From Alphaproteobacteria bacterium (GTDB lineage: Bacteria; Pseudomonadota; Alphaproteobacteria; Caulobacterales; Hyphomonadaceae): a stretch of DNA of 64,000 nucleotides. Of the stretch, positions 1 through 64,000 are shown piece after piece (the first letter of the stretch is position 1; each line of letters starts with the position of its first letter). The translations under genes were made by a program, and so were the position numbers. The DNA is taken from the NCBI GenBank assembly GCA_018969425.1, contig JAGWYJ010000007.1, forward strand, positions 1-64,000, in the 5' to 3' direction. Below the pieces are notes generated by a model that ran no database searches, had not been told where the DNA came from, and was given only the letters and a program-made list of their open reading frames with translations.

Positions 1-55
1 CTCAGCTTGACGCGGTCGGTCGCAAGGAATAGCTAACCGCACGAAGACCAAGGTC

Positions 56-131
<76 letters not shown>

Positions 132-460
132 GTCTCGTGAGAGACTTCAGAATATCCGGTCTGACCCGCTGCCTGGATTGCGATCCATTGGTCCGAATCT
201 GTTTGGGACAGCTTTGGTTGTCGACGGCGCAGACTCAAACCCGTCCGTTCTTCCAGGTTGTTGCAGGGATCGCCATGCCAGTCGGACGCCGCTGGGATCG
301 GGTATCCCCTTCAGAGGCCATCTCGTTCTGGTTCTTCGGTCGATAGAGTAAAAGGTTATCCGACCGATCGCCGTTACGACGTCTTGTGTTCTGTCGGCGG
401 AGCGGAGTCCCGCTCTCATCCGAGGGTCAGGGATGACAGGGTGATTGCTTCGAACGTCGT
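132..460. other. intergenic stretch with no recognised feature
   Basis: This 329-base gap lies between the tRNA and the end of the convergent oligopeptidase gene. The short open frames on both strands show no recognisable protein. I see no T-run terminator and no repeat. It may carry the tRNA 3' trailer. Confidence 0.5.
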
Positions 461-2674
461 TCAGGCTTTGCCGAGGCACCACAAGGCGAAGGCCTGACCC
501 TCAGCGAGTTCTCTCAGACGGTCGAACCGTCCCGAAGCCCCCCCGTGCCCGGCATCCATATTGACATGAAGAAAATAGGGTCCGGCGTCAGGAGCGACAG
601 CCCGAAGGCGGGCGACCCACTTCGCGGGCTCCCAATAGGTCACCTGACTGTCTGAGAGTGCGGTCTGGGCCAGCAAGGGGGGGTAGGCCTTGTTTGAGAC
701 ATTGTCGTACGGGCTGTACGACGCCATGTAGGAGAACGCCTCTTTGTTTCGGATGGGGTCTCCCCACTCCGTCCACTCCGGCGGCGTCAGCGGAAGTTCA
801 GCGTCGCTGATGGTCGTGATCACGTCTACAAACGCGACTGTCCCGATAACGCCCGCGAACAATTCCGGTCTTTGGTTCATGACGGCTCCTACCAGGAGCC
901 CGCCAGCGGATCTGCCTTCGATCACGATCTTCCCACGGGCGGCGAAACCTTGCTCGACAAGCGCTTCGGCGGCTCGTGCGAAGTCTGAAAACGTATTCTG
1001 CTTGTTCATGAGCTTGCCGTCGAAATACCAGTCCCGGCCTCTCTCCTGTCCTCCGCGAACATGGGCCAGACAGTAAACGAGACCTCGATCGACGAGCGGA
1101 AGGCGGACGGTTGAAAAGCTCGCCGCTGTGGAAATTCCATAGGATCCATATCCGTACAGAAGGGCCGGAGCCGTCCCGTCTATCCGCGTTGAGCGATGAT
1201 GCAGGATGGTAAGCGGAATACGAGCCCCGTCGGAAGCGACCGCCACGACTCGTCGCACGATATAATCCGCCTTGTCGTGTCCGGATGGGATCTCCTGCGC
1301 CTTTCGCAGGACGCGAGTCCTCGCCGACATGTCGTAGTCATAGGTCTCGGCGGGTGTGGATGGGGAGTTGTAGGTGAACCGAAGACTGTTCGTGTTCCAC
1401 TCGAACCCCCTAAGAACGGAGAGGTCATAAGCCTCTTCTTCGAAGCTCAGGGTATGATCGACCCCAGTTGGGATGTCGCGCACGACCAGACGCGGCAAGG
1501 CGTCCACTTTCTGGGTGAGGACCATACGGTTCTTGAAGAGGAAGATATCCTCGATGAAACGTCCCGGTTCGTGAGCGATATAATCTTTCCAGTGTCGGGC
1601 CGACGGACGTCGGGTCGGGGTGCGAGATACCTTGTAGTCCGTCGCGCCGTTCGAGTTGTTCAGAATATAGAAGTCCTTGTCGTGATGGTCGGGACGATAT
1701 TCGACACCGGGGCGGTAAGCTGTGAAGCGGCGAGGCTTCGATCGGGGCGATGCGAGCGGGAGGTAATGCACATCGGAGCTCTCGCTCTCAGCGCGGTGAA
1801 TCATCAGGTAGGCCCCCGATGAAGTCTTGTAGATGCTCATCTCGAAAGCTGGATCCTGCTCCTCGAAGATGAGCGTATCGTCGGCGGCGTCCTCGCCGAT
1901 CACGTGGCGCATGACCTTCGCGGTTCGGAAATTGTCGTTGAGGAGCGTGTAAAAGCAGGTTCTGGAGTCCGGCGCCCAGACCAGCTCGGCCGATGTTCCT
2001 TCGATCCGGACCTTCATGTCCTCTCCCGTCGCCGCGTTTCGGAAGCGAAGGGTTGACTTATTGCCGCCTTCAAGGTCGACGAAGTAAGCGAGAGTGGAGT
2101 GGTCCGGGCTTTGCTCCCAGCCCTGAAGACGCCAGAAGGCCTCTCCCTGAGCTTCCGTGTCGCCATCAATGAGGATCCGCTCCTCGCCGTCCGGCTCGCC
2201 GGTCGTCGGGTTCACCCTCAGTCTGTAAAGAGTCGGGTACTGGCCGCCTGCGCGAAACCGAGTGGCGTAGGCGTATGAGCCGTCCCGCTGGGGCACGCTG
2301 GAGTCGTCTTCCTTCAGCTTTCCCTTGAGCTCCTCATAGAGTGTGTCCCGGAGCTGGGCCGTCGGATCGAGAAGAACCGTCTTGGTGTAGGCGTTTTCGG
2401 CCTCCAGATGAGCTCTGATCTCTGCATCGAGGCTCGAGGGGTTGTTGATGACGCCCCGCCAGTCGGGGTCGCGCAGCCAGTGATAAGGATCGATCCGGGT
2501 CTGGCCGTGCTGAGTGATCGCATAGGGTTTGGCGGTCGCCATCGGTCCCTGCGGAACGCCTCTCCGAATATTCGGGGTCGACGGAGATTGGGTATGGCCG
2601 CCTGGGGCGAGCAGGACCGAGGCGACTGCGGCGCCGCCCAAAAGGATCGACCGGCGTGTCGGCGCATGAGACAT
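461..2674 (-). CDS. ptrB: Oligopeptidase B (S9A serine peptidase) with Tat-type signal
   Basis: This is a 737-residue prolyl-oligopeptidase-family serine peptidase. By family, oligopeptidase B cleaves short peptides after Arg or Lys. The catalytic triad is visible as Ser589 in GRSAGG, Asp675 in LSDSQV and His710 in AGHGG. The segment after the nucleophile (NQRPELFAGV, then PPEWTEWGDP) matches oligopeptidase B better than true prolyl oligopeptidase. The N-terminus TRRSILLGG followed by a hydrophobic stretch looks like a twin-arginine signal, so the enzyme is probably periplasmic, unlike the cytosolic E. coli PtrB. The start is preceded by AGAGG about ten bases upstream. It stands alone and reads toward the tRNA. 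Confidence 0.92.
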   Translation of the reverse strand: MSHAPTRRSILLGGAAVASVLLAPGGHTQSPSTPNIRRGVPQGPMATAKPYAITQHGQTRIDPYHWLRDPDWRGVINNPSSLDAEIRAHLEAENAYTKTVLLDPTAQLRDTLYEELKGKLKEDDSSVPQRDGSYAYATRFRAGGQYPTLYRLRVNPTTGEPDGEERILIDGDTEAQGEAFWRLQGWEQSPDHSTLAYFVDLEGGNKSTLRFRNAATGEDMKVRIEGTSAELVWAPDSRTCFYTLLNDNFRTAKVMRHVIGEDAADDTLIFEEQDPAFEMSIYKTSSGAYLMIHRAESESSDVHYLPLASPRSKPRRFTAYRPGVEYRPDHHDKDFYILNNSNGATDYKVSRTPTRRPSARHWKDYIAHEPGRFIEDIFLFKNRMVLTQKVDALPRLVVRDIPTGVDHTLSFEEEAYDLSVLRGFEWNTNSLRFTYNSPSTPAETYDYDMSARTRVLRKAQEIPSGHDKADYIVRRVVAVASDGARIPLTILHHRSTRIDGTAPALLYGYGSYGISTAASFSTVRLPLVDRGLVYCLAHVRGGQERGRDWYFDGKLMNKQNTFSDFARAAEALVEQGFAARGKIVIEGRSAGGLLVGAVMNQRPELFAGVIGTVAFVDVITTISDAELPLTPPEWTEWGDPIRNKEAFSYMASYSPYDNVSNKAYPPLLAQTALSDSQVTYWEPAKWVARLRAVAPDAGPYFLHVNMDAGHGGASGRFDRLRELAEGQAFALWCLGKA

Positions 2675-2985
2675 AGGCGCTTACCTCTGACAGGCCGCCT
2701 GAAAGGCGGTTGGGGAATTCGGTTTTGAATGCCTCGCCGTCCGGGCGCCCGTCGTCAAGGCGGACCCTCGTCTTGAAAATGGATGAGAGAGCCGATTGTT
2801 CTCTCTGGCGACCGTCGTCCCTACTCGGCGCCTGAGTTTTGGTCGCTCCGGGACAGGCCTGACGTTGATTGGACGACGAGGCGGAGAGAGCGCGCCTCTC
2901 TGGTGCTTGACCTGGAACGGAGAGGGGAGCGAGGGTGGGATCTGAAGCAGGGTCGGACGACCGAACTGCGAAACGGGAGGCGGAG
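2675..2985. other. divergent intergenic region with small hairpins
   Basis: This 311-base region separates the divergent ptrB and amidohydrolase genes, so promoters for both must lie here. A perfect 5-bp hairpin CCGCC-TGAAA-GGCGG sits at 2695-2709. An AGAGAG/TCTCTC pair lies near 2786-2808. I cannot assign convincing -35 or -10 elements. A frame open upstream of 2986 has no ribosome-binding site and is treated as noncoding. Confidence 0.45.
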
Positions 2986-4167
2986 ATGCCCTATGTGAGC
3001 GGTCAGACCATTCACGACGCGGATTCTCACGTGATGGAGTTGCCCGACGACATTCTGGCCTATCTGGATCCTGAGTCGCGCCAGTCCTTCTGTGATGCGA
3101 CAAAGGGCCAGAGGCGCACCAGCCCGCAGATCGAAACGGCTCCCACGCGTCACGATGATCCGGCGTTTCGCGCCGGCGCCGAGGAAAATCTGCTGCTGCG
3201 TAAAAATCACGACGCGCTCGGATCGTTCAGAGCATCCGACCGGCCCCGGGCTCTCGATCTGCTCGGGTTTTCAAGTCAGCTGGTTTTCACCACAGCCGCT
3301 CTCGGAAACTATGGTCTCGAGGAAACGGGTCAGATCGATCTGGCCCTGGCTGCTGCGCGCGCGCACAATCGTATGATGAGCGATTTCTGTTCGACGGATG
3401 CCCGTCTTCTGCCCGCGGGCTATGTTCCGCTCGTCGATCGCGAAGCTGCCCCATCCATCGCGCTCGAGGCGATCCGTCTCGGGTGCAAGGGCCTGACGAT
3501 TCCTTCGCGGCATCCTTCAGGACATTCGCCCAGTCATGTGGAGCTGGACCGGCTTTGGGCGATCGCCGAGGAAGCCGGTTTGCCCATCTTCTTTCATGTT
3601 GGCGGCGAGGAGAAAATCGAACCGGCCTATTTTGAGAATGGTCTTCCTCCTGTCGCGGACTTTCATGGCGGGGCGGAGAACTTCACCTCAGTCAGCTTCA
3701 TGGCGATCCCGCTGTCAGTTTGGAAAACCTTGTCCGTGCTGGTGATAGACGGCGTCTTTGATCGATTTCCGAGATTGAAGTTCGGCGTGATTGAGCTGGG
3801 CGCCTCATGGATGCCGGGCCTGATGAAGTTCCTTGATTCCGGAGCTGCGGCGTTCGGGAAAGAAGAGCGTCTGCGCAGACTGTCCGCCGCGCCGAGCGAG
3901 CTCCTCCGACGTCAGGTGCGCCTCACGCCCTATCCTCATGAAGATGTCTCCTGGATCATCTCGAACACAGGTCCGGAGATGTGCATGTTTTCGTCTGACT
4001 ACCCCCATGTGGAAGGGGGCAGAAATCCGCTCAAGCGCTTCAATGAGGCGCTGACGGGCACGGGTCAGGAGGCGTCGAGGCGGTTTTTCAGGGACAACTT
4101 CATCGACATGATGGGGAATGGTCTCGATCCCGCGCTTCATGACCTTCCGGGTCTCAAGGCCGCCTGA
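2986..4167 (+). CDS. Amidohydrolase (amidohydrolase_2 family, TIM barrel)
   Basis: The product is a 393-residue metal-dependent hydrolase of the amidohydrolase_2 superfamily, which includes decarboxylases and lactonases. Family marks are the N-terminal DADSHVME, where the usual HxH metal pair is DxH, a central FFHVGGEE, and MFSSDYPHVEGG at about 334-345 with the barrel-end Asp at 338. The start at 2986 is chosen because GGGAGGCGGAG lies just upstream; the frame is open further upstream without a good site. The substrate cannot be inferred from the neighbours. A decarboxylase or a hydrolase of a carboxylate are both possible. Confidence 0.85.
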   Translation: MPYVSGQTIHDADSHVMELPDDILAYLDPESRQSFCDATKGQRRTSPQIETAPTRHDDPAFRAGAEENLLLRKNHDALGSFRASDRPRALDLLGFSSQLVFTTAALGNYGLEETGQIDLALAAARAHNRMMSDFCSTDARLLPAGYVPLVDREAAPSIALEAIRLGCKGLTIPSRHPSGHSPSHVELDRLWAIAEEAGLPIFFHVGGEEKIEPAYFENGLPPVADFHGGAENFTSVSFMAIPLSVWKTLSVLVIDGVFDRFPRLKFGVIELGASWMPGLMKFLDSGAAAFGKEERLRRLSAAPSELLRRQVRLTPYPHEDVSWIISNTGPEMCMFSSDYPHVEGGRNPLKRFNEALTGTGQEASRRFFRDNFIDMMGNGLDPALHDLPGLKAA

Positions 4168-4299
4168 ACCGTGAGGAGATAGCCTATTCGGAGCTTTTTT
4201 AAGCCTTCAGTCATCTTGACCGCAGATGGATCTGAAGAAGATGGGAGGGCGAGGAGTATCCACCTCTCCAGCAGCGTTTGACAGGGCGACGGAGCGATC

Positions 4300-4590
4300 A
4301 TGAAGGCCGTACTCGATATAGTTTTCATCGTACTAGAGCTATTCGTATGGGTGTTGATCGCACAGGCGATTTTATCCTGGCTGATCGCCTTTAACGTTCT
4401 GAACGCGCGCAACCAGGTCGTCTCGACAATCTGGCGCTTTACGGAAGCGGTTACAGATCCTTTCCTGCGTCCGATCCGGCGTGTGGTGAGGCCGTTCAAT
4501 GGTCTCGATCTCGCTCCGCTGGTTCTGATCCTGCTGGTCTACCTTATTCGCCAGATCCTCGTTCATTACGTCTATCCCAACGTCTTTTGA
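4300..4590 (+). CDS. YggT family membrane protein
   Basis: This is a 96-residue integral membrane protein with two hydrophobic spans (about 5-33 and 70-92) around the conserved loop TDPFLRPIRR, the hallmark of the YggT family. YggT proteins are linked by context to envelope, osmotic and division functions, but their mechanism is not settled. GGAG seven bases before the ATG supports the start. It begins a compact operon in which the DUF167 gene follows after 15 bases and folD overlaps that gene. yggT next to the DUF167 gene is a widespread pairing. Confidence 0.93.
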   Translation: MKAVLDIVFIVLELFVWVLIAQAILSWLIAFNVLNARNQVVSTIWRFTEAVTDPFLRPIRRVVRPFNGLDLAPLVLILLVYLIRQILVHYVYPNVF

Positions 4591-4605
4591 TCCGGCGTCC
4601 CGACC

Positions 4606-4929
4606 ATGTGCTGGAGGCTGACGGACAACGGCGTGGAGCTTTTTGTCCGTGTGTCTCCCGGGTCTCACAGGGATGTTATTGAGGGTGTTGCAGAGGACGC
4701 CGCCGGACGGCGTTTTCTGAAAGTCCGTTTGCGGGCTCCGCCAGATGCGGGTCGGGCGAACGGCGCAATTGAAGCCTTTCTGGCCGACGAGCTCGGAGCG
4801 CCGGCGTCCTCGGTAAGAATTGAAAAAGGCCGGACCCAGCGTATCAAGATGGTGCGAATCTCCCTCTCCCCGGCTATAGCCACGCGTATTGAGGCTCTGA
4901 CCGGAGAGCCTTCGGGAGGTCGACCATGA
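4606..4929 (+). CDS. DUF167 (YggU) family protein
   Basis: This small 107-residue cytosolic protein belongs to the DUF167/UPF0235 family. The family pattern is visible as KVRLRAPPDAGRANGAIEAFL in the middle and GRTQRIKMVRI toward the C-terminus. Its biochemical role is not known. It lies between yggT and folD, and its TGA overlaps the folD ATG as ATGA, which suggests translational coupling to folD. Confidence 0.92.
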   Translation: MCWRLTDNGVELFVRVSPGSHRDVIEGVAEDAAGRRFLKVRLRAPPDAGRANGAIEAFLADELGAPASSVRIEKGRTQRIKMVRISLSPAIATRIEALTGEPSGGRP

Positions 4930-5819
4930 CAGCGAAGGTCATTGATGGAAAATGGGTCTCCCAGGCGGTTCGGGATCGGGTGGCCGCAGCCGTGGCCCGT
5001 TTGCCGGCTCGGCCCACGCTAGCGGTTGTCCTGGTCGGCGATGATCCGGCGAGCGCAGTTTATGTTCGCTCCAAGCATGAAAAATCCGAACAGGCGGGCA
5101 TGCGGTCGATCACCGGCCTTCTTCCCTCGCATACGACGCAGGAAGAGGTCGAAGCGGTGATCGCAGATCTCAACGCGGACCCGGAGGTCGACGGGATCCT
5201 TCTGCAATTGCCGCTGCCGAAGGGGCTGAATGAGGCTGCCGCCATCGCGCAGATCGATCCTGCGAAGGATGTAGACGGGCTGACAGAGATTTCAGCCGGG
5301 CGTCTCGCTCTCGGTAAGGCCGGCCTCAGGCCCTGCACGCCAGTGGGGTGCGTCATTCTCGCCAAGCATGCGCTTGGTTCGGATCTGTCGGGAAAATCGG
5401 TTGTGGTTCTTGGCCGTTCAATCCTTGTTGGAAAGCCGGCAGCGCTTCTGTTCCTGGCGGAGAACTGCACTGTGACCATCGCACATTCGAGGTCTCAGGA
5501 TCTGCCCGCGCTTTGCCGCTCGGCCGACATTCTTGTTCCCGCGGTAGGTCGTCCCGAGATGGTGCGCGGCGACTGGGTTAAGCCGGGGGCTTGCGTCATC
5601 GACGTGGGTATCAATCGTATCGATGCGCCGGAGAAGGGCGAAGGCAAGACCAGACTGGTTGGCGATGCGCACTTCGGCGAATGCAGCGAGGTCGCTGGGC
5701 ATATCGCTCCCGTGCCTGGCGGAGTGGGCTTGATGACCGTCGCCTGCCTTCTGCGCAATACCGTCATTGCCGCCTGCGCGCGGCGGGGTTGGAGCGTGCC
5801 GGCCGAGTTGGATGGTTAG
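4926..5819 (+). CDS. folD: Bifunctional methylene-THF dehydrogenase / methenyl-THF cyclohydrolase
   Basis: FolD (297 aa) interconverts 5,10-methylene-THF and 10-formyl-THF in the cytosol. Tyr46 and Lys50 in YVRSKHEKSEQAG match the catalytic Tyr/Lys pair of E. coli FolD. VDGILLQLPLPKG spans 88-100, KDVDG lies at about 114-118, and the NADP-binding GRSILVGKP is at 163-171. Length is normal. The start overlaps the DUF167 stop by four bases, so it is the last gene of the yggT operon. The 5-formyl-THF cyclo-ligase at 8430 acts on the same one-carbon pool. Confidence 0.97.
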   Translation: MTAKVIDGKWVSQAVRDRVAAAVARLPARPTLAVVLVGDDPASAVYVRSKHEKSEQAGMRSITGLLPSHTTQEEVEAVIADLNADPEVDGILLQLPLPKGLNEAAAIAQIDPAKDVDGLTEISAGRLALGKAGLRPCTPVGCVILAKHALGSDLSGKSVVVLGRSILVGKPAALLFLAENCTVTIAHSRSQDLPALCRSADILVPAVGRPEMVRGDWVKPGACVIDVGINRIDAPEKGEGKTRLVGDAHFGECSEVAGHIAPVPGGVGLMTVACLLRNTVIAACARRGWSVPAELDG

Positions 5820-6031
5820 GCGGACATTTCAAGTCAGCTAGCCCAGTGGGGCGGCTTGCGCAGAGGATCTGCCCTTTGCGATTTGCGGTTCGGACCTGGG
5901 AGGTCTCAGCTGCTGTGCAATGAGCTTTCTTGTCGTGGAGGTCGCGCCATCTTTTTCTGGGACTCAATTGAGAAGAAGAGCGGTGCTGCGCCTGTTAGCG
6001 GCGGTCGTCTGCTCGGCTTGAGAGGGCGGTG

Positions 6032-6301
6032 ATGGCTGGGCGAGCGGCTCGGATCGTCAGATCTCCGATGATCCATACCCGGGAGCAGTTATGGACAACG
6101 CAAAGCGGGCTCTGCGCTTTGTGCGGCGAACCTTTGCCGGCTGACAGATTCGCTCTCCCTCACGCCACCCTCTGGAAGAAACTACGGCCGACTGTCGACC
6201 ATGTCCGTCCAAAGTCCAAGGGAGGGGGAGACGAGATCGGCAACCTCCGGCTTGTTCACGCTGTCTGTAATCGCCGCAAAGGAGATCTGTGGCGTCCTTA
6301 G
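6032..6301 (+). CDS. Small HNH endonuclease
   Basis: An 89-residue protein with a complete HNH nuclease core. Counting from the alternative GTG at 6029, it shows CxxC at 29-32, Asp57-His58 (VDHVRPKSKGG), Asn72 and the second metal-binding part HAVCNRRKGD at 77-86. Small proteins of this type are scattered through bacterial chromosomes, often with no known substrate. GAGAGGGCGG lies directly upstream. The codons GTG-ATG are consecutive, so either may start it. The stop interlocks with the convergent msrQ stop by four bases. No phage or restriction genes are nearby. Confidence 0.85.
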   Translation: MAGRAARIVRSPMIHTREQLWTTQSGLCALCGEPLPADRFALPHATLWKKLRPTVDHVRPKSKGGGDEIGNLRLVHAVCNRRKGDLWRP

Positions 6302-6948
6302 GCGGACGCCTCCGGATCTGACCGTCGAAATCGCTTCGCAAGTCGCCATGCGACAAGGGCTGCGAGGATGGCGCCGTGGATCAGCGGCTCAGGCTGGTTT
6401 CCCTTCACCATGAACAAATGATGGAGAACCGCCAGAAGTGTGATCGGGAAGATAAGCCGATGAAGCTTCTCCCAGCTCGTTCGGCCAAGCTTTCGGATCA
6501 TGCCGTTTGTGGACGTGAGGGCGAGCGGGATCATCGCTGCGAACGCCGCCATGCCGAGGGTTATGTAGGTCCGTTTCAGGACGTCGTCCCACAGGGCGGG
6601 CAGCGACCAGAGAAGGTCTAGCCACAGATAGGCGAGGATGTGGGCCGCTGAATAGGCGAAAGCCGCCAGCCCGATACGTCTTCGGATCAGCCCCAGAGGC
6701 GCCCAGCCGGTCATGTCCCGCAGAGGAGAGACAGCCAGTGTCACCAGGAGGATCCTGAGCGCCGTATCGCCTAGAAAGTGGTGGGTCCATTCCGCCGGAT
6801 TAAAGCCAAGTTCGTTCGACAACCCCGCAAATCCGAGCGCCCATTGGGCCGCTGCGTACGCTGCAGGGGCGCAAAGAGCGATTAGAGTGAGCGGCTTCAT
6901 CCAGCTACGCCCGAAGGCGCGCAGGACCGGATGAGGTGGACGCCTCAT
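6298..6948 (-). CDS. msrQ: MsrQ, heme-binding membrane subunit of the methionine sulfoxide reductase
   Basis: MsrQ (216 aa) is an inner-membrane heme protein that feeds electrons to MsrP for repair of oxidised methionines in periplasmic proteins. The sequence has about six hydrophobic helices. His residues occur in the expected ferric-reductase-like contexts (AYSAAHILAYLW, WEKLHRLIF, AVLHHLFMV). It follows msrP by six bases on the same strand, the usual msrPQ arrangement. The stop overlaps that of the HNH gene. Confidence 0.95.
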   Translation of the reverse strand: MRRPPHPVLRAFGRSWMKPLTLIALCAPAAYAAAQWALGFAGLSNELGFNPAEWTHHFLGDTALRILLVTLAVSPLRDMTGWAPLGLIRRRIGLAAFAYSAAHILAYLWLDLLWSLPALWDDVLKRTYITLGMAAFAAMIPLALTSTNGMIRKLGRTSWEKLHRLIFPITLLAVLHHLFMVKGNQPEPLIHGAILAALVAWRLAKRFRRSDPEASA

Positions 6949-6954
6949 TGAGCT

Positions 6955-7980
6955 TCAGTAGTTTTTGGCGAGGTCCATACCCGCATAGAGCGAGGCGACC
7001 TGCTTGGAGTACCCGTTGAACATTTCCGTCCGGCGGCGTTCGTTGAACCCCTTGCCTCCGATCACTCGTTCGGTGGCCTGGCTCCATCTGGGGTGATCCA
7101 CTTCGGGGTTCACATTGGAATAAAAACCGTATTCGTTGGCCCCGGCCTTGTTCCATGAGGTGGGCGGCTGGGATTTGAGGAAGCGGATCTTGACGATCGA
7201 CTTGGTCCCTTTGAAGCCGTACTTCCAAGGCAGGACCGTGCGAATAGGAGCGCCGTTCTGCTTGGGCAGGGCTTTGCCGTAGACGCCTACGGCGACGAAG
7301 GCGAGTTCGTTCATCGCTTCGTCCATCCGGAGACCCTCGACATAAGGCCAATCCAGAACCGGAAGACGGACTCCGCGCATTTCTTTCGGGTTCAGGTAGG
7401 TCTCGAATTGAACAAAGCGGGCGCTGGACTTGGGCTTCAGTTTACGGATGACATCGGCCATAGGCACGCCGACCCAGGGCACGACCATCGACCAGGCTTC
7501 GACGCACCTGTGTCGATAGACCCTCTCCTCAAGCTTGGAATAATCGACCAGTTCCCTGAGAGTGTAGGTCCGCGGGGCGTCGGTTTCTCCCTCAACTGAA
7601 ACAGACCACGGCGATACGGTCATCTTATCGGCGAAGCGCGCCGGGTCTGACTTATCGGTGCCGAATTCATAGAAGTTATTGTATCCCGTCACCGCGTCCT
7701 CGGACGACCACGCGTCCGCGACGGCGTATGAGGTCTTGCGTGCCGTTAGAGCCGCGCCGGGCTGAGGCGCCTGCGCCGCGGTCGGGGCGGTCGCGGGCGG
7801 GGCGCCGGCCGCCTGGGGCTTCTGGGGGGCGGCGTCTGCCGTCAGGGGGTTCAGGATCGTTCCTGCGCCAAGAGCCCCGGTTGCAGCCATCAGCGCCCGT
7901 CGATCGAGGAACAGCCCCTCTGGCGTCAACTCCGACCGGAGCGTCTGATATTCAGGGTTGCGCCAGAATTTCATCGTCAT
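6955..7980 (-). CDS. msrP: MsrP, periplasmic molybdopterin methionine sulfoxide reductase
   Basis: MsrP (341 aa) is the catalytic subunit that reduces methionine sulfoxide in the periplasm. The molybdenum-ligating Cys159 lies in HRCVEAWSMVVPW. An Arg-Arg pair at 27-28 followed by ALMAATGALGAG is a Tat signal, as expected for a folded molybdoenzyme. Residues about 50-80 form an Ala/Pro/Gln-rich linker before the catalytic domain. The C-terminal part (FNERRRTEMFNGYSKQVASLYAGM) is typical of the family. It heads the msrPQ operon. Confidence 0.96.
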   Translation of the reverse strand: MTMKFWRNPEYQTLRSELTPEGLFLDRRALMAATGALGAGTILNPLTADAAPQKPQAAGAPPATAPTAAQAPQPGAALTARKTSYAVADAWSSEDAVTGYNNFYEFGTDKSDPARFADKMTVSPWSVSVEGETDAPRTYTLRELVDYSKLEERVYRHRCVEAWSMVVPWVGVPMADVIRKLKPKSSARFVQFETYLNPKEMRGVRLPVLDWPYVEGLRMDEAMNELAFVAVGVYGKALPKQNGAPIRTVLPWKYGFKGTKSIVKIRFLKSQPPTSWNKAGANEYGFYSNVNPEVDHPRWSQATERVIGGKGFNERRRTEMFNGYSKQVASLYAGMDLAKNY

Positions 7981-8170
7981 CTCCTATCGGATGAAGTCCG
8001 TTCCGCCGAACCGCGCAAGAGCGGGATCGCTCTCAGGACGGTGCTTTATTCGGTACGCGCATCATAACGCGTCGGATCGTACAAGGGTACTGCCCTCACA
8101 CAATTGGGAGAAGCGATAAGACGCGGCTAACAAAAGAGAGGCGCTGCAGGGCCGAATGATGAGGAATTCA

Positions 8171-8199
8171 CTTGTTTGCAATCCCTCTGACCCTTAGCT
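8171..8199 (+). promoter_or_regulatory. putative sigma70-type promoter of 6S RNA
   Basis: CTTGTT at 8171-8176 and TTAGCT at 8194-8199 are separated by 17 bases, and the paired 5' end of the 6S RNA begins six bases later at 8205. The spacing fits a housekeeping promoter; the hexamers are only moderate matches. This is inferred from position. Confidence 0.45.
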
Positions 8200-8204
8200 T
8201 TCGG

Positions 8205-8380
8205 GTGTGGCGGATGTCTGCTGTGTCCGAAAGGGAGTTTTATTCCAGCGACCTTACATTTCTGTCAGGGAGCTGGCTCTGGCCGGGACCATGGTCCTGA
8301 TCACCTGGCGCCCACCTAGCTTGCTGGGTCGATGGGAATGAACAAGCCCGAAAACGGCGCAAATAGCGGTGCCGCCACAC
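8205..8380 (+). ncRNA. ssrS: 6S RNA
   Basis: 6S RNA binds the sigma70 RNA polymerase holoenzyme as an open-promoter mimic and lowers transcription in slow growth. The ends pair perfectly (GTGTGGCGG at 8205-8213 with CCGCCACAC at 8372-8380). The inside carries the alphaproteobacterial 6S core: GACCTT then TCAGGGAGCTGGCTCTG, GGGACCATGGTCCTGA, CACCTGGCGCCCACC, and GGGTCGATGGGAA on the 3' side. The length of about 176 nt is normal. It lies directly upstream of the 5-formyl-THF cyclo-ligase gene, the classic ssrS location. Exact ends are estimated from the terminal helix. Confidence 0.9.
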
Positions 8381-8429
8381 AGATACTCAACTCCTGCAGC
8401 CTGCGGGACAAGCGCTGCGGAGACGTCGT

Positions 8430-9020
8430 TTGAGTGAGTTGGCCGAGCAGAAGGCGATCCTGCGCGGACACATGCGGGAGATCCGCGCGGAGGCGGCGGC
8501 CCGCGATCCGGACGCCTCATTGCGGTTAGCTGAGCGTTTTCCCGTCAAGCTTTTTCAGCGTTACGGCCCTATAGTGTCCGGCTACGTGGCGCTCAATGAC
8601 GAGCTAGATCCGGGTCCGCTGCTTGATCGACTCAAGGCCCTGGGAGGGCGTATCTGTCTCCCGCGCCTCGAGGGCGACGGGGCCATGAGCTTCAGGGACG
8701 CCGGATCGGGCGGTCTGGAAGCCGGACCTTACGGACTGACCCAGCCGTCCGCGCGCGCAGAGGAGCTTCGGCCAAGCCTCGTTCTGGCGCCGTTGCTCGC
8801 CTTCGATGCCCGCGGAGCGCGACTGGGGTATGGCAAGGGATACTATGATCGAGCGATTGCGAAGCTCCGCACGACGGGGAGGGTCTTCTACCTTGGGCTG
8901 GCCTACGCTCAGCAGCAGGCGGATGTCGTGCCGGCGGACCGTTCGGACATTCCCCTGGATTGGGTGGAGACGCCCTTGAATTCCGTACCGCTCTTTCTCG
9001 GACGTGCCATGGCGCGCTGA
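8430..9020 (+). CDS. 5-formyltetrahydrofolate cyclo-ligase
   Basis: This 196-residue enzyme (YgfA/FthC/MTHFS) converts 5-formyl-THF plus ATP to 5,10-methenyl-THF. The family signature LGYGKGYYDR lies at 132-141, with APLLAFD before it and a basic N-terminal segment LRGHMREIRAE. The start is a TTG at 8430, chosen because GGAGA lies at 8419-8423 and no in-frame ATG is better placed. It follows 6S RNA and is probably expressed at least partly from the same transcript, as in many proteobacteria. Confidence 0.94.
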   Translation: MSELAEQKAILRGHMREIRAEAAARDPDASLRLAERFPVKLFQRYGPIVSGYVALNDELDPGPLLDRLKALGGRICLPRLEGDGAMSFRDAGSGGLEAGPYGLTQPSARAEELRPSLVLAPLLAFDARGARLGYGKGYYDRAIAKLRTTGRVFYLGLAYAQQQADVVPADRSDIPLDWVETPLNSVPLFLGRAMAR

Positions 9021-9173
9021 CCCGTTGAGGGCTCGGGCGCGATAGGAATCGACCCAAGCCGACGTCAGTCGCTTGGCGAGGGCGCCAGCCTCCTGTAAGG
9101 CGTCCCGTGATCGTCCTTCCCGCTATGATCGGCATCTGAGGCGTAACGGGACGGTCGTGGATGGGAAGGCACC

Positions 9174-9995
9174 ATGCGTCTGGCGTTTTTTGGGGATGTC
9201 GTCGGAAGGTCCGGGCGGGCCGGCTTGTCCGAGCATTTGCCACGACTGCGCGCAGAGCTCGCGCTCGACTTTGTGATCGTCAATGGGGAAAACGCGGCAG
9301 GCGGTTTCGGGATCACGCCCTCGACAGCGCAGGAGATATTCGACGCAGGCGCCGACTGCATCACCCTCGGCAATCATTCATGGGATCAGAGCGAGGCCCT
9401 GACTTATATTGAGCGAGAGCCCCGCTTGCTGCGACCCTACAACTACCCTCAGACCCTTCTGATGCCGGGGCGAGGTTCGCAGCTCTTTACAACGCCTGGC
9501 GGCATGAGGGTGTTTGTCATCCAGATCCATGGGGCCGCCTTCATGGAAGCTCTGGACGATCCCATTCAGGGGGTCGCGCGGGCTCTTGAGGAAGCGCCGA
9601 TCCGGGAGGTCGCCGACGCCGTTATTGTGGAGATGCACGCCGAGGCGACGGCGGAAAAATACGTGATGGGACATTTCTGCGACGGCCGGGCGACCCTGGT
9701 GGTGGGGGCTCATACGCATGTACCGACTGCGGATGCGCAGATTCTGCCTGGCGGAACCGCATACATGTCGGATGCAGGCATGTGCGGCGATTATGACAGC
9801 GTCATCGGCATGAAGAAGGGGCCGATCGTTCAAAGAGCCATGACCCGTCTTCCCACCGAGCGCAAATCGCCTGCAGAGGGGCCGGCGACCGTTTGCGGCG
9901 TGATGGTCGTGTCTGACGACAGGACCGGTCTTGCCCTGTCGGTATCTCCCATTCGGGTCGGGGGGAGGTTGATGCGGTCGGTGCCAGATCTGTGA
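9174..9995 (+). CDS. YmdB-type metallophosphoesterase (TIGR00282 family)
   Basis: A 273-residue calcineurin-like phosphoesterase. Metal-binding residues appear in order: Asp8 (FFGDVVGRSGR), Glu39-Asn40 (VNGENAAGG), Asn67-His68 (LGNHSWDQ), then VEMHAEATAEK, and GAHTHVPTADAQIL. Members such as Bacillus YmdB hydrolyse 2',3'-cyclic nucleotides. The gene follows the cyclo-ligase, an order common in alphaproteobacteria, often with yebC and ruvC next. GGGAAGG precedes the ATG. Confidence 0.94.
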   Translation: MRLAFFGDVVGRSGRAGLSEHLPRLRAELALDFVIVNGENAAGGFGITPSTAQEIFDAGADCITLGNHSWDQSEALTYIEREPRLLRPYNYPQTLLMPGRGSQLFTTPGGMRVFVIQIHGAAFMEALDDPIQGVARALEEAPIREVADAVIVEMHAEATAEKYVMGHFCDGRATLVVGAHTHVPTADAQILPGGTAYMSDAGMCGDYDSVIGMKKGPIVQRAMTRLPTERKSPAEGPATVCGVMVVSDDRTGLALSVSPIRVGGRLMRSVPDL

Positions 9996-10025
9996 GGCGA
10001 ACCTCAGGCGTCTTTGAGCGCTCCG

Positions 10026-10910
10026 TCAGGGCCCGGAGCATGCTGGATTGACGCCGCGGACATAGCGATTGACGACATTGATGTCTGAGGCCGTCTCCGA
10101 GCCCTTGAACCCGGATATTCGTGAAGGAGAGATCTGGGTCAGATAGTCACCGAGCATTCGGGAGGCGATGGGCATGTACGACCAATGCCACTCCTCCTGA
10201 TTATATCCCTCCGGACGATCGACGCCTTTAGGCGAGTAGACCTGACAGAAGCCGAATTGCCTCGCGTGAACCGTCAGCCACTCATACACGCGCCGCCCGT
10301 CTCCTCTTGCGAAGTAAGAGGATTCGAGACTGTTGAGATCAAAGTCCGTGCCCCAGTGATGTCGGGATGTTCCCGGCATGGAGGAGTATTCGAGGATCTT
10401 GAGCGCACGTTGAGAGGGGTCCGGAACCGTGTCTGGAAGCCGCCCGCCTTCGACACGGGTCGATCCCGTCCACTTGTCCTCCCAAATTCGTTTTTGGTCG
10501 GAAAAGCTTCTGAAGGCTGAGACCACCGTGAGGTTCACGCCGTCCGTCCGGGCTGCCTCCGCCATCCGCACTAGGCTGTCGACGGCCTCTTTTCGTCCAT
10601 AGAGCCCCTGCCTCGACGCTATGCTGGCTGGAACGGCTGAAAAATCCCTGTCGGTTCGGGGGTCGAGCGAGCCCATCAGAATTTCGAGAGCCATGGCTTC
10701 GGGCTCAACGGACGGCTCCTTTCCATCCAACGGCTGGGGCGGCGTTTCGCGCTGGCTGATGTCCCCGACCGTCAGCTGGGCCTCCTGAGCTGGAGAGGCC
10801 TTCGGAGCAGCTGCGTGGGGTGGCGGCTTTGGATCGAATGAGACTTCGCCAGGCGAACAGGAGGCGGCTCCAAGAAGCGTCGCAGCGACGAGGATGATCC
10901 GAGCAGACAT
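10026..10910 (-). CDS. M15B peptidase (VanY-like D-Ala-D-Ala carboxypeptidase), probable lipoprotein
   Basis: This 294-residue secreted protein has a C-terminal M15 zinc-peptidase domain. Zinc-site residues are visible as His184 and Asp191 in SRHHWGTDFD and His242 in EEWHW, with the upstream SAFRSFSDQKRIW typical of VanY/DacY enzymes. The family cleaves terminal D-Ala from peptidoglycan stems. The N-terminus MSARIILVAATLLGAASCS looks like a lipoprotein signal with Cys19 as the lipid site, so it is likely periplasm-facing and membrane anchored. Residues 25-75 are a Pro/Ala-rich tether. Nothing indicates vancomycin resistance; a housekeeping wall-editing role is more likely. Confidence 0.9.
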   Translation of the reverse strand: MSARIILVAATLLGAASCSPGEVSFDPKPPPHAAAPKASPAQEAQLTVGDISQRETPPQPLDGKEPSVEPEAMALEILMGSLDPRTDRDFSAVPASIASRQGLYGRKEAVDSLVRMAEAARTDGVNLTVVSAFRSFSDQKRIWEDKWTGSTRVEGGRLPDTVPDPSQRALKILEYSSMPGTSRHHWGTDFDLNSLESSYFARGDGRRVYEWLTVHARQFGFCQVYSPKGVDRPEGYNQEEWHWSYMPIASRMLGDYLTQISPSRISGFKGSETASDINVVNRYVRGVNPACSGP

Positions 10911-10954
10911 GACGTCATCTCCTGACTTGGCGAACGAGCGCGCTCATTCGCCGG

Positions 10955-11854
10955 TCACGCGGTTGGTTTCGGCTCTCTGGGGCGAATGAGACCCTCCTGT
11001 GCGACGGAGGCGATCAGACGTCCGTCACGAGTATAGATTTCTCCGCGATTAAAGCCTCGCGCTCCCGATGCCGACGGGCTGTCCATCGAGTAGAGAAGCC
11101 ATTCCTCCATGTTGACCGGTTCATGAAACCACATGGCGTGATCAAGGCTCGCCATCTGAACACCGCCAGTAAACCAGTTCACCCCATGCGGCTTCGTCGC
11201 GGTGTCCAGAATCCCCATGTCAGAGGCGTAGGCGAGGAGGCACTGATGGAGGGTCTGGTCGTCTCCAACCCGCCCTCGGGCTCTCATCCAGAGATGCTTG
11301 ATAGGCGCACTGGGTTGGGGACTGACCATTGCGCGAGGGTCGACTGGCTTGAGCTCAATGGGTCTCGGTCGTGTAAATTGCTTGGCGAGTTCTTTCGGCA
11401 CCCTGTCCTTCGCCATCGCCCGGAGTTCATCCTCGCTGAGAAGGTCGTCAGGGGACTTCACCTCAGGCATGGTCGACTGGTGAGTGAAGCCTGTCTCAGG
11501 AATCTGGAATGAGGCGGAGCAATTGAAGATCTGCTCACCATGCTGGATCGCCACGACCCGGCGGGTGGCGAAACTCTTGCCGTCGCGAGAGCGATCAACC
11601 TCGTAGAGGATTGGAACGCTGGGATCTCCGGGGCGGATGAAATAGGCGTGAAGAGAATGACAGAAACGGCCTTCGACCGTTCGGTAGGCGGCCACCAGAG
11701 CCTGGGCGATCACCTGTCCGCCGAACACGCGCTTCATGCCGTCATCGGGGGAGACGCCTCGAAACAGGTTGACCTCGATGCGTTCGAGATCGAGGAGGCT
11801 CAGGAGGTCCTGGACGGGATCTCCGTCGGGATTGAAAGTAGGAGCGTTCGGCAT
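10955..11854 (-). CDS. tesB: Acyl-CoA thioesterase II
   Basis: TesB (299 aa from the chosen start) hydrolyses medium and long acyl-CoAs. It has two hot-dog domains. The first contains VFGGQVIAQALVAAYRTV and HSLHAYFIRPGD. The second contains SLDHAMWFHEP and ASVAQEGLIR, positions that in the E. coli enzyme hold the active-site Asp and Gln. The frame is open 32 codons further upstream, but the start at MPNAPTFNPDGDP gives the usual family length. Neither start has a strong ribosome-binding site. Confidence 0.94.
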   Translation of the reverse strand: MPNAPTFNPDGDPVQDLLSLLDLERIEVNLFRGVSPDDGMKRVFGGQVIAQALVAAYRTVEGRFCHSLHAYFIRPGDPSVPILYEVDRSRDGKSFATRRVVAIQHGEQIFNCSASFQIPETGFTHQSTMPEVKSPDDLLSEDELRAMAKDRVPKELAKQFTRPRPIELKPVDPRAMVSPQPSAPIKHLWMRARGRVGDDQTLHQCLLAYASDMGILDTATKPHGVNWFTGGVQMASLDHAMWFHEPVNMEEWLLYSMDSPSASGARGFNRGEIYTRDGRLIASVAQEGLIRPREPKPTA

Positions 11855-12060
11855 GGCGCGGTCCCTGGGGAGAGGGGATGACGTCGGTCTGACGCCGACC
11901 TGACCCCTGGATGACCCGGGATCAGCGATTGTTATAAATCTCCGCTGCAACTTTTGCGACCGCTTTCATGTCAGGTCGCGATCCGAACCCGCCCATAGGG
12001 CGAGAGGTGAGGATCCTGAGGTCTGCTCCCGCCATCTTGAGGCCGGCTTTGCTCCCGCCG

Positions 12061-12531
12061 TTATCGAACGCCCTCATACCAGATGCTTCCGTCCCATATC
12101 ACAAGCTTGCCCCGATCGAGACCCACACGCCATTCCTTGTTCTCGACCGTGTCAATGAGCACGACGGGATAATCGCGGTCGCCCCCCTTCCAGGCTCCCG
12201 TTTTCCCTCCGTAGGCGCTCCACTCATAGGTTCCGTCCGGGTTTATGAGCAGGGCTCCGTCTCGCACGCCCGGACTTACATTGAGCGTATTATACCCGTC
12301 GACCTGGCTTGGGGTCTCGTAGGCCACACCCGGAATGTTTGTCATCCACTCCCCCATGACCTCGCGCGCTTCGGGAGGGACGCCTTCCGGCAGGACGATC
12401 TCGTCCGCAGTGATGTCTCCGTTCTGCGTATCGGCCGAAACTACACCACGGTCTCCGCCAGCGGATTCCTCCGAGCAACCCATCAGCAATGGAAGGATAA
12501 CCCCGATCACAGCCGCACAACGCCTCAGCAT
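12061..12531 (-). CDS. Putative lipoprotein of unknown function
   Basis: A 156-residue predicted lipoprotein with signal MLRRCAAVIGVILPLLMGC; the lipobox is LMGC with Cys19. After a short acidic tether the C-terminal 90 residues look like a small beta-rich domain (LINPDGTYEWSAYGGKTGAW, then VLIDTVENKEWRVGLDRGKL, IWDGSIWYEGVR). I do not recognise the family. The pattern recalls small beta-barrel proteins that report residue state ('GxYxW' repeats), but no function follows from it. It is transcribed away from yebC. Confidence 0.72.
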   Translation of the reverse strand: MLRRCAAVIGVILPLLMGCSEESAGGDRGVVSADTQNGDITADEIVLPEGVPPEAREVMGEWMTNIPGVAYETPSQVDGYNTLNVSPGVRDGALLINPDGTYEWSAYGGKTGAWKGGDRDYPVVLIDTVENKEWRVGLDRGKLVIWDGSIWYEGVR

Positions 12532-12705
12532 CGACTAGCCTTTTCCTGCAACCCACAATTCATCTGCGGGATTTATCACCCTTTCGTCTCCCCTTGGAAA
12601 GGGTAAGATTTTCATCATGTATTACAAGGCGCCTTGCTCAGGTCGGGCAAGGTCGGCTAGACCACGCGTCCTTTAAAGATTGCGCCAATCGGACGGGAAC
12701 CCTGC

Positions 12706-13455
12706 ATGGCCGGCCACAGCAAATGGGCGAATATCCAGCACCGCAAGGGCAAGGCCGACAAGGCGCGCTCGAAGCTGTTCTCGAAACTGTCCAAGGAGAT
12801 CACGATCGCCGCCAAGATGGGTCTGCCTGATCCGGCGATGAACCCCCGATTGCGCCTCGCCGTGAATAACGCCCGTGCGGCGTCGATGCCCAAGGACAAT
12901 ATCCAGCGCGCCATAGACAAAGGCTCAGGCGCTGACGGAGCCAACTATGAGACCATTCGCTACGAGGGGTTCGCCCCGGGCGGAGTGGGGCTTATCATCG
13001 AGTGTTCCACGGACAATCGTAATCGCGCCTCGGCGGATGTTCGCTCCACTTTGACGAAGAACGGCGGCAACATGGCCGAGACGGGCGCAGTGTCGTTCGG
13101 GTTCGAGAATGTGGGGGAGATCGTCTATCCGCTGTCGGCCGGCGGGGAGGATGACGTGATGGAGGCGGCTATCGAGGCAGGCGCCTCCGACGTGGTGAGC
13201 GATGGGGATGGGCATGTCATCTACACCGCTCGATCGGATCTTGCAGAAGTGGCGGCCAAGCTGGAAGGCCGTTTCAAGGTTGAGCCGACCTCCACGAACC
13301 TGATCTGGAAGCCCATGAACACCGTGGCGGTCGAGGGTGAAGACGCAGACCGTCTCATGAAGGTCCTCGATCTGCTCGACGACCTGGATGATGTTCAGAA
13401 CGTTTACGGGAATTATGAGCTGTCTGAAGCTGAAATGGCGCGACTGGCGGGTTGA
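12706..13455 (+). CDS. yebC: YebC/PmpR family regulator or translation factor
   Basis: A 249-residue protein of the YebC/TACO1 family. It opens with the family signature MAGHSKWANIQHRKGKAD and carries NPRLRLAVNNARAASMPKDN and ERAIxKG-like IDKGSGADGANYE. Members have been described as DNA-binding regulators and, in some species, as factors helping ribosomes through proline-rich stretches. In many alphaproteobacteria yebC immediately precedes ruvC; here ruvC is 27 kb away. Length is normal. Confidence 0.96.
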   Translation: MAGHSKWANIQHRKGKADKARSKLFSKLSKEITIAAKMGLPDPAMNPRLRLAVNNARAASMPKDNIQRAIDKGSGADGANYETIRYEGFAPGGVGLIIECSTDNRNRASADVRSTLTKNGGNMAETGAVSFGFENVGEIVYPLSAGGEDDVMEAAIEAGASDVVSDGDGHVIYTARSDLAEVAAKLEGRFKVEPTSTNLIWKPMNTVAVEGEDADRLMKVLDLLDDLDDVQNVYGNYELSEAEMARLAG

Positions 13456-13574
13456 ACGCCTCCTTGCGTCTCATTGCGTTGGAAAGAGTTTGAGGCCGAC
13501 AAGCCCGTTGGGCCCGTGAAGACGTTTGGCGGGAGGGTGAGGCGACCGACCGCGCCCGCGGAGAATAAGCCCTT

Positions 13575-14423
13575 ATGCGAATTCGCGACGTGATCTCGGC
13601 TCCCGGAACTTCACTCCTCGGGGGACTCAAGGACGGGTCGGGAGATGACCGGTTCGCGTATGACGAGCAGGCGGGTTGGGCGTGTGTGATCGACGGGGCC
13701 ACGGATGTGGGCCCCGTACGCCTGTTCCCGGATGCTGAATCCGATGCGGCGTGGTTCGCAGAAGCTGTCGCGAGGACCTGTCTCGAATACCCAGCGGCCT
13801 CTGCCGAAAGGCTTGATCAGTATTTTGTCCGCCTGGTCAGCGAGTTGAGACATCGATGCGCCCGTGCGTCGATCATACCCCTTGAAGTCGCCCCTCGCGC
13901 GTCTCTTCCCACGGCGGCAGTGACCTGGATGCGATGGGCCAGGGGCAACCTCGAAGCGGCGACGCTTGGCGACACGCTTGCCCTGATCGAGACCCCGGAT
14001 GGAAAGATCGGGGTTATCGGCGATGTGGCAAGGCCGGAGGATGAAAGCGCACGGGCTCGGCAGGTCATGCAGATGTCTCGGGACGACCGTTTAAGATGGC
14101 TTGCGGAGCTCCGGGCCCGGCACAATGTCGAGGCGGGTTACTGGATCCTTGGCGTCCAGCCCGAGGCGGCGTCGCATCTTGTATGTCAAACCCATGAGTG
14201 TCCGGAAGGCTCGCGAGGACTTCTGATGACCGACGGATTTTATCGACTTGTCTCGCCCTATGGTCGCTTCACTCACCGCGATCTGATCCGACGAGCCTTT
14301 GAAGACGGGCTTGGAACCTTGATGACCGAGCTGCGTCTTCTCGAAGCTTCCCCGGATGAGGATGCGGAGATCGGGCGCTTCAAGACATCCGATGACGCAA
14401 CCGCCCTTATGATCGAGTTCTGA
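13575..14423 (+). CDS. PP2C-family protein phosphatase
   Basis: A 282-residue soluble PP2C-like Ser/Thr phosphatase. Metal-binding motifs are visible: DDRFAYDEQAGWACVIDGATD near 29-49 (the motif I and II Asp residues), LGDTLALIE near 136-144, MTDGFYRLV near 218-226, and a final DDATALMIEF. No kinase, sensor domain or FHA protein is fused or adjacent. Members that stand alone often act on serine kinases or on metabolites. GGAG about eleven bases before the ATG supports the start. Confidence 0.85.
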   Translation: MRIRDVISAPGTSLLGGLKDGSGDDRFAYDEQAGWACVIDGATDVGPVRLFPDAESDAAWFAEAVARTCLEYPAASAERLDQYFVRLVSELRHRCARASIIPLEVAPRASLPTAAVTWMRWARGNLEAATLGDTLALIETPDGKIGVIGDVARPEDESARARQVMQMSRDDRLRWLAELRARHNVEAGYWILGVQPEAASHLVCQTHECPEGSRGLLMTDGFYRLVSPYGRFTHRDLIRRAFEDGLGTLMTELRLLEASPDEDAEIGRFKTSDDATALMIEF

Positions 14424-14578
14424 CCTGTCCGCCGAACTGGGGCCGCTCGAAGAGGCCAGCCAACAGCCCCTCTGAGAGAGGTTGGATGAAACCGCCGCAC
14501 GTTTCGGGCTTTCCAAATTGTCCGCCTCAGGGTTGATATGTCGGCCCGTAGCCTGCGCTCCTGCTGGAGAACCCCCTT

Positions 14579-16420
14579 TTGACCGACCTGAAGCCTGTTC
14601 TGGAGATCTCCGATCTGTCTGTGTCCTTTTCGACCGCAGACGGTCGGATTGAAGCGGTCCGTTCTCTCTCTTTTGACGTAGCTCCCGGGGAGTGCGTGGG
14701 ACTTGTGGGTGAGAGCGGCTCGGGCAAGAGCCAGACCGTTCTGGCCGCCATGGGCCTGACGGCGGGGAACGGCGAGGTCAAGGGATCCGTACGGTTCGAC
14801 GGTCGCGAGCTGGTCGGATTGTCCAAGGCCGAGATGAACCGGGTCCGGGGCGACCGGGTGGCCATGATATTCCAGGACCCTCTGACGTCCCTGACCCCCC
14901 ATATGACGATCGGCGCCCAGATGGCGGAAGGTCTCGCCCGTCATCGAGGCGTCAGGGGACGGCAGGCGGAAGCGAAAATTCTTGAATGGCTCGAGCGCGT
15001 TCGCATTCCCGAAGCGCGGCGTCGGTTGCACCAGTTCCCTCACGAACTTTCCGGGGGGATGCGCCAGCGCGTGATGATCGCCTCAGCGATGCTGTGCGAG
15101 CCCAAGCTTCTTCTTGCCGACGAGCCGACCACAGCTCTTGACGTCACGGTTCAGGCCCAGGTCCTGGATCTAATGGATGAATTGAAGAAGGAGACGAAGG
15201 CTGGGCTGGTTCTGATCACCCATGACATGGGCGTTATTGCCCGCATGGCCGATCGGGTGGTCGTCATGCGTCATGGGGAACCCGTTGAAAGCGGTCCGGT
15301 GGACTCAATCTTTACGGCGCCTCGCCATGATTACACTCGGATGTTGCTTGAGGCGATGCCCCGACTGGATCGAGACGACCGCGGCGGCCGCCCAGCTGTC
15401 GCATCCCCCCCTCCGTCGGACACGCCCGCCCTCCTGCAGGTTGAGGATTTGCGGGTGTCCTTCCCCGTTCGGGTTCCGGGAGGTCTGTTCGGACGCACGG
15501 CGCCTCTGCGGGCCGTGGATGGGGTCAGTTTCGATCTGAGGCCGGGAGAAACCCTTGGCGTTGTGGGCGAGAGCGGGTGCGGAAAGTCCACCCTTGCGCG
15601 CGCCGTTCTGCGATTGGTGGATCCGACCTCTGGCGCTGTCGCCTGGCTCGGCAAGGACATCGCCCGCGCGAACCGCAAGCAGGTTCAGCCGTTGCGAAAG
15701 GATCTCCAGATCGTTTTCCAGGACCCGCTCGCAAGCCTTGATCCGCGCATGACGGTCGGCGCATCGATCTCCGAGCCGCTTCTCGTCTTCCAGCCTGATC
15801 TGTCGAAAGAGGCTCGCGAAGACGCGGTCAGGACCATGATGGCCCGGATGGGGCTCGATCCGGCCTATATCAACCGCTACCCTCATGAGCTCTCCGGCGG
15901 ACAGAACCAGCGGGTCGGCATCGCTAGGGCGATGATCCTGAAACCTCGTCTTGTGGTGTGCGACGAGGCGGTCTCGGCGCTCGATGTCTCGGTTCAGGCG
16001 CAGATCCTGGATCTGCTGATCGAACTCCAGAAGGAGTTCGGGCTTGCGATGCTGTTCATTAGTCATGACCTGTCCGTGGTGCGGGAACTCTGCCATCGGG
16101 TGATGGTCCTTTATCTGGGTCGGGTAGTTGAGACGGCCTCGAGGGACGAACTTTTCTCCCGCCCGCGCCATCCCTATACCCGGGCTCTTCTTTCGGCGGC
16201 TCCCGTGCCGGATCCTGTGCGGGAACGCTCACGCGTCCGCGTCAAGCTTCAGGGGGATTTGCCCTCGCCTTTGGACGCCCGGGCGGGACTTCGTTTCCTG
16301 AAGTCCCGACTGACTGACGGGGAAGATGTCTATCGTCCCAGACTGGTTGAGGTTGCGCCCGGTCACTTTGTCGCCGAGCATGACCCCATCGAGGGGGAGG
16401 CTGGTCTCTACGCCCCGTGA
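14579..16420 (+). CDS. Fused double ATP-binding protein of a peptide-type ABC transporter
   Basis: A 613-residue cytoplasmic protein with two complete ABC ATPase domains in tandem, like YejF or a DppD-DppF fusion. Domain 1 has Walker A GESGSGKS at 44-51, signature LSGGM at 157-161 and Walker B LLLADEPTTALD. Domain 2 has GESGCGKS at 330-337, LSGGQ from 438 and LVVCDEAVSALD. Each ends with the oligopeptide/nickel-type C-terminal segment (RHDYTRMLLEAMP and RHPYTRALLSAAP). The start is TTG with GGAGA eight bases upstream. No permease or binding protein gene is in the window, so its partners must be elsewhere. Confidence 0.93.
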   Translation: MTDLKPVLEISDLSVSFSTADGRIEAVRSLSFDVAPGECVGLVGESGSGKSQTVLAAMGLTAGNGEVKGSVRFDGRELVGLSKAEMNRVRGDRVAMIFQDPLTSLTPHMTIGAQMAEGLARHRGVRGRQAEAKILEWLERVRIPEARRRLHQFPHELSGGMRQRVMIASAMLCEPKLLLADEPTTALDVTVQAQVLDLMDELKKETKAGLVLITHDMGVIARMADRVVVMRHGEPVESGPVDSIFTAPRHDYTRMLLEAMPRLDRDDRGGRPAVASPPPSDTPALLQVEDLRVSFPVRVPGGLFGRTAPLRAVDGVSFDLRPGETLGVVGESGCGKSTLARAVLRLVDPTSGAVAWLGKDIARANRKQVQPLRKDLQIVFQDPLASLDPRMTVGASISEPLLVFQPDLSKEAREDAVRTMMARMGLDPAYINRYPHELSGGQNQRVGIARAMILKPRLVVCDEAVSALDVSVQAQILDLLIELQKEFGLAMLFISHDLSVVRELCHRVMVLYLGRVVETASRDELFSRPRHPYTRALLSAAPVPDPVRERSRVRVKLQGDLPSPLDARAGLRFLKSRLTDGEDVYRPRLVEVAPGHFVAEHDPIEGEAGLYAP

Positions 16421-16549
16421 ACCGATCTCCTGGGGGGAGAGGGCTAGCGGTCGGCTCGTGGCCGCGTATCCGGACTTTTCCATAAGGAAAAACCCTTTAT
16501 AGCTGCGCGCGTCCCGTTTTCAGGGTTCGTTTGCTGAAGGAAGAGCGCG

Positions 16550-17791
16550 TTGACGACCCTTAAGGCCAATCATGACACTCCCGCCTCTTCGATGGTGACC
16601 CTCGCCGATATCGAGGCGGCGGCTCGGGCGATTGAGGGCCGTGTGGAGCGAACCCCGCTGCGCTATTCGCGGACGCTTTCGGAAATCACGGGCGCCCAGA
16701 TCTGGATCAAGTTTGAAAACCTGCAGTTCACAGCGGCCTTCAAGGAACGCGGCGCGCTCAACAAGCTCCTGTCTCTGACAAACGCGGAGCGGGCGGCTGG
16801 AGTGGTGGCGATGTCGGCGGGCAATCATGCTCAGGGTGTCGCCTATCATGCAGCGCGCCTTGGAATTCCAGCGACGATCGTCATGCCGAGGGCGACGCCC
16901 TTTGTTAAAGTCGAGCACACCCGAAACTTCGGCGCTCGTGTGCTCCTTGTCGGCGATACGCTGGATGAGGCGAACACCCATGCCCGGGAAGTTGAGGCCA
17001 GCGAGAAGCTGACCTTCGTCCATCCGTTTGACGATGCGAAGGTGATCGCCGGGCAGGGGACGATAGGTCTTGAGATACTTTCCGAGCTCGAAGACTTCGA
17101 CGTGATGCCGATCCCTGTCGGCGGCGGGGGACTTGCATCGGGGGTGGCGACCGCGATCAAGGCCTTGCGTCCGGACATATCCATACTGGGTGTGGAATCG
17201 GAGATGTATCCAGCTCTTCACGCTGAATTGCGGGGAGAGACGCCCGTTGTCGGCGGGGCGACCATCGCCGAAGGGATTGCAGTGAAGCGAGCCGGCCGAA
17301 TTCCGATGGAGATTTGCTCCCGTCTGCTCGACGACATCATCCTCGTGTCGGAAGACGACCTTGAGAGGGCCATTACTTACTTCGCGACGGTTGAAAAGAC
17401 GGTCGCCGAGGGGGCGGGGGCCGCGGGCCTTGCCGCGCTCCTGGCCCAGCCCGAGCGCTTTCGTGGTCGAAAGGTGGTTCTGATCCTGTGTGGGGGCAAT
17501 ATCGACACGCGTCTTCTGGCGTCTGTTCTCACGCGATCCCTGGTTCGTGAAAAACGCCTGACATCCATTCGCATCGTGGGCGGCGATCAGCCGGGCCTGC
17601 TTGCCCGCGTTTCGAAAGTGATTGGTGATAATGGCGGCAACATCATCGAAGTCGCCCATAATCGTATTGCCCTCGACGTACCCGCTAAGGGAGCGGAGTT
17701 CGACATCATGATCGAGACGCGCGACGCGCTGCACACTCAGGACATCATCGAAGCTCTGACCCGCGAGGGCTTCCCGCCTCGTACGTCCTGA
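16550..17791 (+). CDS. ilvA: Threonine ammonia-lyase
   Basis: A 413-residue PLP enzyme that deaminates threonine to 2-oxobutanoate, the first step to isoleucine. The PLP lysine is Lys65 in FTAAFKERGAL, and the glycine loop is PVGGGGLASG near 188-197. The C-terminal part from about 337 (SIRIVGGDQPGLLARV then NGGNIIEV) is a single ACT-like regulatory domain. The short form resembles the TdcB-type enzymes; E. coli IlvA is about 514 aa with two ACT-like repeats. The chosen start is TTG with AAGGAAG upstream; an ATG 14 codons later is the alternative. Confidence 0.93.
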   Translation: MTTLKANHDTPASSMVTLADIEAAARAIEGRVERTPLRYSRTLSEITGAQIWIKFENLQFTAAFKERGALNKLLSLTNAERAAGVVAMSAGNHAQGVAYHAARLGIPATIVMPRATPFVKVEHTRNFGARVLLVGDTLDEANTHAREVEASEKLTFVHPFDDAKVIAGQGTIGLEILSELEDFDVMPIPVGGGGLASGVATAIKALRPDISILGVESEMYPALHAELRGETPVVGGATIAEGIAVKRAGRIPMEICSRLLDDIILVSEDDLERAITYFATVEKTVAEGAGAAGLAALLAQPERFRGRKVVLILCGGNIDTRLLASVLTRSLVREKRLTSIRIVGGDQPGLLARVSKVIGDNGGNIIEVAHNRIALDVPAKGAEFDIMIETRDALHTQDIIEALTREGFPPRTS

Positions 17792-17896
17792 CGCCCGCGA
17801 CGAAACCGTCTCCTTCAGTCCGTGCGCGACGGGGCTCGCGCTCGAACCGGGGGAATGCTACGAGACAATCCCGATAGAATTCAGGAGAAACGGGTC

Positions 17897-18802
17897 ATGG
17901 TGCGTGCTCTTATCGCAGGTCTGGCGGTCCTCGGGCTGGCCGCCTGCCAGCCCTCCTCCAGCATCAATCGGGAGGATCCCTATTCTAGCCTCTATCCATG
18001 GAACCCTGAGAGGCAGGGTGTCGTCACCCTTGAAAGCGGCGTTCAGTACGTCGTTATCTCGGATGGCAAGAGCAAGGACGCCTCGCCGACCCCGATGGAC
18101 GAGGTTGAGGTGCATTATGACGGTCGCCTCGCTTCAGATGGAACCAAGTTCGACAGTTCCTATGAGCGGGGCGAAACGGCGACCTTTCGTCTGAACCAGG
18201 TGATACCGGGCTGGACGGAAGGGCTTCAGAAGATGAAGCCCGGCGATCAATTCATGTTCTTCATTCCGGCGGCGCAAGGGTATGGAGAACGCGGGGCCGG
18301 AGGGGCGATCCCGCCGAACGCTGATCTGATGTTCCGCGTCGAGTTGCTGAAGGTCATTCCTGCTAAGCTTTCAGATGCCGAGGCCTGGAAAAAGTACTTT
18401 CCCTGGCCGACCTCGTCAGGGGACGTGATCCGGACCGCGTCAGGCCTTGAGTACGCCTCGATCCGCGAAGGCGCCGCCGAGGGCGAGATGGCGACAGATC
18501 AGGACTATGCCCGCGTTCATTTCGAGGGCCGGCTTGATGATGGAACCGTCGTCGCTTCGACCTTTGAAGCCCAGCAGCCCGAAATCTTCCCGATCGCGCA
18601 GCTGGTGCCGGGCTGGGCTGAAGCGCTGAAGCTGATGCGCCCGGGCGATCGCTGGATGGTGCGCTTTCCTGCTCACCTGATGTATGCCGGCGAGGGCGAT
18701 GGGCTGATCCCCCCGAATTCCTCAGTGACCTTCGAGGTTGAACTCGAAGAGATCATTCGAGTTCAATCCGAGCCGCCTGCGCCCTCTGCCGATCAAAAGT
18801 GA
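17897..18802 (+). CDS. Tandem FKBP-type peptidyl-prolyl isomerase, lipoprotein
   Basis: A 301-residue envelope protein with two FKBP domains. The start at 17897 has CAGGAG upstream and gives a lipoprotein signal, MVRALIAGLAVLGLAAC, so the mature Cys is residue 17. The first domain keeps the usual active-site residues: VHYDGRL, TKFDSS, IPGWTEGL and QGYGERG. The second keeps the fold (VPGWAEALKLMRPGDRW, IPPNSSVTFEVELEEI), but Tyr is Phe in VHFEGRL and the FD pair is replaced in GTVVAST, so it is probably inactive and may bind substrate. The likely role is folding of periplasmic or outer-membrane proteins. Confidence 0.92.
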   Translation: MVRALIAGLAVLGLAACQPSSSINREDPYSSLYPWNPERQGVVTLESGVQYVVISDGKSKDASPTPMDEVEVHYDGRLASDGTKFDSSYERGETATFRLNQVIPGWTEGLQKMKPGDQFMFFIPAAQGYGERGAGGAIPPNADLMFRVELLKVIPAKLSDAEAWKKYFPWPTSSGDVIRTASGLEYASIREGAAEGEMATDQDYARVHFEGRLDDGTVVASTFEAQQPEIFPIAQLVPGWAEALKLMRPGDRWMVRFPAHLMYAGEGDGLIPPNSSVTFEVELEEIIRVQSEPPAPSADQK

Positions 18803-18876
18803 CAGCTGAAGGGCGATCGATCGAGCTGACCGGAGTACCTGCCAGATCTCACTGTTTGGTGTGAGGGGGAACGCTC

Positions 18877-20031
18877 ATGAACCGGCTCGATGACGTCCGA
18901 TCGATCCTGTCGTCTCTGGTGGCGTTCGATACGACATCGAGGCGATCGAATCTGGATCTGATCGCCTGGACTGAGGCTTTTCTGGATCCATGGGCGACGT
19001 CCGTCATTCGATTGCCGTCAAGAGATGGCCTCAAGGCTAATCTCTGGGCGCGGTTCGGTCCGGACGAGCCTGGAGGTTGGGTCTTGTCCGGACATACGGA
19101 TGTGGTCCCCGTGGACGGCCAGCCGTGGGAGACAGATCCGTGGACCCTGACTGAGAGATCAGGTCGACTTTATGGTCGGGGCGCGTCGGACATGAAGGGA
19201 TTTCTGGCCCTGTGTCTTGCACACGCCAGGCAGTTTTCTGGGCGTCCGCTGAAGCGCCCTGTCCATTTTGCTTTCTCGTATGATGAAGAGGTGGGTTGCG
19301 CAGGCGTCGGGCCGATGATCGAGCAAATCATCATGAGGGGCGCTGCTCCATCTGTGGTCTGGGTCGGTGAGCCGACTTTGTGGAACGTGGTCTCCGCTCA
19401 CAAGGGGGTGCGGGTTTATGATGTGGTCGTGACGGGTAAGGACGCCCATTCGTCGAATCCGGCCCTCGGCGCCTCCGCCATTCACGAGGCCCTGGAACTT
19501 CTCGTGACGCTCCGCGGGATCGCACGTCAGGCGGAAATGTCTCCCGTCGCCGATCCGACGTTTGAACCAGCTTATCCAACGCTCACCATCGGCGCGATTT
19601 CAGGCGGTACCGCGGCCAATATTCTGGCGCGTGAGTGTCGGTTCACATTTGATCTTCGCTCAACGCCCGATGTGGATCCCGATGAGCTCCTGATGCCTTT
19701 CTTTGACCAGGTTCACAGATCAAGGGAGCGTCTGTCTGTTCATGGACCCGAATGCGGCGTAACCGTGCAAATGAACGCCGACGCACCCGGGCTCGGCAGG
19801 CGCGGCGATAGTGAGGCCGAACGGCTCCTGCGCCTCCTGACGGGCGATAACGCGGTTCGATCCGTGGCCTATGCGACCGAGGCGGGACTGTTTCAGCAGG
19901 CGGGATTATCGAGCGTCATCTGTGGGCCGGGTTCAATCGATCAGGCCCACCAGCCAAACGAATTCCTCGCCGTCTCCGAACTTGAGAGGGGTTTTCAGAT
20001 CTTCGATCGCTTTCTCGGGATCGTATCCTAA
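18877..20031 (+). CDS. argE: Acetylornithine deacetylase
   Basis: A 384-residue M20-family zinc hydrolase that releases acetate from N-acetylornithine in arginine synthesis. Metal ligands fit the family: His73 and the adjacent catalytic Asp75 in SGHTDVVP, Asp105 in GASDMKG, Glu137-Glu138 in SYDEEVGC, and VGEPT. A dimerisation domain starts near 180 (SAHKGVRVYDVVVTGKDAHSS). GGGGGAACGCTC precedes the ATG. Its stop interlocks with that of the convergent DUF3297 gene. Related M20 enzymes exist, but this profile is closest to ArgE. Confidence 0.92.
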   Translation: MNRLDDVRSILSSLVAFDTTSRRSNLDLIAWTEAFLDPWATSVIRLPSRDGLKANLWARFGPDEPGGWVLSGHTDVVPVDGQPWETDPWTLTERSGRLYGRGASDMKGFLALCLAHARQFSGRPLKRPVHFAFSYDEEVGCAGVGPMIEQIIMRGAAPSVVWVGEPTLWNVVSAHKGVRVYDVVVTGKDAHSSNPALGASAIHEALELLVTLRGIARQAEMSPVADPTFEPAYPTLTIGAISGGTAANILARECRFTFDLRSTPDVDPDELLMPFFDQVHRSRERLSVHGPECGVTVQMNADAPGLGRRGDSEAERLLRLLTGDNAVRSVAYATEAGLFQQAGLSSVICGPGSIDQAHQPNEFLAVSELERGFQIFDRFLGIVS

Positions 20032-20276
20032 GCCTGATCCTGCTTGTCGAGATAAGGCTCGACAAGCCCCTTGAGCTTCATGGTCAGCGGTCGGCCCTGG
20101 CGATCGACGGCAGCCCCTGCCACGACCCTCACCCATCCCTCGCTGATACAGTATTCCCAGACATTGGTTTTTTCGACACCGTTGAAACGGATCCCCACGC
20201 CCAGCTTGAGAAGCTCTTCGTTATAAAACGGGCTCTTGGGGTCCTGGCTCAGGCGGTCGGGCAGGGTGTCGGACAT
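20028..20276 (-). CDS. DUF3297 family protein
   Basis: An 82-residue protein of the DUF3297 family, common in alpha- and gammaproteobacteria and without known function. Conserved parts are LPDRLSxDPxSPFY at the start, GVGIRFNGVEKTNVWEYC, and GRPLTMKLKGLVEPYL at the end. GGGAGA nine bases upstream supports the ATG. It overlaps argE tail to tail by four bases. Confidence 0.9.
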   Translation of the reverse strand: MSDTLPDRLSQDPKSPFYNEELLKLGVGIRFNGVEKTNVWEYCISEGWVRVVAGAAVDRQGRPLTMKLKGLVEPYLDKQDQA

Positions 20277-20365
20277 CGGGTTTCTCCCGGGGATTAAACT
20301 ACGCCCTCAACTGCCCGAAATGCCCGCAGAACGCCAGACCCGACGGGCGCCCTCGGATTGTCCTG

Positions 20366-21211
20366 TCACCGAAGGCCAGGAAGCGGTCTTCCCCCCCAGG
20401 CGATGAAGGGGGGATTGAGAAATCCCCGTTCGACATGTCCGAACGTGAACGGCGTTCCGTCAGGATGCGATACGAAGCCTCCGGCCGCTTCAAGGACCGC
20501 CTGGCCTGCGGCTGTGTCCCATTCCATGGTGGGTCCGAACCGGGGATAGATGTCGGCGACCCCGGAGGCGACCAGGCAGAATTTCAGAGATGAACCAATC
20601 GCTGTGCGCTCCAGGACGCCATATTGCCCCAGGAAGGCGAGCGTTTGAGCGTCTAGGTGGGAGGAGCTGGTGACCGCCGTGAGGCCTGCTTTGGGATAGG
20701 GTCGGGTTCTGATTTCGTAGGCGTCGGACGCCTCGGGCCGCGAACCCGCCTCAAACCCGCGGTTCGCGTAGGAGCGACCTCCTCCGAAATACATTTCCCG
20801 TCGCGCTGGGGCGAATACGCACCCGGCAATCGCTGAACCATTCTCCACAAGGGCGATATTCACGGTGAAGTCGCCTCGCCTTTGGATGAACTCCTTTGTT
20901 CCATCCACTGGATCAACCAGAAGCATCATCCCGTCGACCGTGAATTCTCCCGTGGGGAGGCTGCCCGCGGCGGCGACTGCCTCCTCCGCCAGAACCGGAA
21001 TTCCGGGGAGATCCCGGGTAAGGCGCTCGAGAATGATCGCCTCGGCTCGCTCATCCGCATCGGAGACCGGACTGAGATCCGCCTTGCTTCGTGTCTCGAA
21101 ATCGCTGTTGTAGACGTCCATGACCGTTACGCCCGCAAGCGAGCATATGTCTGCCAGCAGCAACGCTATCCGAGCGGTCTCCGAAGAGGGGGTGGCGTTC
21201 TGTTCGGCCAT
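20366..21211 (-). CDS. cysQ: 3'(2'),5'-bisphosphate nucleotidase CysQ
   Basis: A 281-residue inositol-monophosphatase-family enzyme that removes the 3' phosphate of PAP, a by-product of sulfate assimilation. Metal-site motifs are visible: LAEEAVAAAG, then VDPVDGTKEFIQRRGDFTVNIAL, and the late WDTAAGQAVLEAAGG. The start MAEQNATP at 21211 is preferred over one nine codons upstream because AGGGAA lies about ten bases before it. The upstream start would overlap the divergent galE region. Confidence 0.94.
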   Translation of the reverse strand: MAEQNATPSSETARIALLLADICSLAGVTVMDVYNSDFETRSKADLSPVSDADERAEAIILERLTRDLPGIPVLAEEAVAAAGSLPTGEFTVDGMMLLVDPVDGTKEFIQRRGDFTVNIALVENGSAIAGCVFAPARREMYFGGGRSYANRGFEAGSRPEASDAYEIRTRPYPKAGLTAVTSSSHLDAQTLAFLGQYGVLERTAIGSSLKFCLVASGVADIYPRFGPTMEWDTAAGQAVLEAAGGFVSHPDGTPFTFGHVERGFLNPPFIAWGGRPLPGLR

Positions 21212-21374
21212 CTGTCGTATTCCCTGATTGACGAACACGCTTTGCGGGGCCGGCTGGACATGTCAATGCATGGGCTGTGAGGCCGTTCTGGACATGGGAT
21301 GGCCTGCAGGGACGGAGAAAAAGCGTTTCGCCTCAGAAAATCATGTGGGCGGAATGACATCTGGGGAAAAGGTC

Positions 21375-22361
21375 ATGACAGGTCGGACCGTGCTGATCGC
21401 CGGCGGAGCCGGTTACATCGGATCTCATGCGGCCAAGTCGTTGAGGGCCGCGGGACATAATCCTGTGGTGTTCGATAATCTCTCAACCGGCCATGAACAC
21501 GCCGTCAAATGGGGGCCGTTGGTTAGGGGAGACATTCGCGACCCTCACGCGGTCCGGTCGGCCCTTCGTGAACACCGTCCTGATCTGGTCATGCATTTCG
21601 CCGCCCGCATCGAGGTTGGCGAGGGAGAACGTGCCCCGGCGGAGTTTTACGACAACAATGTCGCGGGTTCGCTCAATCTCATCAGGGTGATGATGGAAGA
21701 AGGTGTGCGCTCGCTGGTCTTTTCATCGACTTGCGCGATTTATGGGGATCCCGAGCGGCTGCCTCTCACGGAAGATATGCCGAAGCGCCCTGTCAGCGTT
21801 TATGGACGCACCAAGCTGATGGTTGAGCAGATGCTTGAGGATATTGCGCGTGCGGAGGATTTCCGGTTTGCAGCGCTCAGATATTTTAATGCGTCGGGTG
21901 CCGATCCTGAAGGAGAGATCGGCGAAGAGCACGAGCCTGAGACCCATCTTATTCCCAATGCGCTGAAGGCGGCCGTCGGTCTGGGCGGCGCCATGAGGTT
22001 GTTCGGAAACGATTATCCGACGCCGGACGGCACGAATGTCCGCGATTTCGTCCATGTTTCAGATTTGGCCGACGCTCATAGCCTCGCAGCGGACCATCTC
22101 GTTCAGGGAGGAGGAAATCTTCAGCTCAATCTCGGGGTTGGAAAGGGCGTGACGGTTCTGGACGTGCTCAGGGCTGTCGAGAGGGCGACCGGCCGGCCCG
22201 TACCCTTCGAGATCGCACCGAGACGGGCGGGCGACGCAGTATCGCTCTATGCAGATACCGCGCGGGTAAGTAGCGCTCTCGCGTGGCGACCGCATCGATC
22301 GGACCTTGATACGATTGTCGGGTCCGCATGGCGTTTTCACAGAAAGTCATGGGGTCTGTGA
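21375..22361 (+). CDS. galE: UDP-glucose 4-epimerase
   Basis: A 328-residue extended short-chain dehydrogenase that interconverts UDP-glucose and UDP-galactose. NAD binding is shown by GGAGYIGSHAA near the N-terminus. The catalytic Tyr-x3-Lys is in VYGRTK, and the GalE mark YFNASGADPEGEIGEEHEPETH follows. The start at 21375 has GGGGAAAAGG upstream; the frame is open 49 codons earlier but without family sequence. With galU and the next epimerase it supplies UDP-sugars for surface glycans. Confidence 0.94.
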   Translation: MTGRTVLIAGGAGYIGSHAAKSLRAAGHNPVVFDNLSTGHEHAVKWGPLVRGDIRDPHAVRSALREHRPDLVMHFAARIEVGEGERAPAEFYDNNVAGSLNLIRVMMEEGVRSLVFSSTCAIYGDPERLPLTEDMPKRPVSVYGRTKLMVEQMLEDIARAEDFRFAALRYFNASGADPEGEIGEEHEPETHLIPNALKAAVGLGGAMRLFGNDYPTPDGTNVRDFVHVSDLADAHSLAADHLVQGGGNLQLNLGVGKGVTVLDVLRAVERATGRPVPFEIAPRRAGDAVSLYADTARVSSALAWRPHRSDLDTIVGSAWRFHRKSWGL

Positions 22362-22495
22362 GATCGCAGCAATAAGCATGACGGCCAGGAGTGAGGTGAC
22401 CCTTGCTCTGTCTGCTTTGCATTAGGCGGCGTTTCGGCCTAGTTTCGATCCTTGCGTGATGAGGGGCGCGAACCCTCGCAGAAGGTGCCTCGGTC

Positions 22496-23458
22496 ATGCG
22501 AATTCTCCTCACAGGGGTCGCAGGGTTCATCGGATTCCACCTGGCCCGCGCGCTGCTGGCCCGGGGCCATGAGATCCGTGGCCTCGATAGCCTCAACGCG
22601 TATTATGATCCTCAGCTGAAGCGGGATCGCCTTTCGGAGATTGGCGATAGGCCTGGGTTCTCGTTTCGTGAGGTTGACATCGCCGACCCGGAGGCCCTTG
22701 AGACGGCGTGTGAGGGATACTCCGCGGAGGTGATCATCCACCTCGCTGCCCAGGCAGGGGTCCGGTACTCGCTGATCAATCCGCGAGCTTATGTCGATTC
22801 AAATGTCCACGGGCAGCTCAACCTGCTTGAGCACGCGCGGACGCAATCTGGTCTTCGGCATTTTATCTATGCCTCCTCGTCTTCGGTTTACGGGGATCGC
22901 TCGGATGGACCCTTCCGTGAGACGGATCGATGCGATTCGCCTGCCTCGATTTATGCTGCAACCAAAAGATCCGGCGAGTTGCTCACCGAGACATATTCGC
23001 GGCTTTATGGACTGACGGCTTCGGGCTTAAGGTTTTTCACGGTCTATGGACCGTGGGGTCGGCCCGACATGGCTTATTGGTCATTCACCGAGGCCGTGTT
23101 GCGCGAAAGGCCGATCCAGCTCTTCAATGGAGGTCAGCTGAGACGGGATTTCACCTGTATCGACGATATCGTCGAGGCGATTGTCCGCATGGCGGAGGTC
23201 GATCCAGAAGCCGGCCATCAGATCTACAATATCGGAAACTCCAGCCCAGTGACGCTTGATCGTTTTGTCAGAGCGATCGAGACCTCGTGTGGGCGAAAAG
23301 CGATCCGCGAGTACGCTCCTATGCAGCCTGGAGACGTAGGTGAGACATATGCAGACGTCTCAAAACTGGAGGCGCGCTATGGGTACCGACCTCAGGTTGC
23401 GATCGAGGATGGGATTGATCGCTTCGTGACATGGTTCCGCAGGCGGAGCGACCTCTGA
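22496..23458 (+). CDS. NAD-dependent epimerase, UDP-glucuronate 4-epimerase-like
   Basis: A 320-residue extended SDR epimerase. The N-terminus reads TGVAGFIGFHLA, followed by NAYYDPQLKRDRL. AAQAGVRYSLINPRAYVDSN and FTVYGPWGRPDMAYW are typical of UDP-glucuronate 4-epimerases (CapI/LspL group), and YAATKRSGE holds the catalytic Tyr and Lys. The product would be UDP-galacturonate, used in capsule, O-antigen or lipid A decoration. AGAAGGTG precedes the ATG. No UDP-glucose dehydrogenase is in the window. Confidence 0.88.
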   Translation: MRILLTGVAGFIGFHLARALLARGHEIRGLDSLNAYYDPQLKRDRLSEIGDRPGFSFREVDIADPEALETACEGYSAEVIIHLAAQAGVRYSLINPRAYVDSNVHGQLNLLEHARTQSGLRHFIYASSSSVYGDRSDGPFRETDRCDSPASIYAATKRSGELLTETYSRLYGLTASGLRFFTVYGPWGRPDMAYWSFTEAVLRERPIQLFNGGQLRRDFTCIDDIVEAIVRMAEVDPEAGHQIYNIGNSSPVTLDRFVRAIETSCGRKAIREYAPMQPGDVGETYADVSKLEARYGYRPQVAIEDGIDRFVTWFRRRSDL

Positions 23459-23474
23459 GTTATGTCCGGAGGGA

Positions 23475-24356
23475 TCAGGTCTGCTTGAGCAGGTCCGTCA
23501 GGATCCTCTGGGCGTCTTTGCCAAGATCTTTGTGGGCGAGCGCCATGGCCGCGAAGGCCTGAAGATAGAGCAGCTTATCCCCGCAATCATAGTCCTGGCC
23601 GTCATAGCGAAGCGCGTGAAAGGACTGGAGGGTCATGAGCCGGAGCATGGCGTCCGTCAGCTGGATCTCGCCTCCTGCGCCCGGGGTCTGTGTGGCGAGG
23701 AGATCGAAGATTTCCGGCTGAAGGATGTATCGTCCTGTAATCTTGAGGCGCGAAGGCGCCTCCGCGGCCGGCGGCTTTTCAACCATTCCTTTCATCGGGA
23801 TGAGCGGACCGGCTGGCGCCCCAAGCGGATCAATGACGCCATAGGACGAGACCCGTTCAGCCGGAACCTCGTCTACGGCGACAATGTTGCCGCCAACCTC
23901 CCGATAGGCCGCTATCATCTGGGAGAGGCATGAGGGCGATGCCTGGACCAGAACATCAGGCAGAAGCACCGCAAACGGCTCATCGCCGATGAGATCGCGG
24001 GCGCAAAGAACAGCATGGCCAAGTCCAAGGGCCTGTTGCTGACGCGTGAAGCTGGCGGCTCCAGCGGGCAGGGCGGCGCGCCGCAATTCTGCGAGGAGAT
24101 CGGACTTACCCTTCGCCGAAAGCTGGGATTCCAGCTCGAAGGCATGGTCAAAATAGTCCTCGATGGACCCCTTGTTGCGCCCCGTGACGAAGACGAAATG
24201 CTCGATCCCGGCCTCGCGCGCCTCGTCGACGACATACTGGATGGCTGGACGGTCAAAGACCGTAAGCATTTCCTTTGGGACAGTTTTTGTCGCCGGCAAT
24301 ACCCGTGTCCCAAATCCTGCCACGGGCAGAACGGCTTTCCGAACGGGCTTTGACAT
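23475..24356 (-). CDS. galU: UTP-glucose-1-phosphate uridylyltransferase
   Basis: A 293-residue nucleotidyltransferase making UDP-glucose. Features are AVLPVAGFGTRVLPATKTVPKEML at the N-terminus (the nucleotide loop), FVFVTGRNKGSIEDYFD, LGLGHAVLCAR, FAVLLPDVLV, MVEKP, and YDCGDKLLYLQA near the end. GGAGCC precedes the ATG. It converges with the epimerase gene upstream and lies on the same strand as glmS. Confidence 0.95.
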   Translation of the reverse strand: MSKPVRKAVLPVAGFGTRVLPATKTVPKEMLTVFDRPAIQYVVDEAREAGIEHFVFVTGRNKGSIEDYFDHAFELESQLSAKGKSDLLAELRRAALPAGAASFTRQQQALGLGHAVLCARDLIGDEPFAVLLPDVLVQASPSCLSQMIAAYREVGGNIVAVDEVPAERVSSYGVIDPLGAPAGPLIPMKGMVEKPPAAEAPSRLKITGRYILQPEIFDLLATQTPGAGGEIQLTDAMLRLMTLQSFHALRYDGQDYDCGDKLLYLQAFAAMALAHKDLGKDAQRILTDLLKQT

Positions 24357-24425
24357 GGAGGCTCCGGATAATGAACGATCCTCAATCGGACCACTTCTTG
24401 CAGCAATCTTTGTGCCGCAGTCGGG

Positions 24426-26261
24426 CTACTCGACCGTCACCGACTTGGCGAGATTGCGCGGCTGGTCGACATCGGTCCCTTTTTCAACCGCAACGTGGTA
24501 GGCAAGCAGCTGGAGGGGAATGACCCCGATCAAGGGCTGAAGCACGCTCTCGCAGGTGGGCGTCTCCAGAACGGCCCACGGCGCGGAGCCAGCGGCCGAT
24601 CTGCCGCGAGCGTCAGTAATCAACAGAACCCGGCCACGACGCGCGGCCACTTCCTGAAGATTGGAGAGAGACTTCTCGAACAGGTGATCGAACGGGGCGG
24701 TCATCACGACGGGCGTTCGCTCATCGATCAGGGCGATCGGTCCGTGCTTGAGCTCCCCCGACGCATAGCCCTCAGCATGAATATAGGAGATTTCTTTCAG
24801 CTTGAGAGCGCCTTCAAGAGCGATCGGAAAGTTCTGGCCTCGGCCCAGGTACAGGACGTCACGCGCCTTGGCGAGCTCTACGGCGATCGGGCGGATGTCC
24901 GTCTCCAGCTTGAGTGCGTCTCCGATCAGCCTCGGCAATTCCAGTAAGGATGTAACGAGCCGCTGCTCGTCCTCTTCAGTAAGACGGCCGCGCTGGCGAC
25001 CCGCAGCGATAGCAAGGCAGAGGAGGGCGCAAAGCTGAGCGGTAAAGGCCTTGGTCGAGGCGACGCCGACCTCAACGCCTGCATGGGTTGGAAACACAAT
25101 GTCGGCCTGCCGTGCGATGGAGGAGGTCGGGACATTGACAACCGCTGCGGTGAGGACACCGCGAGCTTTGCAGTATTCAAGCGCGGCCTTTGTGTCCGCG
25201 GTTTCACCGGACTGGGTAACAACAAGAGCGAGCGTCCGTGGAGGAAGCACGGGGTCCCGATAACGAAACTCTGAGGCGACATCGACATCTGTGGAGACGC
25301 CCGCGAGCTGCTCAAACCAGTACCTGGCCACATATCCGGCATAATAAGCGGTGCCGCAGGCGACAATCTGGATACGGTCGATGGCGGAAAAGTCGACCTT
25401 ATGTCCCGATGACTGGTCGGGAAGTTCCACCGCTCCCCTGAATGCGTCGACATAGGCGCTGATCGTCCGACTTGAGAAATCGGGTTGCTCAAAGATCTCC
25501 TTTTGCATGAAGTGCCGATAGACGCCCTTCTCGGCGGCCGCCCCCGCGTCGGGGACGAGGGTGGTCGGTCGGGAAACGGGTGTGTCGGTCTCTGTGAAAA
25601 CAAGGGCTTCAGTTCGCGACAGAGCGCACCAGTCGCCCTCTTCAAGATAGATCACCTTCTGAGTAAAGGGGCCGACGGCCAGAGCATCCGACCCCAGATA
25701 CATCTCGCCGTCTCCAAGACCGATGACGAGGGGAGAGCCCCGTCTGGCCCCGAGAATAAGGTCATCCTCACCTGCGATGAGAGCGGCGATTGCAAAGGCC
25801 CCCCTGAGCTGGGTCAGGGTCCTCGAGAAAGCTGTTCGCGCATCAAGCCCCGCTTCAAGACCTTCATCGATGAGGTGAGCAATCGTCTCCGAATCCGTCT
25901 CCGAGGTGAAAACCCGTCCGCGGCTCTCAAGCTGGTCCCGAAGCTCGCGGAAATTCTCGATGATGCCGTTATGGACGATCGCGACGCGGCCTGCGGCATG
26001 GGGATGGGCATTGGCTTCATTCGCTTCGCCGTGCGTCGCCCAGCGCGTATGACCGATCCCAATAAGACCTGTCGGACCGGCTGCGCTGACCATGTCCGCC
26101 AGATTGCCGAGCTTGCCAGGAGCGCGGATGCGCTGGATCCCGACATCCTTCAGTAGGGCGATGCCAGCGCTGTCATATCCTCGATACTCCAGACGCCGGA
26201 GCGCTTCTACGAGACGCATAGCGACCGGTCTGACGCCGACGATACCGATAATGCCGCACAT
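24426..26261 (-). CDS. glmS: Glutamine-fructose-6-phosphate aminotransferase
   Basis: A 611-residue enzyme making glucosamine-6-phosphate, the entry step to peptidoglycan and lipid A. Cys2 (MCGIIGIVG) is the glutaminase nucleophile. The N-terminal Ntn domain includes GHTRWATHG and HNGIIENF. Two SIS domains follow (CGTAYYAGYVARYWFE, VTQSGETADT; YLGRGQNFPIALEGALKLKE). It ends with the canonical NLAKSVTVE. No glmS riboswitch is expected or seen. It is divergent from glmM, the next step. Confidence 0.97.
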   Translation of the reverse strand: MCGIIGIVGVRPVAMRLVEALRRLEYRGYDSAGIALLKDVGIQRIRAPGKLGNLADMVSAAGPTGLIGIGHTRWATHGEANEANAHPHAAGRVAIVHNGIIENFRELRDQLESRGRVFTSETDSETIAHLIDEGLEAGLDARTAFSRTLTQLRGAFAIAALIAGEDDLILGARRGSPLVIGLGDGEMYLGSDALAVGPFTQKVIYLEEGDWCALSRTEALVFTETDTPVSRPTTLVPDAGAAAEKGVYRHFMQKEIFEQPDFSSRTISAYVDAFRGAVELPDQSSGHKVDFSAIDRIQIVACGTAYYAGYVARYWFEQLAGVSTDVDVASEFRYRDPVLPPRTLALVVTQSGETADTKAALEYCKARGVLTAAVVNVPTSSIARQADIVFPTHAGVEVGVASTKAFTAQLCALLCLAIAAGRQRGRLTEEDEQRLVTSLLELPRLIGDALKLETDIRPIAVELAKARDVLYLGRGQNFPIALEGALKLKEISYIHAEGYASGELKHGPIALIDERTPVVMTAPFDHLFEKSLSNLQEVAARRGRVLLITDARGRSAAGSAPWAVLETPTCESVLQPLIGVIPLQLLAYHVAVEKGTDVDQPRNLAKSVTVE

Positions 26262-26431
26262 GGGGGGAATCCGAACTGATGACGCAGCTCATCTACAGGC
26301 GGAAGCGGCGTTAAGGTATCGCAAAAAAGCGTCAGGCGGCGTCACGAATGTCACGACTGCGCGACAGGATCTGGTAAGGGGGCGGGAGATCTGGTGGGCG
26401 TTGATGGTATCCGTGGAACGTTGGTGAGCAC

Positions 26432-27778
26432 ATGAGCGGTCGCAAGATCTTTGGAACGGACGGTATTCGCGGGCAGGTAAACTCCTGGCCCGTGACGCCT
26501 GAGATGGCCATGCGCCTCGGAATGGCGGCCGCAGCCTATTTCCGGCGCTCGGAACCACGCCGACATCTGGTGGTGATTGGCAAGGATACGCGTCTTTCAG
26601 GCTACATGCTCGAGCCGGCCCTGACAGCGGGTTTTACGGCCAAGGGAATGGATGTGGTCTTGTTCGGCCCGCTCCCGACCCCCGGTGTTTCGATGCTGAC
26701 GCGCTCGCTCCGGGCGGATCTCGGCGTCATGATTTCAGCGTCTCATAATGGTTATCAGGACAACGGCATCAAGCTGTTTGGACCCGATGGATACAAGCTG
26801 TCGGATGAGGCCGAGCTCGCGATTGAGGGGTTGATGAGCAAGGGGCTCGATGAGGATCTCGTAGCGCCAGCCGACCTTGGGCGCGCTCAGCGGGTCGACG
26901 ATGCGCAGTCCCGATATGTTGAGATCGTCAAGGCGACCTTCCCACGTAAGCTGCGTCTGTCCAATCTTCGCATCGTCATCGATTGCGCCAATGGCGCCGC
27001 CTACAAGGTCGCACCCAAGGCATTGTTTGAGCTGGGGGCGGAGGTTTTTCCCATCGGGGTGGACCCCTCAGGGTTCAACATCAATCGCGAGGTCGGATCG
27101 ACGGATACGCGAGCCCTGGTCGAAGCCGTGCACCGGTATCGCGCTGACATTGGGATCGCGCTCGATGGGGACGCCGACAGGGTGGTGCTCTGTGATGAGA
27201 CCGGGCGAATCATAGATGGGGATCAGCTTTTGGGTCTCATCGCGCAGAGCTGGAAGGCGCAGGGGCGTCTCGCCAAAAATGCGGTGGTGGCCACGGTTAT
27301 GTCCAATCTGGGCCTTGAGACCCATCTCAAGGGTCTGGGCGTTCGTCTCGAGCGGACGCAGGTTGGGGACCGCTATGTCGTCGGTCGGATGATGGACAAG
27401 GGCATCAATGTGGGCGGCGAGCAGTCTGGCCACATCGTTCTGTCCGATTTTTCGACAACCGGCGATGGGCTGGTTGCGGCCCTGCAGGTACTGGCGGTGA
27501 TGATTGAGACCGGACGTCGTCTGAGCGAAGTCGCGCACGTTTTTGATCCCGCGCCCCAGCGGCTGGTCAATCGTCCTTACAAGGGCGGAGATCCGCTCGC
27601 CCGTAAACACGTTCAGGAGGCTATCGCGGCAGCCGAAAAGGCTCTGGGATCCCGAGGCCGCCTGCTGGTTCGTCGGTCGGGAACAGAACCGATTATCCGT
27701 GTCATGGCGCAGGCGGAGACGGACGATCTTGTCCATGAGGCGGTCGATGGAGTGTTGGCGTCTCTCGATCGAGATTAG
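26432..27778 (+). CDS. glmM: Phosphoglucosamine mutase
   Basis: A 448-residue alpha-D-phosphohexomutase converting glucosamine-6-phosphate to glucosamine-1-phosphate. The phosphoserine is Ser104 in [14 protein letters not shown]. The metal loop is [10 protein letters not shown], the sugar loop GEQSGHIVL, and the phosphate site [12 protein letters not shown]. In many alphaproteobacteria glmM lies just after ftsH; here it is paired head to head with glmS, so consecutive steps of one pathway share a 170-base intergenic region. Confidence 0.97.
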
Positions 27779-27784
27779 TGGGCG

Positions 27785-28198
27785 CTATCGGTAGGTGTAG
27801 TGCTTGTGCAGAAAATAGCTTGAAAACGCTGGAGTTGCGACGCCGGCCAGGTGAGCAAACTCGAAGGGATGGAAGGTCCAGCCGGCGTAAGGCAGAACGA
27901 TCCGTGCGAGGATCGAGCTGACAAACCAGGCAAGCGCCAGTCCGATCGCATTGACCTGAGTGAACCGGATCAACCTCCGCCTGAGGGGGGTGTTCGGGTC
28001 CCCGAAAATCACCTTCTGGAACGCCACGAACGCGATCAGCATCCCCACCATGTAGGCGAGCACGACCGCGGCCTCGAAGGGCATCATGATATCGAACAGA
28101 TAGCGGGCGATGAGATTGGCGAACGCCGCAATAGCGCCGATCGCCAGAAAGCGAACAAATTCCCGGAGGCTGGCTCTCTCGGCTTGCGCGGCGGTCAT
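27785..28198 (-). CDS. GtrA-like membrane protein
   Basis: A 137-residue inner-membrane protein with four hydrophobic helices. It opens with the GtrA signature FVRFLAIGAIAAFANLIARYL and has FEAAVVLAYMVGMLIAFVAFQKVIF. GtrA proteins are proposed to help move polyprenyl-phosphate-linked sugars across the inner membrane. Its ATG overlaps the stop of the upstream HAD-UbiA gene as ATGA, a strong hint of coupled function. Confidence 0.9.
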   Translation of the reverse strand: MTAAQAERASLREFVRFLAIGAIAAFANLIARYLFDIMMPFEAAVVLAYMVGMLIAFVAFQKVIFGDPNTPLRRRLIRFTQVNAIGLALAWFVSSILARIVLPYAGWTFHPFEFAHLAGVATPAFSSYFLHKHYTYR

Positions 28199-29778
28199 CT
28201 TCCGGCGGCCAGGCTGTCGAGCACCTGTCGGGAGGGAGCGTCCGTCGCTAAAGGGCTATGCGCCTCGGAGGGGGAGCCGAAGGCGGCGAAGAGGAAGCTG
28301 GCGGCCAGAGCTGCGCCCAGTCCAAGACTTGCAGGGTCCCTGATGGCGAACGTCACCGGATCGTCATCTAGTTGGGCCCGATTGGCGAGAAGCCAGACCC
28401 GCATCAGCCAGATCGACAGAATGAGCGGCGCCATCCAGAGGGCGTCCGGAGCCTGATAGACGCCGGATGGCCAGGCTGAATCGATGAGATAGAGGACGAG
28501 GATGATCGGGCAGGCCGTTGCCGCTGCAAGGCCGAGCGCCAGGGTCAGGGGCGCATCACGGGCCGTATATCCTCGATTGGCGACCTGCGTGTCGCCGGCT
28601 TCGGCCTTTTTCAGCACTTCGACATGGCGCTTGGCGAGCGAGAGGGAGAAGAACAGGAACATCGAAAAGACGATCAGCCATTGGGTGACCGCGACCCCGG
28701 CAAGCGCCCCACCCATGAAGAGGCGAAGGGTGAAGAGGACGCCAAGGAGGAGGGCGTCAAAGAGCGGGATGCGCTTGAGGCTGATCGAATAGGACAGTGT
28801 GATGACGAGATAGGCCGCCATCAGGCTGAAGAAGGCGGGTGAGAGCAGATAGGCCCCGACGAGGCCCGTGATGATCAGAACGGGCGCTGCGACAAATCCC
28901 TGCCAGAGCTTGATGCGTCCTGAGGCGAATGGACGTTTGTTCTTGGAATGGTGGCGACGATCGGCGTTGAGGTCGAGAAGATCGTTGAGAATATAGGTGC
29001 CTGACGCCATCAGCCCGACGAGCGGAAAACCCAGAAGACATCGGATGAACGCTTCAGGCTCGGAGGTCTTGAGGGCAAGGATCGGCGCGACGAAGATCAG
29101 GAGGTTCTTAGCCCACTGATGGAGCCGCATCGCCTTGCGCCATGATCTGAGGTCTCCTCCGGGCCGGTCGAACACAGCGCCGACCTCCGTGCCCTGGGCG
29201 CGGATCGCTGCCGAACGAGCCGTGCCGCCGTCGACATGGGAGGCGAGGCGTGCGGCCGTCCAGACTTTCATGTCGGCGGGACTGTCGCCGATATACTCAA
29301 ATCCGTTGGGATAAGCGGCCTTGAGGCGCGCCGCTTTGTTTCGGCCCTTGTTGTTGACCGTCCCGTCGCTCGCCATGATGCTGGTGAACACGCCGAAATG
29401 GTCGGCGACCGCCTTCACCATGCTTTGATCCGCCGCGGACGCAAGGACGACCTCTCGTCCAGCCTCGCGGGCTTTGCGACAATAGGCGAGAACCTCCTCG
29501 TTCACCGGCAGACGTGTGACGTCGACGTCGGCCGCCTGGCTCAGGCGGGCTTTGATCCGGGCGATCGAGAAGGGCAGAAGAATGAGCTGGAAGAGCGTCC
29601 ACAATGGCCGCACGCGTAATCGATTGGCGATCGCTTCAAACAGAGTGTCGGTTAAAAGGAAAGTCCCGTCGAGATCGACCGCGAGGGGAAGGCCGCCCTG
29701 ACCCGGATCCTGAGCGGGGGACAGTAGGGACTGTGGGGCCGGCTCAGGGGGGGCGGTCAGGTTCATCAGGGCTCTCAT
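28195..29778 (-). CDS. HAD phosphatase-UbiA prenyltransferase fusion (DPPR-synthase-like)
   Basis: A 527-residue two-part protein. Residues about 33-215 form a HAD phosphatase domain, with the nucleophile in AVDLDGTFLLTD (Asp35, Asp37) and YIGDSPADMKVW later. Residues about 225-527 are a UbiA membrane prenyltransferase with multiple helices. Its motif NDLLDLNADRRHHSKNKRP at about 262-280 matches the pattern of mycobacterial DPPR synthase (Rv3806c). By family, the UbiA part would transfer phosphoribose from PRPP to a polyprenyl phosphate, and the HAD part could remove the 5-phosphate. It overlaps the GtrA gene. The lipid-linked pentose is an inference. An ATG four codons downstream is also possible. 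Confidence 0.88.
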   Translation of the reverse strand: MRALMNLTAPPEPAPQSLLSPAQDPGQGGLPLAVDLDGTFLLTDTLFEAIANRLRVRPLWTLFQLILLPFSIARIKARLSQAADVDVTRLPVNEEVLAYCRKAREAGREVVLASAADQSMVKAVADHFGVFTSIMASDGTVNNKGRNKAARLKAAYPNGFEYIGDSPADMKVWTAARLASHVDGGTARSAAIRAQGTEVGAVFDRPGGDLRSWRKAMRLHQWAKNLLIFVAPILALKTSEPEAFIRCLLGFPLVGLMASGTYILNDLLDLNADRRHHSKNKRPFASGRIKLWQGFVAAPVLIITGLVGAYLLSPAFFSLMAAYLVITLSYSISLKRIPLFDALLLGVLFTLRLFMGGALAGVAVTQWLIVFSMFLFFSLSLAKRHVEVLKKAEAGDTQVANRGYTARDAPLTLALGLAAATACPIILVLYLIDSAWPSGVYQAPDALWMAPLILSIWLMRVWLLANRAQLDDDPVTFAIRDPASLGLGAALAASFLFAAFGSPSEAHSPLATDAPSRQVLDSLAAGR

Positions 29779-30013
29779 AATCGGCCAGTGCGCAAAGCCG
29801 GACGTCGACGGCTGAATTTAGTCTAAACTGCTCAAGAGAGCGTTGATCCGGCAACTCCAGACGTTCAATAGGCGACCTTGCAGCCTGCGATCGCCTGTCG
29901 GGAGCGAGGCCGTTCAGGATAGAGGACGAGAAAACGACCGCTCAAAAGGCATGGAGACCTATGGTCTTCAGCTTCGAGAGGGTTCATATGGGCGCGAACC
30001 AAGGAGCATTGCC

Positions 30014-30877
30014 ATGGCGGACGGCGTGGACCTGACCCCCAACCCTATCGTTGAAATCGCCTCAGCCAGGGGCGCTGTTCGGATCGGTCCGGATCAGCCG
30101 GTGGTCTTTATCGCCGGCCCCTGCGCGCTCGAATCTCGCGATCACGCCCTCAAAATGGCCTCGGCGCTGCGGGCGATCGGCGATCGTCTTGGCTGCTCGA
30201 TCATCTACAAGACCTCCTTCGACAAGGCCAATCGCACCAGCGTCAAGTCCTACCGAGGGGTGGGCCTTGAGGACGCCTTGCCGGTCTTCGAGGACGTACG
30301 GGATGCAACCGGTCTTCCGGTGATCACAGACGTCCATCTCCCTGAGCAGTGCGCAATCGCCGCTGAGGCGGTCGATATCCTTCAGATCCCGGCCTTCCTG
30401 TGCCGGCAGACAGATCTTCTGGTCGCCGCAGCGGAGACCGGTCGCGTCGTGAACGTCAAGAAGGGTCAGTTCCTGGCGCCCTGGGACATGAAGAATGTGG
30501 TGCAAAAGCTGGTCGCCTCTGGCTGTCGGGACGTGCTGGTGACGGAACGCGGCGTATCATTTGGATACAACACGCTGGTGTCTGACATGCGCGCCCTGCC
30601 TGAGCTGGCGGCGACGGGCGCGCCGGTCGTTTTCGACGCAACCCATTCAGTCCAGCAACCAGGCGGGCAGGGGGCGACCTCGGGCGGCCAGAGACAGTTT
30701 GTTCCCGTTCTGGCTCGTGCGGCCGCAGCGGTGGGCGTCAGCGCGGTGTTTATTGAAACCCATGAGGCGCCGGACCGTGCGCCTTCGGACGGTCCCAACA
30801 TGGTGCCTCTCGATCAGCTCGAGGAATTGATGAGGCAGATCATGGCGTTTGACCGTCTCGCGAAGTCCTTCATCTGA
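30014..30877 (+). CDS. kdsA: 3-deoxy-8-phosphooctulonate synthase
   Basis: A 287-residue aldolase-type enzyme joining arabinose-5-phosphate and PEP to Kdo-8-phosphate. Marks are [60 protein letters not shown] and [12 protein letters not shown]. The Cys of IAGPC and the loop residues are as in other KdsA. The start at 30014 has AAGGAG at 30001-30006; the frame is open 57 codons further upstream but gives an atypical N-terminus. It heads a kds operon. Confidence 0.97.
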
Positions 30878-30953
30878 GACGTCGATCGGTCTGCAGGCCT
30901 CTGAAGGTCGGGCGGCCTGCGACAGACCACGACAGTGTTTGGGTTCAAGAGCC

Positions 30954-31919
30954 ATGTCGATGACGGATCAATCTGACATACTGACCGCCCGCAGGGTGCT
31001 GGCGCTTGAGGCGGAGGCTCTCGGCGCATTGGCTGCCTCTCTCGACGCCTCCTTCGTGAAAGCGGTTGAGGCCATGCTCTCCGCCAGGGGGCGGGTCATC
31101 CTGACCGGAGTGGGCAAGTCCGGCCATGTCGCCCGGAAGATCGCCGCAACCCTCGCCTCCACCGGAACGCCCTCTCACTTTGTCCATCCGACCGAAGCCA
31201 GCCACGGCGATCTGGGAATGATTTCAACGGACGACGTGGTCCTGGCGCTTTCGAAATCCGGTGAGACGTCCGAGCTTTCGGATCTCCTTCATTATACCCG
31301 GCGGTTCGGCATCCCCCTGATCGCGGTGACGACCAGAGCAGAGAGCGCGCTTGGCCGCGCTGGCGATGTCGCCCTGATCCTGCCGGATGCGCCCGAAGCG
31401 TGCGGGGAGACCCAGGCGCCGACGACCTCGACCACTTTGATGATCGCCCTTGGCGATGCGCTCGCCGTCGCTCTTCTCGAGCGGCGGGGGTTTAAGGCGG
31501 ATCGCTTCAAGGTCTTTCATCCGGGCGGCAAGCTGGGAGCCATGCTGACGACCGCCTCGGACGTCATGCATGGAGGTGAGGAACTCCCGCTGGTGAAGCT
31601 TGGAACGCCCTTTCGCGAGGGCGTTGCGCAGATGTCGCAAAAGGGATTTGGGATATTGGGGGTGGTGGATGTGATCGGCCACCTCAAAGGCGTGGTCACC
31701 GATGGCGACCTCAGACGATACATCGCCTCGGGCGCTCTGGCCGAATGTATCGAGGATGTGATGACCCGCAATCCGTTCACGGTGGAGCCGGACACGCTGG
31801 CGCCGAGCGTGTTGCGGACCATGAACGAGCGAAAGATCACCCAGGTCTTTGTCGTCTCCGCGTCCTTTCCGGTCGGCCTTGTTCACCTCCACGACCTCCT
31901 GCGGGCCGGCGTCGCGTGA
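30954..31919 (+). CDS. kdsD: Arabinose-5-phosphate isomerase (KdsD/KpsF type)
   Basis: A 321-residue sugar isomerase converting ribulose-5-phosphate to arabinose-5-phosphate for Kdo synthesis. An N-terminal SIS domain (GRVILTGVGKSGHVARKIAATLASTG; HGDLGMISTDD; ALSKSGETSEL) is followed by two CBS domains, ending MTRNPFTVEPDTLAP. It starts 76 bases after kdsA. The chosen ATG has no strong ribosome-binding site; another ATG two codons later is equally possible. Confidence 0.95.
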   Translation: MSMTDQSDILTARRVLALEAEALGALAASLDASFVKAVEAMLSARGRVILTGVGKSGHVARKIAATLASTGTPSHFVHPTEASHGDLGMISTDDVVLALSKSGETSELSDLLHYTRRFGIPLIAVTTRAESALGRAGDVALILPDAPEACGETQAPTTSTTLMIALGDALAVALLERRGFKADRFKVFHPGGKLGAMLTTASDVMHGGEELPLVKLGTPFREGVAQMSQKGFGILGVVDVIGHLKGVVTDGDLRRYIASGALAECIEDVMTRNPFTVEPDTLAPSVLRTMNERKITQVFVVSASFPVGLVHLHDLLRAGVA

Positions 31920-31945
31920 GGGTTTATGAGAGGGAGGATCCTGTC

Positions 31946-32746
31946 GTGAACGTCCTGATCGTCATACCCGCCCGCTGGAAGTCCACCCGCTTTCCAGGAA
32001 AGCCCCTGCATCCGATCGCCGGGATCTCGATGCTCGCGCGTACGGCGGATGTCGCAAAAAAGGCCGGGGCGGCGTGCGGAGCTCGCGTGGTGTGTGCGAC
32101 CGATGACGATCGCATTCTGGATCATGCCCGCTCCATCGGCCTCGAGGCCGTGATGACCGACCCGGACCTCGCCTCGGGGACGGACAGGGCGCGCGCCGCG
32201 GCGGATCTTGTGGCCCCGGAGGCGGAGTTCATCGTCAATCTGCAGGGAGATGCCCCTTTCACGCCCGTCAGCCATGTCTCGGCGCTGATCGGGGCCGCCG
32301 GCGAAGCGGATGTGGTGACCCCTGTTGTTGCTTTGACCTGGAAGGCGCTGGACGATCTGCGCGAACGCAAGAAGACGACGCCCTTTTCGGGGACGACCTG
32401 CATCCGCGGCGAGAGCGGGCGCGCCCTCTGGTTTTCAAAAACGATTCTTCCCGCCATCAGGTCGGAGGCGGGTTTGAGGGCCGCCTCCGACCTCTCGCCG
32501 GTTCTCCAGCATATCGGTCTTTACGGTTACTCCCGCTCAGCGCTGGAGGTGATCTCCGTCCTGCCGTTGTCCCGCTACGAAGGGCTTGAGGGTCTCGAGC
32601 AGCTGAGATTTCTCGAAAACGGCCTCAGCGTTCAGGCGGTGCTTGTCGATGCGCCGGAGCTTGCGATCTCGGGCATCGACACTCCCGAGGATGCAGCCCT
32701 GGCTGAGCGCCTCCTTACGACCCACGGCGATCCGTTTCGCCGATGA
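31946..32746 (+). CDS. kdsB: CMP-Kdo synthetase
   Basis: A 266-residue cytidylyltransferase that activates Kdo as CMP-Kdo. The N-terminus VIPARWKSTRFPGKPLHPI is the nucleotide-binding signature; VNLQGDAPF and SDLSPVLQHIGLYGYSR follow. GDAPF replaces the more usual GDEP(L/F) at the metal-binding step, a notable change. The start is GTG at 31946, with AGGGAGGA at 31930-31937; no in-frame ATG is suitable. Its TGA overlaps the next ATG by four bases. Confidence 0.94.
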   Translation: MNVLIVIPARWKSTRFPGKPLHPIAGISMLARTADVAKKAGAACGARVVCATDDDRILDHARSIGLEAVMTDPDLASGTDRARAAADLVAPEAEFIVNLQGDAPFTPVSHVSALIGAAGEADVVTPVVALTWKALDDLRERKKTTPFSGTTCIRGESGRALWFSKTILPAIRSEAGLRAASDLSPVLQHIGLYGYSRSALEVISVLPLSRYEGLEGLEQLRFLENGLSVQAVLVDAPELAISGIDTPEDAALAERLLTTHGDPFRR

Positions 32747-33339
32747 ACGCAGACATTTACATTGTCCGCCACGGCAACACGTTCGACCCGGGAGACACGC
32801 TTCTCAGGGTCGGGGCGAGGACTGATCTGGCTTTGTCCGTGTCAGGGTGCGAGCAGGCCGACCGACTGGGCCGACATTTCCGTGAGAAGGACATTGTGTT
32901 CTCTTCAATCCGGACAGGCCCCCTTCGACGGACCCGCGAGACGACAGACCGTATCGGCGCTTACCAGAGATCACTCGCAGAAATCCGCATTGAGCCGTTT
33001 CTGAAGGAGATTGATTACGGCCCGGATGAAGGGGTGGCGGAGAGCGAGGTGCTGGCCCGGATTGGACCGGCGGGGCTTCAGGCGTGGGAAGAGGCCGGCC
33101 GGCCGCCTCCGGGCTGGATCGTAGATCCGCCGGCGCTGGAGGCATCCTGGCGGTCTTTGTTCGAGCATCTTCAATCATCCCCGGGCGCTCATCTGGTCGT
33201 CACCTCCAACGGGATTGCCCGATTTGCGCGTTCGGTCATCGGAGATAGGGGGCCAGGAAAACTCTCAACCGGCGGCTATGGCGTGATCCGCCTCAGTGCG
33301 GGCGGGCCGGAGGCCCTCTGCTGGAATGAGCGCCCCTGA
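32743..33339 (+). CDS. Histidine-phosphatase-family protein with altered second histidine
   Basis: A 198-residue homologue of the phosphoglycerate-mutase/histidine-phosphatase superfamily. The first catalytic motif is intact (Arg9-His10-Gly11, IVRHGNT), as are Arg62 in LRRTRET and the acid near 89 in LKEIDYGPDEG. The second conserved His, normally in a 'VSHGG'-like motif, is Asn156 here (VVTSNGIARF). It is translationally coupled to kdsB by an ATGA overlap. No KdsC-type HAD phosphatase stands in the kds operon, so a role on Kdo-8-phosphate is conceivable but unproven. Confidence 0.85.
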   Translation: MNADIYIVRHGNTFDPGDTLLRVGARTDLALSVSGCEQADRLGRHFREKDIVFSSIRTGPLRRTRETTDRIGAYQRSLAEIRIEPFLKEIDYGPDEGVAESEVLARIGPAGLQAWEEAGRPPPGWIVDPPALEASWRSLFEHLQSSPGAHLVVTSNGIARFARSVIGDRGPGKLSTGGYGVIRLSAGGPEALCWNERP

Positions 33340-33448
33340 GGGGGGACGTGCGTTACAGAATGAAGCGTAAGGTGATTTGCCCGGACGGGGGAGGCTGAGC
33401 GATGGAGAGAGCTCGGCGGCCAGGCAGAGGAAGAGGCGGAGCTTTGAG

Positions 33449-34600
33449 ATGAACTTCATCGACCTTCAGGCGCAACGGGCCCGCATCGCTCCGGAGATTG
33501 ACGCCGCCATCGGGCGCGTTTTGTCGACCTGCGGGTTCATCATGGGGCCTGAGGTTGTAAACTTCGAGGCGGCTCTGGCCTCGTTCGCCGGGGCCAGGCA
33601 TGCTCTTGCCTGTGCGAACGGAACCGATGCGCTTCTCATCCCCCTGCGCGCCTGGGACATTGGCCCGGGGGATGCGGTTTTTGTGCCTTCTTTCACCTTT
33701 GTCGCGTCCGCCGAGGTCGCGCCCCTCGTGGGAGCAAGCCCGGTTTTTGTCGACGTGCTGCCGGATACCTACAATATGGATCCCGAAAGCCTTGAGGCCG
33801 CGATTCTGGCGGTCAAGGCGGCTGGAGAGCTGACGCCGCGGGCGATCATTGCGGTCGATCTATTCGGCCAGCCAGCGGATTATCCGGCGATCTCAGAGAT
33901 TGCAAAGCGCCACGGTCTGAAGCTGATCGCCGACCAGGCTCAGGGTTTCGGATGCACGCTGAACGGCCGCCAGCCGCTGGACTGGGCCGATGTGGCGACA
34001 GCGTCCTTTTTCCCGGCGAAGCCTCTCGGTTGCTACGGCGACGGAGGGGCCGTTCTCACCAATGACCCATCGCTGGCAGGCCTTGTGGACTCCATCCGAA
34101 TTCATGGAAAGGCGAGCGCTGAGGACATGGCGGCGCGCCGCTATGACAATGATCCGCGCTATCTCAACATGCGCGTCGGGGTCAATTCGAGGCTCGATGC
34201 TCTTCAGGCGGCGATACTTGTCGAGAAGCTGAAGATATACCCCGACGAGCTTGTTCGTCGTGACGCGATTGCCCGACGGTACTCTGAACGTCTTGCGCCT
34301 TATGTGCGGCAGGTTCCAAAGGTGATCGCCGGAGGGTTTTCGAACTGGGCCCAGTACACGATCGAGCATGACGCTCGTGACGCCCTGTGCGCCCATCTCA
34401 AGACGAAGGGCGTTCCGACGGCGATCTATTATCCGATCCCGATCCACATGCAGGATGTCTACAGCCGCTATTCTCGCGCGCCGGGAGGGCTGCCCGTGAC
34501 GGAGGCCGTGAGATCTCGTGTTGTGTCCCTGCCCATGCATCCCTACCTCTCGGAGCAGGATCAGGATCGGGTCGTGGAGGCGATTGCCTCCTTTAGCTAG
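33449..34600 (+). CDS. DegT/DnrJ/EryC1/StrS-family sugar aminotransferase
   Basis: A 383-residue PLP aminotransferase. The PLP lysine is Lys191 in FFPAKPLGCYGDGG; Asp162 in IADQAQGFGC contacts the PLP nitrogen; FIDLQAQRARI opens the protein as in the WbpE/WlbC group, which aminates keto sugars attached to UDP. The expected product is an aminated nucleotide sugar for surface glycan. The start has GAGGCGGAG upstream. It follows the kds genes after 109 bases. No partner oxidase or acetyltransferase of the WbpE pathway is nearby. Confidence 0.9.
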   Translation: MNFIDLQAQRARIAPEIDAAIGRVLSTCGFIMGPEVVNFEAALASFAGARHALACANGTDALLIPLRAWDIGPGDAVFVPSFTFVASAEVAPLVGASPVFVDVLPDTYNMDPESLEAAILAVKAAGELTPRAIIAVDLFGQPADYPAISEIAKRHGLKLIADQAQGFGCTLNGRQPLDWADVATASFFPAKPLGCYGDGGAVLTNDPSLAGLVDSIRIHGKASAEDMAARRYDNDPRYLNMRVGVNSRLDALQAAILVEKLKIYPDELVRRDAIARRYSERLAPYVRQVPKVIAGGFSNWAQYTIEHDARDALCAHLKTKGVPTAIYYPIPIHMQDVYSRYSRAPGGLPVTEAVRSRVVSLPMHPYLSEQDQDRVVEAIASFS

Positions 34601-34680
34601 CGTCCACCCCTCTGTCATATCTCATAGGGGCGGTGACGGCTGGTCTGCGATCACACCATCGCCCTTTCAGGTGAGAGAGA

Positions 34681-35298
34681 TCAGTCGTCGGTCGCCGGGG
34701 GTGTCTCTCCTTTAACGCCGACGGTGCGGATCCGGATCGAACGGACTTCCATCGATCGCCTTTTGTCAGGGGCCACGGGACGTATCCCTATGAAGTCATA
34801 GCCTTCGCTGTCGCCTCGCGGCGGCACGCTCCAGACGAACGTGTAGGGCGCAAACTCTGCGGTTAAGGGGAAGGTTCGCCATCCGCTTTCCTCGCCGGCT
34901 CGCGCCATATAGGCGGCCTCGAACTGGCTCGCCCCAAATTCTCCGGCGGCGCGTGCCTCAATCGCGACCTCGACCTCCCGGTTCTCGAAGGCGTATTCAA
35001 GGTCTTCGGCCAGGACAAGATGGGGGCCTGAGCGCGGGTCGTCATAGGTCTGCTCTGCGAGGCGGTTAATCCGCAGGAGAACGCCCTCTCCTGCCGAGCC
35101 AGGCTCGAAAGTTAGTCCCCCAGTCTCCCCCGGAAGGAAGCGGTGAAGTTCTTCACCGGCAGCCAGAACGTCTTCAGCATTCCGCCCGCCTCCGCTAAGC
35201 GGGCCGGTAGGAGGTCTTTCCGCGAAGGGGTCGAGGGCCAGGAATACGAAGGCCGCTGCGATCAGCAGCGCCATCGGAAAGAAAAGACGGTCGGACAT
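34681..35298 (-). CDS. Membrane-anchored protein of unknown function
   Basis: A 205-residue protein with one N-terminal hydrophobic segment (about 5-22, FFPMALLIAAAFVFLAL) and a soluble remainder probably in the periplasm. Residues 60-200 look beta-rich (LVLAEDLEYAFENREVEVAIEARA, FAPYTFVWSVPP, VRSIRIRTVG), and the pattern resembles jelly-roll carbohydrate-binding modules, but I cannot assign a family. Its position at the end of the glycan island fits such a role only weakly. It points toward the aminotransferase gene. Confidence 0.68.
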   Translation of the reverse strand: MSDRLFFPMALLIAAAFVFLALDPFAERPPTGPLSGGGRNAEDVLAAGEELHRFLPGETGGLTFEPGSAGEGVLLRINRLAEQTYDDPRSGPHLVLAEDLEYAFENREVEVAIEARAAGEFGASQFEAAYMARAGEESGWRTFPLTAEFAPYTFVWSVPPRGDSEGYDFIGIRPVAPDKRRSMEVRSIRIRTVGVKGETPPATDD

Positions 35299-35447
35299 CG
35301 AAAAATGGCCTTCAGGCGATGGATCCCATCCCTAACCAGCTGGAACTCGATGGGAAAGCGTCAGTTGCTGAAGATCCTGCCGACGCCTGTAACAATCCGT
35401 CAATTCTCTTTTGCAAAGAGGGGGTAGGGTTGGAAGGAATGTCACGT

Positions 35448-35918
35448 ATGGTCGTGGACGCACGCATTGATGCAAAGACCCTAAAGGCCGCCAACATCAA
35501 TTCGGCGACCTATCTCGCGACCGATTATCTGAACCATTACAATGAAGTGGCCATGCTGGTCGGCATGCTCGGCGACATGCCTGACATGTGCGACCTGATC
35601 ATCGAATGGCAGCCTATCTCCTACGCTGAGCATTTCCGGCAGACAGCCTTCAGCGACAAGGAACTGGCGATCGCCGCCTTCGAGCAGGCCCCGGCAGATG
35701 TGCTCGCCCGCTTCAGGGCCGCCTGCAACGAGGTGGAAGAGGCGATTTATGAGGTCCAGCGCCAGCTCAGGGCGGCGCCGGAGAAGGCGGCTCGCGTCGC
35801 TGTTTACGGTCAGGAGATCTTCGAGCTGATCAGTCTCGTTGGCGGAGTGATCAACGGCGAAGGCGAGCGGGCGATCGACGACGGCGCCCAGGCGGACGTC
35901 GACGCCCTCTTCGCCTGA
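35448..35918 (+). CDS. Hypothetical cytosolic helical protein
   Basis: A 156-residue protein without signal or membrane segment, largely helical by eye. It begins MVVDARIDAKTLKAANINSATYLATDYLNHYNEV and has a negatively charged middle and AARVAVYGQEIFELISLVGGVIN near the end. An ATG three codons upstream abuts GGAAGGA too closely, so 35448 is preferred. I do not recognise the family. Good base composition and ribosome-binding site support a real gene. Confidence 0.72.
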   Translation: MVVDARIDAKTLKAANINSATYLATDYLNHYNEVAMLVGMLGDMPDMCDLIIEWQPISYAEHFRQTAFSDKELAIAAFEQAPADVLARFRAACNEVEEAIYEVQRQLRAAPEKAARVAVYGQEIFELISLVGGVINGEGERAIDDGAQADVDALFA

Positions 35919-36034
35919 TAATTCGCTCCCATACCGGCTTTCCAGTCCTCTGCGGATCCCGCGCTCTTGATCTCCATCCCGCAAACGGGGAGGGTGGTCT
36001 GAACCCGTCGAACAGGGTTCGGAGACGCGGCGTG

Positions 36035-36340
36035 ATGAGCGGGATCAGAATCGCAAGGACGACGGGTCCTGAGGGCGGACGCTACGCAGCTCTTGTCGAC
36101 GGTCATGAATGCGAGCTGACCTATCGTCTCGATAGGGCGGGCGGTCATCCGGTCATGGCTATCGACCGGACTTATGTGGACAAGTCTTTGTCGGGACGCG
36201 GCGTCGGTCTGGCCTTGCTGGAGCGCGCTGTGGCGGACGCCCGCGATGAGGGATTGTTGATTGATCCGAGATGCTCCTTTGTTCGCGCCCAGATGGCCCG
36301 CAGGCCCGAGTGGAGCATGTGTCTTGCCCGCTCCCTCTGA
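36035..36340 (+). CDS. Small GNAT-like N-acetyltransferase (YidJ/CG type)
   Basis: A 101-residue protein of the short GNAT-related family (Acetyltransf_CG, YjdJ-like). Marks are RYAALVDGHECELTYRL, IDRTYVDKSLSGRGVGLALLERAVADAR for acetyl-CoA binding, and the terminal IDPRCSFVRAQMARRPEW. The substrate is unknown. A GTG immediately precedes the ATG and could be used. GGAGACGCGG lies upstream. It is followed by the YcgN-family gene after 18 bases. Confidence 0.88.
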   Translation: MSGIRIARTTGPEGGRYAALVDGHECELTYRLDRAGGHPVMAIDRTYVDKSLSGRGVGLALLERAVADARDEGLLIDPRCSFVRAQMARRPEWSMCLARSL

Positions 36341-36358
36341 GATGACGGTGTATGTTCT

Positions 36359-36862
36359 ATGACGCCGGAAAATCCAGATAAGCCCTACTGGGAGACCAAG
36401 CGCCTGTCAGAGATGACAGAGGCTGAATGGGAGGCCCTGTGCGACGGGTGCGGCAAGTGCTGTCTTGTGAAGCTGGAGGATGAGGACACGACCGAGGTCC
36501 TCTACACGGGCCTTCACTGTCGCCTTCTGGACGCTTCAACCTGTCAGTGCTCGAACTATGAGAACCGCAGGGATTATGTCCCGGACTGCATCAAGCTCAC
36601 CGCAGAGACCATTCCGGTCTATGACTGGTTGCCGAAGACCTGCGCCTACCGCTTGATTGAGGAGGGTCGTCCGCTGCCTGAATGGCACCACCTGGTGTGC
36701 GGCGACCGTGAGGAGATCCATCGTCGTGGCGTCTCCGCGAAAAACAAGACCATCAGCGAGGATGAGGTCGCCGAAGAGGACGCCCTCGACCACATCGCTC
36801 CCTGGGCCAATCGTCCGCCGTCAGCTTACCGACGCCGCAATCGGCGCACGCAGAAACGCTGA
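36359..36862 (+). CDS. YcgN family cysteine-cluster protein (UPF0260)
   Basis: A 167-residue protein of the YcgN/UPF0260 family. The cluster Cys28-x2-Cys31-x2-Cys34-Cys35 (LCDGCGKCCLVKLEDE) plus later Cys residues (HCRLLDASTCQCSNYENR, DCIKL) suggest metal binding. Function is unknown. The C-terminus is basic (RRRNRRTQKR). It likely forms a short operon with the GNAT gene. Confidence 0.93.
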   Translation: MTPENPDKPYWETKRLSEMTEAEWEALCDGCGKCCLVKLEDEDTTEVLYTGLHCRLLDASTCQCSNYENRRDYVPDCIKLTAETIPVYDWLPKTCAYRLIEEGRPLPEWHHLVCGDREEIHRRGVSAKNKTISEDEVAEEDALDHIAPWANRPPSAYRRRNRRTQKR

Positions 36863-36903
36863 CCGCGAGGTTCATCCCGTCGCCCGGCTCCCTTGCGCCG
36901 TGA

Positions 36904-39081
36904 TCACGGCTCCGCCGGAAATCCTCGATCGCGCATAAGGGCGTTGATCGAGGCGTCCCGTCCGCGAAAGGCCCGGTAAGCCTCCGTCGGATCGACGGCA
37001 TTGCGCACGGCGAAGAGGTTATCAACGAGCTTGCGCGCCATATCCTTGTCGTAGAAGCCTCCCGGCGCCTTGGCGAAAGCCTCAGCGGCGTCAGATGTGA
37101 GGACGTCCGCCCACAGATAGCCATAATAGCCGGCCGCATATCCCTCGCTTGAGAAGACATGGCCGAACTGCGTCGAGCGGTGCCGCATGGGGATCTGCGG
37201 GGGCATGCCAAGCCGGGCCAGCTCCTCGCGCTCAAAGGTCTTGGGATTGAGGCCTGTCGGATCGATCGAGTGATAGGTCATGTCCATGATTGCCGAACCG
37301 AGGAACTCGACGGTTGCAAACCCCTGGTTGAAGGTGGAGGCCTTGAGGATTCTGTCGACCAGATCCTGCGGCATGGGCTTGCCGGTCTGATGATGGCGCA
37401 GATAGCCCGAGATGACCTTGTCCGTCAGGAGCCAGCGCTCGAGCAGCTGCGACTGAAACTCCGTGTAGTCTCTGACCCCGCCATTGAGCCCGGGATAGTC
37501 GACCCTCGAGGAGAGGGCGTGAAGGGCGTGTCCGAACTCGTGGAAGAAGGTCTCCGCATCATCGAAGGAGATCAGGAGGGGCTGTCCCGGCGGAGGCTTG
37601 ACGAAATTGGAATTGTTAGACGCGAGAACGACGGTCTCTCCGTCAATCGTCGAGTGAGAGCGATAGCTCGTGGCCCAGGCGCCTGAGCGCTTGCCGACGC
37701 GTGCATACGGGTCAAGATACCAAAGGCCGATGAGCTTGCTGCTGGTCCGATCATGGACCTCCCAGACGCGCACATCGGGATGGAAGACCGCCACACGGCC
37801 TTCCGGCACAGGAGTAAACCGGAAGTTGAACAACTCCCCGGCGACGAAGAACATCGCCTCCCTTAACGCGTCGAGCTGGAGATACGCCTTCACCTCCTCG
37901 CTATCGAGCGCATAGGTCTCCTTGCGTACCTTCTCCGCGTAGTAGCGATAGTCCCAGGGCTCGATAACAGCTTTGTCCCCGCTCCGGGTGGCGAGGGTCT
38001 GCATGTCCGCCACTTCTTCGCGCACCCGTTCTTTGGCGGCAGCCCATACCGCTTTCATGAGACGCGTAGCTTCAGCGGGAGAGCGCGCCATGTTGCCCTG
38101 AAGCCGCCAGTCCGCATAGGTGCGGAAGCCAAGGAGCCCCACCCGCTCGTGCCGCAGTTGTAGGATCCGGGCGATCAGGGCGTTGTTGTCGTTATCGTCT
38201 CCATTATCCCCCCGGCTATAATAGGTTCTCCAGACCGTCTCGCGGGCCGCCCGATCGTCTGCAAATGTCAGAAACGGATCCATCGAGGACCGCGTATTGG
38301 TGATGGCGATCTCTCCCGGCCGTCCGCGGGCGTCGGCCTCCGCACGCGCCGAGGCGACAAAGGAACCGGGAAGGCCGCCGGCCCGGTCCGCGGACAGAAA
38401 CGTCACATACTTTTCCTCGTCCGCGAGCAGATTATTGGCGAAGCGTGTATGGAGGCCCGCCAGCTCCTGATTGATCTCGGCATGACGGCGCTTGCCGTCC
38501 TCGTTGAGCGCGGCCCCATTGAGAGCAAAACGCTCATGGGTGAGCTTTAGCAGTCGCGTCTGCTGCGGTGTGAGACTGAGGCGCGAGGAAGCGGACTGCA
38601 GGCGATCGATCCGGGCGAAGAGGGCCGCGTTCTGAATGATCTTTGAATTATAGGCGGACAGGCGGGGCGCGATCTCTCTCTGAATCGCCCGGAACTCGGG
38701 GGATGAGAGGTTCGAAGACCAGATGCCGTAATAGGTCATCGCCCGGTCGAGGGGAGCGCCAGCCCGTTCCATGGCCTCGATGGTGTTGGCGAAGGTTGGG
38801 GCTTCAGGATTAGAGGCGATCTGATCGATCTCGGCGAGATGGGCCGCCATGCCGGCCTCAAGGGCCTCCCTCAGGTCAGCCAGAGACATCTTGTCGAATG
38901 CCGGCGTGCCTCCGTAGGAGCCCGTCCATTCGGCCAGTAACGGATTGGTTTGGAGGGCTTCGCGTGTCGCCGCATCCGCAATGGGCGAGGGCGCTGCGGC
39001 TGGCGCAGGACTTTGCACACACGCCCCGAGCCATGCGGCGGTGAAGAGCAGGGCGAGAGCGTGGCGGACAGGAGTGATCAT
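36904..39081 (-). CDS. M3 family metallopeptidase (Dcp-like), lipoprotein
   Basis: A 725-residue zinc peptidase of the M3 family, close to peptidyl-dipeptidase Dcp/oligopeptidase A. The zinc motif HEFGH is at 514-518 in FFHEFGHALHALSS. The signal MITPVRHALALLFTAAWLGAC has a lipobox ending in Cys21, so it should be a periplasm-facing lipoprotein, whereas E. coli Dcp and OpdA are soluble. It degrades oligopeptides, perhaps working with oligopeptidase B (ptrB) in the periplasm. Confidence 0.93.
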   Translation of the reverse strand: MITPVRHALALLFTAAWLGACVQSPAPAAAPSPIADAATREALQTNPLLAEWTGSYGGTPAFDKMSLADLREALEAGMAAHLAEIDQIASNPEAPTFANTIEAMERAGAPLDRAMTYYGIWSSNLSSPEFRAIQREIAPRLSAYNSKIIQNAALFARIDRLQSASSRLSLTPQQTRLLKLTHERFALNGAALNEDGKRRHAEINQELAGLHTRFANNLLADEEKYVTFLSADRAGGLPGSFVASARAEADARGRPGEIAITNTRSSMDPFLTFADDRAARETVWRTYYSRGDNGDDNDNNALIARILQLRHERVGLLGFRTYADWRLQGNMARSPAEATRLMKAVWAAAKERVREEVADMQTLATRSGDKAVIEPWDYRYYAEKVRKETYALDSEEVKAYLQLDALREAMFFVAGELFNFRFTPVPEGRVAVFHPDVRVWEVHDRTSSKLIGLWYLDPYARVGKRSGAWATSYRSHSTIDGETVVLASNNSNFVKPPPGQPLLISFDDAETFFHEFGHALHALSSRVDYPGLNGGVRDYTEFQSQLLERWLLTDKVISGYLRHHQTGKPMPQDLVDRILKASTFNQGFATVEFLGSAIMDMTYHSIDPTGLNPKTFEREELARLGMPPQIPMRHRSTQFGHVFSSEGYAAGYYGYLWADVLTSDAAEAFAKAPGGFYDKDMARKLVDNLFAVRNAVDPTEAYRAFRGRDASINALMRDRGFPAEP

Positions 39082-39307
39082 GAGGCGCTCCGAAGGACAG
39101 ATCAGTCTAGGCCTGATGTCTCACGCGGGGATCGTTGTCGGCAAGACCGGAGCGGGGTGGTATCGCGTTTAGGGATGACATTCAGCTCCTGTGGAATGCG
39201 CGCCTGTGTTCAGATCTCCGATGCAGCTCGAAGCTCGCTATTGTGAGGAGGTCCGGATAGTGTTCTCGACCCCAGCCCACCGCTATGTCGCACGGAGAGT
39301 GAGAAAG

Positions 39308-39841
39308 ATGCGTTCCCTCACCATCAGCCTTTGTCGGGCGGCCGTCCTCGCCGTGTGCCTCGGAGCAGGACCTGCCCTGGCCCTGCCGCCCCCGCCATCC
39401 GTGCGGCTTGTCGTGGTGGACGATTTCGACGGCGATGGCGGAACCGCCGCATCGACCCGACGTCTCCTGGAGGCTCTTCAGTATCTGGGGCCAGTTCCGG
39501 GCGGATCGCTGAACCTCCAGTTTCTCGATGCGGCCTCGGAAGCTGAGACCTGTCGTCCGGCCTCTGGTCCGGCTGCGCGGGCCTGTTTGAGAGATCTTTC
39601 GAAACGCTTGCGATCCGCTTCGGGCCAGGGGCCTGTTATTGTCATCGAAGCAAAAGGTGAGGATCGAGGCGGGATGTCTTGGTCGTGCGTGGGGTCAGCC
39701 CTTCCATCGGACGCGGCCGAGCCGGACCCGGCGCGTCTGTCGCCCGGTCTCTGGGGGGATGATCGGAGTGCGGAGTTTCTGGCCGATCGCAGGCTGGCTC
39801 AAGAGTGCATTATCAGGGCGGCATCCGCCAGCGGCTGGTAA
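39308..39841 (+). CDS. Secreted protein of unknown function
   Basis: A 177-residue protein with a cleavable Sec signal (MRSLTISLCRAAVLAVCLGAGPALA, cleavage near 25-26). The mature part begins LPPPPSVRLVVVDDFDGDGG and has VPGGSLNLQFLDAASEAETC, GPVIVIEAKGEDRGGMSW and several Cys (residues about 120, 130, 160, 210 in the longer frame) that could pair. GGAGA eight bases upstream supports the start. Family not recognised. It lies tail to tail with another unknown exported protein. Confidence 0.7.
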   Translation: MRSLTISLCRAAVLAVCLGAGPALALPPPPSVRLVVVDDFDGDGGTAASTRRLLEALQYLGPVPGGSLNLQFLDAASEAETCRPASGPAARACLRDLSKRLRSASGQGPVIVIEAKGEDRGGMSWSCVGSALPSDAAEPDPARLSPGLWGDDRSAEFLADRRLAQECIIRAASASGW

Positions 39842-39893
39842 GACCGGTCGAAGGCGTCTCGCGCCCGAGCAACCTCGTCTCGGTCAGGCCTCC

Positions 39894-40538
39894 TCAGTCA
39901 GCAATCGAACGCTCAGAGAGATACGCCCCACGCGCCAGATCGAGAACCCTCTGTTCAAATCCATCCATCAGTCCTGAAAGAGCGTCATCTTCGGGGCGGC
40001 GTGCGCCGGTCACTCTGTCGAGGAGTGAGGCGGGAGCCGCGTCGGTGCGCAGCGAGAGGAGCGGGGCGCCCCCATCGACGTGGAGGAGGTGAGCCTCGCC
40101 AGTGGCGGGATCATAAGGTCCGTGCTCCGAGCGGAGGCTTGCGAACATCCGTGAGAGCCCATTGCCTGCGGCCTCATAGGAGCGACGTCCGCTGAGGGTG
40201 CCATAGAGCAGGACGCGGTCGAAACCCGCCTCGAGCGCAAGGGCTCGGGCGGCCAGGGCGCACGAAGCGCCCGAATCAGTTTCCGGCGCCTTGATCCCGA
40301 GCCTGTTGCCAGGCTGGATCGGACGGATCTCCTCGATCAGTCCCCCAAGTCGGCCCTGAAGCGCTCGCCAAAGGCTCTGTTCGTGCGAGGAGATGAACAC
40401 GAAGCCCTGAGTGTCCATGCGCATATAGGCGAGGCGCAGGGGAAGTCGAAGACGACTTTCGGCCCATGCCGGACGCTGCGTCAGGCACAGTGCGATAAGC
40501 CCGAAGGCGGCGCGCCGGGAAAGAATGGGCGAAGTCAC
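39894..40538 (-). CDS. Exported protein of unknown function
   Basis: A 214-residue protein with an export signal (TSPILSRRAAFGLIALCLTQRPAWA, Arg-Arg near the start, possible Tat or Sec). The mature region includes CALAARALALEAGFDRVLLYGTLSGRRSYEA and GEAHLLHVDGGAPLLSL. The start GTG at 40538 has AGGGA nine bases upstream; the frame is open 16 codons further back at another GTG without a site. I do not recognise the family. It diverges from ruvC. Confidence 0.68.
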   Translation of the reverse strand: MTSPILSRRAAFGLIALCLTQRPAWAESRLRLPLRLAYMRMDTQGFVFISSHEQSLWRALQGRLGGLIEEIRPIQPGNRLGIKAPETDSGASCALAARALALEAGFDRVLLYGTLSGRRSYEAAGNGLSRMFASLRSEHGPYDPATGEAHLLHVDGGAPLLSLRTDAAPASLLDRVTGARRPEDDALSGLMDGFEQRVLDLARGAYLSERSIAD

Positions 40539-40654
40539 GAACGCGGATCCCTGAAGGCAGTCTTCATTTGCGCCTGAAGAGTCCACCGGGGAGGGTTTCC
40601 GACTTGTTAACGCTTGGAGCGTTCACATATCGTTCGGCCGGAGGCGAGGCGCAC

Positions 40655-41158
40655 ATGGACACACCGATTCGCCTTTTGGGCGTCGACCCGGGCCTTCGCC
40701 GGACCGGATGGGGGGTCATCGAGGTGTCTGGTCCTCGACTGGTCTGGGTCGCCCACGGGGTTGTGGCGCCGGAAGCGGACGCCCCCATGGCCGAGCGCCT
40801 CGCGCAGCTCGCCGCAGGGGTGCGTGCGGTGATACTCGATCACAAGCCGGATGAGGCGGCGGTTGAAGAGACCTTCGTCAATATGAACCCGAAATCGACC
40901 CTTCTGCTGGGGCAGGCGAGGGGCGTGGCCCTGGCGACGCTCGCCGCTGCAGGTCTGCCCGTCGCCGAGTTCTCGGCGCGAACGGTCAAGCAGTCCGTGG
41001 TTGGCTCGGGCGGGGCCGACAAGACCCAGGTCGCGTTCATGATCCGGCGGCTTCTTCCGAGGGCCGGCGAGGTGTCCGCCGACGCCGCCGACGCCCTGGC
41101 GGTGGCGATATGCGGGGCGCACCATCGAACGCCGTCCCAAATGCGTCTGAAGGCCTGA
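40655..41158 (+). CDS. ruvC: Holliday junction resolvase RuvC
   Basis: A 167-residue endonuclease that cuts Holliday junctions made by RuvAB. The acidic site is visible as Asp11 (LLGVDPGLRRTGWGVIE), Glu71 (VEETFVN) and the final pair in SADAADALAVAICGAHH. GGAGGCGAGG at 40640-40649 fixes the start; the open frame continues 29 codons upstream without family sequence. ruvA follows after nine bases. Confidence 0.96.
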   Translation: MDTPIRLLGVDPGLRRTGWGVIEVSGPRLVWVAHGVVAPEADAPMAERLAQLAAGVRAVILDHKPDEAAVEETFVNMNPKSTLLLGQARGVALATLAAAGLPVAEFSARTVKQSVVGSGGADKTQVAFMIRRLLPRAGEVSADAADALAVAICGAHHRTPSQMRLKA

Positions 41159-41167
41159 GAGGCGGAC

Positions 41168-41797
41168 ATGATCGGAAGCTTGAGAGGTCGTGTGGCGGCC
41201 GTCGGGGAGGCTCAGGCCCTCATCGACGTGCAGGGCGTCGGCTATGTCGTGCACGCAGGCGCCCGCACGCTTCAGCGACTGCGTCCCGGGGAACCCGCCG
41301 AGCTTTTCGTCGAGACGCAGATGTCCGAAAGCGCGATTCGGCTTTACGGCTTCATCGATCCTCTGGAGCGCGCCTGGTTCGCGCGCCTTCAGGACGCGCC
41401 GGGCGTTGGGGCAAAGATTGCGCTCGCCATTCTCGATACTCTCGCTACGCCGCAACTCATGGATGCAATCACTCTGGGCGATGTCACAGCGATCACCCGC
41501 GCCCACGGCGTTGGAAAGAAGCTTGCTGAACGCATCGTCACCGAGTTCAAGGGAAAGCCGGCGCCGACGGGGTTTTTCGCTGTTCGAACTGCCGGCGACG
41601 CGCCGGATGCGCCCTCCGCATCTGCGATCGCCTCCTCGGGCGCCCGTTCGGACGCAGTCTCCGCCCTGGTCAATCTTGGCTATCCGCAAGCGGACGCGGT
41701 TCGCGCGATCGCCCTTGCGGGACGTGAGCTGGGGGAGGAGGCCGCAGCCTCTGCGCTCATCCGCGCCGGCCTCAAGGCTCTCGCACCGTCCGCTTAA
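41168..41797 (+). CDS. ruvA: Holliday junction branch-migration protein RuvA
   Basis: RuvA (209 aa) binds four-way junctions and guides RuvB. Domain I begins MIGSLRGRVAAVGEAQALIDVQGVGYVVH. Helix-hairpin-helix parts are LQDAPGVGAKIALAIL and AHGVGKKLAERIV. The C-terminal domain III (SALVNLGYPQADAVRAI) contacts RuvB. It overlaps the convergent DUF445 gene by four bases, and ruvB lies beyond that gene. Confidence 0.97.
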   Translation: MIGSLRGRVAAVGEAQALIDVQGVGYVVHAGARTLQRLRPGEPAELFVETQMSESAIRLYGFIDPLERAWFARLQDAPGVGAKIALAILDTLATPQLMDAITLGDVTAITRAHGVGKKLAERIVTEFKGKPAPTGFFAVRTAGDAPDAPSASAIASSGARSDAVSALVNLGYPQADAVRAIALAGRELGEEAAASALIRAGLKALAPSA

Positions 41798-43044
41798 AGA
41801 TGATCGAGGAGGTCGCCCCCGGCGTGCAGGGCGAGGCCGATCAGACCGCCTATCACCGTACCGTTGATCCGTATGAACTGGAGGTCGCGACCGACATGCG
41901 CCTCGAGGGTATCGGCGAGCGTTCGGGCGTCCCAGTCACGGATCGTGTGGGAGATGAACGCAGCGACATCGTCGCCATGTCGGCGCGCGAAATCGCTGAT
42001 CATCGGGCGCAGGCGACGATTGATCGTGTCGCGCATGGCCTGTTGTTCAAGAAGGTCGTAGGCGAGCCCGCGCAGGAGACCCTCGATGAAGCTGCGAATG
42101 CGACTGTCGGCGGCCAGGCAGTCGCGGCGAATAGCCGACCGCGCCTCGATCCATCCGGTCTCGAGGCTCGATGCGACCTCAGGGTGGGCCATCGCCTCGC
42201 GGAGCCAGGTCTCGAGACGTGTCTGAAGGAGAGGATCCTGTCTCAGGTCGGCGGCGAACCGGCTCGCCATAAGGCCGATTCGATCGCGCACCGGATGGGC
42301 GGGATCGCGGGCGATGTCTCCCAGAAGGTCTTCAAGGGCGAGGACGAGCGCATCGGCCGCGCGGTGGTCGAGACGGATGAGCCGCCAGACCCACCCGGTC
42401 CGCTCGCGGACCTTTGAGCGGATAAGCTCCCCCTGTTCCTCCAGAAGCCGGAAGCCCTCTGCGGCAAGGGCGTCGAGGAGGGCCTGATGACGACCCTGCC
42501 GGATGAGGCTCTCGAGGATCGAGGCGAGCAGAGGCGCCAGACGGCCTCCGCGCGCCGCCTCTTCGACCTGCTCGCGAAGAAAGCGCGCCGCTTCCTCCTC
42601 CTCAAGGGTCTCGAGCAGGCCGGGGATGAGAGAGGTGAGGCCCGCGGCCAGCGCAGAGGCCTGAGACGGGACATTGAGCCATCGGGCGGCCGCCTCGCTC
42701 AGGTCAGCCGTTTCGAGGCGCCGTGAGACGAGCTGAGGTTCAAGAAAGTGATCGCGGATAAACGCGCCCACCGCGTCAGCGATGCGGCCCTGATGGCGGG
42801 GAATGACGCCTGTATGCGGGATGGGCAGACCGAAGGGTTGTCGAAAGATCGCGGTGACCGCAAACCAGTCGGCGAGCCCCCCGATCATTGCCGCCTCGGC
42901 GAAGGCCCGCACATATCCCCACCCTCCGTCCGGCGGGGCGAAAAGGTGCGTTCCGACATAGAGGGCGGTCATTGCGAGCAGCAGTCCTCCAGCGGTTCTG
43001 CGCATAGCGGACAGGGAGCTCGGATCGCGTCGGGATCTGGACAT
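41794..43044 (-). CDS. DUF445 family membrane protein
   Basis: A 416-residue inner-membrane protein of the DUF445 family (YjiN-like). N-terminal hydrophobic segment GGLLLAMTALYVGTHLF is followed by GYVRAFAEAAMIGGLADWFAVTAIFRQPFGLPIPHTGVIP, the family hallmark. A long helical middle and a C-terminal segment NGTVIGGLIGLALHAGG complete it. Function unknown. It runs antisense between ruvA and ruvB. Confidence 0.93.
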   Translation of the reverse strand: MSRSRRDPSSLSAMRRTAGGLLLAMTALYVGTHLFAPPDGGWGYVRAFAEAAMIGGLADWFAVTAIFRQPFGLPIPHTGVIPRHQGRIADAVGAFIRDHFLEPQLVSRRLETADLSEAAARWLNVPSQASALAAGLTSLIPGLLETLEEEEAARFLREQVEEAARGGRLAPLLASILESLIRQGRHQALLDALAAEGFRLLEEQGELIRSKVRERTGWVWRLIRLDHRAADALVLALEDLLGDIARDPAHPVRDRIGLMASRFAADLRQDPLLQTRLETWLREAMAHPEVASSLETGWIEARSAIRRDCLAADSRIRSFIEGLLRGLAYDLLEQQAMRDTINRRLRPMISDFARRHGDDVAAFISHTIRDWDARTLADTLEAHVGRDLQFIRINGTVIGGLIGLALHAGGDLLDHL

Positions 43045-43256
43045 CCGGCGGGGCCTTCTCGCTCCGTTGGCGACGGGGGCCGGCCCGCAGGGCGGTCGCC
43101 TGGGATCGCCTTTTTAAGAGCTCAGTGTGAGGGGGTGAGATTGTCGGGTCAATCCAATGAGGCCTACCGTTCCTCAGCTGATCATGCGTAAAGATCAAAG
43201 GCATGCGCGCCGCGTGAGAGGCCTCATCGACGGGCCCATCAGGCAGGGAGACGGTC

Positions 43257-43535
43257 ATGAACGCAGGGCTCATCGAAGCTGTGGGCGCCGTTGCCGCGGT
43301 TCTCACAACGCTGTCCTTTCTTCCTCAGACCGTCAGGGTCCTGCGCACGCGCGACACCGCGGCGATCTCCCTGACGATGTACGCCATGTTCACCCTGGGC
43401 CTTTGCCTGTGGGGGATTTATGGCGTTCTGACCCGCCAGTGGCCGGTTATCCTCGCCAACCTGTTCACTCTGGCGTTCGCTTTGATCATTCTGGGCATGA
43501 AGATTCGCGAGGTTCTGTCGCGCAAATCCGACTGA
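43257..43535 (+). CDS. SemiSWEET sugar transporter
   Basis: A 92-residue membrane protein with three helices (about 5-22, 38-58, 66-85) and the PQ motif [14 protein letters not shown] in the first. SemiSWEETs form dimers and carry small sugars down their gradients. The second helix ends [19 protein letters not shown] precedes the ATG. It sits between DUF445 and ruvB and may share transcription with ruvB. Confidence 0.9.
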
Positions 43536-43608
43536 TCGAAGGCGGCGGAGGAGGAGCGACGTTCTTCACCTGTTCCCTTTTCGGGGAAATCAGGGCAGGA
43601 AGGTCGCC

Positions 43609-44643
43609 ATGGCGAGAGACGGCGGCATCACGGATCCTGAGCGTCAGCCCGGCGAGGCGCCGGATCGCGCCTTGCGCCCTCTGGCCTTCGACGACTTCAC
43701 CGGGCAGGCGGCGGCGAAGGCCAATCTTCGTGTCTTCGTGGAGGCGGCTCGCCGCCGCGGTGATGCGCTTGATCATGTCCTTCTCTTCGGTCCGCCCGGG
43801 CTCGGTAAGACGACTCTCGCTCAGATTCTTGCCCGGGAAATGGGGGTTGGATTTCGTTCAACCTCCGGTCCCGTCATCGCGCGGGCTGGCGACCTAGCGG
43901 CGCTCCTGACCAATCTCGAGGCGCGCGACGTCCTGTTTATCGACGAGATCCATCGCCTGCCGCCTCAGGTCGAAGAGATCCTTTATCCCGCAATGGAAGA
44001 TCATGCTCTGGACCTCATCATCGGAGAGGGCCCTTCGGCGCGATCAGTGAAGATCGATCTGCCGCCCTTCACGCTCGTGGGGGCGACGACGCGGGCGGGT
44101 CTTCTCTCGACGCCGCTGCGTGATCGGTTCGGCATTCCTGTGCGCCTGGAGTTCTATACCCGCGAGGAGCTCGCTGGCATTTTGCATCGTGCCGGGGTCA
44201 AAATGGGTGCGGACATCGCCATGGACGGCGCCGAAGAGATCGCTGGACGCTCACGCGGGACCCCGCGAATTGCAGTCCGTCTGCTGAGACGGGTGCGCGA
44301 CTTCTGCGAGGCGGAGGGTGCGCGCATTACGCGCAGCGCGGCGAGCCGGGCGCTGATGCGCCTTGAGGTCGAGGAGGATGGTCTTGATGCGCTCGACCGC
44401 CGCTACCTGACTGCGCTCGTCAAGACCTACGGCGGCGGTCCGGTCGGCGCCGACACGCTTGCAGCTGCTCTCTCCGAGGCCCGGGACGCCATCGAAGAGG
44501 TGATCGAACCTTACCTGATGCAGCAGGGCTTTGTGATTAGAACGCCGCGAGGTCGAATGGCCTCCGCTCGCGCCTGGGAGAGGTTGGGAGTCCGACCGCC
44601 TCCCTCTCCGGAGACGCCGGCGGCGAATGAGGAGGGCGACTGA
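43609..44643 (+). CDS. ruvB: Holliday junction helicase RuvB
   Basis: A 344-residue AAA+ motor driving branch migration with RuvA. Walker A is [11 protein letters not shown] near 62-72, Walker [12 protein letters not shown], sensor 1 [20 protein letters not shown], and the C-terminal winged helix [21 protein letters not shown] precedes the ATG. It is separated from ruvCA by two unrelated genes but remains on the same strand. Confidence 0.97.
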
Positions 44644-44653
44644 CGGGCGGTTC

Positions 44654-45568
44654 TCAGGGACGAGCGCCTTGTCCTGCGTTCTGAGTGCGCCTTTCAAGCT
44701 CGCGCTCGAAGTCCGCTTCCTGCTGGGCGATGAAGGCCGGGAACGCGTTCCGGTCGATGAACGGGTTCGAGCTTGGCGACCGGGAGAGAGCGGCGCGCTT
44801 GGCCGTCATGTCGAAGAACTCGGGATGCGGAGCGAGGAATACGTCGACCTTGAGGCTCGAGACCGTCCGAAAGGTTCGGCGATAGTCCTCGACAATGCCG
44901 GGATATTGCAGCGGCGGAGTGATGCGGTTGGCCGCCACACTCGCTGAGCAGAACACAAGGACGTTCAGCTCCGACCCCTGTTCTGTGGTCCGCATCTCCC
45001 ATGAGGTGCAGCCGGGAGAGTGTCCGGGGGTGTGGCGCGCGGTGAGCGCAAGGTCTCCGAGCCGGACAACATCCCCGTCGCGCACGGTCTGATCTACCTT
45101 GACTGGAGGGGCGCCGAGCGCCTTCACCATTTCGCTGCCGGCGTAAAATCCGCCTTCCAGCGCGCTTCGATCCGCAGCATGAGCAATCAGTTTGGCGCCC
45201 GTGGCGGCCTTCAGCTGGGCCAGCCCGCCGGAGTGATCGAAATGCGCGTGACTGTTAAGGAGGATCTTGACGTCAGATAGCCTGAACCCAAGGGCGGTGA
45301 TTGACGCTTCGATCTGGGAGGCGGACTCAGGCAGCGCTCCGTCCAGCAGGACATGGCCGTCCTTCGAGGTGAAGAGATAGGCGCCAAGTCCTTCAGTGCC
45401 GACATAATAGATCCCCTCGAGGATCTTGAACGGGGATGTGGGCGTATTCCAGCGCTCCCGTTGGGACTGTGCGACGGCTGGAGACGCCATGAGGCCTGCA
45501 GCGGTAAGGGCCGCCGCCGCCGCGCGCAGCCACAGCCCTTTTCCTGCAAGGCTCAGCTTTCCAGACAC
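44654..45568 (-). CDS. Subclass B3 metallo-beta-lactamase
   Basis: A 304-residue secreted zinc hydrolase. Metal residues are present: His107-x-His109-x-Asp111-His112 in NSHAHFDHSGG, His183 in HTPGHSPGCTSW and His248 in LAPHPEFFDM. HTPGHSPGCTSW, LLNSHAHFDHSGG and AATGAKLIAHAADR are the B3 (Caulobacter Mbl1/THIN-B-like) pattern. A Sec signal ends ASPAVAQ. The start is GTG at 45568. It lies four bases after ftsH on the same strand and is probably co-transcribed. Activity on beta-lactams is expected from the family but not shown. Confidence 0.88.
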   Translation of the reverse strand: MSGKLSLAGKGLWLRAAAAALTAAGLMASPAVAQSQRERWNTPTSPFKILEGIYYVGTEGLGAYLFTSKDGHVLLDGALPESASQIEASITALGFRLSDVKILLNSHAHFDHSGGLAQLKAATGAKLIAHAADRSALEGGFYAGSEMVKALGAPPVKVDQTVRDGDVVRLGDLALTARHTPGHSPGCTSWEMRTTEQGSELNVLVFCSASVAANRITPPLQYPGIVEDYRRTFRTVSSLKVDVFLAPHPEFFDMTAKRAALSRSPSSNPFIDRNAFPAFIAQQEADFERELERRTQNAGQGARP

Positions 45569-45572
45569 CGCT

Positions 45573-47492
<1,920 letters not shown>

Positions 47493-47574
47493 CTTTCAGC
47501 AGGAGACCAGAGTGACAACATAAGAGACATCATCCGGGAAAACGAGTGCGGAAGCATTAAGTCGCGCCCACATG

Positions 47575-48762
47575 TCACGCCAATTCCGCAGTTTCAGGCA
47601 GCGAGGCATGCCGAAAGGTCGTCGGAGAGGCGTCCCTACTCATTAACCTTACATAAAGTGTGGATTTGAGCGGATCGGTCAGCAGGTCGCCTGCGCGCCT
47701 GAGAGACGGGACCATGCGGCGTAGATCCGATCCCCGGCGTGGGGGAGCTGCGCGGATACGGACGAAGCCTCGACGCTCGCTGAGCCAGGCGCCGGAAAGG
47801 GTTCGTCCCCGCCCGACGCCTCCGGGGGTTCTCAGCTGTGCGATCAGCCGCAGAAGAGCTTCATGGCGCAGGGGCGCGCCAGATTCGCCCATGGCCAGAA
47901 TAAGCGCCTCGGCGAGCCGAACGCTTCCCTGAAGGGTCATACCCCGAAAGGGTGATGCCTCCAGAAGGGCTTCCGCCTCGCCGACTGTCACATGGCGTTC
48001 AAGAACGTTCCGGGCTTCGGCGCAGACAGCCGATCTCATGTCGGCGAGACGGTTCATCTGTCGAATGAGGGAGGAGCGGGACGCGCCTGCGAGCGCTCCG
48101 GCAAGGGCCCGCATGCGAACTCTCTCATGCCGCCGGGAGGTGTTGGAGGGGTCCTCGACCCAGACTTCTCCCAAGTGTCGCAACGCCCCACGCAGCTCCT
48201 CTCGCCCGAAGGCGAGGAGCGGGCGGATAAGCCGAAGACTCTCCCCCTCTCGCCAGAGCGGGCAGGGCGCCGACGGCATCGGGCCCGCAAGCCCATACCA
48301 GGTCGATCCCGCACGCAGGCGAATGAGAAAGGTTTCGATCCGGTCGTCCTGTGTATGACCGAGCGCGAGGGCTTCGATGCGATGCGCATGCGCCCACTCA
48401 GACAGGAGGCGATAGCGTGCCTGTCGCGCCAGGGCCTGGCTGACGGGCCCCTTACCAGGCGCCCATTTTAGGATGTCGTGGTCGATCCCGAGGCGCGCAC
48501 AGATCTCGCCGACGCTGCGCGCTTCAAGAGCCGCCTCGGGCCGCAACCCATGATCGACGGTGGCTGCGCGCACCCCGCGACCGCGCGCTCGTCCCCAGGC
48601 GACGGCAAGAAACAGAAGGCTGAGCGAGTCGGAGCCGCCTGAGACCGCGAGCCCGAGGACGGGGGACCCTCCCGCCGTGATATCCAGCGCGTTAAAGGCG
48701 GCGCCCGCGAGTTCGGGGGCCGGAAACGGGAGGGACAGGTCAGGGGATCTGGAGGATGTCAC
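47575..48762 (-). CDS. tilS: tRNA(Ile)-lysidine synthetase
   Basis: TilS (395 aa) adds lysine to C34 of the CAU-anticodon tRNA-Ile so that it reads AUA. The PP-loop is SGGSDS at 41-46 (LAVSGGSDSLSLLFLA), with VDHGLRPEA and LGHTQDDRIETFLIRL. The C-terminal part is shorter and less conserved. The start is GTG and overlaps the end of the YbjN-like gene by 23 bases. Confidence 0.94.
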   Translation of the reverse strand: MTSSRSPDLSLPFPAPELAGAAFNALDITAGGSPVLGLAVSGGSDSLSLLFLAVAWGRARGRGVRAATVDHGLRPEAALEARSVGEICARLGIDHDILKWAPGKGPVSQALARQARYRLLSEWAHAHRIEALALGHTQDDRIETFLIRLRAGSTWYGLAGPMPSAPCPLWREGESLRLIRPLLAFGREELRGALRHLGEVWVEDPSNTSRRHERVRMRALAGALAGASRSSLIRQMNRLADMRSAVCAEARNVLERHVTVGEAEALLEASPFRGMTLQGSVRLAEALILAMGESGAPLRHEALLRLIAQLRTPGGVGRGRTLSGAWLSERRGFVRIRAAPPRRGSDLRRMVPSLRRAGDLLTDPLKSTLYVRLMSRDASPTTFRHASLPETAELA

Positions 48763-49273
48763 GCTCGAACATCTCCAGCAGCTGCCTCCAGATGTCGAGT
48801 GTGTCCTCGAAATTGTCGGCTGTCACGCCGGCGTCGAGATTGACATCCATCTGCAGCCGCGCCTGTCCATCCGCGATCGAGAGCCTCACATATCGCCATC
48901 GGGCGTTAAATGCGTTCACCTCCTCCAGACTAAGCGCAGGAGGGCGTCTGGCGGAGGCCAGGAACTGGATCGAATTGCAGAAGGCGCCGTTTTCGCATTC
49001 GTAGAACTGGATGGCGTAATCGCTTTTCGACAGGCGCCCGCGGATCACGGGGGCGCCGCGCGAGGCGAGCGTCGCCTCAGCCCGGTATCCCGCCTCAGTC
49101 ATGAAACGGGCGAGCCCTTGAGGGTCTGAGGCGTCGAACATTCCGCCCCGAACGCGTTCGGCGGAGGGCGCGCTTTGAGCGTGGGCTGGCGTGAGGTCTG
49201 ACCCCACACTCCAGGCGCCGGTCATGAGCCAGCCCAGGGCGAGAAGCCTGAGTGCAGGGAACGCAGCGCGCAT
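48740..49273 (-). CDS. YbjN-domain exported protein
   Basis: A 177-residue protein with a Sec signal (MRAAFPALRLLALGWLMTGAWSV, then THAHAQ-like AHAQS end) and a YbjN-type alpha/beta domain: LARFMTEAGYRAEATLA, YAIQFYECENGAFCNSIQFLA, NAFNARWRYVRLSIADGQARLQMDVNL, and a helix WRQLLEMFERDI. YbjN domains resemble type III secretion chaperones, and their role is unclear. It lies between cpoB and tilS, an unusual insertion in the tol-ftsH block. Its end overlaps the tilS start. Confidence 0.82.
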   Translation of the reverse strand: MRAAFPALRLLALGWLMTGAWSVGSDLTPAHAQSAPSAERVRGGMFDASDPQGLARFMTEAGYRAEATLASRGAPVIRGRLSKSDYAIQFYECENGAFCNSIQFLASARRPPALSLEEVNAFNARWRYVRLSIADGQARLQMDVNLDAGVTADNFEDTLDIWRQLLEMFERDILQIP

Positions 49274-49355
49274 CGGTTGGTCCGTTCCGTTTAATCAGGG
49301 GCGATCGGCGGCGTGGGCGAGACGGGCGAACGGGCGGAACACGCGCGCTCTTTCC

Positions 49356-50189
49356 TCAGCACTTGGCGCGGCTCTTTTCTGTAGCCGCCAGCGTTTTGGC
49401 GGCTTCCGACGCTTTGGGGTAGCGGCCGGTCATCTGGGCGAGAACCTTACAGGCCTCTTTAGTTTCTCCCATCAGGCGCATGGAGCGGGCGAGCTTGACC
49501 AGTCCTTCTGGAGCGCGCGGGGAGGATTTGTACTCGCCAAGGAGGGCGACATAGGCTTCCGCCGCCTCCGGATAAGCATCCTGATAGAGGAAGGACTCGC
49601 CCAGCAGATACTGCGCCTCAGCCGCGTTGGGCTGATCCCTGAAGCGCTCAAGATAGACGCTGAGCGCAAGGTTGGCCGAAGGGTAGTCTCCTGCAAGAAG
49701 GAGATTGCGGGCTTCCTTGAGGAGGCCCGCCTCATCCTGGGGAAGAGAAGCCGGATCGATCGATGCCTTCGGGGTCGTCGGCGCCCCGGCCGCCGAGCCG
49801 GCCGGTCCGGGGGACGTGCCCGCTGAAGTCTGGGAGGGTGCCGGAGAGGTGGCGGCGAGGCGATCCTCAAGAGCCTGAACCCGCGCGGCGAGCGCCGCAA
49901 GGTCTGCTTCAGCTTTGAGGCGTCCGGCGTTGGCCTCCTCGGCGGTGCGGCGCGCAGCCGAAAGGTCGAAGCCCAGCTGTTCGAAGCGTCCTGTCGCTTT
50001 GCGGAGATCATCCTCAAGCGCATCCAGGCGGGTCTGAAGAGCGATGACCGCCGGATCCGGGGCTGGAACATAAGGGGTTGCGCCCATCACCTGAGCGAGC
50101 GCTGGAGGCCCGATCGCGGGGATGGAGAACGCCGCCAGCGAGATGCAGCAGGCGGCGACCAGAAGGGGACGAGGAGAGAGGCGGGACAT
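49356..50189 (-). CDS. cpoB: Tol-Pal accessory protein CpoB (YbgF)
   Basis: A 277-residue periplasmic protein coordinating outer-membrane constriction with wall synthesis through TolA. After the signal (LLVAACCISLAAFSIPAIGPPALA), residues about 45-130 form a coiled coil with heptads (LQTRLDALEDDLRKATGR, LAARVQALEDRL). TPR-like repeats follow (YLLGESFLYQDAYPEAAEAYVALLGEYKSS). Starts at 50189 or 50198 are similar in quality. It follows pal by 77 bases. Confidence 0.9.
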   Translation of the reverse strand: MSRLSPRPLLVAACCISLAAFSIPAIGPPALAQVMGATPYVPAPDPAVIALQTRLDALEDDLRKATGRFEQLGFDLSAARRTAEEANAGRLKAEADLAALAARVQALEDRLAATSPAPSQTSAGTSPGPAGSAAGAPTTPKASIDPASLPQDEAGLLKEARNLLLAGDYPSANLALSVYLERFRDQPNAAEAQYLLGESFLYQDAYPEAAEAYVALLGEYKSSPRAPEGLVKLARSMRLMGETKEACKVLAQMTGRYPKASEAAKTLAATEKSRAKC

Positions 50190-50266
50190 GTCAATCATGC
50201 CTGAAACGCTATCCGCCGCCCGCGCCAAAATTATGGCGAACGAGCGGCGGACTGCAGTCTCTGGAT

Positions 50267-50812
50267 TTAGCTGATCGCCTCGGACACAACGTTGGTGTGC
50301 GCGTTGCGGTTCCGCGACCAGGCTTCCTCGGTGTGGCCCGGATCAATCGGCTTGTCCTTGCCGAACGAGACGGTCTCGATGCGCGAGGCGTTCACGCCGA
50401 GCGAAGAGAGATAGCCCGCCACAGCTTCGGCGCGCCGGGCGCCGAGAGCGAGGTTGTACTCTCTCGTTCCGCGCTCGTCCGCATTGCCTTCGATCTGAAC
50501 GCGGGCCGCCGCGTACTGGGTCAGCCACTGGGCCTGGCCCTGAAGCGCCTGACGATCGGCGTCATCGAGCGTGTACTGGTCGAGATCGAAATAGACCCGA
50601 TCCGTCGCCTTGGCCTGGAAATCCGCCTTGGAGCCGGCCGCGGGACCTGTGCGGGTCGGCGGCGGGGTCGGCGCGGGCGGCGGCGTCGGGGCCGGCGTCG
50701 GCTTTACAGCCGGCGGAAGCGGCGGCGGAGGCGTGGGCTCCGGCTTCGAGGCGCAACCAACCGCAACGGCCGCGGCGGCGGCCAACAACACGAGTTTAAA
50801 AGACGACCGCAT
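50267..50812 (-). CDS. pal: Peptidoglycan-associated lipoprotein Pal
   Basis: Pal (181 aa) anchors the outer membrane to peptidoglycan. The lipoprotein signal MRSSFKLVLLAAAAAVAVGC has the lipid Cys at 20. A Pro/Thr-rich linker (about 25-58) precedes the OmpA-like domain, with the peptidoglycan-binding NADERGTREYNLALGARRA. GGAG nine bases upstream supports 50812; the open frame extends 30 codons further without family sequence. Confidence 0.95.
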   Translation of the reverse strand: MRSSFKLVLLAAAAAVAVGCASKPEPTPPPPLPPAVKPTPAPTPPPAPTPPPTRTGPAAGSKADFQAKATDRVYFDLDQYTLDDADRQALQGQAQWLTQYAAARVQIEGNADERGTREYNLALGARRAEAVAGYLSSLGVNASRIETVSFGKDKPIDPGHTEEAWSRNRNAHTNVVSEAIS

Positions 50813-51137
50813 GATCCACTTCTCCATTATCGCGCCACCCAGAACGGCGTTTATTATAACCTGAACCCCCCGCATTACCGGGCGCCTGCGTATAAAGAGC
50901 AAGCCCTGACGATGCGACGAACCTCTTATACTCCATGATATTCCGTGTTTTTTATGACAATACCAGCAAAATGTTGCGTGTTGTTAATGTCATTCTTGCG
51001 ACAGCTCGCGAAGTGTTCACCAGCAGGCCTTCCGTTAACCACTATAGCGAGAACAACACGCGTCTCACGCGCCTTCGGCATCGTCGATCCTCTGAAACCT
51101 TCCGGCCCGGTTTTGCGATGGTGAAGGCCGCTTGTTC
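50813..51137. other. AT-richer gap between tolB and pal
   Basis: This 325-base gap splits pal from tolB. It is less GC-rich than its surroundings. On the minus strand it has a TATAAT box 41 bases before the pal ATG (listed separately). A weak AAACC/GGTTT inverted repeat lies near 51097-51115. TTAACCA at 51036-51042 resembles a CtrA half site but lacks a partner at the right distance. I see no gene. Confidence 0.4.
50853..50858 (-). promoter_or_regulatory. putative -10 element of pal promoter
   Basis: On the minus strand the sequence reads GGTTATAATAAACG, a perfect TATAAT about 41 bases upstream of the pal start codon. No good -35 hexamer is found 16-18 bases further upstream. It suggests that pal has a promoter of its own within the tol cluster. 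Confidence 0.4.
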
Positions 51138-52508
51138 TCATTGCAGAATTGGACTCCAGGCCGGGTCCGACGCGTCGCCCGGCGTCGGAATCCGCCGGAG
51201 ATTGCGGCCGGTGAGATCTATGCTCCAGAGCTTCGGTCCGGCGCCTGGGCCGGCTTCTCGGAAGAACGCGATCACCCGTCCGTTCGGCGACCAGGTCGGG
51301 CCCTCGTCGAGATAGGCCTCCGTGAGGAGGCGTTCGCCCTTGCCGTCCGGCTGTATGACGCCGATCGAGAATTTTCCGCCGGTCTGCTTGGTGAAGGCGA
51401 TCCAGTCTCCGCGGGGCGACCAGACGGGGGTGGTATACTGTCCCTGGCCGAATGAGATCCTGCAGGCGGTCTCCGTCCCGCCGCTTGGGCAGGCCATTGG
51501 CGCCCCATCCGCCCTCATGACATACAGCTGCGCCGAACCTCCCCTGTCGGATGTGAAGACGATGGACTGTCCGTCGGGAGAAAAAGAGGGGGATGTGTCG
51601 ACAGCTTGTGATGTAGTGAGGCGGCGCTCCGTGCGTCTCGCCAGTTCGATCATGTAGATATCCGAGTTTCCGCCTTTCTCCCGGCTCATCACCACGGAGC
51701 GGCCGTCAGGCGAAAAGCGCGCCGCGTAATTGGTTGCTTTCTCCATCTCGCTCAGAACCTCCTGCCGTCCCGTCTCGATATCGTAGAGATAGACCCTCAG
51801 ACGGGTGATCGCCGGATTTCGCGCGTCCGGAACATATGCGCTGTAGATGATGGTCTGCGACGATGGAGAAAAGCGGGGAGTGAGGACGGAGTTGATGCCT
51901 GAGAGAAGATGCTCCGCGTTAGCTCCATCCTGATCCATAATCGCGAGGCGCCGACGACGGTTCGTCGCGGGGCCGCTTTCCGACACGAACACGAGGCGGC
52001 TGTCGAAATATCCCGCTTCGCCTGTCAGCTGGGAATAGATGTCGTCGGCCACTTTATGGGCGACGCGCCGCCAGTTGTCTGCGGTCGGGACGGTATACTG
52101 CTGGGCGAACAGCTCCTTGCCGCCAAATACGTCATAAAGACGGAACTGGGTGACCATCGTATTGGAGCTCTCCATAACGACATTCCCGACGACAAGCGCC
52201 TGAGCCTGGATCACCGTCCAGTCCGGAAAGCGAGGCGCCAGCGAGATATCGAGATCTCGTTCGATGAATGCGTTGGGGTCGATCAGCCGGAAGACGGCGG
52301 ATCCGGAGAGATCGGCGCGGATCACTTCAGCCATCTGGGCGGCGATGTCTCGCGCCTGCGGGCTGGCGCCGTCGAAATCCGGAACAGCGATAGGCATCGG
52401 CTGAAAATTGACGCCTTCGACCGTCACCCTGAGCTGCGCGCTGGCCAGCGGCGCCCAGGACACGGCGGCGATCGCCGCGAGAAGGATCATCCTGAAGGTC
52501 CGGATCAT
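51138..52508 (-). CDS. tolB: Tol-Pal translocation protein TolB
   Basis: TolB (456 aa) is the periplasmic beta-propeller of the Tol-Pal system and binds Pal. A Sec signal ends near ASAQ at about 25. Propeller repeats are visible: PRFSPSSQTIIYSAY, ARFSPDGRSVVMSRE, PSFSPDGQSIVFTSDR, PVWSPRGDWIAFTKQ, PTWSPNGRVIAFFRE. GAGAGG precedes the ATG. It lies 58 bases after tolA. Confidence 0.96.
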   Translation of the reverse strand: MIRTFRMILLAAIAAVSWAPLASAQLRVTVEGVNFQPMPIAVPDFDGASPQARDIAAQMAEVIRADLSGSAVFRLIDPNAFIERDLDISLAPRFPDWTVIQAQALVVGNVVMESSNTMVTQFRLYDVFGGKELFAQQYTVPTADNWRRVAHKVADDIYSQLTGEAGYFDSRLVFVSESGPATNRRRRLAIMDQDGANAEHLLSGINSVLTPRFSPSSQTIIYSAYVPDARNPAITRLRVYLYDIETGRQEVLSEMEKATNYAARFSPDGRSVVMSREKGGNSDIYMIELARRTERRLTTSQAVDTSPSFSPDGQSIVFTSDRGGSAQLYVMRADGAPMACPSGGTETACRISFGQGQYTTPVWSPRGDWIAFTKQTGGKFSIGVIQPDGKGERLLTEAYLDEGPTWSPNGRVIAFFREAGPGAGPKLWSIDLTGRNLRRIPTPGDASDPAWSPILQ

Positions 52509-52566
52509 TTCAGCCTCTCAGTTTCAACGAATGTCGCCGGGCCGCCCCGGCCAGGGCGGCCCTGCT

Positions 52567-53352
52567 TCATGGAACAAACTCAATATCGATCCACTGCGCC
52601 GGGGAGACTTCGTAGTACTCAGGCGGCACAGTGAAGGGCGAGCACATGTTAAGAGCCCGGAAGGCGCGCTGGGTGAAAATCTGCATGGGCGGATCTCCGG
52701 CAGGAAGTCGCGCAGGTTCTCGAAGCTCCGGTGCGCCGAGAAGGCGCCCGTCGCGCTCAAATCGAATGCGGATCACAGCTCTCAGACGCCGCGCGTCCGC
52801 CATATCGTCCTGATCATTCCAACATCCTTTGGCGATGAGCTGGGAGCGAATGAAATCAGCGACCGTCACCGTCATGCGCTTGTTGTCTCCCGCCCCTGAT
52901 CTGGGCGAGGCGTCTGTGACCTGGCGGATATCAGCGGCTGTTTTCTGCGGAGCGGGTCGCCGGCCACGGCTCTTTTCGACGCTTTTGAGCACGCCCTCGA
53001 GGGTGTCTTCGAGCGCTTCGGGTTCCTGGGCGCGGGGCTTCGGCGCTGGCGGTTTCACGGCTTGGGGTTCTGGTCGTTTCTCGGCTGGGGCGGGAAGAGA
53101 TTCGACCCGCTCAGGCGCAGATGCGGACGCCGAGGCCGCCGGCTCTTCGGCGGTCGGTTCCTCGGCGATGGGCTCCTCGGCTTCGGGTTGCTCATAGACC
53201 GGCGCGACATTCGTCGTGTCGGAGATCTCAAGGAGTTCGACCGGTAAGAGACGCATGGGCGAGGGCGGCGGCGCAAGCGAAGGCGCCGCCACAAGACCCG
53301 CCGCCGCGATTGCGGCGTGGATGGCCAGTGAGAACGGGACCCCGACACGCAT
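52567..53352 (-). CDS. tolA: TolA-like envelope spanning protein
   Basis: A 261-residue TolA. An N-terminal membrane anchor (FSLAIHAAIAAAGLVA) is followed by a Glu/Pro/Ala-rich stem with three tandem copies of (A/P)EEP(x)(A) at about 53-71, and a C-terminal domain (FIRSQLIAKGCWN, RAVIRIRFERDG, FTQRAFRALNMCSPF). The stem is shorter than in E. coli TolA. No ribosome-binding site is near the ATG; GGAGG lies 13 bases away inside a palindrome over the tolR stop. Confidence 0.9.
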   Translation of the reverse strand: MRVGVPFSLAIHAAIAAAGLVAAPSLAPPPSPMRLLPVELLEISDTTNVAPVYEQPEAEEPIAEEPTAEEPAASASASAPERVESLPAPAEKRPEPQAVKPPAPKPRAQEPEALEDTLEGVLKSVEKSRGRRPAPQKTAADIRQVTDASPRSGAGDNKRMTVTVADFIRSQLIAKGCWNDQDDMADARRLRAVIRIRFERDGRLLGAPELREPARLPAGDPPMQIFTQRAFRALNMCSPFTVPPEYYEVSPAQWIDIEFVP

Positions 53353-53356
53353 GCTT

Positions 53357-53370
53357 GGAGGCTAGCCTCC
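53357..53370 (-). promoter_or_regulatory. palindrome over tolR stop and tolA ribosome-binding site
   Basis: GGAGGCTAGCCTCC is a perfect 14-bp palindrome. In the mRNA it forms a hairpin GGAGG-CUAG-CCUCC whose 5' arm is the only good Shine-Dalgarno for tolA and whose loop contains the tolR stop codon UAG. A ribosome ending tolR would open it. This suggests translational coupling of tolA to tolR. The regulatory reading is inference. Confidence 0.45.
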
Positions 53371-53823
53371 CTCAGGGTCGAGGCTGGCGGAGTTGGGATC
53401 CACCACCATGGCCGCATTCGTGAACCCGGCGGTCTGAAGAAGGGACAGAACCGCCATCACCCGTCCGTAGGCGACGTCGCGGTCGCCTCGGACATAGACG
53501 CGCTTTTCGAGGTTTTCCTGCGCCACCGCCGTCAGCATTGGAGCCAGCCGGGCCATCTCCACCGGCTCTTCCTGACCCCCTACGAACACCTGACCGCTCT
53601 TGTCCACAGTCACCACCAGGGGTTGTTCGTCTGAGGAGGGGAGCGGCGAGGCCTTGGTTTTGGGCAGGTCCACCGGCACGCCGGTCGCCAGCATGGGCGC
53701 AGTGATCATGAACACCACCAGCAGGACGAGCATCACGTCCACGAAAGGCGTGACGTTGATCTCAGCTATCGGCTGGCGACGCTTGCGTCCCCTATGTCGG
53801 TTGGTTTTGATCAGAGTGGCCAT
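53362..53823 (-). CDS. tolR: TolR, ExbD-type proton-channel subunit
   Basis: A 153-residue inner-membrane protein with one helix (ITPFVDVMLVLLVVFMITAPML after INVTPFVD, carrying the channel Asp in FVDVMLV) and a periplasmic domain (VTVDKSGQVFVGGQE). Together with TolQ it harvests the proton gradient. It starts three bases after tolQ ends. The N-terminal RHRGRKRRQPIAEINVTPFVD is standard. Confidence 0.96.
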   Translation of the reverse strand: MATLIKTNRHRGRKRRQPIAEINVTPFVDVMLVLLVVFMITAPMLATGVPVDLPKTKASPLPSSDEQPLVVTVDKSGQVFVGGQEEPVEMARLAPMLTAVAQENLEKRVYVRGDRDVAYGRVMAVLSLLQTAGFTNAAMVVDPNSASLDPEGG

Positions 53824-53826
53824 GGT

Positions 53827-54543
53827 CTAGACGTCCCGGCGCTCGGACAGGCGCCGCGAGAGCCTCACTTGAAACTCCTGCGAGAAGTTCTCGAGCCTTT
53901 CGGTGAACTTGCCGACATCTCCGGAAAACTTGTTGAAGAAGATGAGCGCTGGAATAGCGGCCCCGAGGCCCATCGCGGTGGCGAACAGCGCCTCTGCGAT
54001 GCCAGGCGCGACCACCGCCAGATTCGTCTCACGGGCCGCTGCGATGTCTCTGAACGCGTTCATGATCCCGATCACCGTTCCGAATAGACCGATGAAGGGG
54101 GTCGCGGTGGCGATGATCGCCAGCGTGATCAGGCCGGCTTCGAGGCGCCCTGTTTCTCGACTGACCGCCACGTCCATCTGCGTTCGAACACGCTCCATAA
54201 GCGCGCTCGCCTGCTGGTCAGACATGTCCTTTACCCGTCTCATCTCCCTCCACTCCCGCGAGCCGGCCGCGAAGACGCGCGCCATCGAGTCCGCGGGATG
54301 ATCGGACATTCTCTCCCCGGCGTCTTCCGCGGATTGCCCCGACCAGAACGCCGCCTCGAATTTTCGTGCGCGGGCGTTGGCGCTCCCGAGCAGCATGGAT
54401 TTGTCGATCGCCACCGCCAGGGACCAGATTGAGGCCGCCGCGAGCATGACCATCACCGCCTGGACGATGATGTTCGCCTTCAGGAACAGTGAGATCAGCG
54501 AAAAGTCCTGGTTGGCGATCTCGGGAAGAACAGTCGGATCCAT
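53827..54543 (-). CDS. tolQ: TolQ, MotA/ExbB-type channel subunit
   Basis: TolQ (238 aa) forms the pentameric ring around TolR. Three helices: near 20-42 (VQAVMVMLAAASIWSLAVAI), 135-160 (LITLAIIATATPFIGLFGTVIGIMNAF) and 170-200 (VAPGIAEALFATAMGLGAAIPALIFFN). GLFGTVxGIM and the Thr/Ala pattern of the channel are conserved. GAGAGG precedes the ATG. It opens the tolQRA unit after ybgC. Confidence 0.96.
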   Translation of the reverse strand: MDPTVLPEIANQDFSLISLFLKANIIVQAVMVMLAAASIWSLAVAIDKSMLLGSANARARKFEAAFWSGQSAEDAGERMSDHPADSMARVFAAGSREWREMRRVKDMSDQQASALMERVRTQMDVAVSRETGRLEAGLITLAIIATATPFIGLFGTVIGIMNAFRDIAAARETNLAVVAPGIAEALFATAMGLGAAIPALIFFNKFSGDVGKFTERLENFSQEFQVRLSRRLSERRDV

Positions 54544-54672
54544 ACGGGCCTCTCGATACTTGGGTCGTGGACAATCCCTATTGGGGACGCGACATGAACA
54601 ATGAACGGTCGGGAAGTAGTGCGGGGGAATTTGGGCGACAACAAGGTCAATAGGGGCGATTCCGCGGTGGTG

Positions 54673-55125
54673 TCAGCCCGCCGGCGGATCTGGCGGACGA
54701 TACCGCCCCCACAAAGCGAGTTCCGCTGCGGAAGGCCGACGCGCTCGGCCGTCGGCATGTATAGGGACAGCGATGACATTCGCTTCGCAGAGAATGCGTC
54801 CGTCCCGCTCGGCTGTCTGGTAGAAAATCATGCGCGGTCCCTTCATGCCCTTGAAGATGGTCCGGATAACGAGCGCATCATGGATGCGGGCGGGCGAACG
54901 GAAGTCGATCTCCACACGCACCACCGCGAACGCGCCAGGGTCCTCCCCGGCGCCCTCCGGCGGGCCCATGACCCTTAGGAACTCCGAACGTCCCCGCTCG
55001 AAGAAGCGCAGATAATTGGCGTGATAGACAACGCCCGTGAAATCCGTGTCTTCATAATAGACCCGAACGCCCAGAATATGGGCGCCCGTCTCAAATCGTC
55101 CGCAATCAGGCGCAATCGGGTTCAT
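54673..55125 (-). CDS. ybgC: YbgC/TolC-cluster acyl-CoA thioesterase
   Basis: A 150-residue hot-dog thioesterase found at the head of tol-pal operons. The active-site segment is VYYEDTDFTGVVYHANYLRFFERGRSEFLR, with Asp28 in EDTDF. E. coli YbgC acts on acyl-CoA or acyl-ACP and links lipid metabolism to Tol-Pal. The start MNPIAPDCG is preferred over an upstream TTG. It precedes tolQ by 129 bases. Confidence 0.93.
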   Translation of the reverse strand: MNPIAPDCGRFETGAHILGVRVYYEDTDFTGVVYHANYLRFFERGRSEFLRVMGPPEGAGEDPGAFAVVRVEIDFRSPARIHDALVIRTIFKGMKGPRMIFYQTAERDGRILCEANVIAVPIHADGRARRPSAAELALWGRYRPPDPPAG

Positions 55126-55318
55126 GACCGTGGCATAGCCCTTCAGCTCGATCCGGTGAACAGGTCTAGAGAGCAAAAATCCGGCCAGGAAGGGCGTTCA
55201 GATTCGCCATGGCGTCAATCGTCCCTCTCCGGCTGTCGTCTGTCTTCCTGAAGTGGGGACCCGACGGGAGAGGTCCGATCGCACAGGAGGCTGTCCCGCC
55301 CGTCTTCGGCAGGCCTCT

Positions 55319-57205
55319 TCAGGGGGAGTGACCTGCGGACTTGAACCGGTGAGGCGAGAGGCGGTCCAGAACGTCGGCTTCGGCCGGCGACGGCTCGCCA
55401 AAAATGCGGCTCGTCACGGCCTCAGCGAGAAAAGGGGCCCAAAGATATCCGTGCGAGCCGAGCCCACCGATCATATAGCCGCTCGTCGGTCCTCCACCGC
55501 CCCCGGCGTCAGGTCGCTCGATGGGGCCTGCGAACGGCAGGCGGTCGGGTGTTGTGGCCCGCACAGAGGCCCGTGAGGCCGATTGCGGCAGGCGGTCCGG
55601 GAGGATGTCCGGCCTCAGGCGCTTCAGGGTCAGCCGATTGCTCTCCAGAGCGCTTGACGTGATGACGGCGCCCTCATCCGGGACCGGTTCGAACGTCGCC
55701 CCGTAAGCGACAGTGTCGAAGGCGCAGACGACATAACCGCCGTCCGCCTCGGCGTTCGCCTCGTTCGTCGGCCAGAAGCCGGCCTCGATCTGGCCGAGGC
55801 GGCCGGTCATCGGAGGGGACGTGGGGCCCAGAAGAAGGGACATGGAGAGAGCGGCGCACACGATCAGGACATCGCCCTCGAGCCGCTCGCCCGTCGAGAG
55901 TTCGACCTCCGCTCCTCGGCCCAGGCGGATGCGGCTCGCCTCGACCCCGGTGAGAACGCTTGAGCCGGCCAGAAGGGCCGTCAAAGCCTTCTCCGGTCGA
56001 ATGGCGAGGGCGCCAGGAAAGCGCAGTCCCTCTCCAGGCGCGGAGGGATCGAGCGCCTTGAGATGATCCGAAGTCAGCGGCGGGTCGGCCAGAAGCCGCT
56101 CGAAGCGGCGTCGGTCGCGTCCTGCTCCGGGACGACGCGTCGTTATCGCCGCAACAGCCGCATCGGGGCCGAGCCCAAGATAGATACGTCGTGAGAAAAG
56201 GTAGGCTTCGATCAGACCGCGCGCTTCCGGCGTATCCGTGACATCGAGCCGTGGCATCAGCAGGGCTGTGGGGTTTCCGCTGGCTCCGGCCCCGGGCCTG
56301 AGGCCTTTGTCGACCACAATCGTCTGACAGCCTCGCTGCGCGAGCGCATAGGCGCTCGCCGCTCCGGCGATCCCGGCGCCGATCACCAGCGCCCGCAGGG
56401 GGCGGCGGACATTTGGCTCCGCCTTTTGTTCGTAGTCGGCTCCATTGGTCGGCGGGATGTCTCCTTCGCAACTGGAGGGCGGCTCGGCTTGGGCTGACGT
56501 GGATGAAGACGTCAGGACAGCTTCGAGGCGTTCGCGTTTACGGCCGGCGCCAGGCCGTTTGGCGGGCGTGAACCCCGCCGCTGCGAGGGCCCGCCGCACC
56601 GGACCAGCCACTGTGTAGGTGGCGGCCCGCGCTCCAGGCGCAGAGAGGCGGGCGATCCCTCTCATGATTTCAAAGGACCACATCTCAGGGTTCCTGGCCG
56701 GTGAAAAGCCGTCAAGAAACCAGGCGTCCGCCCGCAGCGCGGCTCGCGGCAGGCTCGATTCGATAGGGCCGACATGGAGCGTCAGGACCACCCCGTCGGG
56801 CAGGACGAGTCTCTGGACTCCGTTGGCGCGGTCAGGCCAGCGCGCTCTTAGCTCGCGGGCGAGGTTTTGGACCTCTTCCCATGGAGCATGGGCTCGTTCG
56901 GCGGACGCAGCCGACATCAGCGCTCTCTCGAACGAGACCACATGAAGGCGCGCATCACCAAAAGGCCGGCGCGTCCGCCACAGGTCCCACAGAGCCAGAA
57001 ACGAGAGGCCGGATCCGAACCCCAGCTCGCCGACCGTGAACAGGTCTCGCCCCCGCCAGGCATCGGGAAGGCCGCAGCCGTCGAGGAAGACCGTCCGTTT
57101 TTCCTCAAGACCGCCTTCCGACGAGTAGACATCGCCGGTCTCGATCGAGATCGGCGTGCCGGTCGCGGACCAGTCGAGAAGGGGTTCGGGAGGCAATCGG
57201 GTCAT
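55319..57205 (-). CDS. mnmC: Bifunctional tRNA 5-methylaminomethyl-2-thiouridine synthesis enzyme
   Basis: A 628-residue fusion. The N-terminal half (about 1-240) is the SAM-dependent methyltransferase (GELGFGSGLSFLALW; WFLDGFSPARNPEMWS). The C-terminal half from about 270 is an FAD oxidoreductase (ALVIGAGIAGAASAYALAQRG, PTALLMPRLD) that removes the carboxymethyl group. Together they complete mnm5s2U34 in tRNA wobble positions. It diverges from the M16 peptidase with 47 bases between. Confidence 0.95.
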   Translation of the reverse strand: MTRLPPEPLLDWSATGTPISIETGDVYSSEGGLEEKRTVFLDGCGLPDAWRGRDLFTVGELGFGSGLSFLALWDLWRTRRPFGDARLHVVSFERALMSAASAERAHAPWEEVQNLARELRARWPDRANGVQRLVLPDGVVLTLHVGPIESSLPRAALRADAWFLDGFSPARNPEMWSFEIMRGIARLSAPGARAATYTVAGPVRRALAAAGFTPAKRPGAGRKRERLEAVLTSSSTSAQAEPPSSCEGDIPPTNGADYEQKAEPNVRRPLRALVIGAGIAGAASAYALAQRGCQTIVVDKGLRPGAGASGNPTALLMPRLDVTDTPEARGLIEAYLFSRRIYLGLGPDAAVAAITTRRPGAGRDRRRFERLLADPPLTSDHLKALDPSAPGEGLRFPGALAIRPEKALTALLAGSSVLTGVEASRIRLGRGAEVELSTGERLEGDVLIVCAALSMSLLLGPTSPPMTGRLGQIEAGFWPTNEANAEADGGYVVCAFDTVAYGATFEPVPDEGAVITSSALESNRLTLKRLRPDILPDRLPQSASRASVRATTPDRLPFAGPIERPDAGGGGGPTSGYMIGGLGSHGYLWAPFLAEAVTSRIFGEPSPAEADVLDRLSPHRFKSAGHSP

Positions 57206-57252
57206 GGTCAGCCTGTTCTTATCACGCTTGCCGGCGATGGGCAGGGGCGGTC

Positions 57253-60200
57253 ATGGCGCCTTCCCGGGTCGACAAGCCGGCGGGCGGAAGGCATAGACGG
57301 AGAGTGACGCACCTCTCGATCGCCGCGGAAGACTCTCGATGTCGCCTTCATCCAAGGCGATCCCCGTCTGCGAGCTCAGCGCTTCGTGGCGGCGATCTGC
57401 TTCGTTGGGTCTGGGGGGCAGTCCTGCCCCTGACGCTTGTCTTCGCTTTTTTCGCCGTTCTTGTTCCCAGCCCTGTCGCCGCGCAGCCAGCGGCCCGGGG
57501 GTCGGCCTGGCCGCATGATTCGAGCGATATCGCACCCGACCCTGCTACGGTCTTCGGGCGCCTCGACAATGGTCTGCGCTATGCTCTTCGGCGGGGAGAT
57601 CAACCCCCTGGAGCCGTGTCGATCCGTCTCTCGATCGATTTCGGATCGCTTTACGAAAGGGAGGACGAGCGCGGTCTCGCTCATTTTATAGAACATATGG
57701 CGTTCAATGGTTCCAAGCGTGTGCCGGAAGGCGAGCTCGTGGCGCGCCTCGAGCGGATCGGTCTCGCCCTGGGTCCCGACACGAACGCCAGCACCTCGTT
57801 CGAGCATACCGTCTACTCACTCAACCTTCCCGCGTCGAACCCTGATCGTATGAACGAGGCCTTGAGCCTTCTCCGGGAGATCGCTTCAGAGCTGACATTT
57901 GATGCCGCAGCCATTGAACGCGAGCGCGGCGTGGTGATGGCTGAGTATCGAAGGGGCGACACCTATGTGAGTCGGCGCTCCGATCAGCAGCTCGCCTTCC
58001 TCCTGCCCGGTGCGCTCGCTGCCGCTCGTTCCCCGATCGGCGTTCCCAAGGCGATTGAGGCCGCCTCGCGCGATGCGATGATCTCTCTTTACGATCGATA
58101 TTACCGCCCCGAACGCGCCCTCATCGTTATTGTGGGAGATATCGAAATCCGTGAAGCCGAGCAGGCGATTACCCGATGGTTTGCAGACTGGACGGCCAGG
58201 GGACCGGCGGGAAGTCCGCCGGATGTGGCTTATCGTCTTCAGGTGCGGGCGCCTGAGGCCTCGGTCTTTGTGCACGAGGACGGAGGCGATGGGGTGCTGG
58301 TCTATTCCCTGTCAGCTTCCCCTCGATCACCTGATACGGTCGCCTCGAGGCAAGAGGCCGGCCTGGTTCAGCTGGCTGCGGCTGTTCTTAATCGTCGCCT
58401 CGCCAGCCTTGCCTCTTCGGTCGATCCGCCCTTCCGGGCCGCCTCGGTTCGGTACTGGGAGTTTCTATCCATGACGGGGATAGTGTCCGGCTCGGTATCG
58501 GTCAGGCCAGGGGGCTGGAGCGATGGGATTGAGGCGCTGGAGCAGGAATGGCGTCGCGCATTGCTCTATGGGTTCTCAGCGGAGGAGATCGACCGGGAGG
58601 TCCTCGCCCTCAGAAACGCGCAGTCCCTGGCCGCGCGTCGTGAAAGCGCCCGCAGCTCGCCTCTCCTGGCTGATCAGCTTCTGGCCGCCACCCAGTCGGG
58701 CCAGGTGTTCTCGAGCCCATCGGCAGGTCTCGAACGTCTCGAAGCGTGGCTGCCGGGCGCAACGCCAGAGCGCGTCCATCAGGCTTTGCGCACGTCTCTT
58801 TCGATTTCGACACCGCTTTTCTTTGTCACGGCGAGTTCCCCGGCGCCCGATCTTGACCGAAGCGTGGTCCAGGCATGGGAGCAAAGTGCGATGGCGGCGG
58901 TAGAACCTGTCGCGAGCCGCCCTGCGCCTGTCTTCGCCTATACCGATTTTGGACCGCCAGGAGAGGTCGTAGAGGATCAGCGGCTGTTGAAGGTCGACGC
59001 ACGCGCCGTTCGTTTCGCCAACAATGTCCGACTATTCGTCAAATCGACGGACTTCCAAAGCGATGTCGTACAGGTTTCGTTGCGGGTCGGAGGAGGAGAA
59101 GCCGCTTTTCCCGAGACGCCTCCCGGGCTCTCGCGTTTGATGTCTGCCTTTTCCGACGGCGGTCTGAAGGCCCATTCCTCGGACGAATTGCGCTCAATCG
59201 TCTCCGGACGCGCGGTCCAGACCGGATTTGGAGCTTCGGCAACCGCATTTGGAGGCGCCTATGTGACCACGGCCGCGGACCTCTCCCTGCAGCTTCAGGT
59301 TGCGACGGCCTTTCTCACCTCCCCGGGTTGGCGGCCGGAGGCGGAGCGTCGCTGGCGCGAGGCTCTCGAGGCGGCGATGCCGAAATGGGACGGAAGCGCA
59401 TCGGCTGTTCTCGCCACCCGCGCCATGAGGGAGCTCGCCTCCGGCGATTCCCGCTTCGGGGCTGATCCGGCGGATAGGGCGATAGATCGGACGTTTGAGG
59501 AGCTCAAGGAGGTGTTGACGCCCGTTCTGAGTTCAGCCGCGATTGAGATCGCGATCGTTGGCGATATCGAGGAGGATGCTGCAATTCAGGCGGTGGCGGC
59601 GACCTTCGGCGCCCTGCCTCAACGCGACCCCGAGTTTGCGTCATCAATGTCCGTTCGTCCGGCGCGTTTCAGTCCGCAGAAAACCCCTTTGATCCTTGAA
59701 CACAAGGGTGAGCCTGATCAGGCGCTGGTTCAGGTTTTCTGGCCGGTAGTGCTGGATGCGGACCGTGACGTTCAGGAGGTCCGAGTTCTCGGTGTCCTGG
59801 CCTCGGTGATCCAGCTGAGGATTGTTGCGTCGCTTCGTGAGGGTTTAGGGCTCAGTTACGCCCCGGTCGCCGCCGCATCCGTATCGTCATCAATTCCGGG
59901 TTGGGGCGTGGTTTATATCGGCGCCGAGGTCAGACCCGAGGATGTGAAGATCGTCTCTGAGACGATCCGGTCAGTAGCGAGCCAGATGCGCGATGGGGAG
60001 ATATCTCAGGACGAATTCATCCGTGCGCTGACCCCGCGCCTCGAGCAATTGTCGGGATATCGGAAGTCGAACGCCTATTGGCTGTCTTTGCTCTCTCAGG
60101 CGCACTCGCATCCGGAGCGGGTGGGGATCTATGCCCTCGAGGCCGTTGAGGCGGGACTCCGGGCGATGACGCGCGAGGATCTCATTGCGGCGGCTCAAAA

Positions 60201-60276
60201 GTGGCTGGGACCAGAAGCAGGTCGGGCGGTGGTGATCGGCCCCGCGGGAGCCCCTCTCGACGTGCACGCGCGTTGA
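57253..60276 (+). CDS. M16 family zinc peptidase (PqqL/insulinase type), exported
   Basis: A 1007-residue two-module M16 peptidase. The inverted zinc motif is His144-x2-Glu147-His148 in LAHFIEHMAFNGS, with a downstream Glu in AIERERGVVMAEY. The second half lacks the metal motif, as usual, but keeps RIVASLREGLGLSYAPV. A hydrophobic stretch at about 54-75 (GAVLPLTLVFAFFAVLVPSPVAAQ) is a signal; the N-terminal extension before it is long. AGGGG six bases before the ATG supports this start. It is likely periplasmic. Confidence 0.93.
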   Translation: MAPSRVDKPAGGRHRRRVTHLSIAAEDSRCRLHPRRSPSASSALRGGDLLRWVWGAVLPLTLVFAFFAVLVPSPVAAQPAARGSAWPHDSSDIAPDPATVFGRLDNGLRYALRRGDQPPGAVSIRLSIDFGSLYEREDERGLAHFIEHMAFNGSKRVPEGELVARLERIGLALGPDTNASTSFEHTVYSLNLPASNPDRMNEALSLLREIASELTFDAAAIERERGVVMAEYRRGDTYVSRRSDQQLAFLLPGALAAARSPIGVPKAIEAASRDAMISLYDRYYRPERALIVIVGDIEIREAEQAITRWFADWTARGPAGSPPDVAYRLQVRAPEASVFVHEDGGDGVLVYSLSASPRSPDTVASRQEAGLVQLAAAVLNRRLASLASSVDPPFRAASVRYWEFLSMTGIVSGSVSVRPGGWSDGIEALEQEWRRALLYGFSAEEIDREVLALRNAQSLAARRESARSSPLLADQLLAATQSGQVFSSPSAGLERLEAWLPGATPERVHQALRTSLSISTPLFFVTASSPAPDLDRSVVQAWEQSAMAAVEPVASRPAPVFAYTDFGPPGEVVEDQRLLKVDARAVRFANNVRLFVKSTDFQSDVVQVSLRVGGGEAAFPETPPGLSRLMSAFSDGGLKAHSSDELRSIVSGRAVQTGFGASATAFGGAYVTTAADLSLQLQVATAFLTSPGWRPEAERRWREALEAAMPKWDGSASAVLATRAMRELASGDSRFGADPADRAIDRTFEELKEVLTPVLSSAAIEIAIVGDIEEDAAIQAVAATFGALPQRDPEFASSMSVRPARFSPQKTPLILEHKGEPDQALVQVFWPVVLDADRDVQEVRVLGVLASVIQLRIVASLREGLGLSYAPVAAASVSSSIPGWGVVYIGAEVRPEDVKIVSETIRSVASQMRDGEISQDEFIRALTPRLEQLSGYRKSNAYWLSLLSQAHSHPERVGIYALEAVEAGLRAMTREDLIAAAQKWLGPEAGRAVVIGPAGAPLDVHAR

Positions 60277-60421
60277 TCCGGTTTTGCGGCAGGCAAACTC
60301 CTGAACGGTAGATCGATGCAGGAATCCCAGCGATCGGCCAGAGCGTGATCATGACCGCTGGCGCACAAGAACCGGTGGGGAGCGATGGCGACCGTTGGTC
60401 GGGAGGGACTCGATTGGAGCT

Positions 60422-61285
60422 TTAGATAGTGACCCCGCCGAGGGCCTCTTCAAGTTGAGCAAACGTCGGCTGGCACTCGGATGGAACCTGTCCCCGACCG
60501 ATTTCGACAGACACCTGAGCGGCGTTGCCGTGGAGATGCGCCACCAGCACGTCTTTGATGATCTTATAGAATGCGGCCTCCTCGTCGATAACCTGCGTGA
60601 GACGGGCCGCGAAGGGGCCGACAAATCCGTAGGCGAGGAAGACGCCGAGGAAGGTTCCGACGAGCGCCGATCCGATCAGCTTGCCGAGATAGGCGGGAGG
60701 CTGGTCGATTGAGCTCATGGTCTTGATGATTCCGAGAACAGCGGCGACGATGCCGAGGGCGGGCAGCGCGTCGGCCATGTTCTGCAGCGCGTGAGACGCG
60801 CGGTGCGCCTCGTGGTGGTGCTTCTCGATTTGTCTGTCGATGACCTCCTCGACCTGATGAGGATCTTCGAGGTTCATCGTCATCATCCGGATGGTGTCGC
60901 AGATGAGGTCAGTGGCGAAGTGATCCTTCAGTATCTTAGGATAGTTCTGGAAGATCGAGGACTCGTTTGGTTTTTCAATGTGGGCTTCAATCGCTACCAC
61001 GCCCTTGGTCTTCATGGTTTTGGTCAGGATGAAGAGGAGAGCGAGCAGATCGGTGTAATCCTTGGCCTTCCATTTGGGGCCAGCCATCAGCTTCCCGATG
61101 CCGGCTCCCGCAGCCATAACAGTCTTGAATGAGTTTCCAATCAAGAAGGCGCCGACAGCAGCGCCGCCGATCATCATTAGCTCGAAGGGCATCGCGGCGA
61201 TGATTGTCTCCAGGTGCCCGCCGGCGAGGATAAATCCTCCGAAGACCATCGCGAAGACGACCACGATCCCTATGATCTGGAACAT
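60422..61285 (-). CDS. motA: Flagellar motor stator protein MotA
   Basis: MotA (287 aa) forms the proton-conducting stator with MotB. Four helices: about 4-21, 30-50, 171-192 (DALPALGIVAAVLGIIKTM) and 203-222. Cytoplasmic-loop residues that touch the rotor are present (between about 80-165). GAGGG seven bases upstream supports the ATG. motB is not in the window; motA and motB are also apart in Caulobacter. This implies a flagellated organism. Confidence 0.95.
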   Translation of the reverse strand: MFQIIGIVVVFAMVFGGFILAGGHLETIIAAMPFELMMIGGAAVGAFLIGNSFKTVMAAGAGIGKLMAGPKWKAKDYTDLLALLFILTKTMKTKGVVAIEAHIEKPNESSIFQNYPKILKDHFATDLICDTIRMMTMNLEDPHQVEEVIDRQIEKHHHEAHRASHALQNMADALPALGIVAAVLGIIKTMSSIDQPPAYLGKLIGSALVGTFLGVFLAYGFVGPFAARLTQVIDEEAAFYKIIKDVLVAHLHGNAAQVSVEIGRGQVPSECQPTFAQLEEALGGVTI

Positions 61286-61321
61286 TTGAGCCCTCAGCGA
61301 TGGGTCTTCCGACAGAGGGGA

Positions 61322-61338
61322 GCAGATACACTATCTGC
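61322..61338. repeat. palindrome upstream of motA
   Basis: GCAGATA-CAC-TATCTGC is a perfect 7-bp inverted repeat with a 3-base centre, 37 bases before the motA start. It follows (on the minus strand) a possible -35 TTGACC and could be an operator for a dimeric regulator or a 5'-UTR hairpin. No matching family is identified. Confidence 0.4.
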
Positions 61339-61430
61339 ATTAACACGCCCTTTCGGGTCAATCGTAAAAGGAGTTAAGAAAACCTTTTCGACCCTCGGTC
61401 GATGACGACGAGCGCGCTGTTCGCGATGGC

Positions 61431-62117
61431 TCAGCCTCGGCCTGCCGTAACCCCGACCGATTTCCTCGCTCGTTTCGAGGACGCTATGCTCGGTTTGGAT
61501 GGCGTCGATCCCTCCGGGGGCGGCGCGGAGGTTCGCGAGGCGGCGCGACGGGTTTCCTCCATCCAGTGCTTGCGGCACAGGGAGACGTACATATCCTTCT
61601 CGATACCCACCTGTCGTCCGGAGACAAGAGCGCGGCCCGTCTTGTCTCTTCGCACCACCATCGTAGCCTTCGATCCGCAGTGGCAGATGGTTCTGATTTC
61701 CCGAAGAGAATCTGCGATCGCAAGCAGTTCGGCCGAACCTTCGAAAAGTCTCCCCTGGAAATCGGTCCGCAGGCCGAAACACATCACTGGTATGTCCAGC
61801 CGATCGGCGACACGGGCGAGCTGCCAGACCTGGGCGGAGGACAGGAACTGCGCTTCGTCGACCATGACGCAGTCGATGCGACCTCGTCTGGATCGACGCT
61901 GGATCACGCTGAAGAGATTGGTGGAGGCGTCATAGACCTGGGCCGGCGCGCTGACCCCGATCCGGGAGGCGATCTCTCCCTGTCCGTTCGTGGCGTAGAG
62001 GGACGAGGTGAAGAGCAGCGCAGTCATCCCGCGCTCTTCATAATTGTAAGCCGCCTGCAGGAGCAGGGTCGATTTCCCGGCGTTCATCGCCGCATAGGAG
62101 AAATAGAGCTTGGCCAT
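61431..62117 (-). CDS. tdk: Thymidine kinase
   Basis: A 228-residue type II thymidine kinase (TK1-like) of the salvage pathway. The P-loop is NAGKST near 12-17, the Mg site VMVDEAQFL, then the lasso region FGLRTDFQGRLFEGS and zinc-ligand candidates in TICHCGSKATMV and SLCRKHW. The last 35 residues (after METTR-like EETRR) are a Ser/Pro/Arg-rich tail longer than in E. coli Tdk. AGAGGCGG precedes the ATG. Confidence 0.94.
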   Translation of the reverse strand: MAKLYFSYAAMNAGKSTLLLQAAYNYEERGMTALLFTSSLYATNGQGEIASRIGVSAPAQVYDASTNLFSVIQRRSRRGRIDCVMVDEAQFLSSAQVWQLARVADRLDIPVMCFGLRTDFQGRLFEGSAELLAIADSLREIRTICHCGSKATMVVRRDKTGRALVSGRQVGIEKDMYVSLCRKHWMEETRRAASRTSAPPPEGSTPSKPSIASSKRARKSVGVTAGRG

Positions 62118-62369
62118 GCCGCCTCTAATGCACCAGCCTGGCTTCTATCGCCAGTGAGTTTCAGGCGCGGGCGTGACGCCGCCAGCCTGAAAGGACAGGG
62201 GAAAGGAGCGATGTTGCATTTCGGGACATGACTCCGTCAAAAAGATTCCACAATTCATGTGTTTGTCAGCTGGCAGTGAAGACGCCCGGGATGCGCGTGT
62301 CCCTGGTCGATGAGCCCGGTCTCTGTGGCAATGTTTTGGGAGGCTCCGGCGGTGAAGATTGGAGACATA

Positions 62370-63887
62370 ATGATGAAACGTAAGGCGATGTTTGGAGCGA
62401 TTGGCGGCCTCGCCGCAGGTGTGGCCCTGACGGCCATAGCCGTAGGGGCGCCCTCATGGGCCAAGAACGATGATCAGGCTCGAACTCCGATCCAGACCTC
62501 CGTTCAATCCGGCGCACCCGCCGGCGGCTCATCCGTCGGCTGGGGGACGGTGCCGCGTCTCGCCGATCTGGTTGAGCGTGTCTCGCCTTCAGTCGTTCAG
62601 GTTTTGGTTCGTTCCCCGGCTCAGGCCGGACAGGCGGGCGGCCCGGGCGGGCTTCCGGACACATTTCGGGGGACCCCCTTCGAAGATTTCTTCGGCCGTC
62701 AGTTCGGGGCGCCGGGCGCTCCGTCTCGGGAGCTTCCTGATCGCATGGGGTCAGGATCCGGGTTCTTCATTGGCGACGGCTACATTGTGACCAACAATCA
62801 CGTCGTGGACGATGCGAAGAAGGTCATGGTCCGCCTGGTGGACGATCGGGAGATCGACGCTGAGCTTGTTGGCGTCGACCCCAAGACCGATCTCGCTGTT
62901 CTCAGGGTCAAAGACGCCGGATCTGTGCGAAGTCTTGAGTGGGGAGATAGCGACGCCGCTCGCCCGGGCGACAGCGTGTTCGCCGTGGGCGCGCCGTTCG
63001 GACTGGGCAACACCGTAACCTCGGGGATCGTTTCGGCCCGGGGGCGCAACATCAATTCCGGTCCGTATGATGACTTCATTCAAGTCGATGCGCCAATCAA
63101 TCAGGGCAATTCCGGCGGTCCGTTGTTCAACACAGAAGGCCAGGTGATTGGCGTGAACTCCGCTATCTATTCTCCGAGCGGCGGAAACGTAGGGATCGGT
63201 TTCTCCATTCCCTCATCCCTCGCTAAATCGATTGTCCGTCAGATTATCGAGAACGGGTCGGTTCAGCGAGGATGGCTGGGGGTCCAGATCCAGCCTGTCA
63301 CCCCCGATATGGCGAAAGGTCTCAATCTGAAGGAGCCGAAGGGGGCTATTGTTGCAGACGTCACTGACGCAAGCCCGGCGAAGAAAGCAGGCTTTCGTAC
63401 CGGCGACGTCATTCTGTCATTTGGAGACAAGGCCATTGACGAGGTCCATGACCTGACGCGCGCCGTCGCGGACACCAAAGCAGGGGCGAGCCGTGATGTG
63501 CGTGTTCTGAGAGCCGGTCGCGAACAGGTCCTTAAGGTGCGGATCGAGGCCCTCGAAGACAGCGTCGTCAAGACAGCGTCTCTGAGCGGATCCGGGGCGC
63601 CATCTGCAACTCCCGGCGGCCGTGTGGCTCTGGCGGATCTGGGTCTGCAGCTGTCTTCGGATGGGGGGGCGGTGATCGCAGATGTGAAGGTGAATTCTCC
63701 TGCATCGGACGTGGGCCTTCGCCCTGGCGATCGGATCGTCATGGTCAATCAGGTTGAGACGGCGACGACCGCAGACGTGGCCAAGGCGGTGGACGAGGCC
63801 CGCCGCCAGAAGCGCGAAGCAGTTCTCCTTCAGATCGACCGCGGCGGACAAAGGCAGTTTGTGGGGGTCCCGTTTCAGGCGGGCTAA
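62370..63887 (+). CDS. degP: Do/DegP family periplasmic serine endoprotease
   Basis: A 505-residue HtrA-type protease. The signal (AMFGAIGGLAAGVALTAIAVGAPSWA) ends near residue 30. The triad is His in TNNHVVDD, Asp in DPKTDLAVL and Ser in NQGNSGGPLFN. Two PDZ domains follow (about 290-380, GAIVADVTDASPAKKAG; and about 410-500, GAVIADVKVNSPASDVG). GGAGA precedes two consecutive ATGs. It degrades or refolds damaged periplasmic proteins. Confidence 0.95.
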   Translation: MMKRKAMFGAIGGLAAGVALTAIAVGAPSWAKNDDQARTPIQTSVQSGAPAGGSSVGWGTVPRLADLVERVSPSVVQVLVRSPAQAGQAGGPGGLPDTFRGTPFEDFFGRQFGAPGAPSRELPDRMGSGSGFFIGDGYIVTNNHVVDDAKKVMVRLVDDREIDAELVGVDPKTDLAVLRVKDAGSVRSLEWGDSDAARPGDSVFAVGAPFGLGNTVTSGIVSARGRNINSGPYDDFIQVDAPINQGNSGGPLFNTEGQVIGVNSAIYSPSGGNVGIGFSIPSSLAKSIVRQIIENGSVQRGWLGVQIQPVTPDMAKGLNLKEPKGAIVADVTDASPAKKAGFRTGDVILSFGDKAIDEVHDLTRAVADTKAGASRDVRVLRAGREQVLKVRIEALEDSVVKTASLSGSGAPSATPGGRVALADLGLQLSSDGGAVIADVKVNSPASDVGLRPGDRIVMVNQVETATTADVAKAVDEARRQKREAVLLQIDRGGQRQFVGVPFQAG

Positions 63888-63922
63888 ATCTTCCCGGGAG
63901 TTCGAGACGCGCACCCTGACGA

Positions 63923-63952
63923 GACGCCCGGTAGACGAGTCCGCCGGGCGTC
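63923..63952 (+). terminator. possible hairpin terminator after degP
   Basis: GACGCCCGG at 63923-63931 pairs perfectly with CCGGGCGTC at 63944-63952 around a 12-base loop, 35 bases after the degP stop. The run after it (ATTGCGTT) is not U-rich, so it may be a weak terminator or an mRNA-end stabiliser. Confidence 0.45.
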
Positions 63953-64000
63953 ATTGCGTTGAGGGAGAGCCGGAGGCCCCTTGCATCCATCCTGTCGCGC

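Follow-up and report, generated by a model that had tools for sequence, protein, structure and literature searches.

The window, by which we mean the whole 64,000-nucleotide stretch of alphaproteobacterial DNA that was analysed, carries on its + strand the gene order kdsA–kdsD–kdsB–phosphatase-like gene. The first three each exceed the cut-off of at least one curated NCBIfam model, with KdsB remaining under that of a further one, TIGR00466 (136.2 bits, cut-off 155.2). The start ATG of the fourth gene overlaps the stop codon of kdsB as ATGA; a preliminary description of the locus had placed the gene behind kdsA and kdsD and noted this overlap, and the open reading frame coordinates agree on both points. 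The features referred to below are:

30014–30877, + strand: kdsA, Kdo-8-phosphate synthase (NF003543, 415.7 bits, cut-off 242)
30954–31919, + strand: kdsD/kpsF, arabinose-5-phosphate isomerase (TIGR00393, 275 bits, cut-off 203.7)
31946–32746, + strand: kdsB, CMP-Kdo synthetase, of the clade called II below (NF003952, 233.8 bits, cut-off 193)
32743–33339, + strand: candidate Kdo-8-phosphate phosphatase with a histidine-phosphatase fold, 198 amino acids (PF00300 at 1.5e-21, fold match, alignment with 91 homologues)
32767–32775, + strand: codons of Arg9-His10-Gly11, the nucleophile motif (invariant, 92/92)
32929–32931, + strand: codon of Arg63, the second phosphate-pocket Arg (92/92 in the family, 34/34 in ordinary relatives)
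33007–33009, + strand: codon of Glu89, the presumed general acid (92/92 in the family, 34/34 in ordinary relatives)
33205–33210, + strand: codons of Ser155-Asn156, standing where relatives have the catalytic His and the next residue (Ser in 91/92, Asn in 90/92)

Two further genes flank this group. A HAD–UbiA fusion gene (28198–29778, − strand; NF006088, over cut-off) is divergent from kdsA and places a HAD domain beside the Kdo operon, and a DegT/DnrJ/EryC1 aminotransferase gene (33449–34600, + strand), whose NCBIfam matches are all under cut-off, lies downstream of the phosphatase-like gene.

The only Pfam match of the window protein is His_Phos_1 (PF00300; 77.4 bits, gathering cut-off 21.7). 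Among NCBIfam models, 13 match and none does so over its cut-off: the CobC alpha-ribazole phosphatase model TIGR03162 reaches 37.7 bits (equivalog cut-off 162.9), the phosphoglycerate mutase model TIGR01258 21.6 bits (cut-off 81.7) and the SixA model TIGR00249 21.0 bits (cut-off 74.5), and no model of the HAD-family KdsC (TIGR01670) is among these matches. An AlphaFold2 model built from seven sequences has a mean pLDDT of 93.2, and its near full-length Foldseek matches are phosphoserine phosphatase, PhoE, CobC, TIGAR and a riboflavin-pathway phosphatase, with Z scores of about 21–22 (21.7 over 189 residues for PhoE, 22.4 for 4ij6). Judged from its sequence, the window gene is a branch-1 histidine-phosphatase homologue, whose nearest solved relatives are PhoE (1h2e), CobC (6e4b, 6nru), phosphoserine phosphatase (4ij5) and TIGAR (3e9d). 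The family of the window protein has in common with them the fold over nearly the whole length, the RHG nucleophile, the second Arg and the acidic residue, but differs in carrying Ser155-Asn156 instead of the second catalytic His; as homology is clear and this His is missing, we call it a divergent variant rather than a typical member.

The family is real and conserved, and we found no description of it in the literature searched. Among 150 genomes sampled from the order, strong homologues occur in 60 (at least 81.8 bits; next match 34.8), namely in 30/31 genomes of the host's own family, 24/29 of a second (f4), 6/30 of a third (f5) and 0/60 of the remainder. The one sampled genome of the own family that lacks the gene (G085) also lacks a clear kdsB, which may reflect an assembly gap or joint loss. 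Across the class, 30 of 385 genomes, spread over 22 families, are carriers (at least 112 bits; next genome 72.6). A probable 31st is G151, whose contig ends within the gene, leaving a 63-residue fragment downstream of kdsB (L120). All 8 strong matches (at least 213 bits; next 86.4) in a sample of 388 genomes of the phylum fall in the class, and outside the class this sample holds no strong match (best 79.4 bits). A scan of genome contigs added six loci, which include a gene almost identical to that of the window (97%, from an uncultured alphaproteobacterium) as well as loci of an uncultured Hyphomonadaceae and an uncultured Hellea. In a quick tree, 92 members form one clade, all on one side of a branch with an SH-aLRT of 99. 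One contig labelled as a Chlamydiia metagenome-assembled genome (L083) carries a kdsB–phosphatase pair nested among the alphaproteobacterial ones, by mis-binning or transfer, and the family gene of G199 (L113) is divided between two reading frames, being either broken or affected by a sequencing error.

What ties the family to Kdo is its genomic position. We compared 94 homologue loci (60 from the order, 28 more from the class and 6 from the genome-contig scan), measuring distances to kdsB from the nearest in-frame start codon as the start of the gene. In 91 of them, kdsB is upstream in the same orientation: 50 overlap (22 as ATGA, 24 by one base and 4 otherwise), 36 are 0–30 bp apart, 3 are 31–150 bp apart and 2 are farther away (366 bp in L005, 631 bp in L095). 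The arrangement seen in the window therefore holds among relatives, with 86/94 loci overlapping kdsB or within 30 bp of it. In the other three loci, the gene is beside kdsA (L016, where kdsB is nearby on the other strand, in L073), beside kdsD (L041) or on a 3.9-kb contig with no recognised Kdo gene (L111, genome G292, with kdsB on another contig). The last is the clearest case of separation, with the phosphatase gene at 1039–1644 of L197 and a clade-II kdsB on L239. In the class sample, carriers of 21 of the 22 families retain the linkage to kdsB, G292 being the exception, at identities down to 23%; all 30 carriers there have kdsB, and the gene occurs in none of the 52 genomes that lack a kdsB match. 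Such linkage speaks strongly for a function in the Kdo pathway. No KdsB–phosphatase gene fusion was found among the loci examined. Weaker histidine-phosphatase matches (55–86 bits) behave as ordinary ones, with kdsB on the fetched stretch in 0 of 34 compared; one carrier locus (L084) holds another weak homologue of this sort (73 bits), on the opposite strand at a distance of about 2.7 kb.

That the operon is devoid of a HAD-type KdsC, which the preliminary description had pointed out, is borne out, and the phosphatase step is otherwise unassigned among kdsA, kdsD and kdsB. A genome-wide search with TIGR01670, a model that is over cut-off in 4/14 control genomes, gave no match at E ≤ 1 in the host genome, the assembly of which is rated 99.98% complete. 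The proposed reaction and pathway step of the window protein, taken from genome context, are those of KdsC (TIGR01670, NF007019), which belongs to an unrelated family. Unlike histidine phosphatases, KdsC works with an Asp nucleophile and Mg.

KdsC is, however, missing from nearly the whole class, so its absence from the host genome is by itself weak evidence, and we rejected it as a sole means of identifying the phosphatase gene. Within the order, it is over cut-off in 0/150 genomes (nine reach 89–101 bits, six of them carriers), and within the class in 10/385, none of them carriers; at E ≤ 1e-10, KdsC-like proteins appear in 15 genomes of the class, one of which is a carrier (G529). The lack of overlap between KdsC and carriers in the class is not significant by itself, as about 0.8 shared genomes would be expected by chance and 0 are observed. 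Since kdsB is present in 333 of the 385 genomes, the KdsC gap is general in the class and the family fills at most part of it. Most KdsC-less genomes also lack the family gene, so some other phosphatase must serve there and could serve here. A six-frame search of 20 non-carrier kdsB stretches detected no family member. On 12 of these 20 there is a gene cluster of which the one tested representative is a prephenate dehydratase, and it adjoins kdsB in the 8 stretches where both are called as genes.

Seven carriers have a KdsC-like HAD protein under the cut-off, six of them in the order (93.6–99.4 bits) and one, G529, in the class (100.9 bits). We looked at the neighbourhoods of three, G011, G145 and G529, the other four being G016, G090, G095 and G130. 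The HAD gene of G011 adjoins a NeuB gene, which points to nonulosonate metabolism. That of G145 is fused to a CMP-sugar synthetase and lies near kdsA, about 2.3 kb from the phosphatase gene, and that of G529 is fused to a cytidylyltransferase domain, beside a gene that matches KdsA weakly (62 bits). From these contexts, the HAD proteins of G145 and G529 may act on Kdo-8-phosphate, and we doubt that the KdsC-like HADs of carriers are products of ordinary kdsC genes. Cytidylyltransferase domains fused to KdsC-like HAD domains are encoded in carriers at 4339–5484 of L184 (− strand) and at 4581–5864 of L180 (+ strand), the latter less than 10 kb from kdsA, kdsB and the phosphatase gene.

Gaps of this kind have been noted elsewhere. 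In the accessible parts of the respective papers, a missing KdsC is reported for Rickettsia and divergent bacteria, with the suggestion in 2017 of a different, possibly nonspecific phosphatase (PMC5615194), and for Granulibacter, where Kdo itself was undetected (PMC8036547). PMC3149649 describes Kdo as an inner-core component of nearly every lipopolysaccharide examined, and with many bacteria lacking a recognisable KdsC, the family offers a concrete, clonable candidate for part of the gap.

For residue-level comparison, we aligned 92 family members with 34 ordinary histidine phosphatases, leaving out duplicate fetches of a gene, L112 (truncated), L113 (frame-split) and the end fragment L120. 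The RHG motif described earlier is invariant, and the acid that had been located near residue 89 is Glu89; the conserved Arg had been placed one residue too early, at 62, and is Arg63. The textbook second His is indeed absent, as had been proposed, but the residue in its column is Ser155 and not Asn156 of the TSNG motif. That column holds His in 32 of the 33 readable ordinary sequences (one further row is unreadable), whereas the column of Asn156 is variable among them (G, K, S, Q, M or R), and profile alignments to PhoE (1h2e, 1ebb) and CobC (6e4b, 6nru) bring their His onto Ser155. With Ser155 aligned in register with the catalytic His, the family has SN in place of HG. In the predicted model, a strand spans residues 148–154, Ser155 follows directly and a helix begins with Asn156. 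We accordingly discarded the view that Asn156 directly replaces the His. The question of whether the Asn is conserved among kdsB-linked homologues has a two-part answer: it is, in 90/92, but the residue at the His position is the Ser, kept in 91/92. Judging by the alignment, the conservation of both across some 90 diverged proteins is beyond chance. The one ordinary sequence without His in this column, a weakly matching histidine phosphatase at 3358–3927 of L121 (G312), has Ser followed by Lys (GSKG), and there is no kdsB on the fetched stretch.

Other positions also set the family apart from its 34 ordinary relatives: F14, G24, W125 and T176 are found in 92/92 members, and K173 (88/92) and W194 (90/92, with 2 gaps) in nearly all. 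R160 and W115 are likewise kept in 92/92, but occur in 29/34 and 21/34 of the ordinary relatives, too.

The two exceptions to the Ser-Asn pair, both directly behind kdsB, are L107, with His-Gly, and L110, with Ser-Gln. The former (G437; phosphatase gene at 3955–4572 of L118) is the sole member with a canonical SHGG motif, and its His falls in the Ser155 column, so a canonical version occupies the same kdsB-linked slot. In the tree, it sits within a group of eight otherwise Ser-Asn members (SH-aLRT 96; 87 for a four-row subgroup); with this nesting, its His looks more like a return than a relic, although not firmly so. L110 (L119, G276) is the sole member with SSQG for TSNG and has a long branch within the family.

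Taken together, we consider it probable that the window gene encodes an active Kdo-8-phosphate phosphatase of the Kdo pathway with altered phosphate-pocket chemistry. A non-homologous phosphatase of this kind was among the earlier proposals and stays the best reading: the linkage and the lack of kdsC in the genome favour it, and the class-wide absence of KdsC takes some of the weight from the second of these. Kdo-8-phosphate is the most likely substrate because the rest of the Kdo pathway is in the same operon, and the invariance of the nucleophile, both Arg residues and the acid speaks for catalytic activity. Against this reading counts that the gene follows a clade of KdsB and not the loss of KdsC, which would fit a KdsB-specific role as well. 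A literature search of limited depth found no histidine phosphatase named as a Kdo-8-phosphate phosphatase; in the part of it that is accessible, PMC4758666 uses both terms, but separately, for B12 and lipid A.

We infer activity, substrate and the roles of single residues as follows. The enzyme would remove the 8-phosphate of Kdo-8-phosphate, the step carried out elsewhere by the unrelated HAD enzyme KdsC, so that with KdsD, KdsA and KdsB one operon would cover the route from ribulose-5-phosphate to CMP-Kdo. By analogy with the superfamily, His10 would attack the C8 phosphate and form phospho-His10, Arg9 and Arg63 would hold the phosphate, and Glu89 would protonate the leaving sugar hydroxyl before water frees the phosphate. 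In place of the second His, Ser155, Asn156 and the helix that starts there could hold the phosphoryl oxygens, and F14, G24, W125, K173, T176 and W194 may shape a pocket for an anionic eight-carbon sugar acid.

Loss of the second His normally matters for catalysis in histidine phosphatases, and the family, one member of which has the canonical His at an equivalent genomic position, provides a natural test of the need for it. A precedent for activity without it is Vip1/PPIP5K, which belongs to a different histidine-phosphatase branch. The phosphatase domain of this yeast relative of histidine acid phosphatases differs from the window protein in substrate and domain plan; according to the accessible text of PMC11836120, its second His had been misassigned, the position is Lys and the phosphatase is active. 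Within another pathway, the HFP phosphatase, as presented in PDB entry 9mmh, has the histidine-phosphatase fold and carries out one dephosphorylation in riboflavin biosynthesis.

The main rival is a role tied to the KdsB that accompanies the gene. A KdsB tree is divided by a branch with an SH-aLRT of 100. One side, clade II, holds 89 KdsB rows adjoining the phosphatase gene and 4 other carrier rows: those of G151, where the contig end cuts the phosphatase gene, G026 and G019, and a second copy in G055. The other, clade I, holds 30 rows from 28 genomes, none with a strong family match. A further 40 hand-picked non-carrier kdsB genes all score higher with the clade-I profile, and in a second tree they stand apart from 32 carrier rows with a branch support of 100. 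An outside case is G292, where kdsB does not adjoin the phosphatase gene and was not used in building the profiles: its KdsB reaches 333 against the clade-II profile and 213 against that of clade I. Clade II thus comprises 94 carrier rows and none from 68 non-carrier genomes; the genome of L082, where kdsB is cut short, and L079, a near copy of the window, contributed no row. The phosphatase gene travels with this distinct KdsB clade, so far seen only in carriers, which suggests two versions of the end of the pathway within one bacterial class. The pairing could, nevertheless, have arisen once, with the two linked genes inherited together since then, and its rows are not 94 independent cases.

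The clades differ at defined positions while keeping a common core. Every clade-II row compared carries G149, T150 and K165, against V (94%), K (99%) and R (100%) at these positions in clade I, and K142 is present in 92/93 clade-II rows; as read from an alignment, the solved KdsB 3oam has V, K and R in common with clade I. R10, R15, K19, R81, Q100, D102, H189, E218, Q219 and D245 are kept in both, and the functional residues of KdsB given in the accessible part of PMC3149649 are a metal-binding Asp pair and Lys19. Clade-II KdsB might then activate a phosphorylated or otherwise altered Kdo, for example turning Kdo-8-phosphate into CMP-Kdo-8-phosphate, with the phosphatase acting afterwards or on an intermediate specific to the clade. 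The exclusive pairing and the changes at 142, 149, 150 and 165 would fit such a reordered pathway, but the core KdsB residues are unchanged and common descent alone may explain the pairing, and we rate it as rather unlikely. A bolder and doubtful conjecture makes clade-II KdsB and the Ser-Asn histidine phosphatase a two-gene cassette that replaces KdsC/KdsB across Alphaproteobacteria and would run CMP-Kdo synthesis differently, by a complex with KdsB or by removal of phosphate from CMP-Kdo-8-phosphate, with phosphohistidine chemistry working without the second His.

The preliminary description also raised the possibility of a non-catalytic partner of KdsB. Such a role, in which an inactive histidine phosphatase would bind KdsB and regulate it, also draws on the KdsB clade, together with the tight operon overlap and the loss of the catalytic His in 91/92. 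We find it unlikely: a pseudo-enzyme would not be expected to keep Arg9, His10, Arg63 and Glu89 invariant, the Ser155 column holds His in one kdsB-linked member, and two genomes have the gene next to kdsA or kdsD and apart from kdsB.

Those same two genomes, and a kdsB linkage that persists in nearly all families at low identity, also make it improbable that our candidate Kdo-8-phosphate phosphatase acts on an unrelated substrate and sits in the operon by chance or for co-regulation, an idea to which the G292 contig without a recognised Kdo gene lends some room. Histidine phosphatases are, moreover, often promiscuous. Finally, production or protection of a modified Kdo of the 8-amino-Kdo or Ko type, rather than plain Kdo, would draw on the altered positions of clade-II KdsB and on the DegT-type aminotransferase gene that follows, but is highly improbable, with that aminotransferase matching NCBIfam models only under their cut-offs.
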